Shown: positions 1-64,000 of the stretch, piece after piece
Position numbering within the stretch: the first letter of the stretch is position 1
Layout of the letters: every line of letters starts with the position of its first letter
Assembly: GCA_019359095.1 (NCBI GenBank)
Contig: JAHHHZ010000019.1
Span: 124,001-188,000 of the forward strand
DNA: 64,000 nt
Source: Pleurocapsa minor HA4230-MV1
Lineage (GTDB): Bacteria > Cyanobacteriota > Cyanobacteriia > Cyanobacteriales > Xenococcaceae
Direction: 5' to 3'
The notes under the pieces: generated by a model
What the model was told of the DNA's origin: nothing
Database searches by the model: none
Seen by the model: only the letters and a program-made list of their open reading frames with translations
Position numbers and translations under genes: made by a program

Positions 1-1
1 T

Positions 2-214
2 CCAATTGAAGTATTTCGGGCAAAAGGAATTATTTGGTTTGCAGGAAGCGAATTACGTCACATCTTCCAACTATGCGGACAACGTAGCGATCTCAAATCT
101 GACCGTTGGTCTACTCCTCCTGCTAACCAGCTTGTCTTTATCGGTCGTCATTTAGATACCGATAAACTACGCCAACAGCTAAATGACTGTTTGCTTACTT
201 CCGTTACCGCTTAA
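2..214 (+). CDS. CobW/COG0523 G3E-family metal GTPase, C-terminal end (partial)
   Basis: Open from the window edge to a TAA at 212-214; 70 codons are visible. The peptide starts PIEVFRAKGIIWFAG and continues to a conserved Arg/Trp segment (SDRW), which matches the CobW_C domain that follows the GTPase domain in G3E metal chaperones. The GTPase domain lies outside the window. folE starts 24 bp downstream on the same strand, so the two are probably co-transcribed. COG0523 proteins beside folE are a known zinc-homeostasis association, because FolE is a zinc enzyme; that link is inferred here. The family call is fairly secure, the metal is not. Confidence 0.75.
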   Translation, partial: PIEVFRAKGIIWFAGSELRHIFQLCGQRSDLKSDRWSTPPANQLVFIGRHLDTDKLRQQLNDCLLTSVTA

Positions 215-238
215 TTTAATTTAATTTATTTCCAATTC

Positions 239-895
239 ATGACCTTAGCTAAGTTTGAACCCAATCAAATCGACAACATTAATCATCAATTACCCAAGCT
301 GAATACTACACAACAGCCCCCCGTATCTGAAGAGGAGATGCGTCAAGCAGTAAGGACTTTACTGTTAGGATTGGGAGAAGATCCAGACCGCGAAGGATTA
401 AAAGATACACCGAAAAGAGTAGTTAAAGCCTTAAAGTTTCTCACTTCTGGTTATCATCAATCCTTAGAGGAACTGCTTAACGGAGCCGTATTTCACGAGA
501 ATGCCGATGAAATGGTGTTAGTTAGAGATATTGACCTGTTTAGCTCCTGCGAACATCATATCTTGCCCATTCTTGGTCGCGCTCATGTGGCTTATATACC
601 CAATGGTAAAGTAATTGGACTATCAAAGATTGCCCGTATTTGTGAGATGTATGGACGGCGCTTGCAAGTACAGGAAAGATTAACCGCTCAAATTGCTGAT
701 GCCTTGCAAGGACTTTTACAACCAAAAGGTGTGGCAGTAGTAATCGAAGCAACTCATATGTGTATGGTAATGCGGGGAGTGCAAAAACCTGGTTCTTGGA
801 CTTCTACCAGTGCCGTACGGGGTGTCTTTGCCGATGACGCGAAAACTCGTCAGGAGTTTATGAGTTTAATTCGTCATAATCCTGCATTTCATTAA
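239..895 (+). CDS. folE: GTP cyclohydrolase I (FolE type)
   Basis: Converts GTP to dihydroneopterin triphosphate, the first step of folate and pterin synthesis, in the cytosol. The 218-aa length is normal for the family. The N-terminal ~35 residues are variable; the domain then begins with a [16 protein letters not shown] block. Catalytic and zinc-binding residues are visible: the CEHH motif (Cys and His ligands) near residue 103, the IGLSKIARI block, RLQVQERLT, the second Cys ligand in THMCMVMRG, and the TSTSAVRG ending. The start ATG at 239 fits the spacing from the upstream CobW gene. A hairpin at 917-938 follows the stop codon. Confidence 0.96.
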
Positions 896-916
896 TTGAT
901 TGGCGTGCCATTTATC

Positions 917-938
917 GAGATGGGTATTAACTCATCTC
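917..938 (+). terminator. Hairpin after folE, possible terminator
   Basis: GAGATGGGT (917-925) pairs with ACTCATCTC (930-938) around a 4-nt loop. This gives nine pairs including one G-U. It lies 22 bp after the folE stop and is followed by AT-rich DNA rather than a clean U tract, so it may attenuate rather than terminate. Confidence 0.35.
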
Positions 939-980
939 AATTATTTATTATCCTAATTATCGTTATTATAAAAATCATCT

Positions 981-1745
981 ATGATTATTGCCGTAGCCAG
1001 TCCCCCAGGTGCGGGTAAAACCCACTGGATTTGTCAACAGATAGCCCAAACCAATAAACCTGTAGGTTATTTCAGTCCGCAAACTGATTCCCTACCCATT
1101 GACACGATTTATCTGCAAAGTGAATATCCTCAACTGAAGATTTATCAAACTGGAGAGGAAGCAGCGTTATTGACAGAAGCAGATCAAAGCTTAATTTTTC
1201 TAGAAATTCCTTGGTATTTGGATTTGTCAGGAATCGAACCCTTACTCAAAACTCTTAACTCTCATCGAGTAGCGATAATTTCTCCCGATGCCAACAACAC
1301 AGAATTGACTACTTGGGCGGATGAGATTGTTTCAGGCAATCAAATTACTAAGCTGACAACATCTTGGCAGATTCATCGGGGAGTCTTAACAGGAGAAATC
1401 TTAGATTTTGATAGTCTAGCAACCTTTTGGCTGGAACTTACCCAAGGTGCTTATGGTGAAGTGCTTCGGGTAAAAGGAATGTTTGACTTAGAAGATGGAC
1501 AAATTTATCACGGCGATTTTATGCCTAATCAACCTGAATTGGAATTTCAACCCTTAAATTTACCCCGTTGGCTTGATGGTAGACCAGTTCGTAAGAGTGG
1601 TTTTGAAATTGTGGGTAACAAGCTAGATCGAGCTGAAATTGCTCAAACTATTAAAGACTGCTGTATTCCCGAATCGGCAATTAGTTATTACCAACAACAG
1701 GTAAAAGAGTCTTTAGCAACTGAACCAGAGGTAGAATTAGTATGA
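981..1745 (+). CDS. Short CobW-like P-loop NTPase
   Basis: The 254-aa protein opens with a Walker A loop, SPPGAGKT, at residues 7-14. After a reduced nucleotide-binding half it has a CobW_C-like block (VLRVKGMFDL near residue 160, WLDGRPVRKSGFEIVGNKLD near 195-215). It is shorter than a standard G3E protein (about 320 aa or more), and I cannot find the CXCC metal motif usual in COG0523. It is therefore a divergent or specialised member. Its TGA overlaps the ATG of the next gene (ATGA), implying translational coupling to the metallophosphoesterase. It could be a GTPase partner delivering metal to that enzyme (inference). No exact function is assignable. Confidence 0.6.
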   Translation: MIIAVASPPGAGKTHWICQQIAQTNKPVGYFSPQTDSLPIDTIYLQSEYPQLKIYQTGEEAALLTEADQSLIFLEIPWYLDLSGIEPLLKTLNSHRVAIISPDANNTELTTWADEIVSGNQITKLTTSWQIHRGVLTGEILDFDSLATFWLELTQGAYGEVLRVKGMFDLEDGQIYHGDFMPNQPELEFQPLNLPRWLDGRPVRKSGFEIVGNKLDRAEIAQTIKDCCIPESAISYYQQQVKESLATEPEVELV

Positions 1746-2557
1746 AAATAGCAGTAATGTCTTGTATTCATGGAAATTATTCTGCTTTAGAGGCAGTACT
1801 GGTTGATATTGACCAGCAAAAAGCTGAAAAGATTTATTGTCTCGGCGATTTAGTCGGTTATGGCCCTTATCCTAATGCGGTAGTGGAACAAATTAGGTCT
1901 TTAGATATTCCCACCGTACAGGGTTGTTGGGATGAAGATATTGTCGAAGGATTAAACGCCTGTGACTGTAGTTATCCTTCTCTGTTGGCAGAAAAACGAG
2001 GTAAGCTTGCCCACCAATGGACTAATAAGGAAGTACATCCTGAAGTTAGAGAATATCTAGCACAATTACCCCATACCTATAAAGAAGATAATCTTTGTTT
2101 CGTACATGGTAGTCCCAGTAGTAACCATGAATATCTATTACCCGAAATGGATGCTTTTATCGCTTTAGAAAGAGTCCTGTCAAGTGATGCAGATATATTA
2201 TTTTGTGGACATACTCATGTTCCCTATGTTCGCACCCTAGATTCTGGACAATTACATATTTTAGTTAATCAACCTAATCAGGAGGAACAACCTACTGTTA
2301 GTTTTAATACTACCCTGAAACGAATTATCAATGTCGGTTCGGTAGGTGAACCTCGTCACGGTCGTCCCAATGCCACTTATGTAATTTATGACACGGAGAC
2401 AGAAGTAGTAAACTTACGAGAAGTGGAGTATGACTATCAAAAAACCTGTGCTGCGATTTTAGATGCTGGGTTACCGCCGATTTTTGCTTGGCGTTTGGCC
2501 AGAGGTTTAGAATTTGCGGAAAAAGCTGACGATCCTACTCATGTTTGCGAGAGGTAA
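1742..2557 (+). CDS. Metallophosphoesterase-fold protein with two Cys-substituted metal ligands
   Basis: A 271-aa calcineurin-like phosphoesterase of the YfcE/DUF2851-type class by motif order: MSCIHGN (residues 6-12), GDLVGYGP (35-42), GCWDED (61-66), VHGSP (121-125) and CGHTHVP (155-161). In the family the first motif is normally DxH and the third GN[HC]D. Here Cys8 replaces the Asp and Cys62 replaces the Asn, while His10, Asp36, His122, His157 and His159 remain. Two of the seven usual ligands are thus cysteines, suggesting altered metal preference. It is translationally coupled (4-bp overlap) to the CobW-like gene upstream. The substrate is unknown; the fold is secure, activity is not. Confidence 0.8.
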   Translation: MKIAVMSCIHGNYSALEAVLVDIDQQKAEKIYCLGDLVGYGPYPNAVVEQIRSLDIPTVQGCWDEDIVEGLNACDCSYPSLLAEKRGKLAHQWTNKEVHPEVREYLAQLPHTYKEDNLCFVHGSPSSNHEYLLPEMDAFIALERVLSSDADILFCGHTHVPYVRTLDSGQLHILVNQPNQEEQPTVSFNTTLKRIINVGSVGEPRHGRPNATYVIYDTETEVVNLREVEYDYQKTCAAILDAGLPPIFAWRLARGLEFAEKADDPTHVCER

Positions 2558-2577
2558 AATTGTTTATCTTGATATCT

Positions 2578-3114
2578 TTAATTATTGCTCGTTAGCAACC
2601 CATAAACAACATGATCTAGGTACTTATCATAAACTTTTTCAGCATGACGAATAATACCCTCATTCTGAAAACTCAAGCGTTCGGGAATAGCCCGACTACG
2701 ACTATTTTCTACCGCACATCTAATATCAATGCGATTAACAGAATAGTAACTATGACCAATTTCCATTAACTCTTTCACGCTTTTGGTCATAATTCCTTTT
2801 CCGTTGTATTTTTGTCCTAACCAGTAACCTACATAGCCAATTTTGTTATCATGGTCAATTTCGTTAAATCCTACTACCCCTGCAATTTTATCTCGATAAA
2901 AAATAGTAATATGTAATGCTTTTCCTTGTTGAAATTTAAGTAACTGTAATTCTATAAACTCTCTGGTATCTGACGCTGTCTGAACATTATTTAACCAAGG
3001 CAGCCATTGCTTAAGAAAATCTCTATTTTTATCTGTTAATTCAAACAAATCCTCGGCATATTGTGAAATAGATAAACTTAACTTAATATCGCGCTCGATT
3101 TCTCGGAAAAACAT
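2578..3114 (-). CDS. GNAT acetyltransferase, RimL/YdaF type
   Basis: A 178-aa N-acetyltransferase resembling ribosomal-protein-serine acetyltransferases and YdaF. Landmarks are DTREFIE near residue 49, the central strand YVGYWLGQKYNGKGIMT (acetyl-CoA binding Q/R-x-x-G-x-G/A-like loop, here QKYNGKG), and the RIDIRCAVENSRSRAIPERL block typical of RimJ/RimL proteins. It transfers acetyl from acetyl-CoA to an amino group, of a protein N-terminus or a small molecule. It is convergent with the upstream metallophosphoesterase gene, leaving 20 bp between stop codons, so it is not part of that operon. Confidence 0.85.
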   Translation of the reverse strand: MFFREIERDIKLSLSISQYAEDLFELTDKNRDFLKQWLPWLNNVQTASDTREFIELQLLKFQQGKALHITIFYRDKIAGVVGFNEIDHDNKIGYVGYWLGQKYNGKGIMTKSVKELMEIGHSYYSVNRIDIRCAVENSRSRAIPERLSFQNEGIIRHAEKVYDKYLDHVVYGLLTSNN

Positions 3115-3490
3115 ATTTATAATTAAAAATTGCCTTAATTATATTTGAATTTTAGAACCTAAACATTTAATTTACGGTCAAAAGAAAGTTTTGTGTAGCG
3201 ATCGCAAATATCTAAAAACTACTAAATCTAAAAAAGCGATCGCCTTTTTGAAAAAAATCTAACTTAAAGAGCGATCGCTAAAATTAGGCTTGCCAGAGCA
3301 GTTCCCCAATTGTTTCCCAATGTTTTGACATTTTGAACAGAAATAATCTCAACACTGGCAGCAGAATGCCTATTCTCGGAGTCAGCATTAACTTGCGAGG
3401 CTGAAATAGTCAGAGATCATCACACTTGAGTCAACATAAGTAAAATCAGAAAAAATTAAGCAAATATTAAATTTCTACGTATCGTACCAT
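3115..3490. other. Intergenic region with three HIP1 octamers
   Basis: About 375 bp without a convincing ORF. It holds three AGCGATCGC/GCGATCGCC octamers between about 3198 and 3280. The shared promoter region of the RimL-type gene (leftward) and the divergent MPE-like gene (rightward) must lie here. Only the Fur/Zur-like box that follows is recognisable. Confidence 0.6.
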
Positions 3491-3509
3491 AATAATGATT
3501 ATCATTTTT
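3491..3509 (+). promoter_or_regulatory. Fur/Zur-type operator
   Basis: AATAATGAT-T-ATCATTTTT is centred on a perfect 6-1-6 palindrome (AATGAT T ATCATT). Against the classic 19-bp Fur box GATAATGATAATCATTATC I count about 15 matching positions. It ends 26 bp before the ATG of the MPE-like gene, which is operator position for a metalloregulator. Fur and Zur boxes in cyanobacteria look similar; Zur is favoured only because of the CobW/folE neighbourhood. Confidence 0.55.
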
Positions 3510-3535
3510 AAAAACCTGAAAAATTCTCAAAACTA

Positions 3536-4246
3536 ATGTGGGCAATATTAAGCGGAATTGAAGGTAATCTAGCAGCTTACGAAGCAGTATTAAGCGATAT
3601 CAAACGGCAAAGAGTTAATGTAAATTTAGAAGAGTTGTACATCTTGGGTGACTTGGTGGCAGCGAACCCAGAAAGCGAAAAAGTGATTAAACGGATCCAA
3701 AATCCTAGATTGGGAGAATTACAACCCCAAGTCTGTGTTGGTTGGTGGGAAGAACAATGTTTTGCTTTACATGGTTTAGGTTCGACAGCAGAACCAGCAG
3801 AATTAATCGATCGCTTTGGCAAAGAAACAGCTAAACTTCTCTGGGATTCAGTATCTCGCGAAACTGTACAGTGGTTAAGAAATTGCCACTTTGGTTTTTT
3901 TGAATTGGATTGTTTGTTAATTCATGGAAGTACTGTTAGCGCCAGTGATGAATTAACCCCTGAAACTCAACCCTGGGAAATATTAGACCGCTTGCAAAGA
4001 GTACAGGCTAATCATCTCTTTTGTGGTCGTTCGGGTCGAGTCTTTGAATATCAATTACAAGGGGGTTCTGTTAATAGTTCGGTAATGACTTTAGATCATC
4101 AGCAACCCGTTCAAACTATTACTGCACCTCAAAGAACAGTTGTCGGCGTGGGAAATGTGGGGAGAGAACCAGGAAAGGCTACTTATACTCTTTATAGTCC
4201 AGAGAGCGATCGCTTGGAGTTTAAAACAATTTATTATGGCAATTAG
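3536..4246 (+). CDS. Ligand-less metallophosphoesterase-fold protein (probable pseudoenzyme)
   Basis: The 236-aa protein follows the same motif order as the MPE at 1742, but the motifs are eroded. DxH is Gly7-x-Glu9 (SGIEGN), GDLV is kept (residues 38-41), GNHD is GWWE (69-72), HGS is kept (His130), and GHTH is GRSG (164-167). Only Asp39 and His130 of the seven usual ligands survive, so two-metal catalysis is very unlikely. The reading frame is intact and the C-terminal half (VVGVGNVGREPGKATY) keeps the family's conserved strand, so it appears to be under selection. A structural or regulatory role, perhaps as partner of the first MPE, is inference. It has its own Fur/Zur-like box 26 bp upstream. 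Confidence 0.7.
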   Translation: MWAILSGIEGNLAAYEAVLSDIKRQRVNVNLEELYILGDLVAANPESEKVIKRIQNPRLGELQPQVCVGWWEEQCFALHGLGSTAEPAELIDRFGKETAKLLWDSVSRETVQWLRNCHFGFFELDCLLIHGSTVSASDELTPETQPWEILDRLQRVQANHLFCGRSGRVFEYQLQGGSVNSSVMTLDHQQPVQTITAPQRTVVGVGNVGREPGKATYTLYSPESDRLEFKTIYYGN

Positions 4247-4294
4247 ACACAACTTGGCAATTGTTTTTTAACGGCTATTCTGAACTATTTAATG

Positions 4295-4350
4295 AGTTCC
4301 AATGCTTAACTTCTTTCAGATTTTTACGACTTTTTATCAGATTCTTATAA
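4295..4350. repeat. Degenerate repeat tail, copy 1
   Basis: GAGTTCCAATGCTTAAC followed by CTTCTTTCAGATTTTTACG and TATCAGATTCTTAT. Closely similar strings recur at 7271-7310 and, shortened, at 10227-10260. Here it lies just downstream of an AraC-type coding end read on the minus strand, so the copies may be shared 3' flanks of regulator genes. Confidence 0.5.
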
Positions 4351-4431
4351 TGAAGGTCGAAACTGTTTCGGGATCATTCCAGTAATTCGCTTAAACTGTT
4401 GCGTCAAATGACTCTGACTGGAGAATTTGAC
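4345..4431 (-). pseudogene. AraC-family regulator, C-terminal fragment
   Basis: The minus strand encodes VKFSSQSHLTQQFKRITGMI followed by PKQFRPSL and a stop. This is the canonical end of an AraC/XylS DNA-binding domain (F-x-x-x-S-H-F/L-x-x-x-F-K-R, then TG-x-x-P-x-x-F/YR). About 28 codons remain; upstream the frame hits a stop and the rest of the gene is gone. It begins a run of truncated genes extending to 13 kb. Confidence 0.75.
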
Positions 4432-4586
4432 TGAAGTGGTATTTATACTTTAATACTGATCCCAAGTTGTTGTAATCATTTTTTACCTCAATTTCTCTTG
4501 TTTCAATGTCATTCCAGTCAATCCCTTAGAAACCAACGATTCAGAACTGCGATCGCCAAGCAATATCTGCTAAAGTAGATTGCTCA

Positions 4587-4742
4587 TTAGCTGGCTGTGT
4601 ATCCACCATCGATCGCTAAGGGTTGTCCAGTGAGATAGCTAGCAGCATTAGAGCAAGGGAAAACAACGGCTTGAGCAATTTCTTTTGGCTGACCGATGCG
4701 ATTCATCCGAACCATAGACCCTAGATCATCAAAAAGTATCAT
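4587..4742 (-). pseudogene. Short-chain dehydrogenase, C-terminal fragment
   Basis: The minus strand from ATG 4742 reads MILFDDLGSMVRMNRIGQP, then KEIAQAVVFPCSNAASYLTG and QPLAIDGGYTAS before a stop. This is the last fifth of an SDR (the cofactor-domain end with the GG-Y tail). It closely parallels the intact SDR at 6451-7206, so it is a degraded paralogue or recombination leftover. The Rossmann glycine motif and catalytic Tyr/Lys are absent. Confidence 0.8.
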
Positions 4743-4811
4743 GATAGTTACCTCTTGTTGTAAAACAAATTTTTATGTCGCTTGCGTTAAATAGCTTGTA
4801 ACACAATCCAC

Positions 4812-5171
4812 TTACACGGGTTTCATATACAAGCGCGCCCACTCGATTCGCTCCGCTTGTACCCCAAGAATAGTCACTCCGCGCATACCAAACGGCTTAC
4901 CGTCAGGACGAGTACCGAACCAGTACCACTCAGCCCAAGTCGCGTTTCTTTCAACTGAAGAACGAAGCAACTCTGAGTGAAAGTCTCGAATGTCTTGGAA
5001 AATAGTAGACCAATTCTTACGGACATGCTCAATTCTCTGGAAACCGCGATCGGGATGGAGTGGATGCTCGCCTTTAAAGTTAGGTGCAAAGCAAGCTAAC
5101 AACGCTTCTATGTCGTGCGCGTTTTGTGCTTGTTGCAGTCGCTCTATGACAATGCTTTGGCTGGATTTCAT
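4812..5171 (-). CDS. SnoaL-like / NTF2-fold small protein
   Basis: A 119-aa protein with the NTF2-like layout. The N-terminal helix (IERLQQAQNAHDIEALLACF) is followed by a pro-rich strand (HPDRGFQRIEHVRKNW) and a curved sheet (AEWYWFGTRPDGKPFGMRG, ending IEWARLYMKPV). Members of this fold act as isomerases, cyclases or dimer partners; nothing here fixes the substrate. The length is typical and the frame intact. Neighbours on both sides are pseudogenes, so its context is an eroding accessory region. Confidence 0.7.
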   Translation of the reverse strand: MKSSQSIVIERLQQAQNAHDIEALLACFAPNFKGEHPLHPDRGFQRIEHVRKNWSTIFQDIRDFHSELLRSSVERNATWAEWYWFGTRPDGKPFGMRGVTILGVQAERIEWARLYMKPV

Positions 5172-5235
5172 CGATCGTTTCCTCTAGTGAGATAAAAGAA
5201 ATTGCGATTATCGTTAAGCTCACAGTTTTTTGCAG

Positions 5236-5541
5236 CTAGCTTAAATCGATCCAAATGGATTTAGTCTGTGTATAGTTCTCCATCACTTCTTTGCCATTCT
5301 CGCGCCCAAAGCCAGATGCTTCGTAGCCTCCAAAAGGAACAGAAACATCTTTGTTGTAGAAAATGCCAAAGAAAGCATTGGCGATCGCACTTTCTCAATC
5401 TGCATCCGCAAAGACAATGTTGGCAGACTTGCCACCTAATTCCATTGTGGTTTTTTTCAGCGTATTAGCGTTGATATAGAGTTGGGCTTGCTTAATTGGC
5501 GGAGTGGGAAGTAAAGTCGTGGTACTGAAAGTTGAAGTCAT
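5236..5541 (-). pseudogene. Aldehyde dehydrogenase with internal deletions
   Basis: Read on the minus strand from ATG 5541 the peptide begins MTSTFSTTTLLPTPPIKQ, jumps to the ALDH motif TMELGGKSANIVFADAD, meets an in-frame TGA, continues [16 protein letters not shown], then jumps to the C-terminal [18 protein letters not shown] and [14 protein letters not shown] full ALDH is about 490 aa; only about 100 codons remain. The Rossmann half and the catalytic Cys segment are missing. The pieces are in one frame, which implies clean deletions rather than frameshifts, plus one nonsense change. Confidence 0.85.
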
Positions 5542-5586
5542 CGTGTTTTCTCCATAAATTGATTTTCAAACCGATGTCGATCGCTT

Positions 5587-6294
5587 TTAGTTCCGATGCG
5601 ATCGTTTGGCATACCAGGCGTGAATGAGAAGGGTCTGGAAGAACAATACAGGCGTGTCAAATCCGCTCGATGCAATAATGGCTGCAACTTCAGGCGGAGG
5701 TATAATAGCGGCATCCCGCCCATAGGAGGCGAGAAATTTCTCAATTTCCTCGGCAGGCGTTTCAGAATATCTCAGCATCCGCACCCAAACTTTTAAAAGG
5801 CTTTGGTAAGCTGAGCTAGACATATCAGAAGCTAGATCGGAACTGACTAAATATCCATCGGGGAGAAGACGTGCAGCAATTTGACGAAAAAAGTTGCGCC
5901 GTTCCTCCTGCTGGGTAAAGAAATGAGAAACCAAAAGACAGGTTGCAGCATGAAAAGGGTCTGACGCGGGAAGTGAATTGAGATAACCTTCGTGAAATGT
6001 GCAACGGGATGCGATCCCATACTCCTCGGCTTTCTGACGGCAGATGTCTAGCATCGCTGTCGCAGGCTCTACCGCAGTAAACTGCCACTGGGGAAAATGT
6101 TGAGCTAGGTAAATCAATTCCGTGCCAGTTCCCACACCGACGCAGAGAATTCGTGCCTCGTCAGGAAGTTCAGAAAGCACCATGGAGATCGACAGATCGA
6201 GTCCATTGCGCATCGGAGTCAATTTAGCGAATCGCTTGTCATAGTTGGAAGCGCGTTCTCGGTCAAAAACAATGGTTGATTCTTGGTTGTTCAT
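5587..6294 (-). CDS. Class I SAM-dependent methyltransferase
   Basis: The 235-aa protein carries the SAM-binding motif I as ILCVGVGTGTELIYLA (near residue 48), an acidic motif II (FTAVEPATAML), and a CmoA-like layout with an N-terminal FDRERASNYDKRF segment. It transfers methyl from S-adenosylmethionine; the acceptor is unknown. The frame is intact and the size normal. It shares the minus strand with the NTF2-like and SDR genes but the spacing does not prove one transcript. Confidence 0.8.
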   Translation of the reverse strand: MNNQESTIVFDRERASNYDKRFAKLTPMRNGLDLSISMVLSELPDEARILCVGVGTGTELIYLAQHFPQWQFTAVEPATAMLDICRQKAEEYGIASRCTFHEGYLNSLPASDPFHAATCLLVSHFFTQQEERRNFFRQIAARLLPDGYLVSSDLASDMSSSAYQSLLKVWVRMLRYSETPAEEIEKFLASYGRDAAIIPPPEVAAIIASSGFDTPVLFFQTLLIHAWYAKRSHRN

Positions 6295-6450
6295 GGTAAT
6301 AAATGAGTTAATGAAATATGCGCTCGATGTTCGCGTTTTACCTGTTTACTGCGATCTCTCGTGCCTTGCTTGCCCATTATTAGACATCTGGTGCTAGCTG
6401 CATTTACTTAAAAGAATTTGATGATCGACGGCCAAAAAGGCGATCGCTCA

Positions 6451-7206
6451 TTAGCTAGTTGTGTATCCACCATCAATAACCAAAGGTTGTCCAGTGATGT
6501 AGCTGGCAGCATCAGAACAAAGAAACACAACAGCTTGAGCGACTTCTTCTGCCTGAGCAATGCGACCCATCGGCACTATAGCTGCTAAATCATCAGCCGT
6601 GATCTCCATCTGGTTAAGGATGCGATCGAGTCCCTCAGTCGCAATAGCACCAAGATTAACCGCATTAATCCGAATGCCTTGCTTGGCGTAGTCAAGTGCT
6701 GCCGAGCGCGTCAGTCCCATGACGGCATGTTTACTCGCGACATACGGAGATGCCCCTGGAAACCCAATTAACCCTACTGTCGAGGAAGTATTGACGATCG
6801 CGCCAGCTCCTTGAGATAACATCTGCTGGATTTCATATTTCATGCACAAAAAGAGTCCCCGCGCGTTAATTGCCATCAGTTTGTCAAAATCTTCGCTCGA
6901 TTGTTTGTGCAGGGGTTTTTGAGGTGACTCTATGCCCGCATTATTGAAGGCACAGTCGAGTTTCCCAAACTTTTCCACAGTGGTTTGCACCAGTGCTTTA
7001 ATCTCGGCTTCGTTCGAGACATCAGATCGAACAAACAAACAGTCAACCCCAGCATTGCGAAGTTCAGCCTCGGTTACTTTACCTTCTGGTTCACGTCGTC
7101 CTGAAAAGACGATTTTTGCCTCAGCAAGACCGAGCGCGAGTGCCGTGGCTTTGCCAATTCCTGATGTTGCTCCTGTAACTAAAGCAACTTTATTTTTAAG
7201 CATCAT
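6451..7206 (-). CDS. Short-chain dehydrogenase/reductase (SDR)
   Basis: The 251-aa classical SDR has TGATSGIG (TGxxxGxG nucleotide motif, residues 11-18), NNAG near residue 90, the catalytic Ser in NTSSTVGLIG, YVASK (Tyr/Lys pair) and the terminal IDGGYTTS. The Arg pair after strand 2 (SGRREPEG) suggests NADP(H) preference, which is an inference. The oxidoreductase substrate is unknown. A C-terminal fragment of a close paralogue sits at 4587-4742. Confidence 0.9.
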   Translation of the reverse strand: MMLKNKVALVTGATSGIGKATALALGLAEAKIVFSGRREPEGKVTEAELRNAGVDCLFVRSDVSNEAEIKALVQTTVEKFGKLDCAFNNAGIESPQKPLHKQSSEDFDKLMAINARGLFLCMKYEIQQMLSQGAGAIVNTSSTVGLIGFPGASPYVASKHAVMGLTRSAALDYAKQGIRINAVNLGAIATEGLDRILNQMEITADDLAAIVPMGRIAQAEEVAQAVVFLCSDAASYITGQPLVIDGGYTTS

Positions 7207-7270
7207 CGTATTTACCTTATTTTGTGAAAATAGTTGTATTGATTTGAGTGTAATGATTAATAACCTTCAA

Positions 7271-7310
7271 CTTCTTTCAGATTCTTACAACGATTTATCA
7301 GATTCTTATG
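7271..7310. repeat. Degenerate repeat tail, copy 2
   Basis: CTTCTTTCAGATTCTTACAA then CGATTTATCAGATTCTTATG. It is nearly the same as copy 1 (4310-4350). On the minus strand it is preceded by RWKIILKQVRASP-stop (7306-7347), which resembles a corrupted AraC C-terminus like the one beside copy 1. Confidence 0.5.
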
Positions 7311-7400
7311 GTGAAGCACGAACTTGCTTGAGTATTATTTTCCAACGTCCAAACGTCGATGGCTCTCCAACACAATTTTTTCCTTTCGCGATCGTTGTTG

Positions 7401-7921
7401 CTAGTTCTCGCCCGAGAGTCGAGGGGCGCAATCAGGATTGATATTTTTAGCAGCACGATTTAGCAAAGTGCGTTGCCAATTCGGTGCTAACAAGGGACAA
7501 CTTGCCAGTTCAACCGCTGCTTCTCGGTTGTTCAAACCGTGGTGCATGATTTGGTTTGCTCGTGCGATCGTCCACTGTGGAAAGGGGCGATCGCGCAACA
7601 CGAGTTTTATCCCTGCCTCAACCGCGCCTTCTTTCAGCACACGGAAATACCAACCTGTCCGTCCAATGTCCTGAACTTGCGCGATCGCCAGGAGGGGTAG
7701 TGTTCAGCCGCGTACACCAGCACTGCTTTTTCAACACCGCCATGACGTTTGAGATCGGCTTGACCGTCTCCAGCTAAGTTAGTACTTCCAAGCCAGATCC
7801 TTCCTTGAACTGGTTCTTTGAAAAATCCAGTAGACCAGGGACGATCTATTGGTTCTAGTGCATTTGCAATACCAAGTAATTTGGGCAGTCCAACCTGAAT
7901 TGAAAGAATTTGGGCGACCAT
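7401..7921 (-). pseudogene. MOSC-domain (YiiM-like) protein, deleted and frameshifted
   Basis: The first piece (ATG 7921) reads VGLPKLLGIANALEPIDRPW, FKEPVQGRIWLGSTNLAGDG, then QADLKRHGGVEKAVLVYAAE and HYPSW, the N-terminal half of YiiM-type MOSC proteins. The C-terminal piece in another frame reads QDIGRTGWYFRVLKEGAVEA and ends near WTIARANQIMHH. Between HYPSW and the QDIGRTG block about 50-60 residues that normally hold the conserved Cys are gone, and the frame changes near 7640. Non-functional. MOSC proteins handle molybdenum-cofactor or sulfur chemistry. Confidence 0.82.
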
Positions 7922-8267
7922 TTAGCCCTCCGAGTAAAACACGAATATCGACAACATTAGAGCGGATAAAGACTTCTTCAAACCTCGGTTTATGAACATC
8001 TGTGTCCTCCCATCTTGCTCCTGGGGTTAGCATCTAAATAGTTAGATACCTAAAGTATACAAATAACTTGACACTCAGGCAATTTGTTTTACCGATTAAA
8101 GCTAATCTTCAACGTCGAGCTTCAGTAAGCCAGAGTAATTAAAACAAATGATACAAGCATATAAAAGTTTTAATGAATGGCACATGACTGCTGTAGGATC
8201 TTTTAAAAAAAATTATCGACTTGCCTGATAGGCAATATAATGAATTAAGTTGCTCAATAGAAAACTT

Positions 8268-8903
8268 ATGGAAAATTTGCTCGAGACCCTTCTCAAGTCT
8301 GAATTAACCAAACTAGGACAACAGTTACGCACTTTAAGAACTGAACGGGGTTGGACTTTAAGCGAACTGAGCGAACAAGCAGATGTTTCTGAGGCATACT
8401 TGTCACGCTTAGAATGTGGCGAACGACAACCCTCACTGGCAGTTCTGTTTAACTTGGTACGGGTATATGGAGTTTCACTGCCCGACCTATTTGGCTCAAC
8501 TTCAGAAAACTCAAAGCCAGTAGCTCCAAAAGCTTCGACGGGTGTTGTGATTCGCGCAGGCGATCGTCTGCTTCAAGAAGGTAATGGGCTGCGCTACACT
8601 TCCCTGGCTGGTGGGAACCATCTCGCTGATTTGCATCCACTTAGAGTAATCGTGCCTATCGATCGACCAGCAGAACATCACTATCAGCATAGCGGTGAAG
8701 AGTGGCTCTATGTTCTTTCTGGTCAGTTAATCCTGACCCTAGTAGGCGAGCAGTTTTTACTCAATCCACGCGACGCAGCTCATTTTGATGCGTTTCTCCC
8801 ACACGATATCTCTGCGACTGGAGAGCAAGACGCTGAGATTCTTCTGGTTGCCTGTACCCCCACACGGTCTTTATTGAAAAGTTACCTTACCGAGAAATCA
8901 TGA
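8268..8903 (+). CDS. XRE-type regulator with C-terminal cupin
   Basis: Helix-turn-helix at about residues 15-70 (LGQQLRTLRTERGWTLSELS, then VSEAYLSRLECGERQPSL), followed by a cupin domain with the HYQHSGEEWLYVLSG signature and PRDAAHFDAFLPH. This is the PuuR/SutR class: a small-molecule-sensing repressor. I prefer ATG 8268 over the TTG at 8250. It overlaps the next gene by 4 bp (ATGA), so the regulator probably controls its own operon with the glutamine amidotransferase. The effector is unknown. Confidence 0.88.
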   Translation: MENLLETLLKSELTKLGQQLRTLRTERGWTLSELSEQADVSEAYLSRLECGERQPSLAVLFNLVRVYGVSLPDLFGSTSENSKPVAPKASTGVVIRAGDRLLQEGNGLRYTSLAGGNHLADLHPLRVIVPIDRPAEHHYQHSGEEWLYVLSGQLILTLVGEQFLLNPRDAAHFDAFLPHDISATGEQDAEILLVACTPTRSLLKSYLTEKS

Positions 8904-9601
8904 GAATCCACTATTTACAGCATGTTCCCTTTGAAGGATTGGGCAGCATTTCGACTTGGATAACTGAGCAAAACTATTCGGTATCCTTTAGTAAACTTTA
9001 TGCGGACGATTTCTTACCGACTGTAAATGATTTTGATTGGTTGATCGTTTTGGGCGGGCCCATGAATATCTACGAGGAGGATCAGTACCCCTGGCTAATC
9101 GCCGAAAAACAGTTGATTAAGCAGGCGATCGCGAAAGATAAAATAGTGCTTGGTATTTGTCTGGGATCACAACTGATTGCGGATGCTCTAGGTTCAAGAG
9201 TGTATTTAGGTGAACATAAAGAAATTGGATGGTTTCCAATCAAAACAGTAGAAGCAGTTCAGCAATCCAAAGGTCTTGAATTCTTACCCTCAGAACTGAC
9301 CGTTTTTCATTGGCATGGGGATACGTTTGAGTTGCCAGAGAAAGCCATCCGTCTTGCCTACAGTGAGGGCTGTGCCAATCAAGCATTCCTTTACGGCGAC
9401 AAGGTGCTTGGCTTGCAATTTCACTTGGAAGTCGATCGCCAAGGTGTACAGCAAATGATTGAGAATAATTTATCAGAATTAGTTGCAGGGAAGTATGTTC
9501 AGAGTTCCGAGGAGATGCTTTCCGCAAATAAGAATTTTGCAACGATACAAGGAGTTATGTACCGTTTCCTTAAAATGCTCTCATGCCACCATCGAGGTTG
9601 A
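8900..9601 (+). CDS. Class I glutamine amidotransferase-like protein
   Basis: The 233-aa GATase1 fold has the nucleophile elbow GICLGSQ (Cys87), the LGGPMNIYEED oxyanion region, an internal HWHGDTFELP block, and the catalytic His in LQFHLEVD. It resembles stand-alone gamma-glutamyl-handling amidotransferases. With the PuuR-like cupin regulator coupled upstream, a role in gamma-glutamyl amine or other glutamine-derived catabolism is plausible but unproven. The last ~30 residues are less conserved. Confidence 0.85.
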   Translation: MRIHYLQHVPFEGLGSISTWITEQNYSVSFSKLYADDFLPTVNDFDWLIVLGGPMNIYEEDQYPWLIAEKQLIKQAIAKDKIVLGICLGSQLIADALGSRVYLGEHKEIGWFPIKTVEAVQQSKGLEFLPSELTVFHWHGDTFELPEKAIRLAYSEGCANQAFLYGDKVLGLQFHLEVDRQGVQQMIENNLSELVAGKYVQSSEEMLSANKNFATIQGVMYRFLKMLSCHHRG

Positions 9602-9755
9602 GGCGATCGCATCTGCTGGGATGACTAAATCGCGGAATTTCTCCATCCACTGCTCCGTTTTAGATCGTATTGGCAAGTTAAAATACGGTTACTTGTGGTA
9701 TGCAGGGACTAATTATTGGCGATCGCTCTAGAATCTCGATCGAACATTACAACCT

Positions 9756-10154
9756 TTAAGGTAGCTTTTGATTGCTTGAGTACTTGCAAGTGTAGATTTC
9801 GACGAAATACTCTAGCGGTTGTAGTAGTTTGTCGATCGTTGGATCATCAGATTTAAGTATGCCGCGCTCGCTGCTCCAGCAGTGCCTCCACCATTCAGGA
9901 TTGCGATCGCAAAGTGCTTGCAGTAAATGCGAATAGGAATCGTCAAATGCCTCGTTTAGGCTAGGCTTACCTGCTAATTCCGGCTTCTGGCGCAGCTTGC
10001 CAATGGCAAGGCAACAGAGTCGTAGGTAGGATGTCATTTTTAGCTGTCGTGGTATCTCGGTCAGCAGCTTAGTTCTTGCATAATCAAGCAAATGAACAAC
10101 CTCTTTGTCGAGGTCTGTAGAGCAAAATTCAGTGGTTTGGGTTGTGGTTAACAT
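9756..10154 (-). CDS. Hypothetical protein, 132 aa
   Basis: I do not recognise a family. The protein is soluble and helical, rich in Leu and Cys, with DLDKEVVHLLDYARTKLL near the start and LEYFVEIYTCKYSS at the end. No signal peptide or membrane segment is seen. The frame is intact from ATG 10154, in a region otherwise full of remnants, so it may itself be a residual accessory gene. Confidence 0.5.
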   Translation of the reverse strand: MLTTTQTTEFCSTDLDKEVVHLLDYARTKLLTEIPRQLKMTSYLRLCCLAIGKLRQKPELAGKPSLNEAFDDSYSHLLQALCDRNPEWWRHCWSSERGILKSDDPTIDKLLQPLEYFVEIYTCKYSSNQKLP

Positions 10155-10226
10155 AGTTCAAGTCCTCAGTTGTTCGCTTTGAATGTTTGAATGAATGAGC
10201 CATCACAACTTCTCTAAAGTGTATGA

Positions 10227-10260
10227 AGTTCCAATGCTTAAATGCTTTTAGATTCTTATG
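10227..10260. repeat. Degenerate repeat tail, copy 3 (short)
   Basis: AGTTCCAATGCTTAAATGC then TTTTAGATTCTTATG. It shares the first half with copy 1 (4295-4310) and the GATTCTTATGGTG end with copy 2. It abuts the MFS remnant. Confidence 0.4.
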
Positions 10261-10365
10261 GTGTTAGCGAGCCTATTTTGGTGTGATTCGACGGGAACCG
10301 ATCGAGGAATTGCGCTTTTATTTACCGTGAGCGGATTGATTGTGACGGTAATGGCAATGCGGTAG
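10258..10365 (+). pseudogene. MFS transporter, C-terminal fragment
   Basis: The plus strand reads MVLASLFWCDSTGTDRGIAL then LFTVSGLIVTVMAMR and stop. Two hydrophobic stretches around a D-x-GRGIAL-type loop match the last transmembrane helix of drug-efflux MFS proteins. Only 35 codons remain; all upstream helices are missing. Confidence 0.6.
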
Positions 10366-10392
10366 TTTTAAAGTATGCCTTCGTTACCTAAG

Positions 10393-11510
10393 CTAGGGTA
10401 GCCTGTCGAGCATGTCGGACAGCGGTTTAGGTTGTGAGGCAAATGGTGAATGGCTAGAGTTGAGCGTTTGCACATTGAATTTGTTACCAGGAGTCAAAGC
10501 ATCAGCCTGCCTAATCATCAGGTCTTGCAAGGCTAAAGGTATAGCATTGTCTTCAGTGCAGCGGATGTATGTGCGTGGCACGCGCCCCCAACGCTTAGGC
10601 GTTCCCCTGGTGTCGGCAGCTAAAAGACTCAAGGGTAGGTCAGGGGTCAGACTATGAGCATAAGGAAGAAAACCCTCCATCGGAACGTCGTTATAGAAAA
10701 TTTGGCGAAGCTGTTTTAGATAAGTTAGGTTGGTCGATCGCAAATTAAGTCGAACCGCGCCGATTTTGGCAGAATCGCCAACAATAGTCTTGCTTTGACG
10801 CGATTGAGCAGATGCAGCCTCACACAGTTTATTGTAGGCAAGGAGACTTGGCAGTTCTGTCGGGCAATAAGCGCTGAGATAAAGGGCTTTGCCCTAGCTA
10901 TTAGCTCTTAGCCGTTAGCTTTTAGCTCGATCAAACATAGTCTTGAACTATGCCTGATCGTAGACACCGTAAAGACAGTGGGGTCTTAAACCCAATCGCG
11001 CTTTTAGAAGTTAAACCAAGGCTAAAAGCGCAGCGCTTCGCGCAGATCGTCGTCTTACGACGACTGGGACGCGGTAGCGTCCGCAGCTGACAGCTAAAAG
11101 CTTTTTTGATAAACAAGTCGGTCGATGAGATCTGGCAGCTTTTCACCCAGTTGAGTGATTACAAGTCCGCCCATGCTGTGACCTACAACAATAACCTTGC
11201 GGTCGGTAGCCAAGGCACGTACTGCTTCGACTGCGGCATTCACATAATCCGTGATGGCGATCGCTTTGAGCGGTGACTCCTCAGTTGAGAACACAGCTAG
11301 ATCTTGCTGAAGATATGAGGCAGGAAACTTGGTGTTGAGTCCATGCCCAGGCAGGTCGATCGCAACAACATGGTGGCCCATACCTGTAAGTAAACTGGAT
11401 ACTTTATTCCAATGTAGCGATGAGTGCCACGCACCATGAATGAGTAAGATAGCTTTCGATCGCTCATCATTCCAATGCTCGCTGACCCTGATTTGAATGC
11501 TTGCGGGCAT
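10393..11510 (-). pseudogene. Alpha/beta hydrolase split by a 225-bp insertion
   Basis: The N-terminal half (11510 to 11109) has ILLIHGAWHSSLHWNKV, the oxyanion loop, and the nucleophile elbow VVGHSMGGLV. It ends DLIDRLVY and runs into foreign DNA. The reading resumes as LYLSAYCPTELPSLLAYNKL at 10883 and continues to TYIRCTEDNAIPLALQD and the catalytic His in LNSSHSPFASQP, stop 10393. Joined, it is a complete esterase of the methylesterase/hydroxynitrile-lyase-like class. The two halves keep all catalytic residues, so the disruption is recent. Element and duplicated target are listed separately. Confidence 0.9.
10884..11108. mobile_element. 225-bp MITE-like insertion with 5-bp target duplication
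   Basis: The element interrupts the hydrolase gene exactly between two direct copies of ATAAA (10879-10883 and 11109-11113). Removing it and one ATAAA restores the frame (RLVY-LSAYCP). Its ends carry imperfect inverted repeats: the left has AGCTATTAGCTCTTAGCCG, and the right on the reverse strand AGCTTTTAGCTGTCAGCTG. The interior contains several hairpins (GCGCAGCGCTTCGCGC, GTCGTCTTACGACGAC, GGACGC-GGTA-GCGTCC). It has no ORF, so it must move in trans. Confidence 0.8.
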
Positions 11511-11521
11511 GAGCAGTTAGA

Positions 11522-11995
11522 CTAACCGAGTAACTCCCCTGTAGCCAACCAGTAGGCACACACTTCTCCCAATCGTTCTTTGGCAATTTGCTCGTATAGC
11601 TGGCTTTCCTCAGCAGTCAGGATGTCGTGCCAGCGACCATTTGTCCCCTTGTAGATAAACGTTTCAGCACCTCCCTCCCAGACGATGCCACCAAGTGGAG
11701 TACTTTTATCTGCGTGCTGCTTCATATAATTGAAGCTACAATGTTCGAGAATTGTCTCCCACTGGGATTTATCAATGGGGATTTCTAAAAACTCAGTAAT
11801 CCGCTGAATCTGCTGGGGCAGATCCTGCTTGAGCTTCGCGAAATGAACTAATAGAACATTCGGCAGGTGTCTAATCTTCCACCAAGACCGAACGTTGTCC
11901 CAAAGAGAATAAAAGGGGTATCCATCTTGCTCCAGCCAGTCATGAAAGTATTGCTGAACTGATGCAGGTGGCTTCTCAATGGGAGGCCCTACCCG
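11522..11995 (-). pseudogene. Sulfotransferase, C-terminal half, cut by an IS
   Basis: From the IS junction at 11995 the minus strand is open through PPIEKPPASVQQYFHDWLEQ, LWDNVRSWWKIRHLPNVLLV and HFAKLKQDLPQQIQRITEFL. It ends WEGGAETFIYKGTNGRW and CAYWLATGELLG. These are the second-half motifs of cytosolic sulfotransferases, including the 3'-PAPS-binding KGTNGRW (K-G-x-x-G-x-W). The N-terminal half with the first PAPS loop is missing. About 155 codons remain. Confidence 0.85.
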
Positions 11996-12972
11996 CTTAC
12001 AAGGGTAGGTTTTTTACCAAGGTGTGAGTAAGGACTCAAAAAGAGTGTATGAGTAGAGTCAGAACCAAAAACAACCTCACACAGATGAAATTAAATCAAC
12101 ATCTCAAAGATTGGAAACAAATTGTTAGTTGTAGATTTCCTCATTTGAGCCTACCGCAAGTTAATGGATTAGCAACATGGAGTTTTGGAATGGTTATGAC
12201 CCAATCAAGCAGTCTGACAAGAGTTTCTCATCTAATTGCCAAAATTAACACTGAACAAGACAATGTAATAGTTAGTGCAGACAGAGGATTATATGCCGAT
12301 TGGCTATATAAAAAGATTGTGGAATTAGGCTGGCATCCATTTTTGAGAATCAATCATCAAGGTCACTACCGACTAGCAAAGTCATTTTCATGGCAGCCTT
12401 TGGCTACAGTAGTTCCTTCTACTGGTATGAGTTGGTCAGGACAAGTAACTTGTTTTAAAACTAATCCCATTGATTCTACTCTTTTGGCTCGATGGGATGA
12501 TGGTTATACTGACCCCTGGCTAATTCTGACTGATTTGAACCCACTTGATGCTGATATTGGTTGCTATGGATTTCGCTCTTGGATTGAATGCTCTTATCGA
12601 GATGTTAAAAGTGATGGTTGGCAATGGCACAAAACTCGTCTGAGAAACCCAGACCCAGCGGAGCATCATGGGCTAGCTATGGCAGTTGCTTTGCTATGGA
12701 TGGTTACACTCGGTGGCGAACCAGAAATTTCTAGTAATGAGCCATTAATTAGCGATCGCTTTTCATCATCTCAATCTACTCCTACTCGTCAAATATCTTG
12801 TTTTCTTAATGGTTTGTTAACTGTAGTAGCGCAATTATATGCGAAGCGTTATCCTTTAGGACTCAACGGTCAATCTATCAGTTTTGGTCGTTTGTTTCCT
12901 TTACCTCTGAGTTATTTCAACGATTTAGCTTTTTCTAATTCTTCCTGATTGTAAAAAACCTACCCTTGTAAG
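11996..12972 (+). mobile_element. 977-bp insertion sequence with perfect 22-bp terminal repeats
   Basis: The terminal inverted repeats at 11996-12017 and 12951-12972 are identical over 22 bp; each starts CTTACAAGGGTAGG and ends in a T6 run plus AC. One ORF (the transposase) fills the element. I could not find a clear target duplication; flanks are CTACCCG on the left and GTACCACG on the right. Insertion truncated the sulfotransferase gene on the left. Confidence 0.88.
12049..12948 (+). CDS. IS4-type DDE transposase with an internal deletion
   Basis: The 299-aa protein has the N-terminal helical region ending SSSLTRVSHLIAKIN, then jumps to VIVSADRGLYADWLYKKIVE and continues to the C-terminal core IECSYRDVKSDGWQWHKTRL and LAMAVALLWMVTLGGEPE. 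Relatives I know are near 400 aa and carry about 100 residues, including the first catalytic Asp strand, between the KIN and ADRGLY segments. That block is absent here, in frame. The enzyme is probably inactive although the ORF is open and the IS ends are perfect. Confidence 0.75.
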   Translation: MSRVRTKNNLTQMKLNQHLKDWKQIVSCRFPHLSLPQVNGLATWSFGMVMTQSSSLTRVSHLIAKINTEQDNVIVSADRGLYADWLYKKIVELGWHPFLRINHQGHYRLAKSFSWQPLATVVPSTGMSWSGQVTCFKTNPIDSTLLARWDDGYTDPWLILTDLNPLDADIGCYGFRSWIECSYRDVKSDGWQWHKTRLRNPDPAEHHGLAMAVALLWMVTLGGEPEISSNEPLISDRFSSSQSTPTRQISCFLNGLLTVVAQLYAKRYPLGLNGQSISFGRLFPLPLSYFNDLAFSNSS

Positions 12973-13057
12973 GTACCACGGTGGCACTCAGCTCACCTTG
13001 TATGCGATCTTGTATTGAAGCTGGAACGAATAACAAAGTGCTTCGGTCTTGGCTCAT
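12973..13057 (-). pseudogene. N-terminal gene stub cut by the IS
   Basis: From ATG 13057 (AGAGG eight bases upstream) the minus strand reads MSQDRSTLLFVPASIQDRIQ and GELSATVV before entering the IS end. It does not look like a sulfotransferase N-terminus, so IS arrival may have come with a deletion that joined two loci. The family is not recognised. Confidence 0.35.
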
Positions 13058-13529
13058 TATAATACCTCTAAGGGATTGTATCGCGATCGCAAGCACTCGC
13101 CATACAATCCTCTTTCTGCGATCTAGGTAAAGCAAACTTAGTTCTTGTAACTAAATCGCTATCAGTGTTTGCATAAATTCAATATATAAAATTGACTCTA
13201 ATTTATCGCCCACTGAGAGTTGAAACTTCTACTCAGTAAAGCGATTGATGAATCAGTCTATCAATCGATGGAAGGTTGACTCAAACTAAAGTTGGAATTC
13301 AAAACCAGACCAAGAATAATCGTGAGAGTAAAATAGGCAGAAATGGGCAAAGTCGGTGTATCACACATCGCAATCAGGAATTTTCATACCTTGGTTTTTT
13401 CTTAGCGATTCTAATCATAATCAACTATATTGATAAAGTTCCCTGAAATAGGATGAAAATCAACAAGTTAAACAATCTTTAAATTCTCAACAGTTTGATA
13501 CTGTGAAAAAACAAGGTACTAGTGATCAA
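13058..13529. other. Intergenic region, nothing recognised
   Basis: About 470 bp between the IS-truncated stub and ruvA. One HIP1 octamer lies near 13083. No ORF above background, no RNA gene and no clear terminator were seen. It marks the right edge of the eroded accessory region. Confidence 0.5.
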
Positions 13530-14171
13530 TTACTCTCCACTCAACCAGGCGATCGCACTTCTAATCCATTCTTCCACATTAGGATTTTTAAGTAGTAAAT
13601 TATCTTGGCTTAAGGCAGCAATAACCTGCTCTATTTCCTCATTGGTGTAGCCCAAAGCTAACAACGTCATCTCTAGATCTTCTTTGATCTCAGGTTGGGG
13701 AGAAAAGACTGCTTCAGGTTGTTTAATTTCCATGCCCGATATTTTCCGCCATTGGGCTAGTTTGGTTTTTAATTCTAAGGCAATTCTTTCGGCGGTTTTC
13801 TTGCCCACACCAGGGGTTTTGGTTAAAGCAGGTATATTACTAGTAACAATTGCCCCAACTAGATCTGAAATGCCCAAAGTATCAATCAGGGCGATCGCCA
13901 ACTGCATTCCAATCCCGCTCACTGCGGTTAACTGGCGAAATAAATCTCTTTCCGCTGCGGTAGGGAAACCATAAAGAATTTGCTTGTCTTCCTGAATCTG
14001 GAGATGGGTAAATACTTGAATTGGCTCATCTGCTGACCCATCTAGTTTCTGGGCAAAGCGTGTCGAGATCTGCATCTCATAACCAATATTGTTCACATCC
14101 AAAATCAAAAACAGGCGATTTTGAGTTGTTTTAGTAATTTCTACTTTCGTACCCTTGAGGTAACTAATCAT
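13530..14171 (-). CDS. ruvA: Holliday junction branch-migration subunit RuvA
   Basis: RuvA tetramers bind four-way DNA junctions and recruit the RuvB motor. The 213-aa protein has the OB-fold domain I starting MISYLKGTKVEI, and two helix-hairpin-helix motifs (VSGIGMQLAIALID near 85 and TPGVGKKTAERIALELK near 120). A flexible linker and the small RuvB-binding domain III follow (EMTLLALGYTNEEIEQVI). Length and motif order are normal. ruvB is not in the window. Confidence 0.97.
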   Translation of the reverse strand: MISYLKGTKVEITKTTQNRLFLILDVNNIGYEMQISTRFAQKLDGSADEPIQVFTHLQIQEDKQILYGFPTAAERDLFRQLTAVSGIGMQLAIALIDTLGISDLVGAIVTSNIPALTKTPGVGKKTAERIALELKTKLAQWRKISGMEIKQPEAVFSPQPEIKEDLEMTLLALGYTNEEIEQVIAALSQDNLLLKNPNVEEWIRSAIAWLSGE

Positions 14172-14257
14172 TAAAGTGACTCGGTATAGCTAAAATTAAT
14201 TGACTGATTCTTATTTTGCAAATTATTGCCTATTATTAAAACGTCTGGGTTGAATTA

Positions 14258-14297
14258 GCTTTTAGCTCTTAGCTCTTAGCTCTTAGCTTTTAGCCAT
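14258..14297. repeat. Heptameric tandem repeat (TTAGCTC type)
   Basis: Five near-copies of (T)TAGCTCT/TTAGCTTT in the ruvA-yyaL spacer. Related strings occur inside the 225-bp element at 10884 and at 30463-30500. Cyanobacterial STRR class; no coding role. Confidence 0.7.
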
Positions 14298-14410
14298 CTG
14301 TAGTTTAAAGCAATTTCTATTTCCTGACTTTCACGACACAATAAAATCAGTAAAAAGATTTGAAAACTAAAAACAAACTCTACTGCTAGCCAATTCACAT
14401 TAAACCCAAT

Positions 14411-16465
14411 ATGCCTAATCATCTACAATCAACCCAAAGTCTTTACCTACAGAAGCACGTTGATAATCCAATTAACTGGTGGTATTGGTGTGAATCAGCT
14501 TTGGAAGAAGCAAAACGAGACAATAAGCCAATTTTCCTTTCTATTGGTTACTCTAGCTGTCACTGGTGTACGGTAATGGAAGGAGAAGCATTTTCTAACC
14601 AGGCGATCGCCGATTATCTCAATAATAACTTTCTGCCGATTAAAGTAGACCGCGAAGAAAGACCAGACATTGACAGCATTTATATGCAAGCGTTGCAAAT
14701 GATGACTGGACAAGGGGGTTGGCCGTTAAATATCTTTTTAAACCCTGAAGATCTAGTGCCTTTTTACGGCGGTACTTATTTTCCTGTTGAGCCAAAATAT
14801 GGTCGTCCTGGATTTTTAGAAATGCTTCAGTCCATACGCCGTTTTTATGACCAAGAACCAGCCAAGTTGCTGGCTTTTAAAAGCGAAATCCTCAGTAATC
14901 TTCAGCAATCGGCAACTCTACCTGCTAATCGAGAGGCAAGTTTAGACCGAGAATTACTTAACCAGGGTATAAATGCTAATACCGCAGCGATTCAACCAAA
15001 TGATTTTGGTCGTCCCAGTTTCCCGATGATTCCTTACGCGGCGATCGCTTTACAAGGTAGTAGATTAAATCAAGAATATGATTACAATACTCAAGCATTA
15101 TCCCAACAACGCGGTTTAGATTTAGTCACAGGGGGGATATACGACCATGTAGCAGGGGGATTTCATCGCTATACCGTAGATAATACTTGGACAGTACCTC
15201 ATTTTGAAAAAATGCTCTACGATAATGGTCAAATTATCGAGTATTTGGCTAATTTATGGAGTAGTGGAGTACAGCAACCCGCCATTGAAAGAGCGATCGC
15301 GGTCACAGTGCAATGGCTCAAGCGAGAAATGACTCATCCCCAAGGTTATTTTTATGCTGCTCAAGATGCCGATAATTTTACTACTCCAGAAGCAGTTGAG
15401 CCAGAAGAAGGCGATTTTTATGTTTGGAGCTATCAAGAATTAGAATCTTTACTCAGCGCTACAGAATTAGCCGAATTACAGCAAGAATTTACAGTTACCC
15501 CAACGGGAAACTTTGAAGGCAAGAACGTCCTACAACGCTTATCCGAGTCAAAATTAGCAGATAGTCTGGAACAGGCATTAGGTAAACTATTCACGGTACG
15601 TTACGGACAACCTGCAAGCGAAATAGCGATCTTTCCTCCAGCGAAAAATAACCAAGAAGCCAAAACCAACAACTGGTTAGGACGTATTCCTCCTGTTACC
15701 GACACGAAAGCGATCGCAGCTTGGAATAGTCTGATGATCTCAGGATTGGCTAGAGCCTACGGTGTATTTAAATCACAATCTTATTTAGATTTAGCTACTC
15801 AGGCAATTCAGTTTATCCTGCAAAACCAGTGGCTAGACGGTAGATTACAACGGCTAAACTATGATGGTGTGGCGACAGTACCCGCTCAGTCAGAAGACTA
15901 TGCCTTATTGATTAAAGCTTTATTAGATCTTCAGGCTGCTTGTCCAGAAGATCCCCAGTGGTTAGAACACGCCTTAAGAATTCAAGGGGAATTTGATGAT
16001 TTACTCTGGAGTATCGAACAGGGGGGTTACTACAATAATTCTACCGATGCAGGGAAAGAGTTGTTGGTCAGAGAACGTAGTTACATGGATAATGCTACTC
16101 CTGCTGCTAATGGTATTGCGATCGCTAATTTAGTTCGTCTGTCTTTATTAACCGACAATTTAGAATATCGAGAACAAGCACTGCAAGGACTCCAGGCATT
16201 TAGTTTAGTCATGGAAAAATCGCCTACAGCCTGTCCTAGTCTATTCACCGCCTTAGATTGGTGGCTGCATGGTACAAGTGTTAAAACCACCAGAGAACAG
16301 ATAGAACAATTAAGTTCTCATTACCTACCTACCACCGTCTACAGAGTTGAAGCGGAATTACCAGCAAATAGTATTGCTCTAGTCTGCACCAGTTCATCTT
16401 GTTTAGAGCCTGCAACTACTATGGAGCAAATATTAGAGCAAATCAATCAGGTAAATCAAAACTGA
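14411..16465 (+). CDS. YyaL/SSP411 family thioredoxin-domain protein
   Basis: The 684-aa protein has an N-terminal thioredoxin-fold domain (Thioredox_DsbH, formerly DUF255) with active-site Cys50-His-Trp-Cys53 in GYSSCHWCTVM. A long all-alpha (alpha/alpha-barrel-like, glycosidase-related) region follows, with FEKMLYDNGQI and the AQDADNFTT block. The family occurs from bacteria to mammals (spermatogenesis-associated protein 20) and its reaction is unknown. Start ATG 14411 gives the usual N-terminal pattern LQKHVDNPINW. No signal peptide, so cytosolic. It stands alone on the plus strand. Confidence 0.93.
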   Translation: MPNHLQSTQSLYLQKHVDNPINWWYWCESALEEAKRDNKPIFLSIGYSSCHWCTVMEGEAFSNQAIADYLNNNFLPIKVDREERPDIDSIYMQALQMMTGQGGWPLNIFLNPEDLVPFYGGTYFPVEPKYGRPGFLEMLQSIRRFYDQEPAKLLAFKSEILSNLQQSATLPANREASLDRELLNQGINANTAAIQPNDFGRPSFPMIPYAAIALQGSRLNQEYDYNTQALSQQRGLDLVTGGIYDHVAGGFHRYTVDNTWTVPHFEKMLYDNGQIIEYLANLWSSGVQQPAIERAIAVTVQWLKREMTHPQGYFYAAQDADNFTTPEAVEPEEGDFYVWSYQELESLLSATELAELQQEFTVTPTGNFEGKNVLQRLSESKLADSLEQALGKLFTVRYGQPASEIAIFPPAKNNQEAKTNNWLGRIPPVTDTKAIAAWNSLMISGLARAYGVFKSQSYLDLATQAIQFILQNQWLDGRLQRLNYDGVATVPAQSEDYALLIKALLDLQAACPEDPQWLEHALRIQGEFDDLLWSIEQGGYYNNSTDAGKELLVRERSYMDNATPAANGIAIANLVRLSLLTDNLEYREQALQGLQAFSLVMEKSPTACPSLFTALDWWLHGTSVKTTREQIEQLSSHYLPTTVYRVEAELPANSIALVCTSSSCLEPATTMEQILEQINQVNQN

Positions 16466-16580
16466 AAAAATATGGAACACCAATATAGACCGACATAGGC
16501 CATCGCAATCATAGTTAGTAAAGTCCTCTGTTAAAATTAGCTAAAATTAGCCGTACATATACTATTAAAAGGTTACTAAA

Positions 16581-16820
16581 ATGACTTTTGAGGAGATACA
16601 AAAAATTATTGAGGGTATGCTTGCTGTTCAGCGAAATATTCAAGATAGAGATTTGCGTCTTCAGGAGAAATTAGATCGTGTTGCCGAACAACAGCTTAAA
16701 AGCGATCTCAAGCTGGAAAAATTAGCCCAAAATCACATTGAGAGCGATTATAAACTAGATAGACTCTCGGATAAAATAGACAATTTGACGGACAATATTA
16801 ACAATCGTAATTATAGTTAG
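16581..16820 (+). CDS. Small coiled-coil protein, 79 aa
   Basis: The protein is almost entirely charged heptads (LQEKLDRVAEQQLKSDLKLE, YKLDRLSDKIDNLTDNI), a predicted parallel coiled coil, with no membrane segment. No family is recognised. A second coiled-coil gene lies convergently at 16858 and shares the repeated SDLKLE/SELKQD-type pattern, so the two could pair. Confidence 0.55.
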   Translation: MTFEEIQKIIEGMLAVQRNIQDRDLRLQEKLDRVAEQQLKSDLKLEKLAQNHIESDYKLDRLSDKIDNLTDNINNRNYS

Positions 16821-16857
16821 TAACTGACGTTACGTAAAAGTTATCAGATAAGGAAAT

Positions 16858-17241
16858 TTAAACTTTACTGCCTCTAGCTAGCCAGCCAAGAAAGGCACTG
16901 ACAACACCTGCAATAATCACAAAAGCGGTTTGTCTCCAGTTTTTCAATTCGCCAAATTTCTCAGTAATCTCAGGAATTTTGTTAGCAGAAATTTCGACAT
17001 TGGAAAGACGTTTCTCTAAACCTTTTACTTCGACATGGAGAGCTTTAAGATCGCCTTTAAGCTCGCTAATATCTTGTTTTAATTCACTTTTGGTATTATT
17101 TAGATCTTGTTTGAGTTCTGATTTAGTTTCATCAAACTTACGATCTAATTGATTGAAGCGATCGCTGATGAATTGTTTTAACTCTTGAATTTCAATGTTG
17201 TTTGTGGTTGTCATTGGTATAATCAGAATTGAGGTTATCAA
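16858..17241 (-). CDS. Coiled-coil protein with C-terminal membrane anchor
   Basis: The 127-aa protein has a coiled coil from about residue 15 to 90 with repeating SELKQDLNNTK-type segments. A single hydrophobic helix follows (TAFVIIAGVVSAFLGWLARG, residues ~104-123) and a basic tail. This is the tail-anchored layout of many cyanobacterial hypothetical proteins. ATG could be 17241 or 17214 (MTTTNN). The function is unknown. Confidence 0.6.
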   Translation of the reverse strand: MITSILIIPMTTTNNIEIQELKQFISDRFNQLDRKFDETKSELKQDLNNTKSELKQDISELKGDLKALHVEVKGLEKRLSNVEISANKIPEITEKFGELKNWRQTAFVIIAGVVSAFLGWLARGSKV

Positions 17242-17428
17242 TGATCTTTGGAGTTTTTAGACCCTACATCTACAAACTCCTACCAATATTGTAAGACGAG
17301 CGCTCAGTTATAAAAGATATCTTAAGGGACTAGATCGCCTGCGATCGCGTTGCAGACGATCTCTTTTTAAGAAGGTAGATACGAGAATACTATCTAACAT
17401 TTTTTATTGAGAAAATTGGGACGACCAT

Positions 17429-17797
17429 TTAAAAACCGTAGATCTTAATTTCGACTAACTCTCGATCTAAAAATGATGCTTTGACTTGACGCTTGGAATT
17501 ATCTGAGTCGATCCAGATACGATGTTCAATCGCGCCATTATTTACAGTTTTTGTTTGCTCTCCTGGAAATCCTAATATTGCTTGTACATCACCAAGATAA
17601 ACAGGTTTAGGAGATGTAATAGATTTTTTTGCTTCATAAAACTCTTTTTTCAGGCGATCTATGTCTGTTTTTTGCAGACTACCACATGCAGCATAGGAAA
17701 ATTTGTCTTCGCAAGCTAGATTTGCCTGAGCTACTTGAACATATCCACAGCTTAAAATAATAGAAATTGATAGGGGCAATAGTTTTTTGAACAGCAT
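17429..17797 (-). CDS. Exported hypothetical protein, 122 aa
   Basis: A Sec signal peptide is evident (basic MLFKK, hydrophobic LPLSISIILSCGYV, cleavage after VAQA). The mature part has paired cysteines (ACEDKFSYAACG) and a small beta domain (GDVQAILGFPGEQTKTVNNG and RQVKASFLDRELVEIKIYGF). The layout resembles small SmpA/OmlA-like domains, but that is only a resemblance. Periplasmic location is inferred. Confidence 0.6.
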   Translation of the reverse strand: MLFKKLLPLSISIILSCGYVQVAQANLACEDKFSYAACGSLQKTDIDRLKKEFYEAKKSITSPKPVYLGDVQAILGFPGEQTKTVNNGAIEHRIWIDSDNSKRQVKASFLDRELVEIKIYGF

Positions 17798-17971
17798 TAT
17801 GTTTAACTCTAAGGAACTCTCTCAAGAGTCGTCTTAATGCTGAAAATAAACTACGATTAGACTCACACAGCCTATAGTTAGCCTAAGCTATGCAAAGTGT
17901 GACAATAATCCTTGTCATTCAATAATTTACAGACTTTGTAAAATAAAATTATCTGAATAATAATTGCTCTA

Positions 17972-18556
17972 ATGTTTTCTACCGAACAACTGTCCCACCG
18001 ATACACTTTAGAGGAATATCTAAACTGTACAAACATTAGCCATGACAGCCTATACGAATTAGAAAACGGTCAAATACGCTCTATGCCTCCAGAATCCTGG
18101 CAAAATCTGCAAATCATTATGTATTTGATTACGGAGATTACCAAGACTATTCCCTATCAGCAAGTTACTAATAAGGCAGAAATTATTATTAGTGGCAGTA
18201 GAGTTACTGCTAGAGTACCCGATTTAGTTGTTCTCACCCCAGAAGGTGTAGCAGAATTGGCAGCATATAAACGCTCGACTATCATTCTGGATATGCCACC
18301 TCCTTTATTGGTGGTAGAGGTGGTTTCTCCTGGCAAGAAAAACCGCGATCGCGATTATCGATATAAAAGATCGGAGTACGCGGCTAGAGGTATTACTTAT
18401 TACTGGATTATCGATCCCCAGGACAAGAAGTTTATTTGCCTCGAACTAAATGATGGTTTGTACGAAGAGATAGTTTTTGGTGATTCTCAAGATGTAATTT
18501 CTTTATCTTTCCCGTTTGAATTAAAAATTGAATTTGCCAAGATATTTTTTGAATAA
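17972..18556 (+). CDS. Uma2-family (DUF820) restriction-fold nuclease
   Basis: The 194-aa protein has the PD-(D/E)XK-like core of the Uma2 family. The Asp is in RVPDLVVLTPEG, then LLVVEVVSPGKKNRDRDYR supplies Glu and Lys, followed by YAARGITYYWIIDPQ. These genes are massively expanded in cyanobacteria and their role is unsettled. The frame is complete. It ends 14 bp before the peroxiredoxin gene, so the two may share a transcript. Confidence 0.9.
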   Translation: MFSTEQLSHRYTLEEYLNCTNISHDSLYELENGQIRSMPPESWQNLQIIMYLITEITKTIPYQQVTNKAEIIISGSRVTARVPDLVVLTPEGVAELAAYKRSTIILDMPPPLLVVEVVSPGKKNRDRDYRYKRSEYAARGITYYWIIDPQDKKFICLELNDGLYEEIVFGDSQDVISLSFPFELKIEFAKIFFE

Positions 18557-18570
18557 CTTTAGAGAGGAGA

Positions 18571-19143
18571 ATGATGACTCAAGATTTCTCTGAATTACCA
18601 CCATCTTTGCCTATACCATTAGATGATGGAGCAAGCGATCGCCTTTTCGGCAAAAACCTTCCTCATGTCTTCCTTGCCTCTACTTCTGGTAACCAAATAA
18701 ATCTCGCCGAGATTAAAGGCAGAATAGTACTTTACTGTTACCCCATGACAGGACAACCTGGGGTCAAACTCCCCGCAGATTGGGATTTGATTCCTGGCGC
18801 TAGAGGATGTACTCCTCAATCATGTAGTTTTCGAGATCACTATCAAGAGCTTCAAGCACTTAACACTCAAGTCTACGGAGTAAGTACACAGAAAACTTCC
18901 GCTCAATTAGAAGCACAACAACGCCTTCATTTACCATTTGAACTTTTAAGCGACCTAAATTTTAAATTGACGACAGCATTGGATCTGCCAACTTTTGAAG
19001 TAGAAAACAAGCGCCTAATGAAACGATTAACTTTAATCGCTCAAGCAGGAAAAATAATCAAAGTGTTTTATCCAGTTTTTCCACCCGCTCAAAATGCTCA
19101 GGATGTTATTGATTGGTTAAAGAAAGAGAAATCAACGCATTGA
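18571..19143 (+). CDS. PrxQ/BCP-like peroxiredoxin
   Basis: A thiol peroxidase of the AhpC/TSA superfamily reducing H2O2 or organic peroxides in the cytosol. The 190-aa protein has the peroxidatic Cys80 and resolving Cys85 five residues apart in RGCTPQSCSFRDHY, as in PrxQ proteins. The following YGVSTQ strand and LPFELLSDLNF loop are normal. It carries an unusually long loop (YPMTGQPGVKLPADWDLIPG) before the active site. GAGAGGAG is the ribosome-binding site for ATG 18571. Confidence 0.85.
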   Translation: MMTQDFSELPPSLPIPLDDGASDRLFGKNLPHVFLASTSGNQINLAEIKGRIVLYCYPMTGQPGVKLPADWDLIPGARGCTPQSCSFRDHYQELQALNTQVYGVSTQKTSAQLEAQQRLHLPFELLSDLNFKLTTALDLPTFEVENKRLMKRLTLIAQAGKIIKVFYPVFPPAQNAQDVIDWLKKEKSTH

Positions 19144-19173
19144 TTTTTAGATGGTCTGGATTTGGACGATCAC

Positions 19174-19434
19174 TTATTCAACTAGCTCTCTAGTGATCGC
19201 GTCCTCAACTTTGACAATCTTGTAACCCTGCTTTTCCCATTCAAATAACTGTTCGATAACTCGTAATTTAGCGTGTTCTTGTTTATCTCTACTCTCATTT
19301 AGAGATTGACCTCTATTGTCACCGATTGGGTTATATTTGGCTTCATCATTGCCAGTTCTCTTGTTCCGAATTGAACCTCCTAATATAATTTTCATGATCA
19401 AGTCTGTTGATTCTGAGACTGATAATTCTTTCAT
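19174..19434 (-). CDS. Hypothetical protein, 86 aa
   Basis: A charged, soluble protein (RNKRTGNDEAKYNPIGDNRG in the middle, EQLFEWEKQGYKIVKVEDAI near the end). No family is recognised. The intact frame and ATG make it plausible as a gene, but codon bias and length give little support. It sits between the peroxiredoxin and recJ. Confidence 0.4.
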   Translation of the reverse strand: MKELSVSESTDLIMKIILGGSIRNKRTGNDEAKYNPIGDNRGQSLNESRDKQEHAKLRVIEQLFEWEKQGYKIVKVEDAITRELVE

Positions 19435-19571
19435 GATCTAGTTTTAATTTTCTGAGCTTATATATTTTTTTTTAATATTATATATTACTCGTATAAAACA
19501 TAGTTGCATATTAGATAGATTAAAGGTAAGCGTGATTACATCTCACCTCGAATATTTAATTTAAAGTTACC

Positions 19572-21680
19572 TCAGTTATCTTTTTTAATCGCCTCTAACG
19601 CTGCTTTAATCAACTGAAAATACGGTGATTGAGTCACATCTACCTGTTTTGCCACATCTCTAGATTTACCTAATAAGCCAGTGCGATCGCCTTGACTAAC
19701 CGCTAAGACATTACCGCGATCGTTCCTGATTCTAAGTTCTTTAGTAGTTTTACTGCATACATATATTCTGCCACTATGAGTAAAGACAGCTTTTTGCACA
19801 TTACTGTTTTTACTGTTTTTACTGTTTTTAATGGGTTGATTGGTAGGAGCGATCGCTTTACTGGGTTTTACTTGAGACAGTTTGACTCCTACTAATTCCA
19901 GTTCGATATTAGTATTGCCTTGCCAATGGTTTTCTTTTAGCTTGTAGGCAATATCTAAATGTTCTGGTAGAGGACAATATTCTCCCCAGCGCCAAGCTAG
20001 TGCTTTAATTTGGGTAGCAGAACCAGCTTCTTGTAGAGTTAGCTTTAAATGAGTCTGAGTTTTACCGATCGCTCTTTGCTCGATGACTCTGACATTAGGT
20101 GTCCAGAATACGGGGGTACTATTACCAATTCCCCAAGGTTGTAAGCTTTCGATCTGCTGATAAAGTTCGTAATTAACCTGTCCTAAACTGGCTTGAGCAT
20201 CTATTTTGACCAGAGGTTTGAGATGTTCTACTTCCAGACATTTATGAGCGAATTCACTCAGTCTTTTGGTTACGAGGTCAAGATTATCCGCGAGGAAACT
20301 AAACCCGCCTGCTGCACGATGACCACCATATTTACCTAATAAGTCACTGCAATAGTTGAGAGCATCAAATACATTAAATTCATCAATACTTCTGGCGGAA
20401 CCGCGAATCATTCTGGGGGAGGGAGGTCGATCTTTATTTTTTTCTTCTTCTATTTCTTCGTGATCTTCGTAAGTGCCAATAAATACAGGCACACCATAGC
20501 GTTCCACCAGGCGAGATGCCACAATCCCGATCACACCATGATGCCAACCTGCTGCTACTACTACTAAAAGGCGATCGCTTTGCCAGGGAATTGGGGTATT
20601 TTCTACCAGCGCGATCGCTTCTTGTTCGATTTGTTCGCATAGTTGACGGCGTTTTTGATTGATCTGCTCACACTGCATTGCCCTTTCTAGAGCGATCGCA
20701 GGGTCATCGGTGGTTAATAATTCAATTACCATTTGCGGATCGCCAATTCGCCCCACAGCATTGATTCTTGGCCCTAAACGAAAGCCGATATCATCTGGTT
20801 TGAGTTGTTTTTGGGCTTCGTCAACTCCTGCCACCTGGATTAATGCCTGAATCCCTAATAATTGGGAATTAGGTAAGGCGCGTAAACCTCGTTTGAGCCA
20901 GCGACGATTAACCCCCACCAGAGGAGCGAGATCGGCAATTGTTCCCAGGGTAAATAGTTCCATAATCGGATTGGTTAAACCCTTTAGTTTGCCTAGACTT
21001 TGAGCGGTGGCGATCGCCAAGATATAAGCCACGCCGACTCCTGCTAATCCTTTATAGGGAGAAGCATCACTTAATAACTTCGGATTAAGGATGGCATCGG
21101 CGGGGGGAAGTTTTTCTGGTAAGTCGTGATGATCGGTGATAATGACGCTTAAACCAAGCTCTATAGCTCTTGCTACGGGTTCATAGGCAGAAATCCCGTT
21201 ATCTACCGTCAGAATCAAACCTACGCCATTTTCGGCAAACTCTTCAACAATGCGATTATTAATGCCATAACCGTCTTTCATCCGACTGGGAATTGCATAA
21301 TTAACGTTTGCCCCCAGATGTTTTAAAGCACGTAACAGTAAAGCAGTGCTAGTCATGCCGTCTGCATCATAATCCCCACAAATAGCGATCGCTTCTTCAT
21401 CGGCGATCGCATTTTTAATTAACTCGACGCTGATGGCTAAATCGGTAAATTCATCTAAGGGAGAGGGTAAATTCTGCGATTCTGGCTCGATATAAGCATG
21501 AGCGCCTTCAGCCGTAGCAATATCACGGTTGATCATCACTTGTGCCACTAAAGGTAATAAACCAGTAGCGAGACTTAATTCTTGAGCTTTTTCGGCTTGT
21601 GGTGGGGCAATCTGCCATCTTTGGTTAGGCAGAAGTTTACGAGTAGGGGCAAGATCTTGCTCGATTTGGCGATCGCTCAT
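19572..21680 (-). CDS. recJ: Single-strand DNA exonuclease RecJ
   Basis: RecJ degrades single-stranded DNA 5' to 3' in recombination and repair. I start at ATG 21680 (MSDRQIEQDL) rather than the upstream alternative at 21761. Motifs: AICGDYDADGMTSTALL (motif I, DxD), a DNGISAYEP block, ITDHHDLPE (the DHH signature), GVGVAYILAIA, and the DHHA1-type GGHRAAGGFSFL segment near residue 435. A C-terminal OB-fold follows, then a low-complexity linker (KNSKNSKNSN) and a short cyanobacterial extension. About 702 aa. Confidence 0.96.
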   Translation of the reverse strand: MSDRQIEQDLAPTRKLLPNQRWQIAPPQAEKAQELSLATGLLPLVAQVMINRDIATAEGAHAYIEPESQNLPSPLDEFTDLAISVELIKNAIADEEAIAICGDYDADGMTSTALLLRALKHLGANVNYAIPSRMKDGYGINNRIVEEFAENGVGLILTVDNGISAYEPVARAIELGLSVIITDHHDLPEKLPPADAILNPKLLSDASPYKGLAGVGVAYILAIATAQSLGKLKGLTNPIMELFTLGTIADLAPLVGVNRRWLKRGLRALPNSQLLGIQALIQVAGVDEAQKQLKPDDIGFRLGPRINAVGRIGDPQMVIELLTTDDPAIALERAMQCEQINQKRRQLCEQIEQEAIALVENTPIPWQSDRLLVVVAAGWHHGVIGIVASRLVERYGVPVFIGTYEDHEEIEEEKNKDRPPSPRMIRGSARSIDEFNVFDALNYCSDLLGKYGGHRAAGGFSFLADNLDLVTKRLSEFAHKCLEVEHLKPLVKIDAQASLGQVNYELYQQIESLQPWGIGNSTPVFWTPNVRVIEQRAIGKTQTHLKLTLQEAGSATQIKALAWRWGEYCPLPEHLDIAYKLKENHWQGNTNIELELVGVKLSQVKPSKAIAPTNQPIKNSKNSKNSNVQKAVFTHSGRIYVCSKTTKELRIRNDRGNVLAVSQGDRTGLLGKSRDVAKQVDVTQSPYFQLIKAALEAIKKDN

Positions 21681-21743
21681 TATGAGAATTAAAAATCTAC
21701 ATGGGCAATCAAGAGTATAGCAATCTTGGTGATTACTGATTAG

Positions 21744-22125
21744 GTGGGCATAAAGAATCAAGAAGGAGAAAAGGGATTGGGAAATTTACGAGCTTCAAAT
21801 AAAGGCAAAGAGCCGTTGCTCAATGATGTACAGCAAGCGCAATTACATCAGGTGTTGACTAATCCTGCTGCTGATGGAGGACTGTGGAACGGTCGAAAGG
21901 TTGCCGAATGGATGAGTGTAGTAACAGGCAAGAAAGTTAGTCGAATGAGGGGATGGGAATACCTCAAGCAAATGGAATAATGAAGTCGTTGCTAATCATA
22001 GTCCGCGATCGCTATCTGAGTTAGAAGAGTTACTAGTGATTCGGTGTCAAAAATTATTAAAACAAAAAGATTTGGTCAAAGGATTAACTTGCTATCATTG
22101 GTGGCCGATGACTAGAGCAGTTTAA
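21744..22125 (+). pseudogene. IS630-family transposase relic (both ends, middle deleted)
   Basis: The first piece (to 21980) has the N-terminal helix-turn-helix of IS630-type transposases, ending GGLWNGRKVAEWMSVVTG and KKVSRMRGWEYLKQME. Directly after its stop another frame (about 21982-22125) reads SPRSLSELEELLVIRCQKLL and LTCYHWWPMTRAV, matching the extreme C-terminus. The whole DDE catalytic domain between them is missing. The 5' end is poorly defined. Confidence 0.75.
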
Positions 22126-22199
22126 TTCAACTGTTCATCCGTACTTAAGATTACCTTTGCTCAACTTTTAAATGTGTTGTATACCAAAAGGATTTAGCA

Positions 22200-22775
22200 T
22201 TACTTTTTCTTTTGGTAAATTCTCGCTTGACTTAAGTTTTGAGGTTTGGTCTGCACTTTGCTGAGTTTATTTTTCAAACGTCGCTTCCGTTGAGAATTGA
22301 TCCAGTCACTGATGCTATGGCTCATCGCACCAATTTCCAAACCAATTAAAAGTGCTATTGTTTCCCTAGGATATTTATTAATTAATAAATTTAGTTGACC
22401 TCGCACAAAAACCTGCCAATTCCAGGTAAAGCCCAAACAAAGTTGAGCGATCGCCACGCCTAAAGTGCTAATCAGGGTAATAAAAAAGAATAGATAGATC
22501 AACCGTACACAAGTACCGATAATTAACCCGTGGGAAAAGATGGAACGATGACGAAAGAATTTACGATAGGGAAGCCAAATACCGCGAATTAAACCCCAAC
22601 GCTTGTATTGCAGCGAATGAATATCGAGATCGGGGCCAAACATCAGACCGCTAAATAAATATCCACAAGCTAAAATTAAGGTTAGTTCGGCGCTGCGGGT
22701 TGTGCCGTAGGTAATTCCTCCTACCCAGGGTAATAGCCGAATAGTAATGCGATCGTGTACGATTCCTGAAGGCAT
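22200..22775 (-). CDS. DUF2227 putative metal-binding membrane protein
   Basis: The 191-aa protein has the family's metal-binding signature: PSGIVHDRITIRLLP at the start (His7, Asp8), FGPDLDIHSLQYKRWG (near 50), then PYRKFFRHRSIFSHGL with several histidines. Two to three membrane helices follow (LIYLFFFITLISTLGVAIAQ), and the C-terminal tail is basic. Members are cyanobacterial/chloroplast-type; the function is unknown. ATG 22775 is clear. Confidence 0.88.
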   Translation of the reverse strand: MPSGIVHDRITIRLLPWVGGITYGTTRSAELTLILACGYLFSGLMFGPDLDIHSLQYKRWGLIRGIWLPYRKFFRHRSIFSHGLIIGTCVRLIYLFFFITLISTLGVAIAQLCLGFTWNWQVFVRGQLNLLINKYPRETIALLIGLEIGAMSHSISDWINSQRKRRLKNKLSKVQTKPQNLSQARIYQKKK

Positions 22776-22991
22776 AATTCAGTGAGCAGTGGGCAATTAA
22801 CTTTACATAAGTATGTTGTCAGGATAAGGGACTTTTCCCAAAATGGACAGTGGTCAGTGAAAAGTGGGGATAAAAACAAGACAATGACTTGCTCATACCA
22901 GAATAATGTTTTGAAGCAAGAGATTTTAGCGCAAAGAGTTTGATACTTTGGTAATCTTACTAGAGTGAATTCTTCAACGGGTGATTGGGTA

Positions 22992-24215
22992 ATGTCTGAT
23001 TCAACTGAGGGTAATAGTTTAGATTGGCTACATCGAGGTACGAGCGAGATTTTTCCCGATCGCCCAGATTCAGAGGATATAGCTGAAAACTTGAGTCAGC
23101 GTATTATTCAAAGCGATCGCCCTTTAAGAATCAAGCTAGGTATCGACCCCACAGGCACAGATATTCATCTGGGTCATAGTATACCTTTTCGTAAGTTACG
23201 GGCTTTTCAAGATGCAGGACATACCGCAGTAGTGATTATTGGCGATTTTACCGCCCAAATTGGCGATCCTACAGGCAAGTCTGAGGTGCGTCGTCAATTA
23301 ACCCCAGAACAGGTCAAGGCGAATGCGCAAAGCTACCTCGATCAGTTGAAACCAATCTTGGATTTTGCTACTCCAGGACGCTTGGAAATTCGCTATAACT
23401 CCGAGTGGTTAAGTAAATTAGACTTAGCTCAGATCCAACAGTTACTGGCAACAATGACCGTAGGACAAATGTTAGCCAAAGAAGGTTTTGCCGAACGCTA
23501 TAGCCAGTCAAAACCAATTTTTCTCCATGAGTTTTTATATCCTTTGATGCAGGGATACGATTCTGTGGCAGTCGAAGCGGATGTGGAGTTAGGGGGTACT
23601 GACCAAAAATTTAATATTGCTGTCGGACGAGATTTACAGCGACACTTTGAGAAAAAGACTCAGTTTGGTTTGCTGCTACCAATTTTACTCGGTACTGATG
23701 GAGTACAAAAGATGTCTAAGTCTTTAAATAACTACGTCGGACTACAGGAAGACGCTCTATCAATGTACTCGAAACTAGAGAAAACTCCTGATGATTTGCT
23801 TCAGGATTACTTTGAGCTTTTAACTAATATCGATCTAACAGAAATACCCAAAAACCCTAGAGAAGCCCAAAAATTACTGGCGATTGAAGTTGCCTCACAG
23901 TTTCATGGCAAGGAAGCTGCATTACAGGCACAGCAAACTGCTGAACAAATAGTACTCCAGGGAAATACTACGGGAGAAGATATTGCTGAATATTCCTTAT
24001 CAAAAGTCGAATTTCCTGCCAAACTGTTCTACATTTTGGGTGCGAGTGGCTTGTGTAAAAGCGGTGGAGAAGGTCGCCGACAGATTCAAGGGGGTGCAGT
24101 CCGCTTAGAAGGCGATCGCCAAACTGATGTCAACCTAACCTTCAATTCCCCTGAAGATTTAACAGGTAAAGTGCTACAGGTAGGCAAGAAAAAGTTTATT
24201 CGCTTAGTTGACTAA
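22992..24215 (+). CDS. tyrS: Tyrosyl-tRNA synthetase
   Basis: Charges tRNA-Tyr with tyrosine. The class I signature is HLGHS (HIGH-like) near residue 61 and KMSKS near 244, with the tyrosine-pocket segment [22 protein letters not shown]-terminal S4 RNA-binding domain has [17 protein letters not shown]. This is the TyrZ-like subgroup. A GTG at 22965 would add nine residues; I prefer ATG 22992. A MITE-type repeat begins 20 bp after the stop. Confidence 0.96.
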
Positions 24216-24235
24216 GTATTTATTATTGGTGAAGC

Positions 24236-24332
24236 TTACAGCAGTTTTCAATTGATTAGACACATTAATTTATCGAAGTAATGGGTAATGGGTAATGGGT
24301 AATGGGTTCTATCCAACTGAAATTCGCTGTAA
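24236..24332. mobile_element. MITE-like repeat, copy 1 (97 bp)
   Basis: The ends are TTACAGCAGTTTTCAATTG and, inverted, TTACAGCGAATTTCAGTTG: imperfect terminal repeats with the outer 7 bp perfect. The interior is a GGGTAAT heptamer run. Other copies lie at 45883-45986 and 54254-54487. All three lie at or just after a gene's 3' end. Confidence 0.8.
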
Positions 24333-24927
24333 TTTTGGGCAATGGCGTTTGAGTGTTTTGATAACTGGATTATCAATCATTTTTTGGCAGCCTGTGTTAA
24401 GCCATCAAACTGAAGCTGTACCAGTTGCCACTCAGTCAGAAGAAAATTTAACGCCAAAAAGCTCTACCTGTCCCAATAATCTCCCAGAATTAACTGCTTT
24501 ATTGTTAAAAGATTTACCTGCTTATAGCAATCGAGTTATCCAACGAACTCAAAACCTTAATCAAGCTGCGGGAACTGAAAACTATATTGTGACTGCTAAT
24601 AAAGCCGAGTTTGAACCCTTAACCTTGCCTCGTCTAAAATATGACCAAATCGGTCAAGATCCTGAACAAATCTTCTTTACAGTTCTAGAAAGACAATATA
24701 TCGAGGGCAAAATAGTGGAGATTCAAACCTATCACTGGCTATTTTTGACTCAAACCCCTAGTGGTTGGCGTACTGTAATGCTATTTTCTCGCTTTGGCAA
24801 TTCCCTTCAAGATATTCAAGATAGTCCGCCTGCACCACCAAGAGAAACAACTAACGGCATTATTGGTCGTGGCGTTCAATTATGGCTCAGAGACTGTCGC
24901 GCTAATACAATTAGATCGAGTTCATAA
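24295..24927 (+). CDS. Conserved hypothetical exported protein, repeat-derived N-terminus
   Basis: A 210-aa protein with a hydrophobic segment (LSVLITGLSIIFWQPVLS, residues ~19-36) like a signal peptide. A globular domain follows, beginning CPNNLPELTALLLKDLPAYS and including EQIFFTVLERQYIEGKIVEI and GWRTVMLFSRFGNS. It appears to be a cyanobacterial family of unknown function. The only ATG in frame (24295) lies inside the MITE copy, so residues MGNGFYPTEIRC are encoded by the repeat. A TTG near 24348 could be the original start. Confidence 0.65.
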   Translation: MGNGFYPTEIRCNFGQWRLSVLITGLSIIFWQPVLSHQTEAVPVATQSEENLTPKSSTCPNNLPELTALLLKDLPAYSNRVIQRTQNLNQAAGTENYIVTANKAEFEPLTLPRLKYDQIGQDPEQIFFTVLERQYIEGKIVEIQTYHWLFLTQTPSGWRTVMLFSRFGNSLQDIQDSPPAPPRETTNGIIGRGVQLWLRDCRANTIRSSS

Positions 24928-24950
24928 TAATAGCTTCAAATAAAGTTTTT

Positions 24951-25034
24951 CCTACTACCTATTTGCGAAGCTTATCCTTTAGGACTACCTACTACCCACT
25001 TCCTACTTCCTACTTCCTACTTCCTATTTCCTAC
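24951..25034. repeat. CTACTTC-type heptamer array with inserted GCGAAGC module
   Basis: (TACTTCC)n and TACCTAC repeats, interrupted at 24965-24985 by GCGAAGCTTATCCTTTAGGA plus C. The right end contains the stop codon of the glycosyltransferase at 25024. Confidence 0.8.
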
Positions 25035-26472
25035 GACTATATATTTCGCGATCGCCAATTTTTTTAGCTAGCTTGTATTCCTGAGCTAAAACCTGTTCTA
25101 ATAATAAATGCGCCGCAGGATGGTCTTCAATGTAGGGTGTATCTTCCCCTCCTCTGACAATAAACTTAGGCTTTTTGGCTAATATTTTGCTTAGTTCTGC
25201 TTCCGTAGAAACTGCTGCACCCTCGATATATTTAAAGAGATAATCCCTAGAAAGATTAGAAGGATGAGTTACTACCTTACTTAGAGGTTGAAGATCGCTT
25301 AGCCAGTAAACAAGCTGATCCTGCATCATATATACAGGCTTTTGTTCAGTATTATTCTGCTGCAAATAGTCAGCAATTTCGTATGCTAGACCATAATTTA
25401 AAGGTTTTCCTGCGTTAAAGCGATCGCCAATAACCTGATATTGAGTATAAATCGGCTTAACTGTAGCTAATAACCCCAAAGCAACTAAAGTCACTATCAA
25501 CAAGCGACTTATTTTGGGTAATCTCGTCCAGAATAAAGCAAGAGTTAAGGCTAGTAGAGGAAAGATTTGAATACAGTAATGTTCATACAATTCTCCACCT
25601 CGAATAATTGAGATTACTGTACTAAATAAAAATACCTGCAATAAATTAAATTCTTGCTGAAGCTTCGATGAAGTTGTTTGCCAAACCTGATTTAAAATCC
25701 AGAAGATTAGGCAAGCAGCTAACAATTGTGTCCCTGTTTCCATCTGTCTTGCTGAACTAGCATGACTAGCATAGCTTAAAGGAGTTAACACCACTGAATT
25801 CAGCCAAATCGAACTGTCTCCCGTGACCAGGTAGGGAAGATAAGTTAATAAGATTAAGCCAAAGCTACCAAGACAATAGGCTATTATGCCTCGAAACTCT
25901 ACCTTATGATGCTTAAATTTACTGTATAGCAGCCAAATTCCGACCCCAACTACCACGTAAGCCAAGTTAAGTCTGACTAATGCTGCCCCCGTCAGCAAAA
26001 TGCCCCCAAGAAATAGCGCCCCAGGAGTCATTTTATGGGTAATGAGCCAAGCTAACGCCCCTAGAAGTAAGACACAGGCAACATGCTCGGTCATAGTAGC
26101 CTGTCCGCTATCGATCGCCGTTACCGTGAAAATCGTCATAATTCCCGCAAATATACCTGCGGAACGATTGCCAAGATATTTTCCAATTAAATAAACAAAC
26201 CAGGATGTCAGAAATACGCATAGTGTCCCAGCAAGGCGAATGGCAACAATGCTTTTGCCCAACAAAACTATAAACAAGGCGTAAGCTGCAAATGCTAGAG
26301 GTGGTTTAATATCCCAAAGTTCCGTATAGGGAAGATGCCCATCAAGCATAGATTGCCCCATCAAAATAAAGGTGCTTTCATCCCAATTGACAACATCGAC
26401 AAAATAGTAAGGAAAACGAACTAAAATACTAATCAACAAGAGACAAATAGCAATTGTCCACTGCTTTTTCAT
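25024..26472 (-). CDS. Glycosyltransferase family 39-like membrane protein
   Basis: About 482 aa from ATG 26472, with roughly ten hydrophobic helices. It carries the N-terminal loop signature of GT39/ArnT enzymes: VVNWDESTFILMGQSMLDG, then LPYTELWDIKPPLAFAAYAL (catalytic Asp in DE, and D-x-KPPL). Such enzymes move a sugar from a polyprenyl-phosphate carrier to protein or lipid on the outer membrane face. The last codons (SRRK-stop) are inside a heptamer repeat array. It is the last gene of a tight minus-strand operon (24-bp gap after the CPBP gene). Confidence 0.87.
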   Translation of the reverse strand: MKKQWTIAICLLLISILVRFPYYFVDVVNWDESTFILMGQSMLDGHLPYTELWDIKPPLAFAAYALFIVLLGKSIVAIRLAGTLCVFLTSWFVYLIGKYLGNRSAGIFAGIMTIFTVTAIDSGQATMTEHVACVLLLGALAWLITHKMTPGALFLGGILLTGAALVRLNLAYVVVGVGIWLLYSKFKHHKVEFRGIIAYCLGSFGLILLTYLPYLVTGDSSIWLNSVVLTPLSYASHASSARQMETGTQLLAACLIFWILNQVWQTTSSKLQQEFNLLQVFLFSTVISIIRGGELYEHYCIQIFPLLALTLALFWTRLPKISRLLIVTLVALGLLATVKPIYTQYQVIGDRFNAGKPLNYGLAYEIADYLQQNNTEQKPVYMMQDQLVYWLSDLQPLSKVVTHPSNLSRDYLFKYIEGAAVSTEAELSKILAKKPKFIVRGGEDTPYIEDHPAAHLLLEQVLAQEYKLAKKIGDREIYSRRK

Positions 26473-26495
26473 TACATATTTAACAATTACCAAAG

Positions 26496-27098
26496 TTAAT
26501 CTTTAGCATTAGTTTGCTGCTTTTCCCTGTGGTTAATTTTCCACACCAAACCAGATATTAAATTAGTAATTATATGAGCAACGACGGGAACTACTAAGTT
26601 TCCTGTGACCAAAGCGCAGTATCCCAAGGCAAAACCGACGATCGTTGCCCACACCACATAGGGCCATTGTCCATTTCCGCTCAGATGTAAAACTCCAAAC
26701 AGAACGCTCGAAACCACTACCGCAGCTAAATTAAACCCCAAGGCAGGTAACATCACCCCGCGAAACAATAACTCTTCGCTTAAACCAGGTAACAATCCTA
26801 ACCAAATTAAGTCAGTCCATTCTAGCGGTTTAATTACTAGTTCAAGGTAAAAATCGGCGCTCTGACGATAGGCAGGCCAAAGACGATAAACAATACCACT
26901 GGCTAGAGTAATTCCTAGGGCTAAACCGATACTCCACAATAGAGCTTGAGGACTAAACTGAAACGATAATAGCTGCACTCCCCCTAACTTTTGCCAGATT
27001 TTAGCGATCGCCAATAAGAAAATGGCGGTAATGCCCATAAAGATCAGGATCTGGTTACGACTCAGGGGTTCTAGTTCGGGAGTTTTGGGGTTTACCAC
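26496..27098 (-). CDS. CPBP-family intramembrane metalloprotease
   Basis: The 200-aa polytopic protein has the CPBP (Abi/Rce1-like) motifs: LSEELLFRGVMLPALG (EExxxR), FGVLHLSG (FxxxH) and VPVVAHIITN (HxxxN/B). These bind the catalytic metal inside the membrane. Substrates in bacteria are mostly unknown. A GTG start at 27098 lies five bases after the stop of the DUF3326 gene, so they are co-transcribed. Confidence 0.9.
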   Translation of the reverse strand: MVNPKTPELEPLSRNQILIFMGITAIFLLAIAKIWQKLGGVQLLSFQFSPQALLWSIGLALGITLASGIVYRLWPAYRQSADFYLELVIKPLEWTDLIWLGLLPGLSEELLFRGVMLPALGFNLAAVVVSSVLFGVLHLSGNGQWPYVVWATIVGFALGYCALVTGNLVVPVVAHIITNLISGLVWKINHREKQQTNAKD

Positions 27099-27103
27099 AG
27101 TTT

Positions 27104-28144
27104 TTATAAGCTTTGAAGATTAGATATAGCAGGATTTAAAACGCGAAAGTCGATTCCCGCACGACGAGCAGCGATCGCGCCTAAAGCTTCTAGATAAGAA
27201 TTAACTTTCGTTATCTTGATGCCTAATGGTTCGGGAGTCACTTGAATTTTAGTTGTATTATTAGTCACAGCAATAATTTCTGCTTGCTCGGCCAAGCTGA
27301 GAATAGCACTCCCACCACAAGAACTATATGGTACTACCACCATATCTACCTCATCAGACCAAATGACATCATGGGAGTTAGAGGTTGTAGTAATAAACTG
27401 GGGTGCGCGACTCAAGCCCACCAACACGCAGGGGAGAAAGGTATAGCCCAACTCTTCCGCAGCAGCGCGGGGAGACACTTCTGGGTCAATTGCTAAGGGT
27501 AGTAAGGCAGGTGCATGGGCAGCAGGAATTTGAAACTGACGCACAATTAAATGAGAAATAACCGCTTCTGCACCAGCTAGATGATCTACTCCTGAACCAT
27601 GACGGTAATTTTGGAGTGACTCACTCGTATCATCGGGAAAACGAGCAACTACGGCGATCGCTTCTGCCCCTCCTTGCTTAATTAGCTTCTCTGCTGCTCG
27701 GAGTAGGCTGCCAGGATTACCAATTGTTCCCCAACTTGCTCCAGAATCCGCAGTACGTAGTTCTACCTCTAAAGGAGCATCAGTTACTACATAGTCGGTT
27801 AAATCCAGCCCTAACGTTGCTCTGGTCGCATCTGCTGCCTGGAGATGCCTAAGACGTAATTCTGGTTCAATTGCGCTATCTAACAGCAAACCGATTTTGT
27901 TTTGTCTTACAGGGCGTAAACCCCAGTCTTGGGCAGCAAAACGATCTAACCCATAACCTTCGACATAGTAAGTATTATCCAAAGGCCAATAAAGCTGTGC
28001 GCCATTGAGAACGTTAGGATGAGTAATTAGGCGATCGCTAATTTGGGCGATCGCTCTGGCAACGGGAAGGGCATCACCCGCGTAACCACCGATAGCCGCA
28101 CCAATCCCTGTAGGAACAATTAGCACAACCGTAAAGGGGGACAT
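27104..28144 (-). CDS. DUF3326 family protein
   Basis: About 346 aa. It opens with the DUF3326 hallmark VVLIVPTGIGAAIGGYAGDA and contains DNTYYVEGYGLDRFAAQDWG, GASWGTIGNPGSLL and VVVPYSSCGGSAILSLAEQA. The family is found in cyanobacteria and plastid-bearing plants; no reaction is known. It is soluble by composition. A GTG at 28159 would add five residues; I prefer ATG 28144. Second gene of the 28339-25024 operon. Confidence 0.9.
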   Translation of the reverse strand: MSPFTVVLIVPTGIGAAIGGYAGDALPVARAIAQISDRLITHPNVLNGAQLYWPLDNTYYVEGYGLDRFAAQDWGLRPVRQNKIGLLLDSAIEPELRLRHLQAADATRATLGLDLTDYVVTDAPLEVELRTADSGASWGTIGNPGSLLRAAEKLIKQGGAEAIAVVARFPDDTSESLQNYRHGSGVDHLAGAEAVISHLIVRQFQIPAAHAPALLPLAIDPEVSPRAAAEELGYTFLPCVLVGLSRAPQFITTTSNSHDVIWSDEVDMVVVPYSSCGGSAILSLAEQAEIIAVTNNTTKIQVTPEPLGIKITKVNSYLEALGAIAARRAGIDFRVLNPAISNLQSL

Positions 28145-28165
28145 GATCTGATTTGCCACTAAAAC

Positions 28166-28339
28166 TTAATTTCTCGTAACAATAGCTTCAACTGTTGCCG
28201 TTTGTTGTTCTCGATCGACTTTGGTAACTGCCCAACGAAGTGGTTGTCCTGACTGTTCTAGTCTGGCTTCAATCTCTTGCTTCAACTTAACTGGATTTTC
28301 TTGAAGATTAATTTCAGCGGTAATAAAGTGTGTAGTCAT
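28166..28339 (-). CDS. Small conserved protein, 57 aa
   Basis: MTTHFITAEINLQENPVKLK opens a short alpha/beta peptide ending TATVEAIVTRN. It is the first gene of a tight operon with DUF3326, CPBP and GT39. ATG 28339 is preferred over the longer form from 28360. It is too small for a firm family call. Co-directionality and the 6-bp gap to a GTG of the next gene support it as real. Confidence 0.65.
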   Translation of the reverse strand: MTTHFITAEINLQENPVKLKQEIEARLEQSGQPLRWAVTKVDREQQTATVEAIVTRN

Positions 28340-28522
28340 TAGTTTTACCTGAGCTATCAATACATATTTTCTGGTCTAAGATGCACCAATGGTAAAATAT
28401 CAAGCAATAATTAATATTTTTTGATTATTTGTTCTTAGTTTTATATCTTCCTCAACATTTGACAATTGTTTCATCAAATCTATCTTTTAACTGGATTTGA
28501 GCCAAGCTAATTTACACTATGT

Positions 28523-29236
28523 CTATTGCTGATCGATTAATTTCCAGGACATGATCTCAGAAAATAAGCTTTGATAGCCTGTAACGTTTGGATGCAATCC
28601 GTCTTCTCCTAACTGAGTAGCGATCCAGTCTGTACCCCTAGATAGCCAAAGATCGAAAAGATCTAAATAAGGAATATTCCTGTGCTGACAAGCCTGTAAA
28701 GTTGCTTCTTTATAGCGATACTGATCTAAATGATTGTAATAAAGACAATCCATAAAAGGCATTTTTGCTTCATTTACTGGAGTCATACCGATAAACATCA
28801 CAGGGCAAAGACTCTGTGCCATATCCAGCAGATAATCAACGTGCTGGCGAAAGCTGTCTAAATCCGTATACAGTCTACCCGTCGGTTTACCAACTCTTGC
28901 CGAATCATTTAAGCCAACCGAAAGTAAAATCAAGTCGGGAACACGATTACGTAGTTCACCTCGACAGTTAAACTCCTGTTCTAAGCGAATGGCAACCTGA
29001 TTAACGCGATCGCCCCTCACTCCTAAATTATATAAAACGTGTCCTGCTCCATGGGGCGACATCCATTCCCGTCGCAGTCTTTCTACCCAACCACCACCAA
29101 TATAATCACCATAACCATAAATCAAACTATCTCCCAATGCAACCACTTTTAAAGGCTGTTGACGCTGTAGCTTTTCGTGTAAAACTCGCTCATTATTGGT
29201 GACAAAGCTAGAGTTAGGACTAAGAATAGTCTGCAT
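28523..29236 (-). CDS. SGNH/GDSL-type esterase
   Basis: The 237-aa hydrolase has block I VVALGDSLIYGYGDY (Ser nucleophile in GDS), Gly in NLGVRGDRVNQV (block II), Asn in LLSVGLNDSARVG (block III, GxND), and the Asp/His dyad LGEDGLHPNVTGY (block V). A typical lipase/acylesterase fold. No signal peptide is seen. Monocistronic; the next gene starts 159 bp away. Confidence 0.93.
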   Translation of the reverse strand: MQTILSPNSSFVTNNERVLHEKLQRQQPLKVVALGDSLIYGYGDYIGGGWVERLRREWMSPHGAGHVLYNLGVRGDRVNQVAIRLEQEFNCRGELRNRVPDLILLSVGLNDSARVGKPTGRLYTDLDSFRQHVDYLLDMAQSLCPVMFIGMTPVNEAKMPFMDCLYYNHLDQYRYKEATLQACQHRNIPYLDLFDLWLSRGTDWIATQLGEDGLHPNVTGYQSLFSEIMSWKLIDQQ

Positions 29237-29380
29237 AAATGGATGAATTGATAAAAATTAAAAATATTCAGCGTGTTTTCTCAAACAATATTTATATTTA
29301 GCAATAATAATACATAATTGTGACTCTGAGTTTGAAAACAGAGTATAGCCGATCCCCGAAAAAATGATTACTGATTATTT

Positions 29381-29401
29381 GCGAAGCTTATCCTTTAGGA
29401 C
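29381..29401. repeat. GCGAAGC-TCCTTTAGGA module
   Basis: GCGAAGCTTATCCTTTAGGA plus C, flanked on both sides by ACTGATTA heptamers, as if inserted into a tandem array. It contains the palindrome TCCTTTAGGA and provides the stop codon of the YheT-type gene. The same module occurs at 24965, 30611 (variant) and 12841 (inside the transposase ORF). Confidence 0.75.
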
Positions 29402-30432
29402 TGATTACTGATCCAGTCTAAAATTCGATTCCATGCCCACCAGCAATCGCGATCGCCATTTTCTTCTTGACAGCTTGGGCTACTGATATAACCAACATGA
29501 CCACCAGCTTTAGTTGAAATCAAATTTAAGGCTTCGTGATGACGACAGACGGTTTTTAGCTTAGGAATAATACTGGGGGCAAACATGGGATCGTCCTCAG
29601 CATAAAGAATGAGAGTGGGTTTCTCAATTTTGTGCAGAATTTGAAAAGGACTGCTAGCGGTATAGTATTCCTCTACTGAATCAAAGTTTAAACGAGGAAC
29701 AACTAAGTGATGATCGAAACCCCAAATACTATTGACTTTTTCAATAACTGCTAGCTCAAAATCTTCAGGATGATATTTATTGATTTTAAGCACTAACTTC
29801 TTTAATTCTTTAGCGATCGCCTGTTCGATATATTTTCCTGTAGGATGTTGCATTAAGTAGGGCAAAGAAAGATTAGAGTCTAGATTAGGACAGATTACTG
29901 CACCCCCTGCCACCTCATCAGGATTTAGACCATTTTTCGCCAAAAATTGAGCATAATAAACTCCCCACAGAGCTAATTGTCCCCCCAGAGAATAGCCTGT
30001 AAACCAAAACGGCGCAGGACATCCTAAAGTCTTACTTTCTGCTGCAATACTGACAAAATCTTTACCCTCATTGATACCATCCGAAGTTAGTACCGAGGAT
30101 AATTTGGCAGACTCTCCATGAGCGCGCCAGTCAAACAACACCACAGCATAATTTTGAGCATAGGCTTTTCTGCCGAGAATTTTGAGAAACCACTGATTAT
30201 CTAGCGTTCCTGTAATACCATACGTACCGACAACTGTACCTCGCGGATTGGCGGGAATTGCTACCCAGCCAGCTAGGGGGACTTCTCCTTGAGTAAATAC
30301 TACCTGCTGATAATTAGGCTCTGGTTCGCTAATAGTTTCTTGCCATATTTGGCTTGAGCGCTTCGCTACATAGATTGTCATCAGAAAACCATTGTCTAAA
30401 AACCAAGGTGGGGAATATGAACTATGCAGCAT
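29395..30432 (-). CDS. YheT-family alpha/beta hydrolase
   Basis: The 345-aa protein has the oxyanion region YGITGTLDNQW, the nucleophile elbow FTGYSLGGQLAL, catalytic Asp in LYAEDDPMFAP and His in AGGHVGYIS. This is the COG0429-like hydrolase_4 layout. The substrate is unknown; carboxylester or lipid hydrolysis is likely. Its stop (SNQS-TAA) is formed inside a dispersed repeat module. Frame and length are otherwise normal. Confidence 0.88.
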   Translation of the reverse strand: MLHSSYSPPWFLDNGFLMTIYVAKRSSQIWQETISEPEPNYQQVVFTQGEVPLAGWVAIPANPRGTVVGTYGITGTLDNQWFLKILGRKAYAQNYAVVLFDWRAHGESAKLSSVLTSDGINEGKDFVSIAAESKTLGCPAPFWFTGYSLGGQLALWGVYYAQFLAKNGLNPDEVAGGAVICPNLDSNLSLPYLMQHPTGKYIEQAIAKELKKLVLKINKYHPEDFELAVIEKVNSIWGFDHHLVVPRLNFDSVEEYYTASSPFQILHKIEKPTLILYAEDDPMFAPSIIPKLKTVCRHHEALNLISTKAGGHVGYISSPSCQEENGDRDCWWAWNRILDWISNQS

Positions 30433-30823
30433 TAATTTAAGTCTGGAGCTTGCTTGTGTTGATTCTTTTAAGCTTACAGCTTATAGCTTAGAGCTTATAG
30501 CCGATAAATTTCAACCCAGCTAAGTAGGTGGGTGTAATTAAATTGGAAATGAGGTTAGGGAGTAACAAGTAACAAGTAACGAGTAACGAGTAACGAGTAA
30601 CGAGTAATATGCGGAGCGGTATCCTTTAGGACAAATAGCTCTAAGGGTAGGGGTTTGATCAATTATTTTGCCTACCTACTTAATTAACTCCTAAGAAACA
30701 AATTAATCTAAGTCATAGTCAGAGTGAGATCACGGACAAATTTGCTAAGAGCGTTATTTTGGTGACTAGTTTGGGAATAATAACGGTGTAAACCCTGAAA
30801 TATTTAGTTAATTTCTGCAAACA
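30433..30823. other. Repeat-rich intergenic region
   Basis: Divergent spacer of 391 bp between the hydrolase and the ABC permease. It contains TTATAGC/TTAGAGC heptamers (about 30463-30500), an AGTAACR array and a GCGGAGC module. No gene-like ORF was seen; promoter motifs for both genes are not recognisable. Confidence 0.6.
30561..30632. repeat. AGTAACR heptamer array plus GCGGAGC-TCCTTTAGGA module
   Basis: About seven copies of AGTAACA/AGTAACG from 30561 to 30608, then GCGGAGCGGTATCCTTTAGG at 30611-30630 followed by AC. Another case of a hairpin module at the end of a heptamer run. Confidence 0.8.
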
Positions 30824-31597
30824 ATGAATTTAATCAGAGTTTTTACCATCGCCAACAATGGATTTAAAGAAGTTATTCGCGATCGCATTCTTTATTTTAT
30901 TGGCTTCTTTTCTTTATTGCTAATTCTGGCTCAAAGAATTGTCCCTGAAATTGCAGCGGGGACTCATGAAAAGATTTTGCTCGATGTTGGTATTGGTGCG
31001 ATCAATATTCTCAGTGTAATCGTCGCCATTTTTATCGGCACGGCATTAATTAACAAGGAAATTGAAAAACGCACCTTATTAATGCTAATTCCCAAACCAA
31101 TCAGCCGTGCTGAATTAATTTTAGGTAAGCATCTAGGACTTACTGCCGTGCTGGGGGTGATGGTTGCTATTATGATGGGAATTTATCTGGCTATGCTGAG
31201 TCTTTCCCAGATTAACTATCCCACAGGAGCATTAATTACTGCTTCAGTTTATTTGCTGCTCGAACTAGCCTTAATTGCTGCGGTGGCGATCTTCTTTGGC
31301 GTATTTACTAGCTCGATTTTGGCTACCTTATTTAGTTTCGGTGTTTATCTCATGGGACACTTCAGCGAAGATTTAGTTGAATTAGGTAAACTCAGCAAAA
31401 ATGCCAGCATTGAGAGCTTAACCACCAGTCTTTATTTGGTGCTACCCAATCTTTCACGGTTAGATTTGAAAAATGAAGCTGTTTATGGTTTATTACCCAA
31501 CTCAGGAGAATTGATCGCCCATGCCATGTATGGCCTACTATATACTGCTTTACTACTAATTATCTCCATCATGATTTTCGCTCAAAAAGAATTTTAA
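30824..31597 (+). CDS. ABC-2 type transporter permease
   Basis: The 257-aa protein has six hydrophobic helices and the permease loop EIEKRTLLMLIPKPISRAEL that contacts the ATPase in this family. The partner ATP-binding gene is not nearby, so it must be encoded elsewhere. The cargo is unknown. The length is typical (COG1277/ABC2_membrane_2). Start ATG 30824. Confidence 0.88.
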   Translation: MNLIRVFTIANNGFKEVIRDRILYFIGFFSLLLILAQRIVPEIAAGTHEKILLDVGIGAINILSVIVAIFIGTALINKEIEKRTLLMLIPKPISRAELILGKHLGLTAVLGVMVAIMMGIYLAMLSLSQINYPTGALITASVYLLLELALIAAVAIFFGVFTSSILATLFSFGVYLMGHFSEDLVELGKLSKNASIESLTTSLYLVLPNLSRLDLKNEAVYGLLPNSGELIAHAMYGLLYTALLLIISIMIFAQKEF

Positions 31598-31904
31598 GTA
31601 GTTTTACTGAGCAAAAGTAACTACCTTGATACAATAGTTCTCAATGGCTTAATCCCTTGTTTAAATTTAACTATTCTTAGTTGCGACAAGAGCTATATTG
31701 ATTAATTAGTCAATTGCTTGGCACTCAACTAGTGATTATAAATGACAAGAAGCATGAGCTTTTATTCAAGATTGATACTTGTTGCTCAAAACGAGATTAT
31801 AAGTAAAAGTTTCTATAACAATAAAATCATTGAAGAAAGTTGACAGATATCATGAAGACAAACTTGTTGAATACACGCAAAATATCTAAGCAGCATTTGT
31901 CATT
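31598..31904. other. Spacer before histidine kinase; small upstream ORF
   Basis: About 300 bp, AT-rich. The only structure seen is a 19-codon ORF (31852-31911) whose stop overlaps the kinase start. No terminator is evident after the permease. Confidence 0.4.
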
Positions 31905-33224
31905 ATGTTAGAAAGTTCTGGGTCGTTACAGCTACATTCAAAACCCGCACTCAGCAACGTGAATCTTCTTATTGTTTCAAATCAGTCGACATTTCAGGCG
32001 ATCGCCAGTTGTTTAGACGAAGCAGACATAAGCTTTTGCGCCGATTTGATTAATCCAGATCAATTAAGCGATCGCCCATCTTCTAACATTTCTAACAAAT
32101 ATAGTGCAATTTGCTACGATCACACGGCAAATCCTCAAGACAACCAGATCGAATCCTTAATTAGTAAACTTCACTGGTGGTGCCATTTATATCCTGATAC
32201 TCCTGTGATTTTAATTACAGACGTTTTGGGTGATGAAGCAGCAGCAAGATTAATTCAGTCAGGGGTCAATGGTTATGTACTCAGACATAAACTTTATCAA
32301 TTACCTAGCACTTTAAAAAAATCTTTATTCGATTTTGCGAGTAACCAAGCAATAGTTAAGCAGCAGGAAGACTTAATTAAACAACAACAGTTTCAGCTTC
32401 AACAGCTACAGGCAGAAATTAAAATCCGTAGTGATGCTGAAAAAACTCAAGCCATCAGATTGGCACAGCAGCAGAAAACAATTGAGCAGGAGGAAAAAAA
32501 AGTACAACAGCTAGAAGCAGAGATTCAATCCTGGATTGAAGGAGAGGAAACTAAGCAAGAACATCTCTCTCACTTAAATCATGAGCTACGCAGTCCAATT
32601 TCTTCGATGTTGGGTTTTGCAGGAATGCTCAAAGAACAATATTATGGCGAACTCAACGAGCGACAGATGCGATATGTTAACGCCATGCTTAGTGTTGGTC
32701 AATACATGTTGGATTTAGTCAATAATTATCTTGATATTGCCAAGATCGACGCTAATAAACAAACCTTGGATTTAGAACGATTGGCGGTAGCAGAGGTTTG
32801 TCAGAATGCGCTATTTTGCCTAGAAAAAAAGGCCGAACAAAAAGAATTAAAGTTAAACTTTGACTTGGGTGATGAGATAGATTTTTGTACTGCTGACTCA
32901 CGTTGTTTGAGACAAATTTTAATCAACCTCTTAAGCAACGCAGTTAAATTCACCAAGAGCGGAAATATTACACTTCAAGTTCAACAGGATGCAGAGTTCC
33001 TTAACTTTGCTGTGATTGATACAGGAGTAGGAATATCGGCAGAAAATATAATTAAATTGTTCAAGCCATTTCCCCAAATCAGCAATCACCAAGAAAGCAC
33101 AGGTTTAGGTTTGGCGCTGTCGAGAAAACTAGCTCGACTTCATGGTGGAGATATTGTGGTAACTTCTGAATTAGGTAAGGGTAGTTGTTTCACCCTCAGT
33201 ATTCCTCGATTTAGTAATCAGTAA
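31905..33224 (+). CDS. Sensor histidine kinase with receiver-like N-terminus
   Basis: The 439-aa protein begins with a receiver-like domain (LLIVSNQSTFQAIASCLDE; VILITDVLGDEAAARLIQ). A long coiled coil (residues ~155-215) follows, then HisKA H-box HLNHELRSPISSMLGFAGM, N-box ILINLLSNAVKFT, and G1/G2 boxes DTGVGIS and STGLGLALSR. No membrane helix, so it is cytosolic. The receiver lacks the usual clustered DD after the first strand, so it may be a pseudo-receiver. C-terminal codons SNQ-stop lie in CAGTAAT heptamers. Confidence 0.88.
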   Translation: MLESSGSLQLHSKPALSNVNLLIVSNQSTFQAIASCLDEADISFCADLINPDQLSDRPSSNISNKYSAICYDHTANPQDNQIESLISKLHWWCHLYPDTPVILITDVLGDEAAARLIQSGVNGYVLRHKLYQLPSTLKKSLFDFASNQAIVKQQEDLIKQQQFQLQQLQAEIKIRSDAEKTQAIRLAQQQKTIEQEEKKVQQLEAEIQSWIEGEETKQEHLSHLNHELRSPISSMLGFAGMLKEQYYGELNERQMRYVNAMLSVGQYMLDLVNNYLDIAKIDANKQTLDLERLAVAEVCQNALFCLEKKAEQKELKLNFDLGDEIDFCTADSRCLRQILINLLSNAVKFTKSGNITLQVQQDAEFLNFAVIDTGVGISAENIIKLFKPFPQISNHQESTGLGLALSRKLARLHGGDIVVTSELGKGSCFTLSIPRFSNQ

Positions 33225-33303
33225 TCAGTAATTACTAATTCAACCATCGAGTATTTAGATTAGATACTATGAGAAGAGTTAAGGATTAGTTGATAGCTGA
33301 GTA

Positions 33304-34104
33304 ATGAGCGAGAAATTAGCACGATTGAGAAGTCTATTTGAGGGCATGGAACAAGCTTTAATTGCCTATTCTGGAGGAGTAGATAGTACTTTAGTAGCAA
33401 AAATTGCCTATGATGTTTTAGGCGATCGCGCTTTAGCAATTACGGCGGTATCTCCTTCTCTACTTCCTGAAGAATTGATTGATGCTCAAACCCAAGCTGC
33501 ACAGATCGGTATCAAACATGAGCTAGTCACAACTCATGAAATGGATAACCCTGATTACACTTCAAACCCAATTAATCGCTGTTATTTTTGCAAAAGTGAG
33601 TTGCATGATACCTTAAAACCATTAGCGCTCCAACGTGGTTATCCTTATGTTGTCGATGGGGTTAATGCCGACGATCTCCACGATTATCGTCCTGGTATTC
33701 AAGCAGCAAAAGAAAGAGGTGCGCGATCGCCTTTAGCAGAAATTGGCGTGAGCAAAACAGAAGTAAGAGAAATCTCCCGCAGTTTAGGATTAGCCTGGTG
33801 GGACAAGCCTGCACAACCTTGCCTTAGCTCCCGTTTCCCCTATGGCGAAGCGATTACCGTAACTAAGTTACAGCGAGTTGGTAGAGCCGAAATTTATCTA
33901 CGTCAGCTTGGGTATAGTAACCTGCGGGTGCGCTCTCAGGAAGATACTGCCAAAATTGAATTACCAGCAGCAGAGATTACTAAGTTTGTACAACAGGTAA
34001 ATCTACCAGAGTTGGTCAAAACTTTCCAAGAGTTTGGCTTTGTCTACGTTACGTTAGATTTAGAAGGTTACCGTAGTGGCAAGCTGAACCAGGTTTTACA
34101 GTAG
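33304..34104 (+). CDS. larE: LarE-family sulfur transferase
   Basis: LarE adenylates and sulfurates P2CMN in synthesis of the nickel-pincer nucleotide. The 266-aa protein has the PP-loop IAYSGGVDSTL (Ser23-Ser28), the CYFCKSELHD motif (Cys93, Cys96) and PAQPCLSSRFPYG (Cys173). Cys173 aligns with the sacrificial Cys of single-Cys LarE enzymes. The extra CxxC is as in LarE proteins that bind a [4Fe-4S] cluster, suggesting the catalytic sulfide-shuttling type (inference). larA, larB and larC are not in the window. Confidence 0.9.
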   Translation: MSEKLARLRSLFEGMEQALIAYSGGVDSTLVAKIAYDVLGDRALAITAVSPSLLPEELIDAQTQAAQIGIKHELVTTHEMDNPDYTSNPINRCYFCKSELHDTLKPLALQRGYPYVVDGVNADDLHDYRPGIQAAKERGARSPLAEIGVSKTEVREISRSLGLAWWDKPAQPCLSSRFPYGEAITVTKLQRVGRAEIYLRQLGYSNLRVRSQEDTAKIELPAAEITKFVQQVNLPELVKTFQEFGFVYVTLDLEGYRSGKLNQVLQ

Positions 34105-34292
34105 TTTCCTTAACTGTTTTCATACTAGCTATCGTGGTATTTACAATCCTGACTGGGGGAGTTCTCCTTTGGTTTTTGATTCTCTGATTGGGATGGAATA
34201 AGATCGTCTCAATAGTTGTTGGGTTTCGTGCCTCAACCCAACCTACAAGATCAGCGATCGCTCTTTTAGCCACATCCAATATCAAACCTAAT

Positions 34293-34766
34293 TCAATCGT
34301 CAGTTCTAATAGTTCCATCGGGCATAATGGTGTTTCTGAAAAAAGTTCTACTGAAATCAGTAACATTTACAATTGCATTGGTAAGATTGGAGTCGATAAT
34401 ATCAGTTCTTATCAATCGCGTTCTCGTCAAATTAGCAACAGTCAAATTGGCTCTTCTGAGACTGGCATCACACAATTTGGCATCAGTCAAGTCAGCACCA
34501 GTTAAATTAACTCCACAGATACTAGCTTCTATCAAATTAGCTCCTCGCAAGTCAGCACCCGTCAAATTAACATCTTCCAATCGACAGATATCAATTCCTC
34601 CTTGGCTCAGATTGGAGCAGCTAAGGTCAACTCCAACAATATTTATACCCTCCATGAAAGCTCCGCTGAGATCGATCCCTTTAAGAATAGCAACGCTCAA
34701 TTCTTGCCCATATCTCAAGTCCGCCCCAGCGAAATTACGTTCTCCAGCAGCGTATCTCCTAAGCAA
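34293..34766 (-). CDS. Pentapeptide-repeat protein
   Basis: The 157-aa protein is made of A(D/N)LxX repeats (ADLRGANLIEASICGVNLTG, then ADLTDAKLCDASLRRANLTV), which fold into a right-handed square beta-helix. The start is TTG 34766, giving MLRRYAAGERNFAGADL. Upstream codons in frame (GEELL) match the usual family opening, but an in-frame stop lies six codons before. The function is unknown; some members mimic DNA. Confidence 0.85.
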   Translation of the reverse strand: MLRRYAAGERNFAGADLRYGQELSVAILKGIDLSGAFMEGINIVGVDLSCSNLSQGGIDICRLEDVNLTGADLRGANLIEASICGVNLTGADLTDAKLCDASLRRANLTVANLTRTRLIRTDIIDSNLTNAIVNVTDFSRTFFRNTIMPDGTIRTDD

Positions 34767-35095
34767 TTCTTCACCAGTTATAATTCAACATCCCAATTGA
34801 TCGGTGATGGCTTCACCGCAACCCTCGATAGCGAACACTTAGATCCGTAGGGTGGGCATTTTAAAATTTATTATAGTGCTAAAACAATGTGATGATGCCC
34901 ACCGAAATTCCATTGCACGTGTCGTAATTGAATAATCTGAATTTATTGATTGGTGAGCAAGATGACTTTGCCTGAAATGTTAGTTTGCTTTGGTTGATTT
35001 CCCCAGCCTAAGAAAGCGCGATCGCTTTTTTACTAGTGATGTCCAGTCTTTTTTGGGAATACTAAAAATATTGTCAGTCGCAGTACGTAAGCAAT
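34767..35095. other. Spacer with long inverted repeat
   Basis: About 330 bp between the pentapeptide gene and lepB. It holds the GGTGGGCAT/ATGCCCACC inverted repeat (34851-34903) and one HIP1 octamer near 35018. Otherwise nothing recognised. Confidence 0.5.
34851..34903. repeat. GGTGGGCAT inverted repeat
   Basis: Nine-base perfect arms GGTGGGCAT (34851-34859) and ATGCCCACC (34895-34903) around a 35-nt AT-rich loop. Likely a dispersed palindromic repeat. No coding content. Confidence 0.6.
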
Positions 35096-35704
35096 ATGGC
35101 TAGTAGCAAGTTTAATTTTAAAGGCTTATTAATTTTTCTTGGTTGTGGAACTATAACTATCTCAGGAGTAGCTATCTTAGGGGTTATTTTTTTTCCAAGT
35201 TACGAGGCTCTTCTACCATTAGTAGAAGTTTTAAACACTGGTGCAGATGTCAATCAATATTATGAAACTCGTTATATTCCTTCTGAGAGTATGACCCCTA
35301 CTTTTCAAACTAATGATCGCCTCTTAATAGATAAAATAGCTTATAAAAATACTTCACCTCAGCGTGGAGATATTGTTATGTTTAATCCTACAGAAAGATT
35401 AAGAGAACAAGATTATAGAGAACCATTTATCAAGCGAGTAATTGGCTTACCTGGAGAAACTATAGAAATAAAAAATGGTAAAGTCTACATTGACAATCAA
35501 CTCATACAAGAAAACTACATTGCTGAACTACCAAAATATACAATGGATTTATTTGAAGTTCCCGAAGGTGCTTACTTTGTTCTAGGAGATAATCGCAATA
35601 ATAGTTATGATAGCCGATATTGGGGCTATCTCCCTGAAGATTTAATTCTTGGCAAAGTAGTTAGTGTATATTTTCCACCTTCTAGAGCAAGAGAGTTAAA
35701 TTAA
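35096..35704 (+). CDS. lepB: Signal peptidase I
   Basis: Cleaves signal peptides of exported proteins at the outer face of the membrane. The 202-aa protein has an N-terminal anchor (residues ~10-34). Box B is PSESMTPT (nucleophile Ser65), box D RGDIVMF and FIKRVIGLPGE (general base Lys113), and box E GDNRNNSYDSRYWG. One membrane span and type I length are normal for cyanobacteria. Confidence 0.95.
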   Translation: MASSKFNFKGLLIFLGCGTITISGVAILGVIFFPSYEALLPLVEVLNTGADVNQYYETRYIPSESMTPTFQTNDRLLIDKIAYKNTSPQRGDIVMFNPTERLREQDYREPFIKRVIGLPGETIEIKNGKVYIDNQLIQENYIAELPKYTMDLFEVPEGAYFVLGDNRNNSYDSRYWGYLPEDLILGKVVSVYFPPSRARELN

Positions 35705-35762
35705 CTTCTTTTGTCTTGATTGTTTTTTGGATCAACTACCTATACCTGAAGCTCTTCCCGAC

Positions 35763-35797
35763 AAAAAAAGAGGCAGTCTAATTTAAAGATCTACCTC
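35763..35797 (-). terminator. Rho-independent terminator of groEL
   Basis: On the minus strand GAGGTAG (35797-35791) pairs with CTGCCTC (35776-35770), seven pairs with one G-U. A T7 run follows (35769-35763). It lies about 50 bp after the groEL stop. Confidence 0.7.
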
Positions 35798-35849
35798 AAA
35801 CTCAAAATATTAAACTTGTGGCCCATCTAATTAGATAGAGCAGCAGGCA

Positions 35850-37544
<1,695 letters not shown>

Positions 37545-37565
37545 CTACATCTTTCATTTGCAAAT

Positions 37566-37592
37566 TTAGCACTCTTCAGTAGTGAGTGCTAA
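37566..37592 (-). promoter_or_regulatory. CIRCE operator (HrcA site) of groEL
   Basis: TTAGCACTC (37566-37574), nine-base spacer, GAGTGCTAA (37584-37592): a perfect match to the CIRCE consensus, 43 bp upstream of the groEL start. HrcA repression released by heat shock is established for this element. Confidence 0.96.
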
Positions 37593-37705
37593 GAAACATT
37601 ATCTAAATTATTAAATTAATTAGTCTTGTAGGGATTACCGAAACAACCAGCGAAATTTTGGGAAACTGAGTTGTCCTACCAGCATTTCTCTTACCAAACT
37701 CAATT

Positions 37706-38566
37706 TTAGTTAAGAATCAACGCACTGACTCCCACTACAAAGAAAATAATGCTAAGGAAAATTACAAAATAGCGTAGTATATAAATTTGATTTTCTAATT
37801 TGCGCAAAGCTTGTTTATTACCTGCAAACAAGGTGTTGATATATCTTTGCTGTTCCAAATTACGCTGGTCAATCTGCATTTCTATTTTATGCATATCAGG
37901 TACAGAACGGTTCATTTGGGAGCTTGCTGCTTCAATTCCAGTTTGTAATTGTGTACTCACCTGAGATTGGAAATTTCCTAATCCTTGGCGAAAATCTTGT
38001 TTAAGATTAAGTACTTGAAGCTCTAATTCTTGATACATTGCTCTTCTTTGCGCATCGTTTTGAGCCACAATTTTTTGCTCTAACTCAACTAGCGATCGCG
38101 TGTAATTACTTTGTAGATCTACTAAATTTTCGGCAGCCTGTTCTCTTTCTTGGATTAAATGAGATAGCAGCTTTTCAAATAATCCTGGGCCCAGCTGAAA
38201 ATAGCCTCGTTGCACAGCACGAATTGTATCTCCAATTTCTTGAGCTGAAGTATTTTTAAGCAGATAACCCCTAGCACCAGATTCTACTGCACAGTTGATT
38301 TGTTCTTCTTGATCGTGACTGCTGAGGATGATTGTTTTAGTTTCAGGAAAACGTTGACTAAGTATTTTAGTCAGGGTTAAACCGTTCATCTGAGGCATTT
38401 CTAAATCGACAATAGTAATATCAACCTTGTGTTGTTCTAAATATTTAATTGCTTCGGCACCACTAGTAGCTTTCTCTACTACTTCAAAATCTGGCTCATT
38501 TTCCAGAATCGTCTGTAGAGCTTGCCTGGTGAAGTTTTGATCATCTACCACTAGTATTTTAATCAC
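37706..38566 (-). CDS. Response regulator with coiled coil and C-terminal membrane anchor
   Basis: The 286-aa protein (GTG start) has a full NarL-type receiver domain: VVDDQN (acidic pair D8/D9), phosphoacceptor Asp54 in IVDLEMPQMNG, and Lys in GYLLKNTSA. The usual LuxR helix-turn-helix is replaced by a long coiled coil (residues ~130-255) and a terminal transmembrane helix (FVIFLSIIFFVVGVSALIL). It therefore probably signals at the membrane through phosphorylation-dependent oligomerisation rather than binding DNA. No cognate kinase is adjacent. Confidence 0.85.
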   Translation of the reverse strand: MIKILVVDDQNFTRQALQTILENEPDFEVVEKATSGAEAIKYLEQHKVDITIVDLEMPQMNGLTLTKILSQRFPETKTIILSSHDQEEQINCAVESGARGYLLKNTSAQEIGDTIRAVQRGYFQLGPGLFEKLLSHLIQEREQAAENLVDLQSNYTRSLVELEQKIVAQNDAQRRAMYQELELQVLNLKQDFRQGLGNFQSQVSTQLQTGIEAASSQMNRSVPDMHKIEMQIDQRNLEQQRYINTLFAGNKQALRKLENQIYILRYFVIFLSIIFFVVGVSALILN

Positions 38567-39073
38567 GAATATTCTCTGATCTTAAAAAATTATAAATGTG
38601 AATAAATAGATATATATATTTTTATCTTTAACGATTACTGAGTAAAAAAGATGAACTAACCCTCAACAATCGAGATGGTAAATTGAGCTAATAATTGTCG
38701 CTTTTGTAACTTAAGATAGACAAATCACAACATAACTGTAAAAGATGTGATAATTTTGATCGAGCTAATAATCAACAGTCAGGGATTAACAATAGTCTAT
38801 GATCAAACAAGGTTAATATTTTTAGATAATTTAAACAAATTATCTTAGCGGGTTCTTAAATAAACCGCCTTTAATAAATTACTCATCAATGCCAGCAACA
38901 CCTATTTCTGTTCTACTTATAGAATGATATCTTACAGGAATTAATCAGTTTTGACTTCAGTATTGAAGGTCGATCTTTTTTAGTTGATGACAGCAAATTT
39001 CATGCCAAGGTAATCACGTTGTTATAGACTAACTAAATAATAGCGACAGCAATTAGTGCTTAAGAGTTAAGCT
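38567..39073. other. Intergenic region, nothing recognised
   Basis: 507 bp between the receiver-coiled-coil gene and the REC-GGDEF gene, both leftward. AT-rich, no ORF, hairpin terminator or RNA gene noted. It likely holds the GTG-start gene's promoter. Confidence 0.5.
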
Positions 39074-40468
39074 TCAGGCTGGCTCAACAGAACGGTAAAT
39101 TATGCGGTTGCGACCTTGAATTTTGGCATCATATAACGCACTATCAGCAGTGGAGATTAAGTTATGAGATGAGGTTTGAGTATTGGGAACAATGCTAGAG
39201 ACACCAACGCTGAGAGTGACGGTGTTACCAATTTTAGAAGCAGTATGAATGAGATTAAGATTTTGGATCTGTTCTTGAATTTCTTCAGCTACTTTAATTG
39301 CTCCCTCCCCATTGGTATGAGGCAAAATAACCGCAAACTCCTCTCCACCATAGCGGAATGCTATATCGGCAGGCCGCTTGACAGCTCGTTCAATTCCCTT
39401 TGCTACCTCGTATAGACAGCTATCTCCTGCTTGATGTCCATAGGTATCGTTGTATGCTTTAAAATAATCCACATCACACAGTAGGACAGACAAATGTTCT
39501 CTCTCGCGATCGCATCGCGACCATTCTTGAGTGATATATTCGTCAAATCGGCGACGGTTAGCTATCTGTGTCAGGCTATCAATATTTGCTTCATAAGTCA
39601 GGCGCTTATTGGCGTTTTGCAGCGTAGTTTCAATTTGCTTGCGATCGCTAATATCACGGAACGTAATCGCTAAACCATCCCCTAATTTTACCGCGACGAT
39701 TTGAAACCAAGTTTTGAGAGAGGAGGAGTTATAGTAATATTCTTGTTCTAAGACGGTACAGGTTTCGACCACCTGCACAAATAGCTCGAATAAACCATCA
39801 AATAAGTGACCCAGGGAATTTTCGACAAAGAGTCTTTTTCCTTTAAGAGTCTCAATTGTACCGCCAACCGTCATCGCAGCTACAGGATTAGCAATTAACC
39901 AGCGAAAATCAACAATTCCACCCTGGCGATCGCGAATTGCTTCAAAGGCTGCTACTCCGTCTAGAGAACTGTCTAAAACCCCTGTCAGTAAAGCACGAGA
40001 TTTATTTAATTCTTGTTCGACAATTTTGCGCTCGGCTATTTGTTCCTTCAGGATTTGCTGAAATTTTTGTTGCTGTTGAATGCTGGCTAATTGCGCTTTG
40101 ACCCGAAAAACTACTTCTTCAACAAAGAATGGCTTGGTAATATAATCTACTCCTCCAACTTTAAAAGCCTCAATTTTATCCAGCTCGGAGTCTAAGCCAC
40201 TTAAGAAAATGATGGGAATATGTTTGGTTTTTGCTTCAGATTTTAAGTAACGACAAACTTGATAACCATCCAGTTGCGGAATCATGATATCCAGTAAGAT
40301 CAAATCTGGGCATTTTTGTTTGACAATCGACAAAGCCATCTTCCCATCCGTAGCAGAGCTGACGCTATAGCCTTGTTCACTCAATAGCGATGATAGAAGT
40401 CTGACGTTTTCTGGTAAATCATCTACGATCAGTATTTGTTCTTGTAGTTTTTCGTTATACTTATTCAT
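39074..40468 (-). CDS. REC-PAS-GGDEF diguanylate cyclase
   Basis: The 464-aa protein has a receiver domain (ILIVDDLPENVRLLSSLLSE, phosphoacceptor Asp in LILLDIMIPQLDGYQ), a coiled-coil linker, a PAS-like sensor (ALLTGVLDSSLDGVAAFEAI) and a GGDEF domain with intact RYGGEEFAVILPH. RPAD five residues before GGEEF is the inhibitory c-di-GMP I-site (RxxD). It should make c-di-GMP when phosphorylated and be product-inhibited. Cytosolic. Confidence 0.93.
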   Translation of the reverse strand: MNKYNEKLQEQILIVDDLPENVRLLSSLLSEQGYSVSSATDGKMALSIVKQKCPDLILLDIMIPQLDGYQVCRYLKSEAKTKHIPIIFLSGLDSELDKIEAFKVGGVDYITKPFFVEEVVFRVKAQLASIQQQQKFQQILKEQIAERKIVEQELNKSRALLTGVLDSSLDGVAAFEAIRDRQGGIVDFRWLIANPVAAMTVGGTIETLKGKRLFVENSLGHLFDGLFELFVQVVETCTVLEQEYYYNSSSLKTWFQIVAVKLGDGLAITFRDISDRKQIETTLQNANKRLTYEANIDSLTQIANRRRFDEYITQEWSRCDREREHLSVLLCDVDYFKAYNDTYGHQAGDSCLYEVAKGIERAVKRPADIAFRYGGEEFAVILPHTNGEGAIKVAEEIQEQIQNLNLIHTASKIGNTVTLSVGVSSIVPNTQTSSHNLISTADSALYDAKIQGRNRIIYRSVEPA

Positions 40469-41044
40469 CTACCATTAATTGGTAATGAGCAATAGTTAAA
40501 TTGTGTGATTTGAGAAATTTTTAACTATTACCTGAACTTGAAATAGTTTTTTACGAGTTACTGATTCAAAATTAGTAGTTAAACTACAGGTAGATAATAA
40601 TTTATTGTTCAATATATATAATTATGTCTATAGCAATAAAGTTTTCTCTATTTAAAGTCCAATTTTAATCAATTTAACGCTAGTTTAACTACAAATAAAT
40701 CAAATAATAATAGTTATTATAAAATCTGACTAATTTAGTAGGCGCTGAACTATATGTCAGTTATATCATTTATTTTTTAAGACGCAAACAATAACGACTA
40801 TCACTTGATTCATTTCGTTTGAAACTATTTTATCTTTGCGTATATTCTCTGAGTAATACTATTGTTTTTTAGCGCCAAAGCGATCTCATTGTGAGAAATA
40901 GCTTGAGTTATTAAGTATATTTAAATATAAACAGGAACGAGCAGAATTTGACCAGAAGGTAAATTTCGATAGTCAAATCTCTATTAAGCAAAAATAAGCC
41001 TTAGTGAAGAGAAACTAGACTTATTTAGCCATAACTTAACAAGA
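40469..41044. other. Long AT-rich intergenic region
   Basis: 576 bp with no gene-like ORF, no HIP1 octamer and no clear hairpin. A transcription start for the REC-GGDEF gene is expected. A small RNA cannot be excluded but is not supported by any motif I recognise. Confidence 0.45.
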
Positions 41045-41272
41045 TTATAAAGATTGACGTGAAGCAAATTTTTCGGCGATCGCCTGAGTTTCCTGCAACA
41101 TCTGCTGTCGGCTATTGGTCATAGTGGTGTTGGTTAAACTGGGAAGTAAATTGCGAGCCTGCAATGCCATATGAAGCTGTAATTGAGCTACATATTCGCT
41201 AATATCTTCCCGTAGTAATTCTGGTGCTGTAGGTTGAATATCCAAGACGCTTCGACTCCTGCTATTTGCCAA
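41045..41272 (-). CDS. Small conserved cyanobacterial protein, 75 aa
   Basis: Helical and Gln-rich (LREDISEYVAQLQLHMALQA, ending MLQETQAIAEKFASRQSL), with no membrane helix. The start is TTG 41272. A second copy of its last 18 codons lies at 44231-44287, which supports it as a real gene. The function is unknown. Confidence 0.65.
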   Translation of the reverse strand: MANSRSRSVLDIQPTAPELLREDISEYVAQLQLHMALQARNLLPSLTNTTMTNSRQQMLQETQAIAEKFASRQSL

Positions 41273-41415
41273 TTGTGTTTAACTTCTTGTCTTGTCCAAA
41301 ATTAACATAGCGATGACTCACTTTATCTAACTTAAGGCTGATTTAAAATAATTTGCAATGTTCCTTGTAAAAAAAATTTACTCATTTACTATTGACAAAT
41401 AACTATAAATAACGA

Positions 41416-42141
41416 TTAAGAACCTGTAGGCTCTACTGTTCGATTAATTAACAAAACCGAAAAGTAAGATAAATCTAGTTGCGGATAGTTGCGCAGATCG
41501 CGATAAATCTTTTGTTCGGGGAAAGTAGCTTTTTCGACGATCGCACTAGATGCCAGTAAATTTCTTTGCTTGAGGATCTGCCAAACCTGTGGATAAACAG
41601 AACTCACTTTAAGCAGCACTACTACTTCTGCCCAATTTAACGCTGTTTCTAATTCTTGCACCGAATACAAGGCGGGTAAAACTGCCATTTTTTGTTGATT
41701 TACGGTTAAAGGAATTCCTAATACCGAAGCGATCGCCATTGGGGAACAGACTCCAGGAATAGTCTCAATCTTTACTTCAGGATGCGAGCGTCTTAAAGTT
41801 TGAGCTAGATACGTAAAAGTACCATAAAAATTGATATCTCCTAAACAGGCAAAAGCAATATTTTTTCCCAGACTAAGTTCTTGCCATACCTGTTGGGCGG
41901 CTTTTGACCAAGCTGTTTGTAATTTGAGTTCATCTTGAACATAAGGAAAATCCAGGGGCAAAATCTGCTGATGGGGCTGAAGCCAAGATTTGATGATCTT
42001 TTGAGCGACACCTAAACGGTTATTGACCCCAGCGGGGAAGGCAACAATATCGCTGGATTGCAGGATGCGTAATCCTTTAACAGTAATTAATTCAGGATCG
42101 CCTGTGCCGATACTGATGCCGTTTAAAATGCCTAGTTTCAC
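41416..42141 (-). CDS. cobI: Precorrin-2 C20-methyltransferase
   Basis: Cobalamin pathway: methylates precorrin-2 at C20 with SAM. The 241-aa protein (GTG start) has the tetrapyrrole-methylase N-terminus LNGISIGTGDPELITVKGL, the CLGDINFYGTFTYLA loop and IETIPGVCSPMAIASVLGIP. An internal fragment of a second cobI copy is at 44288-44384. No other cobalamin gene is adjacent. Confidence 0.93.
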   Translation of the reverse strand: MKLGILNGISIGTGDPELITVKGLRILQSSDIVAFPAGVNNRLGVAQKIIKSWLQPHQQILPLDFPYVQDELKLQTAWSKAAQQVWQELSLGKNIAFACLGDINFYGTFTYLAQTLRRSHPEVKIETIPGVCSPMAIASVLGIPLTVNQQKMAVLPALYSVQELETALNWAEVVVLLKVSSVYPQVWQILKQRNLLASSAIVEKATFPEQKIYRDLRNYPQLDLSYFSVLLINRTVEPTGS

Positions 42142-42425
42142 TCTTTAAAGTTCGCTTGATAATATTTCAGCCAATCCTTACCATAGCGCTAGTTTGTTCA
42201 TCCGTGCAGAAGCAAAATTATAGATGTTCCCCCAATCATGTCCGTGGTCAATCAATTGCCGATTCCTGATTCACCTAAAGCTCAAAAGCGATCGCTATAC
42301 TCAACTCAATACAGGGCTTAGGTTCTATCGTGAGCATATGTCAACAAGATCTGTTTATTCTGTTTATTAGATATTGCATTGATCACTTTTTAGTTTATTA
42401 TTAGCATAGTGTAATATCAATTAAA

Positions 42426-42452
42426 ATAGATTAACGATAGTTTTTAATCTAT
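42426..42452 (+). promoter_or_regulatory. 9-9-9 inverted repeat upstream of sbtA, LysR-type operator candidate
   Basis: ATAGATTAA, nine-base spacer CGATAGTTT, TTAATCTAT: perfect arms, about 173 bp before the GTG. Cyanobacterial carbon-uptake genes are controlled by LysR regulators (CcmR/NdhR, CmpR) that recognise T-N11-A dyads, so this is a plausible site. A purely structural role is the alternative. Confidence 0.4.
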
Positions 42453-42593
42453 CTCAAGCTTAAACAAGATATTTATACTTCTTAGAAATCACCCTAATTT
42501 CTGAAGCAACTAGCCTCATAGCAACCGTGGTTATGACTGCTCACTCTTACTCCAAATTAACTCGTTAAATTTCAAATTTCATTTATTGTATTA

Positions 42594-42621
42594 CTCCTCA
42601 TCAGAGGAGACATAAGGAGGT
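42594..42621 (+). promoter_or_regulatory. Hairpin next to the sbtA ribosome-binding site
   Basis: CTCCTC (42594-42599) pairs with GAGGAG (42604-42609) around ATCA. A strong Shine-Dalgarno AAGGAGG (42614-42620) follows. The CTCCTC arm could instead pair with AGGAGG, masking the ribosome site, so alternate folding could control translation. Confidence 0.35.
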
Positions 42622-42625
42622 ATCC

Positions 42626-43759
42626 GTGGATTTTGTTTCTCTTTTCGTGAAGGACTTCATTCTTCAGTTGCAGTCCCCAACACTCGCCTTTTTGATTGGT
42701 GGGATGATCATTGCTGCTCTCGGTAGCGAATTGGTAATTCCCGAGTCGATTTGTACGATCATCGTCTTCATGCTACTCACCAAAATCGGTCTGACCGGTG
42801 GAATTGCGATCCGCAATTCCAACCTGCTGGATATGGTGTTACCCATGATCTCGGCAATAATAATAGGGGTTCTTGTTGTCTTCATTGCGCGCTATACATT
42901 GGCCAAGCTACCAAATGTCAAAGTCGTGGATGCGATTGCGACTGGGGGGTTGTTTGGTGCCGTGAGTGGCTCTACTATGGCTGCCGGGCTGACGGTACTG
43001 GAAGAACAAAACATCCAATACGAGGCATGGGCTGGCGCACTCTATCCCTTTATGGATATCCCAGCGCTCGTAACTGCGATTGTTATAGCCAACATTTATC
43101 TCAACAAGAAGAAGAAGCGTAGTGTAGCAGCCCAATCTATCAAGCAGGAGTCTTTGAGCAAGCAGCCCGTTGCGGTAGGTAGTTATTCCGATCAGCAGGA
43201 TTATCCCAGCACTAGGCAGGAGTATCGCAGCCAGCAGCAAGATCCTGGCGATAATAAGGTCAAGGTATGGCCGATTATTCAGGAAAGCCTCCAGGGTTCT
43301 GCTTTATCGGCAATGTTGTTAGGTCTCGCTCTTGGCATACTCACCAAGCCAGAAACTGTCTATGAAGAATTCTACGATCCTGCTTTTAAAGGCTTGCTTT
43401 CGATCTTGATGCTGGTCATGGGTATAGAGGCTTGGTCAAGGCTTGGCGAACTACGCAAGGTGGCCCAGTGGTATATCGTGTATAGCGTGATAGCACCGTT
43501 TTTACATGGGTGCATTGCCTTCGGTCTCGGTCTGATTGCCCACTACACTGTGGGATTCAGCATGGGCGGGGTCGTGATCCTGGCCGTCATCGCTGCCTCT
43601 AGTTCAGACATCTCAGGCCCACCCACGTTAAGAGCTGGTATCCCGTCGGCAAACCCCTCTGCCTACATTGGTGCCTCCACAGCCGTCGGTACACCAATTG
43701 CGATCGGCGTGTGTATACCGTTCTTCATCGGGCTTGCCCAGGCGATAGGTGGCATCTAG
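42626..43759 (+). CDS. sbtA: Sodium-dependent bicarbonate transporter SbtA
   Basis: High-affinity Na+/HCO3- symporter of the carbon-concentrating mechanism, plasma membrane. The 377-aa protein (GTG start, AAGGAGG at 42614) has two inverted halves of about five helices each (first LAFLIGGMIIAALGSELVIP, second AMLLGLALGILTKPETVYEE). They are joined by a charged cytoplasmic linker of ~55 residues (QQDYPSTRQEYRSQQQD). The signature FGAVSGSTMAAGLTVLEEQN and the second-half AASSSDISGPPTLRAGIPSA are visible. The GC content looks higher than in the neighbours, hinting at transfer. Confidence 0.97.
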   Translation: MDFVSLFVKDFILQLQSPTLAFLIGGMIIAALGSELVIPESICTIIVFMLLTKIGLTGGIAIRNSNLLDMVLPMISAIIIGVLVVFIARYTLAKLPNVKVVDAIATGGLFGAVSGSTMAAGLTVLEEQNIQYEAWAGALYPFMDIPALVTAIVIANIYLNKKKKRSVAAQSIKQESLSKQPVAVGSYSDQQDYPSTRQEYRSQQQDPGDNKVKVWPIIQESLQGSALSAMLLGLALGILTKPETVYEEFYDPAFKGLLSILMLVMGIEAWSRLGELRKVAQWYIVYSVIAPFLHGCIAFGLGLIAHYTVGFSMGGVVILAVIAASSSDISGPPTLRAGIPSANPSAYIGASTAVGTPIAIGVCIPFFIGLAQAIGGI

Positions 43760-43836
43760 CCTAATCTCAAACGAGTCCAGCTCTGACTGCGCTCCCTTGA
43801 CCTGGCAGAGCTAGTAGATTATTGTACATCATTTAA

Positions 43837-44199
<363 letters not shown>

Positions 44200-44203
44200 A
44201 TCG

Positions 44204-44231
44204 AGACTTAATTATCATGATAATTAAGTCT
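44204..44231. terminator. 28-bp perfect palindrome after sbtB
   Basis: AGACTTAATTATCA followed by its exact reverse complement TGATAATTAAGTCT, starting five bases after the sbtB stop. As RNA it forms a long stem with a minimal loop. It may be a bidirectional terminator or a protein-binding site. It lies exactly at the border of the duplicated scar. Confidence 0.55.
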
Positions 44232-44384
44232 TATAAAGATTGACGTGAAGCCAACTTCTCTGCGATCGCTTGAGTTTCCAGTAACATTTATCGCCATGGG
44301 CGAACAAACCCCAGGAACCGTCTCGATGGTTATTTCAGCATGCGATCGCTCTAAGGTTTGGGCGAGATAAGTAAAAGTGCAATA
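44231..44384 (-). pseudogene. Duplicate ends of the 75-aa gene and cobI
   Basis: Minus strand: 44287-44231 encodes MLLETQAIAEKLASRQSL and stop, matching the last 18 codons of the 75-aa gene. Directly before it, 44384-44288 encodes YCTFTYLAQTLERSHAEITI and ETVPGVCSPMAI, matching an internal part of CobI. The order is the same as at 41045-42141 with the rest deleted, so the sbtAB pair lies between two copies of this locus. Confidence 0.85.
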
Positions 44385-44456
44385 AAGAAAGATGTAGATA
44401 ATACAATAACTAAGCAACCAACCTCAAAATTCTTAATTATCGAATCAAAAATAATC

Positions 44457-45881
44457 ATGTATCAATTCCCATCACTATTGCACCATGAGTTCATTCCCGA
44501 TTTCTTTCCCTCTTTATTATTAGCTACGGAGGTGACCACTGAAACGAATGCAGAAGCCGCACCGCTAGTATTATCGGGAGTTTTATTAAGCCTCGTCTTT
44601 ATTTATTTAGCTAGTAAAGTGGGGGGAGAACTTTCTCAATTAGCCAATTTACCTCCAGTATTGGGCGAATTAATCGGCGGGGTAGTAGTGGGAGTTTCCG
44701 CTTTGCACCTATTAGTCTTTCCCGAAGCAGGAACCCTTGCCAGCGATTCTGTCGTAGTAACTATCCTGCAACAGTTCGCAGGATTAAGTACTGAGAATAG
44801 TAGTGAAGTATTTACTTCCTTTAGCGAAGTAGTTTCTGTTCTAGCAGAACTAGGGGTAATTATTCTTTTGTTTGAAATCGGTTTAGAATCAGACCTAAAA
44901 GAATTACAAAAAGTTGGTGTACGGGCAGCAATTGTCGCGGTGGTGGGGGTGGTGGCTCCCTTTGTGGCTGGTACCGTAGGTTTAATCCTGATCTTTGGGA
45001 TGCCCACTATTCCTGCGGTATTTGCTGGGGCGGCATTAACAGCTACTAGTATTGGAATTACCTCCAAAGTATTATCAGAGCTTGGACAGCTTAAATCCAC
45101 AGAAGGTCAAATTATTGTTGGCGCTGCGGTCATTGATGATGTCCTTGGTATTATCGTTTTAGCAGTAGTCGCTAGTTTGGCAAAGACTGGAGAGGTCGAT
45201 GTGGCTAACGTAATTTACTTAATTATTAGTGCCACGGCTTTCTTATTAGGTTCTATCTTGTTAGGTCAATTTTTTAACAACAGTTTTGTGGCGATCGCTG
45301 GCAAATTAAAAACTAGAGGTAATTTAGTCATCCCCGCCCTAATTTTTGCTTTCATCATGGCGTTTTTAGGGAATGCAATTCACTTAGAAGCAATTCTCGG
45401 GGCTTTTGCCGCTGGTTTAGTCTTAGATGAAACGGATGCTCGTAAAGAGTTAGACGAACAAATTCTGCCCATTGCTGATGTTTTCGTGCCGATTTTCTTT
45501 GTGTCGGTGGGGGCAAGAGTCGATCTTAGTGTGCTGAACCCCAGTAGTGCGGATAATCGTCAAGGTTTAGTTATTGCCGCTTTTTTAATTGTGGTGGCGA
45601 TTATTGGTAAAGTTATCACTGGTTGGGCAGTTTTTGGCAAAGAGAAAGTCAATCGTTTGGCGATTGGCATTGGTATGGTTCCCCGTGGTGAAGTCGGTTT
45701 AGTCTTTGCTGGTATTGGTGCAGCCAGTGGTACATTAGATAAACCACTACAGGCAGCTATTATCATTATGGTCATTCTTACTACCTTTATTGCTCCCCCT
45801 CTCTTGCGTTTTGCCTTTGGAACAGAGGGACAAGTGGAAGAAGTGGAAGAAGTAGATTTAGCGTCTTCTAATAATCAATAA
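44457..45881 (+). CDS. nhaS3: CPA2-type Na+/H+ antiporter, NhaS3-like
   Basis: The 474-aa protein (ATG 44457 preferred over 44358) has about twelve helices. It carries the motifs LPPVLGELIGGVVVG, AELGVIILLFEIGLESDLKE, TATSIGITSKVLSELGQL (discontinuous helix region) and GAAVIDDVLGIIVLAVVASL, the ion-binding IDD. The resemblance is to cyanobacterial NhaS3. It extrudes sodium in exchange for protons. Located next to sbtAB it could restore the Na+ gradient spent in bicarbonate symport. A MITE copy starts two bases after the stop. Confidence 0.88.
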   Translation: MYQFPSLLHHEFIPDFFPSLLLATEVTTETNAEAAPLVLSGVLLSLVFIYLASKVGGELSQLANLPPVLGELIGGVVVGVSALHLLVFPEAGTLASDSVVVTILQQFAGLSTENSSEVFTSFSEVVSVLAELGVIILLFEIGLESDLKELQKVGVRAAIVAVVGVVAPFVAGTVGLILIFGMPTIPAVFAGAALTATSIGITSKVLSELGQLKSTEGQIIVGAAVIDDVLGIIVLAVVASLAKTGEVDVANVIYLIISATAFLLGSILLGQFFNNSFVAIAGKLKTRGNLVIPALIFAFIMAFLGNAIHLEAILGAFAAGLVLDETDARKELDEQILPIADVFVPIFFVSVGARVDLSVLNPSSADNRQGLVIAAFLIVVAIIGKVITGWAVFGKEKVNRLAIGIGMVPRGEVGLVFAGIGAASGTLDKPLQAAIIIMVILTTFIAPPLLRFAFGTEGQVEEVEEVDLASSNNQ

Positions 45882-45882
45882 T

Positions 45883-45986
45883 TTACAGCAGTTTTTAATT
45901 GAGTAGACACATTAATTTATCGAAGTAATGGGTAATGGGTAATGGGTAATGGGTAATAGGTTCTATCCAACTGAAATTCGCTGTAA
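45883..45986. mobile_element. MITE-like repeat, copy 2 (104 bp)
   Basis: TTACAGCAGTTTTTAATTG at the start and GCTGTAA at the end, with a four- to five-copy GGGTAAT interior. It is one heptamer longer than copy 1 at 24236. It abuts the nhaS3 stop. Confidence 0.8.
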
Positions 45987-46027
45987 GTTATAGCAATACG
46001 TAAAAACGTCAGGACATTTTGGAAATA

Positions 46028-46116
46028 CTACTTCCTACTTCCTATTTCCTATTTCCTATTTCCTATTTCCTATTTCCTATTTCCTATTTCCTACCTCCTT
46101 CCTCCTACTTCCTACT
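46028..46116. repeat. TTCCTAT/TACTTCC heptamer array
   Basis: About twelve tandem heptamers (TATTTCC core, TACTTCC at both ends). It runs up to the stop codon of recQ at 46117. An STRR of the same family as 24951-25034. Confidence 0.88.
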
Positions 46117-48240
46117 TCATTTATGACTGCGCCACCAGCCACGAACTAAGCGAATTTCCTCATAGCTATATTCTTCTCCCAAACTGTCTTTAATAGTTTT
46201 TAGAGTCATGTCTCCTAGCTGTTTAATTGCCTCGATAATTACTTGCTGTTTATCAGCTGTAACTAGCTTATTAAGGGCAACTGGCTGATTCATTTCCATT
46301 AGTTCACTCAAGTGAGTATTAATTGTCCCAACAGCAAAACCACGTTGTTGGGCGATTTCGGTGACGCTCAATCCTTGTTGGTGGAGTTGGAGAGTAGCCA
46401 TTTGGCTTTTAGACGGAATACTTACAGGTAGCTGGTGCTGTTCGTCAAATTCAAGAATTTCTGAGATAAAGCGATCGCCATATTGTTGGGCTTTATATTC
46501 ATTAACCCCCGATAGGTTGGCAAAATCAGTAATATTTTTCGGGCGTAGCTGCGCCATTAATTTCAGACTAGAATCAGCAAAAATCATATAAGGGGCGAGA
46601 GAGTGGCCATCGGCAATTTGTTTGCGTAGCTTTCTCAGTTTTTCAAACAGCAATTCTGCTTCTGCCTTCCGAGGATTATAGGCTGAGGTGGTTTTAGCTG
46701 TAGACTTCTCAACTGCTACCTCAACTTTTAATTGACCACGGAAAATTTCCCAACTACGTTTATTTAGCTTTAGGACAGGATAACCATCGGTAGTTTGCCC
46801 CACTAAACCTTGATGTATCAGGCTGCGCCCCAACATTCTCCATTCATCTGCGGTTCGACCTTTACCGATGCCGTAGGTAGATAAAAGATGATGCCCGTAT
46901 TGCTGAATTTTTTGCTTACGGGAGCCGATCAACACATCAACTATATGATTTGTGCCAAACTTTTCTTGGCAACGGGCAACACAGGAAAGAAACTTTTGTG
47001 CCTCCACTGTCCAGTCTTCAATCGGCTTGGGGTTGAGACAGTTATCACATTTACCGCAGTTACCTGAATGTCGCTCGCCAAAATAGCGCAGGATAATCTG
47101 ACGACGGCAATCATTGCCCTCTGCGTAGTCCATTACCTGTCTTAGCTGTTGTCGAGCAATTTTTTGTTCGTTAGCATCGGGTTTTTGTTCGATCAGAAAT
47201 TCAATCTTTTTGCGATCGCCAAAACTAAAAAATAACACTGATTTAGAAGGCTCACCATCTCTACCTGCTCTACCTGATTCTTGGTAAAAGCTTTCTAAAC
47301 TGCGGGGCAAGTCATAATGAAACACAAAGCGGACATCGGGCTTATTAATGCCCATACCAAAAGCGATGGTGGCTACAATTACCTGAGCATCATCCCGCAG
47401 AAAACTGGTTTGATTACGGCTGCGTTCTTCTACGGGTAATTTAGCGTGATAGGGTAAAGCGTCGATCCCGTCATGCTTAAGTCTAGTGGCAATTTCTTCA
47501 ACCCGATTACGACTCAGACAATATACTATCCCTGCTCCCGATTCCCCGCGAATAGCCCGTAGTAATTTAGGGTAGATATCACGGTCTTTGGGCTGGATTT
47601 CGTAATGAATATTGCTGCGGTCAAAACTGGCGATATGAATATCAGGCGATCGCAAATTTAACTGATTAACAATATCCTCTCTCACTCTTTTAGTCGCCGT
47701 GGCGGTAAGTGCCTGGATCGGAATCTGCGGATAACGCTGGCGGATTTGTTTTAACTGACTATATTCTGGGCGAAAGTCATGTCCCCACTCCGATACACAG
47801 TGAGCCTCATCAATGGCGATCGCACTTATGCCCACATCATGATGCACCCGATCTAGAAATAAAGCAAATCTTTCATTAAGCAGTCTTTCAGGGGCAACAT
47901 AGAGTAATTTTATTTGATTTTTAAGAATCGCAATCTGGCGCATTCTTCTCTCTTCATACTCCAGAGTACTGTTGAGATAGGTGGCATTAATTCCGTTATC
48001 CTGTAGAGCATCCACCTGATCCTGCATCAAAGCAATTAGCGGCGAAACCACAATAGTTAGACCAGTTCTCAGTAAAGCTGGCAGCTGAAAACAGAGAGAT
48101 TTACCACCCCCCGTCGGCATGATCGTCAGTAAATCTTTATTCCGTAAAGCAGCTTCGATAATCTTCTTTTGCCCAGGACGAAAAGTGTCATAGCCAAAAT
48201 AATGTTTTAAAGAGTCCTCCAACGAGGGGAAAGTCAACAT
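46117..48240 (-). CDS. recQ: ATP-dependent DNA helicase RecQ
   Basis: A 3'-5' helicase in recombination and repair. The 707-aa protein has Walker A TIMPTGGGKSLCFQLPALL, DEAHCVSEWGHDFRPEY (motif II and the aromatic loop), IAFGMGINKPDVRF and QESGRAGRDGEPS (motif VI). A zinc-binding RQC region has four cysteines (CRRQII and CGKCDNCLNPKP). A winged helix and an HRDC domain follow (LFEKLRKLRKQIADGHSLAP). The stop borders a heptamer array. Confidence 0.97.
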   Translation of the reverse strand: MLTFPSLEDSLKHYFGYDTFRPGQKKIIEAALRNKDLLTIMPTGGGKSLCFQLPALLRTGLTIVVSPLIALMQDQVDALQDNGINATYLNSTLEYEERRMRQIAILKNQIKLLYVAPERLLNERFALFLDRVHHDVGISAIAIDEAHCVSEWGHDFRPEYSQLKQIRQRYPQIPIQALTATATKRVREDIVNQLNLRSPDIHIASFDRSNIHYEIQPKDRDIYPKLLRAIRGESGAGIVYCLSRNRVEEIATRLKHDGIDALPYHAKLPVEERSRNQTSFLRDDAQVIVATIAFGMGINKPDVRFVFHYDLPRSLESFYQESGRAGRDGEPSKSVLFFSFGDRKKIEFLIEQKPDANEQKIARQQLRQVMDYAEGNDCRRQIILRYFGERHSGNCGKCDNCLNPKPIEDWTVEAQKFLSCVARCQEKFGTNHIVDVLIGSRKQKIQQYGHHLLSTYGIGKGRTADEWRMLGRSLIHQGLVGQTTDGYPVLKLNKRSWEIFRGQLKVEVAVEKSTAKTTSAYNPRKAEAELLFEKLRKLRKQIADGHSLAPYMIFADSSLKLMAQLRPKNITDFANLSGVNEYKAQQYGDRFISEILEFDEQHQLPVSIPSKSQMATLQLHQQGLSVTEIAQQRGFAVGTINTHLSELMEMNQPVALNKLVTADKQQVIIEAIKQLGDMTLKTIKDSLGEEYSYEEIRLVRGWWRSHK

Positions 48241-48640
48241 AACCTATCAGCGCAATAATAAATATTTGTTTTGTTTACTAATTAATTTTTAGTTTTTAGT
48301 TCTCAAGATTGTATACGAAAATTATAGTTGTCAGACTGGAATTCACCAAGGCAAAGAGTTGCATGGCGATTCCTATGCAGCTAGATTGTCCCGCATAGGC
48401 TAAAGGCGATTAACGTTCCCTAACAGTTGATGCTCTCGCTCTCAAAGAAAAAATTATCTGTAACTGTGGCGAAGATAATATTGATTCTCTCTGAAGCTAG
48501 ACGATTGATTACTGCTAAAGTGACTTGACTATATGTAAGAGTATTAAGAGTGAGAAGTAGAGCGATCGCCTATTAAATTTGGTTTGAGTTCTCGTATTCG
48601 TCTCTCTACTCCTTTGACTTTGGTTTTCTGACTTTGGTTT
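48241..48640. other. Spacer upstream of recQ, nothing recognised
   Basis: 400 bp between recQ and a small membrane-protein gene, both leftward. One HIP1 octamer lies near 48564. No ORF, RNA gene or terminator was found. Confidence 0.45.
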
Positions 48641-48793
48641 TCAAAAAGTACCTAATAAAACCAAGACTGTAAAAGAACATGCGAGCATCAAAGCTACCCC
48701 CACGATCGTTAACCATGGTTCGTGATTGGTCCGATCGAGATACTTATTGACTTTTTGATCATTCGGCTCAGGATGCCAAATCATAGGTTTCAT
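48641..48793 (-). CDS. Small single-span membrane protein, 50 aa
   Basis: MKPMIWHPEPNDQKVNKYLD then a charged segment (TNHEPW) and one transmembrane helix (IVGVALMLACSFTVLVLLGTF). The start is ATG 48793, eight bases after GGGAGG; an ATG six bases earlier is possible. The layout (hydrophilic N-terminus, C-terminal span) recalls small thylakoid or photosystem accessory subunits, but I cannot name the family. Confidence 0.6.
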   Translation of the reverse strand: MKPMIWHPEPNDQKVNKYLDRTNHEPWLTIVGVALMLACSFTVLVLLGTF

Positions 48794-49278
48794 AACCATT
48801 CCCTCCCTAAATTTGAAGTGATTGGATGTTTCTCTGAAAACAACAACACCCAAGCTAAATTCACCGAGAGATTTCCTCATATAATTAACTCAATTTGGAG
48901 TTCTACAGAACACAAGTATTCAGTAGGCTATCTCCCTTATTTCCAATTGAGAAAATATCAGCTTTTTAGTTGAGTGTTGCTGTTTTTATTTGACGAGACA
49001 GATATTAGATGAAACAGATTTTTAACCTCCTTAATTGAATATGGATAAACCTGTAATCTCTGTCAGGAGAGTCTTCTTAGACTCTAGTTAGTAATATATC
49101 ATCTACTCTTTTAAATATTTGAAAACGATACATAAGTTTACTTTGCAACTCAATTTGTCAATCAACTTTTGAAGTAACAAAATTGGCGTAATTGTATATT
49201 AATATACCTAATCAGAAAAGTTTTTTAATCAAATTAAATTGAATTAAATTTCTAGGCAATTGAAACTAATCACTAAAA
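48794..49278. other. Spacer between small membrane protein and fabH
   Basis: 485 bp, AT-rich, with promoter of the small gene and 3' end of fabH. A purine-rich ribosome site GGGAGG is just upstream of 48793. No other gene-like structure was seen. Confidence 0.45.
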
Positions 49279-50265
49279 TTAGCCCCACTTAAAGATCGCC
49301 GAACCCCATGTTAAACCCGCACCAAAACCAGAAGCAGCGATCGTATCTCCAGGCTTAACTCTACCGTCTCTTACCGCAGCATCGAGGGCAAGGGGAATTG
49401 AAGCTGCCGAAGTGTTCCCATATTCAGCTATATTGCTCAAAATCTTAGATTGAGGAATATTAAGACGTTTTGCGACTGCATCCATAATTCGTTGATTTGC
49501 CTGATGAAGTAATAGCCAATCAATGTCATCAGTGGTTAGATTTGCCTGAAACATTGCTTTACTGAGTGCTTCGGGGACTTTGGCTACAGCAAAGCGATAT
49601 ACTTCTTTGCCGTTCATCGTGATGGGGTTATAGGAACCTTGCTGCGCCGTAATCTCTTCCACCAGAGGCTTGCGATCGCCACCATAGTTTAAGTTAAGAG
49701 AATCATTTTGGCTACCGTTACTATACATTCCGAAACTCAGTAAGCGGTTATCGGCTACTCCCTGACACACTGCTGCACCAGCGCCATCACCGAACAAAAT
49801 GCAGCTAGTGCGATCGCTCCAGTCTACCCAGCGAGAAAGCACATCTGCACCAATAATTAGCACATTTTTATATATTCCCGTACTAATAAACTGGGATGCG
49901 GTAATTAAGGCAAATAGAAAGCCCGAACAGGCAGCAGTTAGATCGAAGGCTACAGCATTAGTTGCTCCAATTAAGCCTTGAATTCTACAGGCGCTACCAA
50001 ACAAATCATCGGGGGTAGAAGTCGCCAGAATAATTAAATCAATATCCGTCGGGGAAATTCCCGCCATAGCGATCGCTTCTTTTGCAGCAACGGCTGATAG
50101 CTGACTTAGAGATTCGCTAGGTGACGCAATATGACGATTTTTCATGCCTGTTCTAGCGTTGATCCACTCATCAGAAGTATCTACCATCTGAGCAAGATGA
50201 TCGTTGGTTAAAATTGACTTTGGTGCAGCTGAACCACATCCCGTAATCGCCATACCTACACCCAT
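49279..50265 (-). CDS. fabH: 3-oxoacyl-ACP synthase III
   Basis: Condenses acetyl-CoA with malonyl-ACP to start fatty-acid synthesis. About 328 aa from ATG 50265 (a TTG at 50274 is possible). The catalytic triad is evident: Cys in FDLTAACSGFLFALI, His in WLLLHQANQRIMDA and Asn in EYGNTSAASIPLAL, plus the GFGAGLTWGS end. It lies downstream of plsX with a 45-bp gap and is probably co-transcribed with it. Confidence 0.96.
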   Translation of the reverse strand: MGVGMAITGCGSAAPKSILTNDHLAQMVDTSDEWINARTGMKNRHIASPSESLSQLSAVAAKEAIAMAGISPTDIDLIILATSTPDDLFGSACRIQGLIGATNAVAFDLTAACSGFLFALITASQFISTGIYKNVLIIGADVLSRWVDWSDRTSCILFGDGAGAAVCQGVADNRLLSFGMYSNGSQNDSLNLNYGGDRKPLVEEITAQQGSYNPITMNGKEVYRFAVAKVPEALSKAMFQANLTTDDIDWLLLHQANQRIMDAVAKRLNIPQSKILSNIAEYGNTSAASIPLALDAAVRDGRVKPGDTIAASGFGAGLTWGSAIFKWG

Positions 50266-50310
50266 ATTGTTCAATGTCTTACTCCCTTACTTGTTTGGGC
50301 TATCTATAAA

Positions 50311-51363
50311 TTAATTAGCTGTTGCTTCAGTAGGCGTTTCCGTTACCGATTGTTGCTGATTATTAGCTTTAATCTTTTCTAACACCTCATTGTCGATCGC
50401 TTCTTTGGCCAAGCGAATGGCACTAAACATCGAACCACGGCGAGAACTACCATGACTAATAATACAAATTCCTGCTACCCCAAACAATAATGCACCTCCG
50501 TGTTCAGCGCGATCGATACGACGCTTGATGTTCATTAGATTTGGTTTGAGAATGGCAGTACCTAATTTTCCGTGTAATCCCTGGGGTAATTCCTCTTTCA
50601 TAATTTGGAGCATTACCTCGCCAATTGCTTCGGCGAACTTGAGGACAATATTACCCACAAATCCATCACAGACAATAATGTCAAACTCACCAGATAAGAC
50701 ATCTCTACCTTCAGCATTACCCAGGAAGTGAATTTGCGAATTATCAGTCAACAATTTATGAGTAGACAATGCTAAATCATTTCCTTTAGACGACTCTTCG
50801 CCAATGTTGAGCAAACCGACTTTGGGTTCTGGACGCCCTAAAACATATTTACTGTAAATTGTACCCATGAGCGCAAACTGTTCTAGATACCTTGCTTTAC
50901 AATCGACGTTCGCCCCGACATCTAAAACAATTACCGATTGATCGGGAATAATTGTGGGTAAAACTGCACCAATTGCTGGACGTTCAATACCCTTAATCCG
51001 ACCTAGTTTTAGCAATGCCGATGCCATAGCTGCACCTGAATGCCCCGCTGAAACTACTGCATCAGCTTGTTTCTCTTTAACCAAATTCATCGCCACGTTA
51101 ATCGAAGCTTTAGGTTTGCGACGAATCCCCATCAACGGTTCTTCTTTCATGGTGATCACGTCTTCGGCATGAATCACCTTGATCTGGTCTGAATTTTTAC
51201 CGCCGTGTTTCTTCACCAGAGAGTGTATCTGTTGCTCATCTCCCACCAGTAAGACATCTACGCCTAATTCTGCCGAAGCTTGGATTGCTCCTGCAACAAT
51301 TTCTTCAGGGGCAAAGTCTCCCCCCATAGCGTCCACTGCAATCCTTGCGCGCGTTAATCCCAT
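50311..51363 (-). CDS. plsX: Phosphate acyltransferase PlsX
   Basis: Makes acyl-phosphate from acyl-ACP, the first step of phosphatidic acid synthesis. The 350-aa protein has RIAVDAMGGDFAPEEIVAGA at the start and the family blocks HSGAAMASALLKLGR, LDVGANVDCKARYL and VCDGFVGNIVLKFAEA. The order plsX-fabH is common in bacteria. The start ATG 51363 is unambiguous. Confidence 0.96.
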   Translation of the reverse strand: MGLTRARIAVDAMGGDFAPEEIVAGAIQASAELGVDVLLVGDEQQIHSLVKKHGGKNSDQIKVIHAEDVITMKEEPLMGIRRKPKASINVAMNLVKEKQADAVVSAGHSGAAMASALLKLGRIKGIERPAIGAVLPTIIPDQSVIVLDVGANVDCKARYLEQFALMGTIYSKYVLGRPEPKVGLLNIGEESSKGNDLALSTHKLLTDNSQIHFLGNAEGRDVLSGEFDIIVCDGFVGNIVLKFAEAIGEVMLQIMKEELPQGLHGKLGTAILKPNLMNIKRRIDRAEHGGALLFGVAGICIISHGSSRRGSMFSAIRLAKEAIDNEVLEKIKANNQQQSVTETPTEATAN

Positions 51364-51634
51364 GTAGCAAATTTTATATTAAGCCTTACAAATTTTAACA
51401 GTCTGAGGTCAAAGATTTTTAATCTTCAGCAAAAATGACCGAAAAAGTTATTTTGCTCGACTATTTGAGACAGAAAACTAACGACGCTGAGTTATTCCGT
51501 AAGCTGCTTTACATAGTAGAAATAGTAGAAACAGTGCCAAAATTTGTTATAACAAGTGAGTAATCTGTGACCGTTGGTAAAACTACAATTAAAAGCGATC
51601 GCTACTGCGATAATAAGATTTCCCAGAACATAGG

Positions 51635-52672
51635 ATGAGCAACGAACCTCGTAAATTCGTCATTAAAGATTTTTCCTTACAATGCGGAACAATACTACCC
51701 AAAGCAAAAATAGTATACAAGACTTATGGAGAGTTAAATCAAGAACGCACTAACGTTATTTTGTATCCTACTTCCTATGGAGCAAACCATGCAGATATCG
51801 AATGGTTAATTCGTCCTGACAGTATTCTCAATCCGAGTCGATATTTTATAATTATTGCCAATATGTTTGGTAATGGCTTATCTAGTTCTCCTAGTAACGA
51901 TCGAGCTTGTGGCTTAACAGAATCAGGATTTTGGTTTACCCATTTAGATAATGTTCGCGCTCAAAAAAAATTACTCGATAGCTTGGAAATTAAAAGACTG
52001 GCTTTAGTCTATGGTTGGTCGATGGGAGCGCAACAGGCTTATCATTGGGGCGCATTATATCCTGAATGTGTAGAACGGATTGCTGCTTTATGCGGTACGG
52101 CACGTACAACAGACCATAATAAAATTTTTCTCCAAAGTTTACGCGCTGCTTTAACCGCAGATCCTGCTTGGAATGGTACTAAGTTTGAGAATATTCCCGA
52201 GCGAGGTTTTAAGGCTTTTGCTCTAATCTATGCAAGTTGGGCAGCATCTCAAGCCTACTATCGTCAAGGACTCTATTATCAGTTTGGCTATAGTTCTTTA
52301 GAAGATTATTTATTAAGAGGTTGGGAAGCTAATTATCGTCAACGAGATCCTCATAACTTATTAGCTATGATTGATACCTGGTTGCATTGTGATATTAGTA
52401 ATAATCCAACTTATCAAGGAGATTACCAACAGGCACTCAAGTTAATTACCGCTAAAACTTTAGTAATGCCAGCAACCACTGATTTGTATTTTACTCCTGA
52501 AGACTGTCTGGCTGAAGCGGATTTAATTCCTCATGCTCAGTATTTGCCTATTCCTTCAATTTGGGGACATCGGGCAGGAAATCCGTATCAAAATCCTGAA
52601 GATGAAATGTTTATTAAAGATGCTGTAAAGCAATTATTTGCCTCCTCAAAAAGAAAAACAATTAATCCATAA
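51635..52672 (+). CDS. Alpha/beta hydrolase of the MetX-like acyltransferase group
   Basis: The 345-aa protein opens with FSLQCGTILPKAKIVYKTYG, the MetX/CAT-type N-terminus. It has nucleophile elbow VYGWSMGAQQAYHWG, Asp in VMPATTDLYFTPED and His in IPSIWGHRAGNP. It resembles homoserine O-acetyltransferase relatives, but the MetX substrate segment is weakly conserved, so it may be a stand-alone acyl-transferring hydrolase. Monocistronic; divergent from plsX. Confidence 0.8.
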   Translation: MSNEPRKFVIKDFSLQCGTILPKAKIVYKTYGELNQERTNVILYPTSYGANHADIEWLIRPDSILNPSRYFIIIANMFGNGLSSSPSNDRACGLTESGFWFTHLDNVRAQKKLLDSLEIKRLALVYGWSMGAQQAYHWGALYPECVERIAALCGTARTTDHNKIFLQSLRAALTADPAWNGTKFENIPERGFKAFALIYASWAASQAYYRQGLYYQFGYSSLEDYLLRGWEANYRQRDPHNLLAMIDTWLHCDISNNPTYQGDYQQALKLITAKTLVMPATTDLYFTPEDCLAEADLIPHAQYLPIPSIWGHRAGNPYQNPEDEMFIKDAVKQLFASSKRKTINP

Positions 52673-52909
52673 AAACCAATTAAATATTAGTTTCTATTTA
52701 TTAGTTTGCTGACTTCAATTAAAATGTCAGAAAAAGTAAATTGAGCGGATTTGATTTCTGACTATAGATTGACTATATAATTTTTTCGTTAAACAGTATT
52801 AATAGTTACAAAAATCTCCAGGCGATCGCCACAAAAGTAGTATAAATAACCAACATTTTATTACACTCAATTGCTGATTTAAGGATAACAACCTCCAAAA
52901 ACGTTATAA

Positions 52910-54277
52910 ATGGTGTTGTTATCAATAATTACTATGTTAGATTTGCTCGTGGTGAGTGTCACAAGTGTTACGGCTTGGTTTAATCGGTTTAATCCCTTGC
53001 CCTCAGCCCAAGCTGATCTACAGCCTCTAGAATTATTTCCCTGGGAACAATCGGCTGTGTTTGAACTGCCTGAATTTAAGCGCGATCGCCTTTCTCAAAC
53101 CATTACTGATAATTATCTCCAGAAGTTGGATCGCGAAGGATTCGATCGCGATCGCCAAGGGATATGGGTGCAATCGGGGTGGGATGTGTCGGCGAGTAAT
53201 TTGGGCAAAACACCTCTTCCTGCTGCTTCTTTAACCAAAATTGCCACTACTCTAGTTACATTGCATAAATGGGGGGCAAACCATCAATTTACGACAAATA
53301 TCTACTTTACAGGTGAGATTAATCATGGTGTGGTGAAGGGAGATTTAGTTATTCAGGGAACTGGCGATCCTCTGTTTGTTTGGGAAGAAGCGATCGCTTT
53401 AGGTAATGCTTTAAATCAACTGGGAATTAAGCAGATTCAGGGCAATATTTTGGTTACAGATAAGTTTTATATGAACTTTGAATCGCAACCTTTAGCAGCA
53501 GTCAGACTATTACAGCAAGCATTAGATCGTAATTTGTGGCAGTCAGAAATTACTCAGCAATATCGACAAATGCCAGCGGGAACAAAACAGCCAGAAGTAA
53601 TAATTACAGGACAAATCAAACAAATTCAACAAATTCCCATCAAAGCGCAACTATTAATCAGTCATCACTCATTACCCCTAGCAGAAATCCTGCGTCAGAT
53701 GAATATTTATAGTAATAACCAGATGGCGCAAATATTAGCGGATCTAGTAGGTGGTGCAGATGTCGTTGCTCAATCATCGGCAAAAATAGCAGGTTTCCCC
53801 GAAGCAGAAATAAAGTTGGTCAATGGTTCGGGTTTAGGAGAAGAGAACAAAATATCCCCTCGCGCAGTTTGTCAAATGCTGATGGCGAGCGATCGCTTAT
53901 TGCAATCTAAGAACTACAGCGTAGCCGACTTATTTCCCACCGCAGGTAGAGATTTGGTGGGGACAGTAAAGGATCGAGATTTACCCCAAGGTACAACGAT
54001 CAAGACGGGAACTTTGGATAACGTTAGTGCTTTAGCGGGGGTAATTCCTAAGAGGGATAAGTCCAAAGGCATAGCTGCGCAAGGCGATAACGTCTACTTC
54101 AGCATGATCAACTATGGTCGTCCCGTTCAATATTTTCGCCAACAACAAGACAGTTTATTGAATGAATTAGTTAAACCCTGGCAACTAGTACCAAATAACT
54201 TTAATCTGGCTCAAGAAAATAATTGGGATCTCGGCAATCCACAACGAAATAAGTTACAGCAGTTTTCAATTGAGTAG
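52910..54277 (+). CDS. dacB: PBP4-type D-Ala-D-Ala carboxypeptidase (S13)
   Basis: Hydrolyses peptidoglycan stem peptides in the periplasm. The 455-aa protein has an N-terminal hydrophobic segment acting as signal/anchor. The three penicillin-binding motifs are ASLTKIA (SxxK), YSNNQMAQ (SxN) and TIKTGTLDNV (KTG). Family S13 dacB. The last codons KLQQFSIE and TAG are encoded by the left end of the MITE copy at 54254, so the natural C-terminus has been replaced or extended by repeat insertion. Confidence 0.9.
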   Translation: MVLLSIITMLDLLVVSVTSVTAWFNRFNPLPSAQADLQPLELFPWEQSAVFELPEFKRDRLSQTITDNYLQKLDREGFDRDRQGIWVQSGWDVSASNLGKTPLPAASLTKIATTLVTLHKWGANHQFTTNIYFTGEINHGVVKGDLVIQGTGDPLFVWEEAIALGNALNQLGIKQIQGNILVTDKFYMNFESQPLAAVRLLQQALDRNLWQSEITQQYRQMPAGTKQPEVIITGQIKQIQQIPIKAQLLISHHSLPLAEILRQMNIYSNNQMAQILADLVGGADVVAQSSAKIAGFPEAEIKLVNGSGLGEENKISPRAVCQMLMASDRLLQSKNYSVADLFPTAGRDLVGTVKDRDLPQGTTIKTGTLDNVSALAGVIPKRDKSKGIAAQGDNVYFSMINYGRPVQYFRQQQDSLLNELVKPWQLVPNNFNLAQENNWDLGNPQRNKLQQFSIE

Positions 54278-54487
54278 ACACATTAATTTATCGAAGTAAT
54301 GGGTAATGGGTAATCAGGGCTATTTTATTCTCATATATCCAGAGAATAAATTCTCTGTCTCAGTACATTAAGTCCGTTTAAACGGACTTTAATTTTCAGC
54401 CAAGAAATTTATTTCTTGGTTCACTACAGTTAGAACGAAATAGCCCTGAATGGGTAATGGGTTTTATCCAACTGAAATTCGCTATAA
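54254..54487. mobile_element. MITE-like repeat, copy 3, split by a nested element
   Basis: It begins TTACAGCAGTTTTCAATTG within the dacB C-terminus and ends GCTATAA (one change from GCTGTAA). The GGGTAAT interior is interrupted by the 134-bp element at 54315-54448. Without the insertion it is the same length class as copies 1 and 2. Confidence 0.85.
54315..54448. mobile_element. 134-bp palindromic MITE nested in copy 3
   Basis: Terminal inverted repeats CAGGGCTATTT...AAATAGCCCTG (11 bp perfect, extending to 16 with two mismatches). Target duplication AAT (54312-54314 and 54449-54451). The interior is three successive palindromes: AGAGAATAAATTCTCT, AAGTCCGTTTAAACGGACTT and CCAAGAAATTTATTTCTTGG. 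No ORF. Confidence 0.88.
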
Positions 54488-54856
54488 ATACGATAGAAAT
54501 TATTAATTAACTATCTATTAATTTGCTCGTTGCTTTACTTATGCACTAAAAGTATTTAAGCGATGCAAAACAAACATTCAAACCGCTATTTTAGTAGCAA
54601 AATATACCATACAAGCTTTTTTTGAGTGCAATCATTACCTCAAGATCAATGCATCTAGTTACAGTAAATACGATTTACTTGGTTTACTAAATGTCAAAAA
54701 AGATGAATGACGAATAAAGTTAAGCGCAGCTATTAAGCAAATATACTAGGCAAAATTTAAAGCAAAAATACAAATATTATTAGTACTGCCCAGCTTTATT
54801 ATTCAGTCTTTTGATTTTAACTACTGTAGTTTTAGATTCATCAGGAAGACCCATAA
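54488..54856. other. Promoter region of nrtP
   Basis: About 370 bp, AT-rich. The only recognisable element is the dyad and NtcA-like site at 54658-54678. A ribosome site AGGAAG lies 9 bases before the GTG start. Confidence 0.5.
54658..54678 (+). promoter_or_regulatory. Possible NtcA site with overlapping dyad
   Basis: GTT-N8-TAC (54658-54671), one base off the NtcA consensus GTA-N8-TAC, overlaps the perfect palindrome GTAAAT-ACG-ATTTAC (54664-54678). NtcA activation is expected for a nitrate permease, but the spacing to a -10 box is not convincing. Confidence 0.35.
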
Positions 54857-56371
54857 GTGTTTTTAACAGAATTCATCAGTAAAGCAACTCAGGGAAAGTA
54901 TAAAATACTCCACATAACATGGATCGCATTCTTTTTAACTTTTGTTTGTTGGTTTAACTTTGCTCCTTTCGCAACTACAATTGGCAAAGAACTTAGCCTA
55001 ACACCAGACCAAATTAAAACATTAGCAATTTGTAATCTGGCACTAACAATTCCCGCCAGGATCATCATCGGTATGCTCCTAGACCGCTTCGGGCCGAGAA
55101 TTACTTTCTCTTGTATTCTGTTTTTTGCTGCAATACCTTGTTTTGCTACTGCTCTTTCCCAAAACTTTACCCACTTGGTAATTAGTCGGTTGTTAATGGG
55201 GATTGTGGGTTCGGGTTTTGTGGTCGGTATTCGCATGGTATCGGAATGGTTTCCCCCCAAAGATATTGGGATCGCTGAAGGTGTCTACGGAGGCTGGGGC
55301 AATTTTGGTGCATTTGCAGCAGAATTTTCTTTGCCAATTCTGGGTTTAGCAACGGCTTTTCTATCAGGTGGTGCGAGCAATTGGCGTGGAGCGATCGCCC
55401 TTAGTGGGATCGTTACCGCTTTATATGGCTTCATCTATCTAAAGAATGCTCAAGATACTCCCGCTGGGCAAGTATATCGTCGTCCTAGACGTAGTGGGGG
55501 CATGGAAGTTACCAGCCGTAAAAGCTTTTTTGCGATGCTGATTATGAATTTCGGTTTGATCTTCGCTCTAGGTTTATTAACCTGGCGTTTAGCACAACCT
55601 GCACTGCATTTCCTCAGCCAAGGGCAAATGTTAGGCATTTGGGCTTTTCTCGGCGCACTTTATCTCTATCAATCTTATAAATCTTGGCTGGTAAATCGGG
55701 AAGTCGTCCAGGGGAATAAAGTTTACTCTCCTGCTCAACGCTACCAATTTCGTCAAGTAGCTTTACTAGAGTTTGCCTATATCACTACATTTGGTTCGGA
55801 ATTAGCAGTTGTTTCCATGTTACCTGCCTTTTTCGAGGAGACATTTGCTATTGAGCATGTAGCAGCAGCAATGCTTGCTTCTATATACCCTGTGATGAAT
55901 TTATTTTCTCGTCCCAGCGGTGGCTTGATTTCTGATAAATTAGGTTCGCGTAAATGGACAATGACTCTAGTTGCATTGGGAGTGGGGATTAGTTATTTAA
56001 TAGCATTCAGGATCGACGCCAGTTGGTCGATTCCAGCTGCGATCGCTGTAACTATGGTTTCTGCTTATTTTGCCCAAGCCGGATGTGGTGCAACCTACGG
56101 TATGGTACCTCTAATTAAAAAAGAAATTACGGGACAAATTTCTGGTAACGTCGGTGCTTATGGTAACTTCGGTGGTGTAGTATTCCTAACAATTTTTAGC
56201 TTAACTGATGCTTCAACCTTGTTCGGTACGATGGGCGTGGCGGCTCTAATCTGTGCTAGTTGTTGTGCCTTTTTCTTGCAAGAACCAAAAGCCTCTTTTG
56301 CTGCTCATTATGAAGGTGAAACAGACAACGTTGCCGTACCAGACTCAAATCTAGAGCGGGAAAGGATTTAA
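54857..56371 (+). CDS. nrtP: Nitrate/nitrite MFS permease NrtP
   Basis: The 504-aa major-facilitator protein has twelve helices and the NNP-family signatures GGWGNFGAFAAEFSLP in helix 5 and AYGNFGGVVFLTIFSLT in helix 11. The MFS loop LLDRFGPRITFS follows helix 2. It brings nitrate (and nitrite) into the cell; this type replaces the ABC transporter NrtABCD in some strains. The start is GTG 54857 (AGGAAG at 54843). A terminator follows the stop. Confidence 0.92.
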   Translation: MFLTEFISKATQGKYKILHITWIAFFLTFVCWFNFAPFATTIGKELSLTPDQIKTLAICNLALTIPARIIIGMLLDRFGPRITFSCILFFAAIPCFATALSQNFTHLVISRLLMGIVGSGFVVGIRMVSEWFPPKDIGIAEGVYGGWGNFGAFAAEFSLPILGLATAFLSGGASNWRGAIALSGIVTALYGFIYLKNAQDTPAGQVYRRPRRSGGMEVTSRKSFFAMLIMNFGLIFALGLLTWRLAQPALHFLSQGQMLGIWAFLGALYLYQSYKSWLVNREVVQGNKVYSPAQRYQFRQVALLEFAYITTFGSELAVVSMLPAFFEETFAIEHVAAAMLASIYPVMNLFSRPSGGLISDKLGSRKWTMTLVALGVGISYLIAFRIDASWSIPAAIAVTMVSAYFAQAGCGATYGMVPLIKKEITGQISGNVGAYGNFGGVVFLTIFSLTDASTLFGTMGVAALICASCCAFFLQEPKASFAAHYEGETDNVAVPDSNLERERI

Positions 56372-56396
56372 CCTATCTGTAGCTCACAGTTATTTT

Positions 56397-56434
56397 AGTG
56401 CTGGGAATGTCGCTAGATTTTCTCAGCACTTTTT
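56397..56434 (+). terminator. Rho-independent terminator after nrtP
   Basis: AGTGCTGGGA (56397-56406) pairs with TCTCAGCACT (56421-56430), ten pairs with one G-U, 14-nt loop. A T4-5 tract follows. It separates nrtP and narB transcripts, at least partly. Confidence 0.75.
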
Positions 56435-56601
56435 GATGGATAAGACACAGTAATCGCTAGTTTAATCAAATATTATGAGCAATAATCAGCAAACTTGGCT
56501 GCAAAGTATGGGTAAATTAATAGCTGCCAAAATCAAAATTAATAAAAATAACCAAATTAATTAAGTTTAACTATCTGTAAATATTTAACTGGGAGAGAAG
56601 G

Positions 56602-58926
56602 ATGAGCGAACCAATAAAAACCTTATGTCCTTATTGTGGCGTTGGCTGTGGTTTAGAAGTACTGCCCCCTGCACAATCGGGGAAAGCCACCAATAGAGAT
56701 AGTCAAGGCAATCTTTTGTGGCAAGTTAGAGGCGATCGCTCTCATCCCTCTAGTAAAGGTAAAGTATGTGTCAAGGGGGGAACAGTCGCCGAATCTCTGG
56801 ATAAAAATCGCCTCAAATATCCGATGATGCGCGATTCCCTAGATCGAGAATTTCAAAGAGTTAGTTGGGATCAAGCTTTAAGTAGAATTACCGCCGAAAT
56901 GCAGCAGGTGATCCAGACTCAGGGGGCGGATGGCATCTGTATGTATGGTTCGGGACAGTTTCAGACAGAAGATTATTACATTGCTCAAAAGCTACTCAAA
57001 GGCTGCCTGGGGACGAATAACTTTGATGCTAACTCTCGTCTTTGTATGTCGTCAGCGGTAGCAGGATATATGCAAAGCCTCGGCTCCGATGGGCCTCCAG
57101 CTTGTTATGACGATCTGGAGTTGACCGACTGTGCCTTTTTGATTGGGACTAACACTGCCGACTGTCATCCGATTGTTTACAACCGTCTGCGGATGCACCA
57201 CAAGAAAAACCGTAAGGTAAAAATGATCGTGGTCGATCCCCGCGAAACTAAAACAGCAAAGGATGCCGATCTACACCTGGCAATTCAGCCTGGGACAGAT
57301 ATAGATCTGCTTAACGGCATAGCGCATCTATTGTTGCGTTGGGGAGAACTGGATACATTCTTTATTGATGAATGTACTCAAGGCTTTGGTCAGTTTGTTG
57401 AGGTAATTCAAGCTTATCCGCCCGAACTAGTAGCTCGTCGCTGTGGGATTGAGGTCGCTCAACTCGAACAAGCAGCCCGCTATTGGGCAGAGTCGTCAAA
57501 AGTTTTGTCTTTATGGTCTATGGGAGTTAATCAATCTTCTGAGGGAACAGCTAAAGTTCGCACCATTATCAATTTGCATTTGATGACAGGGAATATTGGT
57601 AAACCAGGAGCAGGGCCATTTTCTTTGACAGGACAGCCAAACGCCATGGGTGGTCGAGAAGCTGGGGGTTTATCCCATATTCTGCCTGGTTATCGTACTG
57701 TCACCAACCCAAGTCATCGCCAGGAATTAGAACAGGCTTGGCAGTTGCCCCCAGGTAGCATTAATCCGCTGCCTGGAAAAGATGCCTGGAGTATGATTAC
57801 GGGCTTAGAAACAGGTGAAGTGGGGGTATTATGGGTGGCAGCGACTAATCCTGCGGTAAGTATGCCTGACCTAGTAAGAACAAAACAGGCTTTATTGCGA
57901 TCGCCCTTCACTATTGTCCAGGATGCCTACTATCCCCTGGAAACTGCCAGCTTTGCTCATGTGGTGTTGCCCGCAGCCCAGTGGGGAGAAAAGACAGGGA
58001 CAATGACTAATTCTGAGCGATTTGTTACCCTTTGTAGTAAGTTTCGACCAGCCCCAGGGGAAGCACGACCAGACTGGGAAATTTTTGCAGAAGTAGGTCG
58101 TCGTTTAGGCTTTACTAAAGAATTTGACTTTGCTAACTCTGCCGAAGTTTATCAAGAATTTGTCCAGTTAACTCAAGGTCGTCCTTGTGATATGAGTGGT
58201 TTAACCCACGGCAGATTACGCCAACAAGGCCCAATTCAATGGCCCTGTCCTTTAGAAGAAGCAACAAATAATAACAGCATTGCTTTGACTTGCAGCACCG
58301 AGAAAAATATTGCTCAAGACCAAGAAGAAGCCAAAGGTCTATTTTCCAATCTGTTTCGTGCCAAAGATGAAACCCTAGCTCCTAAAAGACTTTACACCAA
58401 TGGTAGATTTAATACGGCTGATGGTCGGGCAAAATTTGCCGCCTTCCATTCTAAAGGACTAGCCGAACCCATCGATCCTGACTATCCTTTTGTCTTAACT
58501 ATTGGTCGCCTTTATGAACACTGGCACACCATGACTCGCACAGGTCGGATTGAGAAAATCATGAAAAAACAACCCCGACCATTTATTGAAATTCACCCCA
58601 AAGATGCTCGCAAATTAGGGATTGAAACAGAAATGATGGTGGAAATAAGTTCGCGTCGAGGCAAGGGGCGTTTTGTCGCTAGAGTGACCGAAGCGATCGT
58701 TCCTGGAACAGTTTTTGTGCCGATGCATTGGGGCGCACTGTGGACGGATGAGGGCGAAGCCAATCTATTTACCCATCCTGAAAGCTGCCCCACCTCCTTA
58801 CAGCCAGAATTAAAAGCCTGTGCCGTTAATTTGACTCTAGCAAAATTAGAACCCAACACTGAAAGCGATCGCTCTAGAACAACCTTCCCTCAAATGATCG
58901 AGAAATCACTGTCGATCAAAAATTAA
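56602..58926 (+). CDS. narB: Ferredoxin-nitrate reductase NarB
   Basis: Reduces nitrate to nitrite using ferredoxin. The 774-aa molybdopterin enzyme has the [4Fe-4S] ligands Cys9, Cys12, Cys16 (LCPYCGVGC) and Cys56 (KGKVCVKGG). The Mo-ligating Cys is in [13 protein letters not shown], the bis-MGD blocks include [14 protein letters not shown] and [13 protein letters not shown], and the C-terminal dinucleotide domain begins [26 protein letters not shown] precedes ATG 56602. Cytosolic; the accessory genes lie downstream. Confidence 0.97.
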
Positions 58927-58927
58927 C

Positions 58928-59344
58928 CTAAACTAGAAGTTGTTTAAATGATTCTAAGGGTATTTCTAACTTTTCAGCAGTTTCGGTTAACTGAGTTTTG
59001 AATGCTGCTGTATTCGAGCCAAAGCCACATAGTTTAGCTGCCTGTTCTAATCCGCCTGAAGCATTAGCGCCCGCACAGCTAATTAATTCTTTTCCTGTCA
59101 AGGGTTCTTCTCCTGACAGTAGCTTGCGTTGAGATTCTCCCCAAAAAGCACTGAGAGTACAAATTTGCCGATCATCCTGATTTTCAATTGACCAACGGTA
59201 AGTTACCTTTTGGGGGTTGACCCTAACCTCGACTAACTTAGCGCCCATGTAATATTGCATTTGGCTGAGGGTTTGTTGTCTAACTTCCACAGGATCGTTT
59301 TTATTAATGATTCGCTCTAAATGAGCCTGAGTCGGTTTAGCCAT
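58928..59344 (-). CDS. NarM-like candidate, 138-aa hypothetical protein
   Basis: From ATG 59344 the protein reads MAKPTQAHLERIINKNDPVE and contains YRWSIENQDDRQICTLSAFW and ELISCAGANASGGLEQAAKL, with conserved cysteines. Position is the best clue: convergent with narB (1-bp gap) and directly upstream of mobA on the same strand. A small protein, NarM, needed for nitrate-reductase maturation, is known beside narB in other cyanobacteria. Identity with NarM is inferred from context, not shown by motif. Confidence 0.5.
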   Translation of the reverse strand: MAKPTQAHLERIINKNDPVEVRQQTLSQMQYYMGAKLVEVRVNPQKVTYRWSIENQDDRQICTLSAFWGESQRKLLSGEEPLTGKELISCAGANASGGLEQAAKLCGFGSNTAAFKTQLTETAEKLEIPLESFKQLLV

Positions 59345-59411
59345 ATTAAAATTTGAATGATTGTCTGATGTCAATAATTGTTATTTTATAATTTTGCCTG
59401 TAAAAATCTCA

Positions 59412-60038
59412 CTAAAGCAAGTCTTCTCGCTTTAGATTGCGGTTAATTAAAGCCCAGTCTTGAGGCGTATTACAGTTAAATAGACAACGGCGATCGCTCA
59501 ATACTAATTCTCTGACAGAATGCTCCGCTAACCAGGATTGAAAAGATCTTCCCCCCTCGCTGATATATTGCTGCAAACTAGATAAACAGCCTCGACGATA
59601 GAAACCACAAAGAGGCTCCCATCCCTTGTGGCTACGAGGCAAACAGGCGATTTCTGCGGGTAATACTGTTGTCAAAGCTAATAACCACTGTTTTACTTGA
59701 GATGAAGATAAGTGAGGTAGATCACAAGCAAGTAATAATACCCATTCTGTTTTGACCAGTTCTAATCCTTGAGCAAAACCAATCAAAGGGGTATTAGATG
59801 GGGCGTTTAACACTAACTGCTCTTTAACAGGCTGGCAATTATGGGGGAGAAAATTTTGATACTTGTCAATCCAGGGTGAAATCACATAAGTTTGTGCTGT
59901 ACATTCATTAGCTACCAGACAAACCTGGGCTAGTAACGTACTACCGTCTAGATCTAAGAGAGCTTTATCTTGACCCATGCGGATGCTCTCACCCCCCGCT
60001 AAAACGATCGCCGTAACCCGATCTTCAATTAATACCAT
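59412..60038 (-). CDS. mobA: Molybdenum cofactor guanylyltransferase MobA
   Basis: Attaches GMP to molybdopterin to form the (bis-)MGD cofactor needed by NarB. The 208-aa protein has the nucleotidyltransferase N-terminus IVLAGGESIRMGQDKALLDL and the metal-binding LLLACDLPHLSSSQVKQW, with the conserved tail TPQDW. It is encoded next to narB and the NarM-like candidate. Confidence 0.95.
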   Translation of the reverse strand: MVLIEDRVTAIVLAGGESIRMGQDKALLDLDGSTLLAQVCLVANECTAQTYVISPWIDKYQNFLPHNCQPVKEQLVLNAPSNTPLIGFAQGLELVKTEWVLLLACDLPHLSSSQVKQWLLALTTVLPAEIACLPRSHKGWEPLCGFYRRGCLSSLQQYISEGGRSFQSWLAEHSVRELVLSDRRCLFNCNTPQDWALINRNLKREDLL

Positions 60039-60067
60039 AAAACTCTAATCGATCGACTGATAAGACC

Positions 60068-60448
60068 ATGAGCAATCACTTAGATACTAAAAAACAAACA
60101 GAGCAACATCTTCAGCTTTGGATTTATTTCTTACCTGTTGTCGGTGTTATCCCTGCTATTTGGACTATATCTCAATCTCAGGAGCGGGCGATCGCTAATT
60201 CTCAAAACAACCCCCTAAAAGACTCTTCTGAGTTGCTCCCGCAACTAAAAGCAAGTCGATTATCGCTTAATTTAACTCTTATTTGGTTATGTTCTTACAT
60301 TCTGCTTTCTTGTGGCGCTGCTGATGCAACAGAAATTATTGCTTTTCGCTTTTTATACGCCAATGCTATAGTTACCACGAGTTACTTTGTTGCTTGTACG
60401 TTTCTAATGACTCGTTTAGGAAAAAAAAGATTGTTTTACGCCGACTAA
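60068..60448 (+). CDS. Conserved membrane protein, 126 aa
   Basis: Three hydrophobic stretches are seen (WIYFLPVVGVIPAIWTIS; LNLTLIWLCSYILLSCGA; AIVTTSYFVACTFLM) separated by a polar loop with charges. It is divergent from mobA (29-bp gap). No functional motif is recognised; a DUF4870-like four-helix family is a possible relative. Confidence 0.6.
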   Translation: MSNHLDTKKQTEQHLQLWIYFLPVVGVIPAIWTISQSQERAIANSQNNPLKDSSELLPQLKASRLSLNLTLIWLCSYILLSCGAADATEIIAFRFLYANAIVTTSYFVACTFLMTRLGKKRLFYAD

Positions 60449-60748
60449 ATGAACTAATTTATCTCAAATTGGTTTATAAAGGAAAAGCATTTTCTACTCA
60501 GCTTTAACCCCCTGTCGTTACTCTAATGAGCTAGCTAAAATTAGAAAGCATTATGCAGCTTTTAGCAAGCAATTAAAATGCGCTAGCAGCTAAAGTATCT
60601 AGTTCGAGTATCTGTCTAATAATTGTCCACCTAAGTATTTTTTCGAGTAAATAGCTGCTAATATTAATTGAATTATATTTGTCTTGACATATATCTTAAT
60701 TTTTCTTTAAAAAACATCATTTATTTTAATCATAGGAGAGGGGTTCCA
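60449..60748. other. Spacer before LCP gene, nothing recognised
   Basis: 300 bp, AT-rich. A ribosome-binding site AGGAGAGGG lies at 60736-60744. No ORF or RNA feature otherwise. Confidence 0.4.
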
Positions 60749-62236
60749 GTGTCAATGAAAAAAGCTTATGAATCGACTCCTTCAGGAAGAAAATCAACCG
60801 CTCAATTCAATTCCGTGAACTACCCTCTTAAAAAACAGCCAAAAAAATTGAATAAAGGAAAAGCTATTTTAGTTGGACTGGGTTTAGTTAGTATCTCCCT
60901 AGTTTCAGCAGTTGTTGGTGCATTCTTGGCGGTTGCCGTGTCTGATGTTCCACCTTTAAAGCAAGTGGAGCTAAGTAAGGAAGAGCAGCAAGTTTTTAGC
61001 GAAACAGATATGGTAGCTGCCCAAAACCTGAATTTGCCCGAACTAAAAAGACCTGTAAACATTCTCTTATTAGGGATCAAAGTAGTTCGCTCTGACTTAG
61101 AAAACAAAGGAATCGAGTTTGAAAAACAAGATGTTGGCTACGATCACCTGGTCAATTCTTTTCATGGTTTAAGTGACAGCATGTTATTGCTGAGGTTCGA
61201 TCCTGAGAAAGAAAAAGTTTCAGTACTTTCAATTCCTAGAGATACCCGTGTCAATATTCGCGGATATGGGGTTAGAAAAATCAATCATGCTAACGATTAT
61301 GGTGGGCCTGCTTTGACTGCTAAAGTCGCCAGCGATTTACTCGGCGGAGTAAAAATAGATCGCTATGTACGGGTTAATGTCCAGGGAGTAGAAAAGCTGA
61401 TTGATGCTTTAGGTGGTGTTACGGTAGATGTGCCTAAAGATATGAAATACAACGACTTTAGCCAACATCTTTATATCGATCTCAAAAAAGGTGTTCAACA
61501 TCTTGATGGCGATAAAGCCATGCAGTTTCTACGTTTTCGCTATGATGAGTATGGTGATATTTCTCGCGTACAACGTCAACAAATGCTGATGCGCTCGGCG
61601 GTAGAGCAAACCCTAAAACCAGCAACAATAGTTAAAATTCCCAAAATATTATCGGTAATTCAGTCCCATTTAGACACCAATCTAACCGTTAGAGAGTTAA
61701 TGGCGCTGTCCAATTTCGCTTCTAAAACTGACAGATCTGGCATCAATATGATGATGCTGCCTGGAGACTTTAACGATCCAAATGAACGGGTGAGTTATTG
61801 GGTACCCAATGAAAATAAAATTCATCGGTTAATGACGCAGCATTTTGAGTTGCCTAAAAACGATGCAGACTATGCTGCGATCGCGGAGAACCGTTATGCT
61901 ACTCTCGAAGGTGGATCTAATATCAGTAATCCCCGCATCAGAATTTCGATTCAGGACAGTACCGACAGTCAACAAACCTTGCAATCTTCCCTCGATCTGC
62001 TCAGAGAAGCAGGTTATCGACAAGTATCCGCCAGCAAAAACTGGCAAGAGCCTCTAAAAACAACTAGAGTAATTGCTCAATCTGGAGATAATGAAGCAGC
62101 GGAAGAAATACGTTCGATCCTTGGCGTTGGGGAAGTAGTAGTAGAGAGTACGGGAGTAATCGGCTCTGATGTCACAGTACAGCTTGGTCGCGACTGGAAA
62201 AAACAACTCAATCAAACAGTGAGCAATGAGCAGTGA
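60749..62236 (+). CDS. LytR-CpsA-Psr (LCP) family protein
   Basis: LCP enzymes attach glycopolymers or undecaprenyl-linked sugars to peptidoglycan. The ~495-aa protein starts at GTG 60749 (AGGAGAGGG at 60736). It has a basic N-terminus, a membrane anchor (AILVGLGLVSISLVSAVVGA) and an extracytoplasmic LCP domain with LLRFDPEKEKVSVLSIPRDT (conserved Arg/Asp), KINHANDYGGP and MQFLRFRYDEYGDISRVQRQ. A C-terminal LytR_C domain follows (IRISIQDSTDSQQTLQSSLD). The last codons (SNEQ-stop) are repeat-like heptamers. Confidence 0.92.
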   Translation: MSMKKAYESTPSGRKSTAQFNSVNYPLKKQPKKLNKGKAILVGLGLVSISLVSAVVGAFLAVAVSDVPPLKQVELSKEEQQVFSETDMVAAQNLNLPELKRPVNILLLGIKVVRSDLENKGIEFEKQDVGYDHLVNSFHGLSDSMLLLRFDPEKEKVSVLSIPRDTRVNIRGYGVRKINHANDYGGPALTAKVASDLLGGVKIDRYVRVNVQGVEKLIDALGGVTVDVPKDMKYNDFSQHLYIDLKKGVQHLDGDKAMQFLRFRYDEYGDISRVQRQQMLMRSAVEQTLKPATIVKIPKILSVIQSHLDTNLTVRELMALSNFASKTDRSGINMMMLPGDFNDPNERVSYWVPNENKIHRLMTQHFELPKNDADYAAIAENRYATLEGGSNISNPRIRISIQDSTDSQQTLQSSLDLLREAGYRQVSASKNWQEPLKTTRVIAQSGDNEAAEEIRSILGVGEVVVESTGVIGSDVTVQLGRDWKKQLNQTVSNEQ

Positions 62237-62380
62237 TATTAAGTACGGATGAACAGTCTAGAGTGACAGAAGAGGGATAATGGGTAAAAGTTTGGATCTT
62301 AAAGAATGAAAAATTGAGGAAATTGAAGTAAATTGAAGTAAATTTTAGTTTAAGTTGTGTCGTACGAACTCGATTCTGAG

Positions 62381-62755
62381 CTACCAGCCGAGAAATCCAG
62401 ATATTTGACTTGCTAAAGTAAGAGAATCAAAAGGTTTGTTGATTACGCCTTTTGCCCCTGCATTATAAAAACGACGACGATCGCTTGCTTGAGCTTTGGC
62501 GGTGATAAAAATGGTCGGAATATCTTTGGTTGCGGGGATGTCTTGTAACTTGGCGAGAGTTTGCAGACCATCCAGTTCAGGCATCATGGCATCTAAAAGG
62601 ATAGCATCGGGCTGTTCTTTCTGGGCGATCGCAATTCCTTCTAAACCATTAGCAGCACCAATCATTGACCAACCAGCTTCAGCTTCGAGGCAAAACTGAG
62701 CCAAGGTTTTGATATCATCCTCATCGTCAATAAATAAAATACGTTTTGCGTTCAT
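62381..62755 (-). CDS. CheY-like response regulator
   Basis: The 124-aa single receiver domain has RILFIDDEDDIKTLAQFCLE (acidic pocket), the phosphoacceptor Asp in AILLDAMMPELDG, Thr/Ser in TIFITAKAQ and Lys in KGVINKPFD. No output domain. I prefer ATG 62755 over the TTG at 62770. It lies 109 bp after the histidine kinase on the same strand and is its likely phosphorylation partner. Confidence 0.93.
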   Translation of the reverse strand: MNAKRILFIDDEDDIKTLAQFCLEAEAGWSMIGAANGLEGIAIAQKEQPDAILLDAMMPELDGLQTLAKLQDIPATKDIPTIFITAKAQASDRRRFYNAGAKGVINKPFDSLTLASQISGFLGW

Positions 62756-62864
62756 GTTATTCAGGCTCAAAAAACTATAAGATCATATCGGCTTAATATG
62801 ATGATGTTGTGAACATCGATTATTTTCCCACCCAATGTTACCGCATTTGTGGTTTCTGACTTTA

Positions 62865-63998
62865 CTATTGTTGCGGAATCAGAAAATAGAAGGTGCTGCC
62901 TTGACCATAAACGCTCTCAACCCAGATTTTGCCCTGATGTTGCTCGATAATATGAAGACAGATAGCCAACCCTAAACCCGTGCCTCCTTTTTGGCGTGAG
63001 TCTGAAGCATCAACCTGCTGAAAGCGTTCAAAGATATTTTCGAGTTTATTTCTGGGGATACCTCTACCCCAATCTTGGACGGAAAAAAGCACATTTTGCC
63101 CTTCTAGTTTAGATGAGATCTTAATGCTACTATGGGCAGGAGAAAACTTAATCGCATTGCTAATAAGGTTGCTGAGAGTTTGCACCAGACGATCGCGATC
63201 GCCTAAAAACTCTAGAGATTGGGCATCGGCTTCAAGGCTAATTTTTTGTTCATCTGCCAAAGGGCGTGTGGTATCTATTGCCTGTCGGATCAACTCAGCA
63301 CTATCACATGGTTGTTGATTAATTTCATCGCTTCCCGATTCCATCCGTTCCAAGTCGAGAATATCATTAACTAGACGGATCAGGCGATCGCTATTTCTCA
63401 AAGCCATATCTGCCATTTTAGATCCCGACTCTGATAGTTCTCCCAAACGACCAGCACAGAGTAATTTAACTACTCCATGGATCGAGGTTAGAGGAGTGCG
63501 CATTTCATGACTAGCGATCGAGATAAATTCGCTTTTCATCTGTTCTACGGCTTTACGCTCAGTGATATCTTCGACCATGGAGAAAAACCCTTTAACCTTG
63601 CCATCCGAATCAAAATCAGGAACATAGGTGGCATTCATCCAGTAAGAACTACCGTTATTAGTAATCGGCTGAGTTTCAAAAGTAACCGTTTTTCCCCCCA
63701 ATGCAGTTTTGATATAGGGCAGCATTTTTTGATAGTTTTTCTCACCCACCAGCTCTTCGATCGCTTTACCCTGCAAAGTAGAACGGGGTATACCATACCA
63801 GGTTTCGTAGGTACGATTATTATAGATATAACGCTGTTCCTGGTCGATGTAGGCAATTAATACTGGCAGCGCATCGGTGATTAACTTTAGTTGTTCCTCA
63901 CTTCTTTGGAGAGATTTTTCAGCTGCAATGCGATCGCTTACATCCGTAATGGTTTCTAATACTTTGAGAACTTTGCCTTCAGAATTTACGGTTGGTTC
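62865..63998 (-). CDS. PAS-domain sensor histidine kinase (5' end outside window)
   Basis: The minus-strand frame is open to the right window edge, so only the C-terminal part is seen. Order: part of a PAC segment (VLKVLETITDVSDRI), a full PAS domain (LITDALPVLIAYIDQEQRYI to FFSMVEDITERKAVEQ), HisKA with H-box IASHEMRTPLTSIHGVVKL, and HATPase_c with N-box LSNLISNAIKFSPAHS, DWGRGIP (G1) and GTGLGLAICLHII (G2). No membrane segment is visible in this part. It is followed by its likely CheY partner. Confidence 0.92.
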   Translation of the reverse strand, partial: EPTVNSEGKVLKVLETITDVSDRIAAEKSLQRSEEQLKLITDALPVLIAYIDQEQRYIYNNRTYETWYGIPRSTLQGKAIEELVGEKNYQKMLPYIKTALGGKTVTFETQPITNNGSSYWMNATYVPDFDSDGKVKGFFSMVEDITERKAVEQMKSEFISIASHEMRTPLTSIHGVVKLLCAGRLGELSESGSKMADMALRNSDRLIRLVNDILDLERMESGSDEINQQPCDSAELIRQAIDTTRPLADEQKISLEADAQSLEFLGDRDRLVQTLSNLISNAIKFSPAHSSIKISSKLEGQNVLFSVQDWGRGIPRNKLENIFERFQQVDASDSRQKGGTGLGLAICLHIIEQHQGKIWVESVYGQGSTFYFLIPQQ

Positions 63999-64000
63999 GC

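Follow-up and report, generated by a model that had tools for sequence, protein, structure and literature searches.

Cysteines at two predicted metal-ligand positions of a cyanobacterial metallophosphoesterase-family protein, and its putative link to zinc starvation

The canonical metal ligands of metallophosphoesterases (MPEs) are seven residues, D, H, D, N, H, H and H, and the question raised by the locus described here is what a member of this family could be doing with cysteine at two of them. The gene, which we call A, encodes a 271-aa MPE-family protein (PF12850/PF00149) at 1742..2557 (+) of the window, by which we mean the whole stretch of 64,000 nucleotides that was analysed (Pleurocapsa minor HA4230-MV1, contig JAHHHZ010000019.1, positions 124,001 to 188,000). 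It lies between the two other genes of a conserved set, N-A-B, so that the question extends from the residues of A to its two partners and to the conditions under which the three genes may be made.

Metal-ligand positions of A and their conservation

The translation of A (1742-2557) opens MKIAVMSCIHGN and later contains VQGCWDED. Aligned to PDB 3rqz (motifs SDVHAN and GNHDW) and to SapH, PDB 3qfm (SDIHGN and GNWEDS), it has Cys8 (codon TGT, 1763..1765, +) at the position of the first-block Asp and Cys62 (codon TGT, 1925..1927, +) at that of the Asn of GN[HC]D, relatives having Asp and Asn there. Judged by this alignment, both cysteines sit at metal-ligand positions, and the canonical set of seven is incomplete in A at these two (D8 to C, N62 to C), with the other five, H10, D36, H122, H157 and H159, kept. 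A sequence-only reading of the window had reported both replacements, the retention of all other usual ligands and a translational coupling to a CobW-like gene, all of which we confirm, the coupling being an ATGA overlap between the stop codon of N (1743-1745) and the start of A (1742). If the ligand residues are divided between two metals as we presume from the superfamily, each metal would have lost one oxygen or nitrogen ligand and gained one thiolate. Trp63 was considered as a third novelty of A and dropped, as SapH also has Trp there, where His or Cys is usual.

Profile and fold both make A a member of the MPE family, with phosphoesterase activity as its predicted function. It scores 78.1 bits against a Pfam cutoff of 27 for PF12850 (Metallophos_2) and 42.9 against 21.5 for PF00149, and its AlphaFold2 model (pLDDT 79, pTM 0.80) has an MPE fold whose best Foldseek matches are MPEs (3rqz, 3qfm/3qfn), the model being weak where it matters (mean pLDDT 61 for residues 71-80, 55 for 121-130 and 58 for 261-270).

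The conservation of the two cysteines was followed in two sets of loci. Among the 386 genomes of the phylum that were searched, 268 matched A at E<=1e-10, 92 of them better than 1e-60 as counted from the list; the weaker matches are distant relatives or B. The first set, L001-L072, was drawn from 70 of these 92 genomes and includes two further stretches of the window's own genome (L002, L003). Its alignment holds 73 rows of A, with the window counted twice ('win' and L001), and S-C8-x-H and G-C62-W-D are present in all 69 rows that cover the N-terminus, the other four being fragments gapped there. The second set comprises the 80 best of 405 relatives from a pattern-based scan, all of them named loci (L075-L154), whose organisms may overlap those of the first; the window and a fragment having C8 only are among its 82 rows. 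Here C62 is found in 81/81 rows, C8 in 76/82 and D8 in the remaining six (6/82). W63, C74, C76, C155, H267 and C269 are each present in 81/81 and C236 in 79/81; C33 varies in one row and C236 in two. The five other ligands are likewise invariant (81/81), as are the motifs HGS and GHTH; in the first set H122 is replaced once by Y and H157 once by N, in the broken or incomplete copies L068 and L059. The sequence-only reading had set the conservation of both cysteines as a test of its proposal and had left out C74, C76, C155, H267, C269 and C236; its proposal passes this test, with C62 in every covered row and C8 in all but one group, where Asp replaces it.

These six rows (L089-L094, from Crocosphaera, Cyanothece and strain SU2) are 86-89% identical to the window's A and have the codon GAT where C8 has TGT, and the four of them placed in our tree form one clade (support 100/99). 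Where C8 is lost, its replacement is the standard ligand, Asp, and this, with the single clade of the four rows placed, is what a position 8 that still binds metal would lead one to expect. A strict coupling of C8 to C62 is rejected, since all six rows combine D8 with C62. The 19 outgroup MPEs in the tree (12 from plasmids, one from a phage and six of 10 from another class of the phylum) all keep Asp and Asn and have Cys at neither position; the remaining four of those 10 likewise have Asp and Asn, by eye. A forms a single group with weak support (50/69) and B lies on a long branch, for which reasons we also rejected a simple recent duplication as the origin of A and B.

A is likely confined to cyanobacteria, sampling outside the phylum having covered plasmids, phages and the pattern-based scan (best 80 of 405). 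A single phage record matched A, at 30%; 155 plasmid records did, six of them at 71-76%, all from cyanobacteria, and the next full-length one among the matches listed at 37%. Spread by phages or by plasmids in general was therefore rejected, the non-cyanobacterial plasmid matches listed reaching at most 37%. Two oddities were met on the way. One is a contig assigned to Candidatus Gracilibacteria (L098) that has both A (81%) and N (59%), probably through the mis-binning of cyanobacterial sequence; the other is a genome (G064) with two full-length copies of A on contigs C1 and C2, the coordinates on C2 being those of the Dolichospermum DET69 plasmid match.

The partner genes N and B

N (981..1745, +; 254 aa) is a degenerate COG0523/CobW-like P-loop protein. 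When the features of COG0523 proteins (Walker A, CxCC, NKxD) were looked for, Walker A alone was regularly found, its Lys being present in 145/145 rows, CxCC in 0/148 and NKxD in 3/148. The CobW_C domain of Pfam scores 21.8 bits, just below its cutoff of 22, the cobW nucleotide domain gave no match, and a PDB profile search gave no sequence match at E<=0.01. The model of N (pLDDT 90) has as its best Foldseek PDB match YjiA, a COG0523 GTPase (E 8e-8, probability 1.00). N thus resembles COG0523 proteins in its CobW_C stretch and its best structural match, but differs from them in its motifs and in a TM-score of just 0.32, and we regard the predicted relation as thin. The Anabaena gene all1751, listed as COG0523 in the available text of PMC6103462, could be an N gene. 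Another Anabaena gene, all1750, was considered as a possible A and dropped, the accessible part of PMC4390845 giving it as 'No similarity'.

B (3536..4246, +; 236 aa) is a homologue of A, to which it is 29% identical (E 6e-19), with D39 and H130 kept and the Asp8, His10, Asn62 and His157 positions lost. The same pattern runs through its family: among 132 rows the first Asp is Gly and the first GHTH His (His157) is Arg in all, Asn never occurs at the GN position (0/132; Trp in 129/132), the His10 position is lost in at least 128, and D39 and H130 are retained throughout (132/132). From these replacements B is predicted to be a conserved, catalytically dead relative of A, a pseudo-MPE. The stretch 3536-4246 was passed over in the sequence-only reading, as were the Zur-type boxes described below. 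A GNAT-like acetyltransferase gene, recognized by eye (2578-3114, -), separates A from B in the window.

The three genes go together well beyond Pleurocapsa. In a class survey of 116 genomes, counted by hand at cutoffs of E<=1e-50 for A, 1e-20 for B and 1e-12 for N, A was found in 32 genomes, B in 33 and N in 35; every genome with A has N (32/32) and 30 of the 32 have B. B without A occurs in three genomes, with internal stops in two of these B copies, and N without A in three. N and A lie on one strand in 146 of the 151 loci that have A, overlapping by 4 bp in 94 of the 146, and A and B are at most 300 bp apart or overlap in 104 of the 135 loci where both are on one strand.

Zinc context of the gene set

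A perfect match to TGATAATnATTATCA, which we take to be the consensus of a Zur-type box, lies at C19:123165-123179, 836 bp before the start of the window, directly 5' of a COG0523 (cobW) gene that starts outside the window and has its tail at 1..213 (+). A folE paralogue (GTP cyclohydrolase I; 239..895, +) follows upstream of N, giving the order COG0523-folE-N-A on one strand behind the perfect box. The 10.3-kb stretch that includes this box holds two Zur-type sites where 0.15 are expected, and as many were seen in 2 of 200 shuffles. Before N itself no box with up to three mismatches was found in the window. A Zur-box-like palindrome with one mismatch, TAATAATGATTATCA, lies at 3490..3504 (+), 31 bp before the start codon of B, and is weak alone: 0.48 such sites are expected in the window, and at least one appeared in 43 of 100 window shuffles. 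Also upstream of the window, a hemB paralogue has a one-mismatch Zur-type box before it and is followed by two more COG0523 genes. This region (L157, C19:114001-124300) is a zinc-starvation island, with a FAD oxidoreductase, hemB and three COG0523 genes in all; it also holds genes for a DUF1980 protein and an ArsP_1-type permease, on the strand opposite to the gene behind the perfect box.

Across both locus sets, the stretch from -120 to +10 of N contains a Zur-type box with at most two mismatches at 74 of 145 loci, whereas 69 of 2900 control windows drawn at random from the same loci do; the other 71 loci have no such box directly upstream. The same test applied to other gene starts gave 3/149 for A, 9/134 for B (control 56/2680) and 0/24 for folE. 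In the 4 kb that precede N, 56 of 98 loci have a box with at most one mismatch, compared with 8 of 88 control stretches taken downstream, and L001-L072 hold 78 sites of up to two mismatches against 11 in one simulated set. Family f25 (10 loci in small genomes of 1.6-2.9 Mb, taken for marine picocyanobacteria) passed the controlled box test at three loci and failed it at seven; the strict Zur pattern with at most two mismatches is present at one of the 10 (L067), while a looser pattern with at most two mismatches within 220 bp has a site at all 10, an uncontrolled count. The neighbours of N-A-B loci include znuA/znuC, hemB, thrS, hisI, folE and COG0523 genes, as on a Trichormus variabilis plasmid with genes for a TonB receptor, ZnuC, ZnuA, HemB, ThrS, COG0523 and HisI. 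Boxes and neighbours together argue that N-A-B is linked to zinc starvation, and cyanobacterial Zur regulons are described, in the part of PMC6103462 available, as containing paralogues of zinc enzymes. A is not a general requirement of zinc starvation, since 84 of the 116 genomes lack it.

Published expression data bear on N rather than on A. In Synechococcus PCC 7002, according to the accessible text of PMC4628125, a zur mutant and TPEN both raise hemB-II, folE-II, G0131 and G0132, and G0129 (annotated as a phosphoesterase) and G0130 are not raised in the zur mutant. PCC 7117 has N, A and B; in the PCC 7002 plasmid cluster N is cut down to its residues 1-147 and B to its last 130, A is missing between the two, and this plasmid is not one of the six plasmid records that carry A at 60-80% identity. 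The decayed cluster lies on pAQ7 at about 148.7-150.5 kb (L156), where a hypothetical ORF fills the gap. From gene order, similarity and the GTPase likeness of G0131 we infer that G0131 is a truncated N and that G0129 looks like a fragment of B. On this assignment the expression data would support an action of Zur on the promoter of N and carry nothing on A itself; the unraised G0129, a B-like gene in a cluster that has no A, says little about A.

Possible roles of A, and comparison with known systems

The sequence-only reading had suggested a metal-retuned phosphoesterase, possibly a metal-responsive sensor. Its metal link has become stronger with the Zur context and the COG0523-like partner, whereas its sensor role is not supported. 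The reading that we prefer, with middling confidence, is that A is a thiolate-liganded di-metal phosphoesterase made under zinc scarcity, a relative of SapH probably assisted by N and B. Its di-metal site would have one thiolate per metal (C8, C62), together with a Cys-rich C74-x-C76 loop (codons at 1961..1969, +) and an H267-x-C269 tail. As zinc falls, Zur would come off its box and the three proteins would be made together; N, a COG0523-type P-loop protein that has no CxCC, might insert the metals of A or otherwise assist its assembly. A could then retain its metals at a free zinc that empties an ordinary Asp/Asn site, or could take iron instead, and would hydrolyse a phosphoester or phosphoanhydride, most plausibly an Ap4A-type nucleotide. 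B, the dead relative, may be a structural or regulatory subunit.

That a degenerate, chaperone-like N nearly always accompanies A and a dead look-alike B is usually near it points to an undescribed three-part tool for scarce zinc. Carried further, and only tentatively, N-A-B may be an undescribed cyanobacterial zinc-starvation machine, comprising a thiolate-rich phosphoesterase (one Cys per metal, CxC loop, HxC tail), a COG0523-derived insertase that has no metal motif of its own and a pseudo-phosphatase subunit, and acting on a nucleotide signal or in metal transfer at free zinc too low for ordinary MPEs. The literature searched, in which subscription papers are thinly covered and an earlier mention is possible, gave no description of the Asn-to-Cys change, of A or of N-A-B as a unit. 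PMC4628125, in the text available, mentions G0129-G0131 in passing, and the word 'phosphoesterase' is absent from the main texts of PMC10957091, PMC2770081, PMC12058595 and PMC12282138.

Three other explanations have to be weighed against a thiolate-liganded phosphoesterase. We think it rather unlikely that A is a non-catalytic metal store or sensor, whose Cys-lined pocket holds or senses zinc and exchanges it with N, with B as a metal-free partner. The conserved cysteines beyond the two ligands, the linkage to a COG0523-like gene and to zinc-starvation clusters, and the conserved pseudoenzyme B, which implies that catalysis was lost next door, would all suit such a role; however, A is unlike this dead member in keeping its remaining ligands, HGS and GHTH (the broken or incomplete L068 and L059 apart), and the Asp allowed at position 8 is enzyme-like.

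It is also rather unlikely, in our estimate, that A is a zinc-sparing iron or mixed-metal phosphoesterase which replaces a zinc or manganese phosphoesterase and in which the thiolates serve iron as Cys-180 does in PhoD. Judged by the PhoD motif, A has no such Tyr ligand, and it keeps His10; moreover, its own genome yielded no ordinary parent enzyme, the matches at E<=0.01 being B and one distant MPE only. In PhoD itself the iron is also held by Tyr, and no counterpart of C62 was found there in the accessible text of PMC4223295. In favour of iron, the same text describes Cys for Asp at the Fe3+ site and Cys and Asp subfamilies much like C8 and D8 (PMC4223295), and cyanobacterial Zur regulons include zinc-enzyme paralogues (PMC6103462). 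Ordinary drift in an MPE that has no special metal chemistry, its cysteines being structural, is already disfavoured and very unlikely, for although Cys is frequent in A, with variation at C33 in one row and at C236 in two, no covered row of either set lacks C62, C8 is swapped only with Asp, and both are ligand positions.

If both cysteines of A bind metal, as the preferred reading has it, this would be a natural di-metal phosphoesterase shifted from oxygen and nitrogen to sulphur ligands and tied to zinc starvation across many cyanobacteria, for which the natural D8 group provides a ready-made comparison with C8. The cyanobacterial Zur response would gain a function-shaped hole, and for the COG0523-like proteins there would be a candidate client whose fold is known.

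Each known system resembles A in part. PhoD of Bacillus subtilis carries a Cys in place of Asp at the Fe3+ site (Cys-180) and belongs to a family split into Cys and Asp subfamilies, so that it shares with A a Cys-for-Asp change at the metal site of an MPE fold and its branches are a fair parallel to C8 and D8; it differs in belonging to another family, in binding Fe3+ and two Ca2+ with a Tyr ligand, in being extracytoplasmic and in having Asp as second-metal ligands (PMC4223295, in the portion available). The sequence-only reading knew of no described subfamily with the Cys pair; that stands for the Asn-to-Cys change, to which we found no parallel, but the Cys-for-Asp change has this precedent in PhoD (PMC4223295, same portion).

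Plasmid-borne MPEs beside arsenic-resistance genes (Bacteroidota and Rubrobacter; L169 with two copies, L170, L171 and L174) are 32-37% identical to A and rank among its best non-cyanobacterial plasmid relatives among the matches listed. Three of these five have a CGCAY loop like C74-x-C76, and a metal(loid) context is common to them and to A, but all have Asp8 and Asn62, and their context is arsenic, not zinc. Of the 12 plasmid MPEs in the comparison, four have the CGCAY loop, every one of them from Bacteroidota: the three just mentioned and that of Hymenobacter (L173), whose short stretch shows no arsenic gene. The genes adjoining the MPEs of L169, L170, L171 and L174 include, in several cases, ArsR, ACR3, ArsC and arsenite methyltransferase genes, and Pedobacter has a tandem pair of such MPEs, only one of which contains a CxC loop.

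Nearer in sequence and fold is 3rqz, the Sphaerobacter thermophilus MPE, which is the best PDB sequence match of A (residues 1-256, E 1e-36) and its best Foldseek match, but has SDVH and GNHD, has no C74/C76 and is aligned only to a point short of the H267-x-C269 tail. SapH (Spr1479; PDB 3qfm, 3qfn), by its PDB title a streptococcal asymmetric Ap4A hydrolase and phosphodiesterase, shares with A the MPE fold (Foldseek TM about 0.71, E 6e-16; profile E 4.5e-9), a first block SDIHGN and a Trp after the ligand Asn (GNWED, as in the GCWDED of A), whereas it keeps the Asp and Asn ligands, is 24-25% identical and shows no CxC loop in the alignment. By sequence and predicted fold, A is a distant relative of SapH, and since SapH, the nearest characterized relative found, hydrolyses Ap4A, a nucleotide is the first candidate for the substrate of A.
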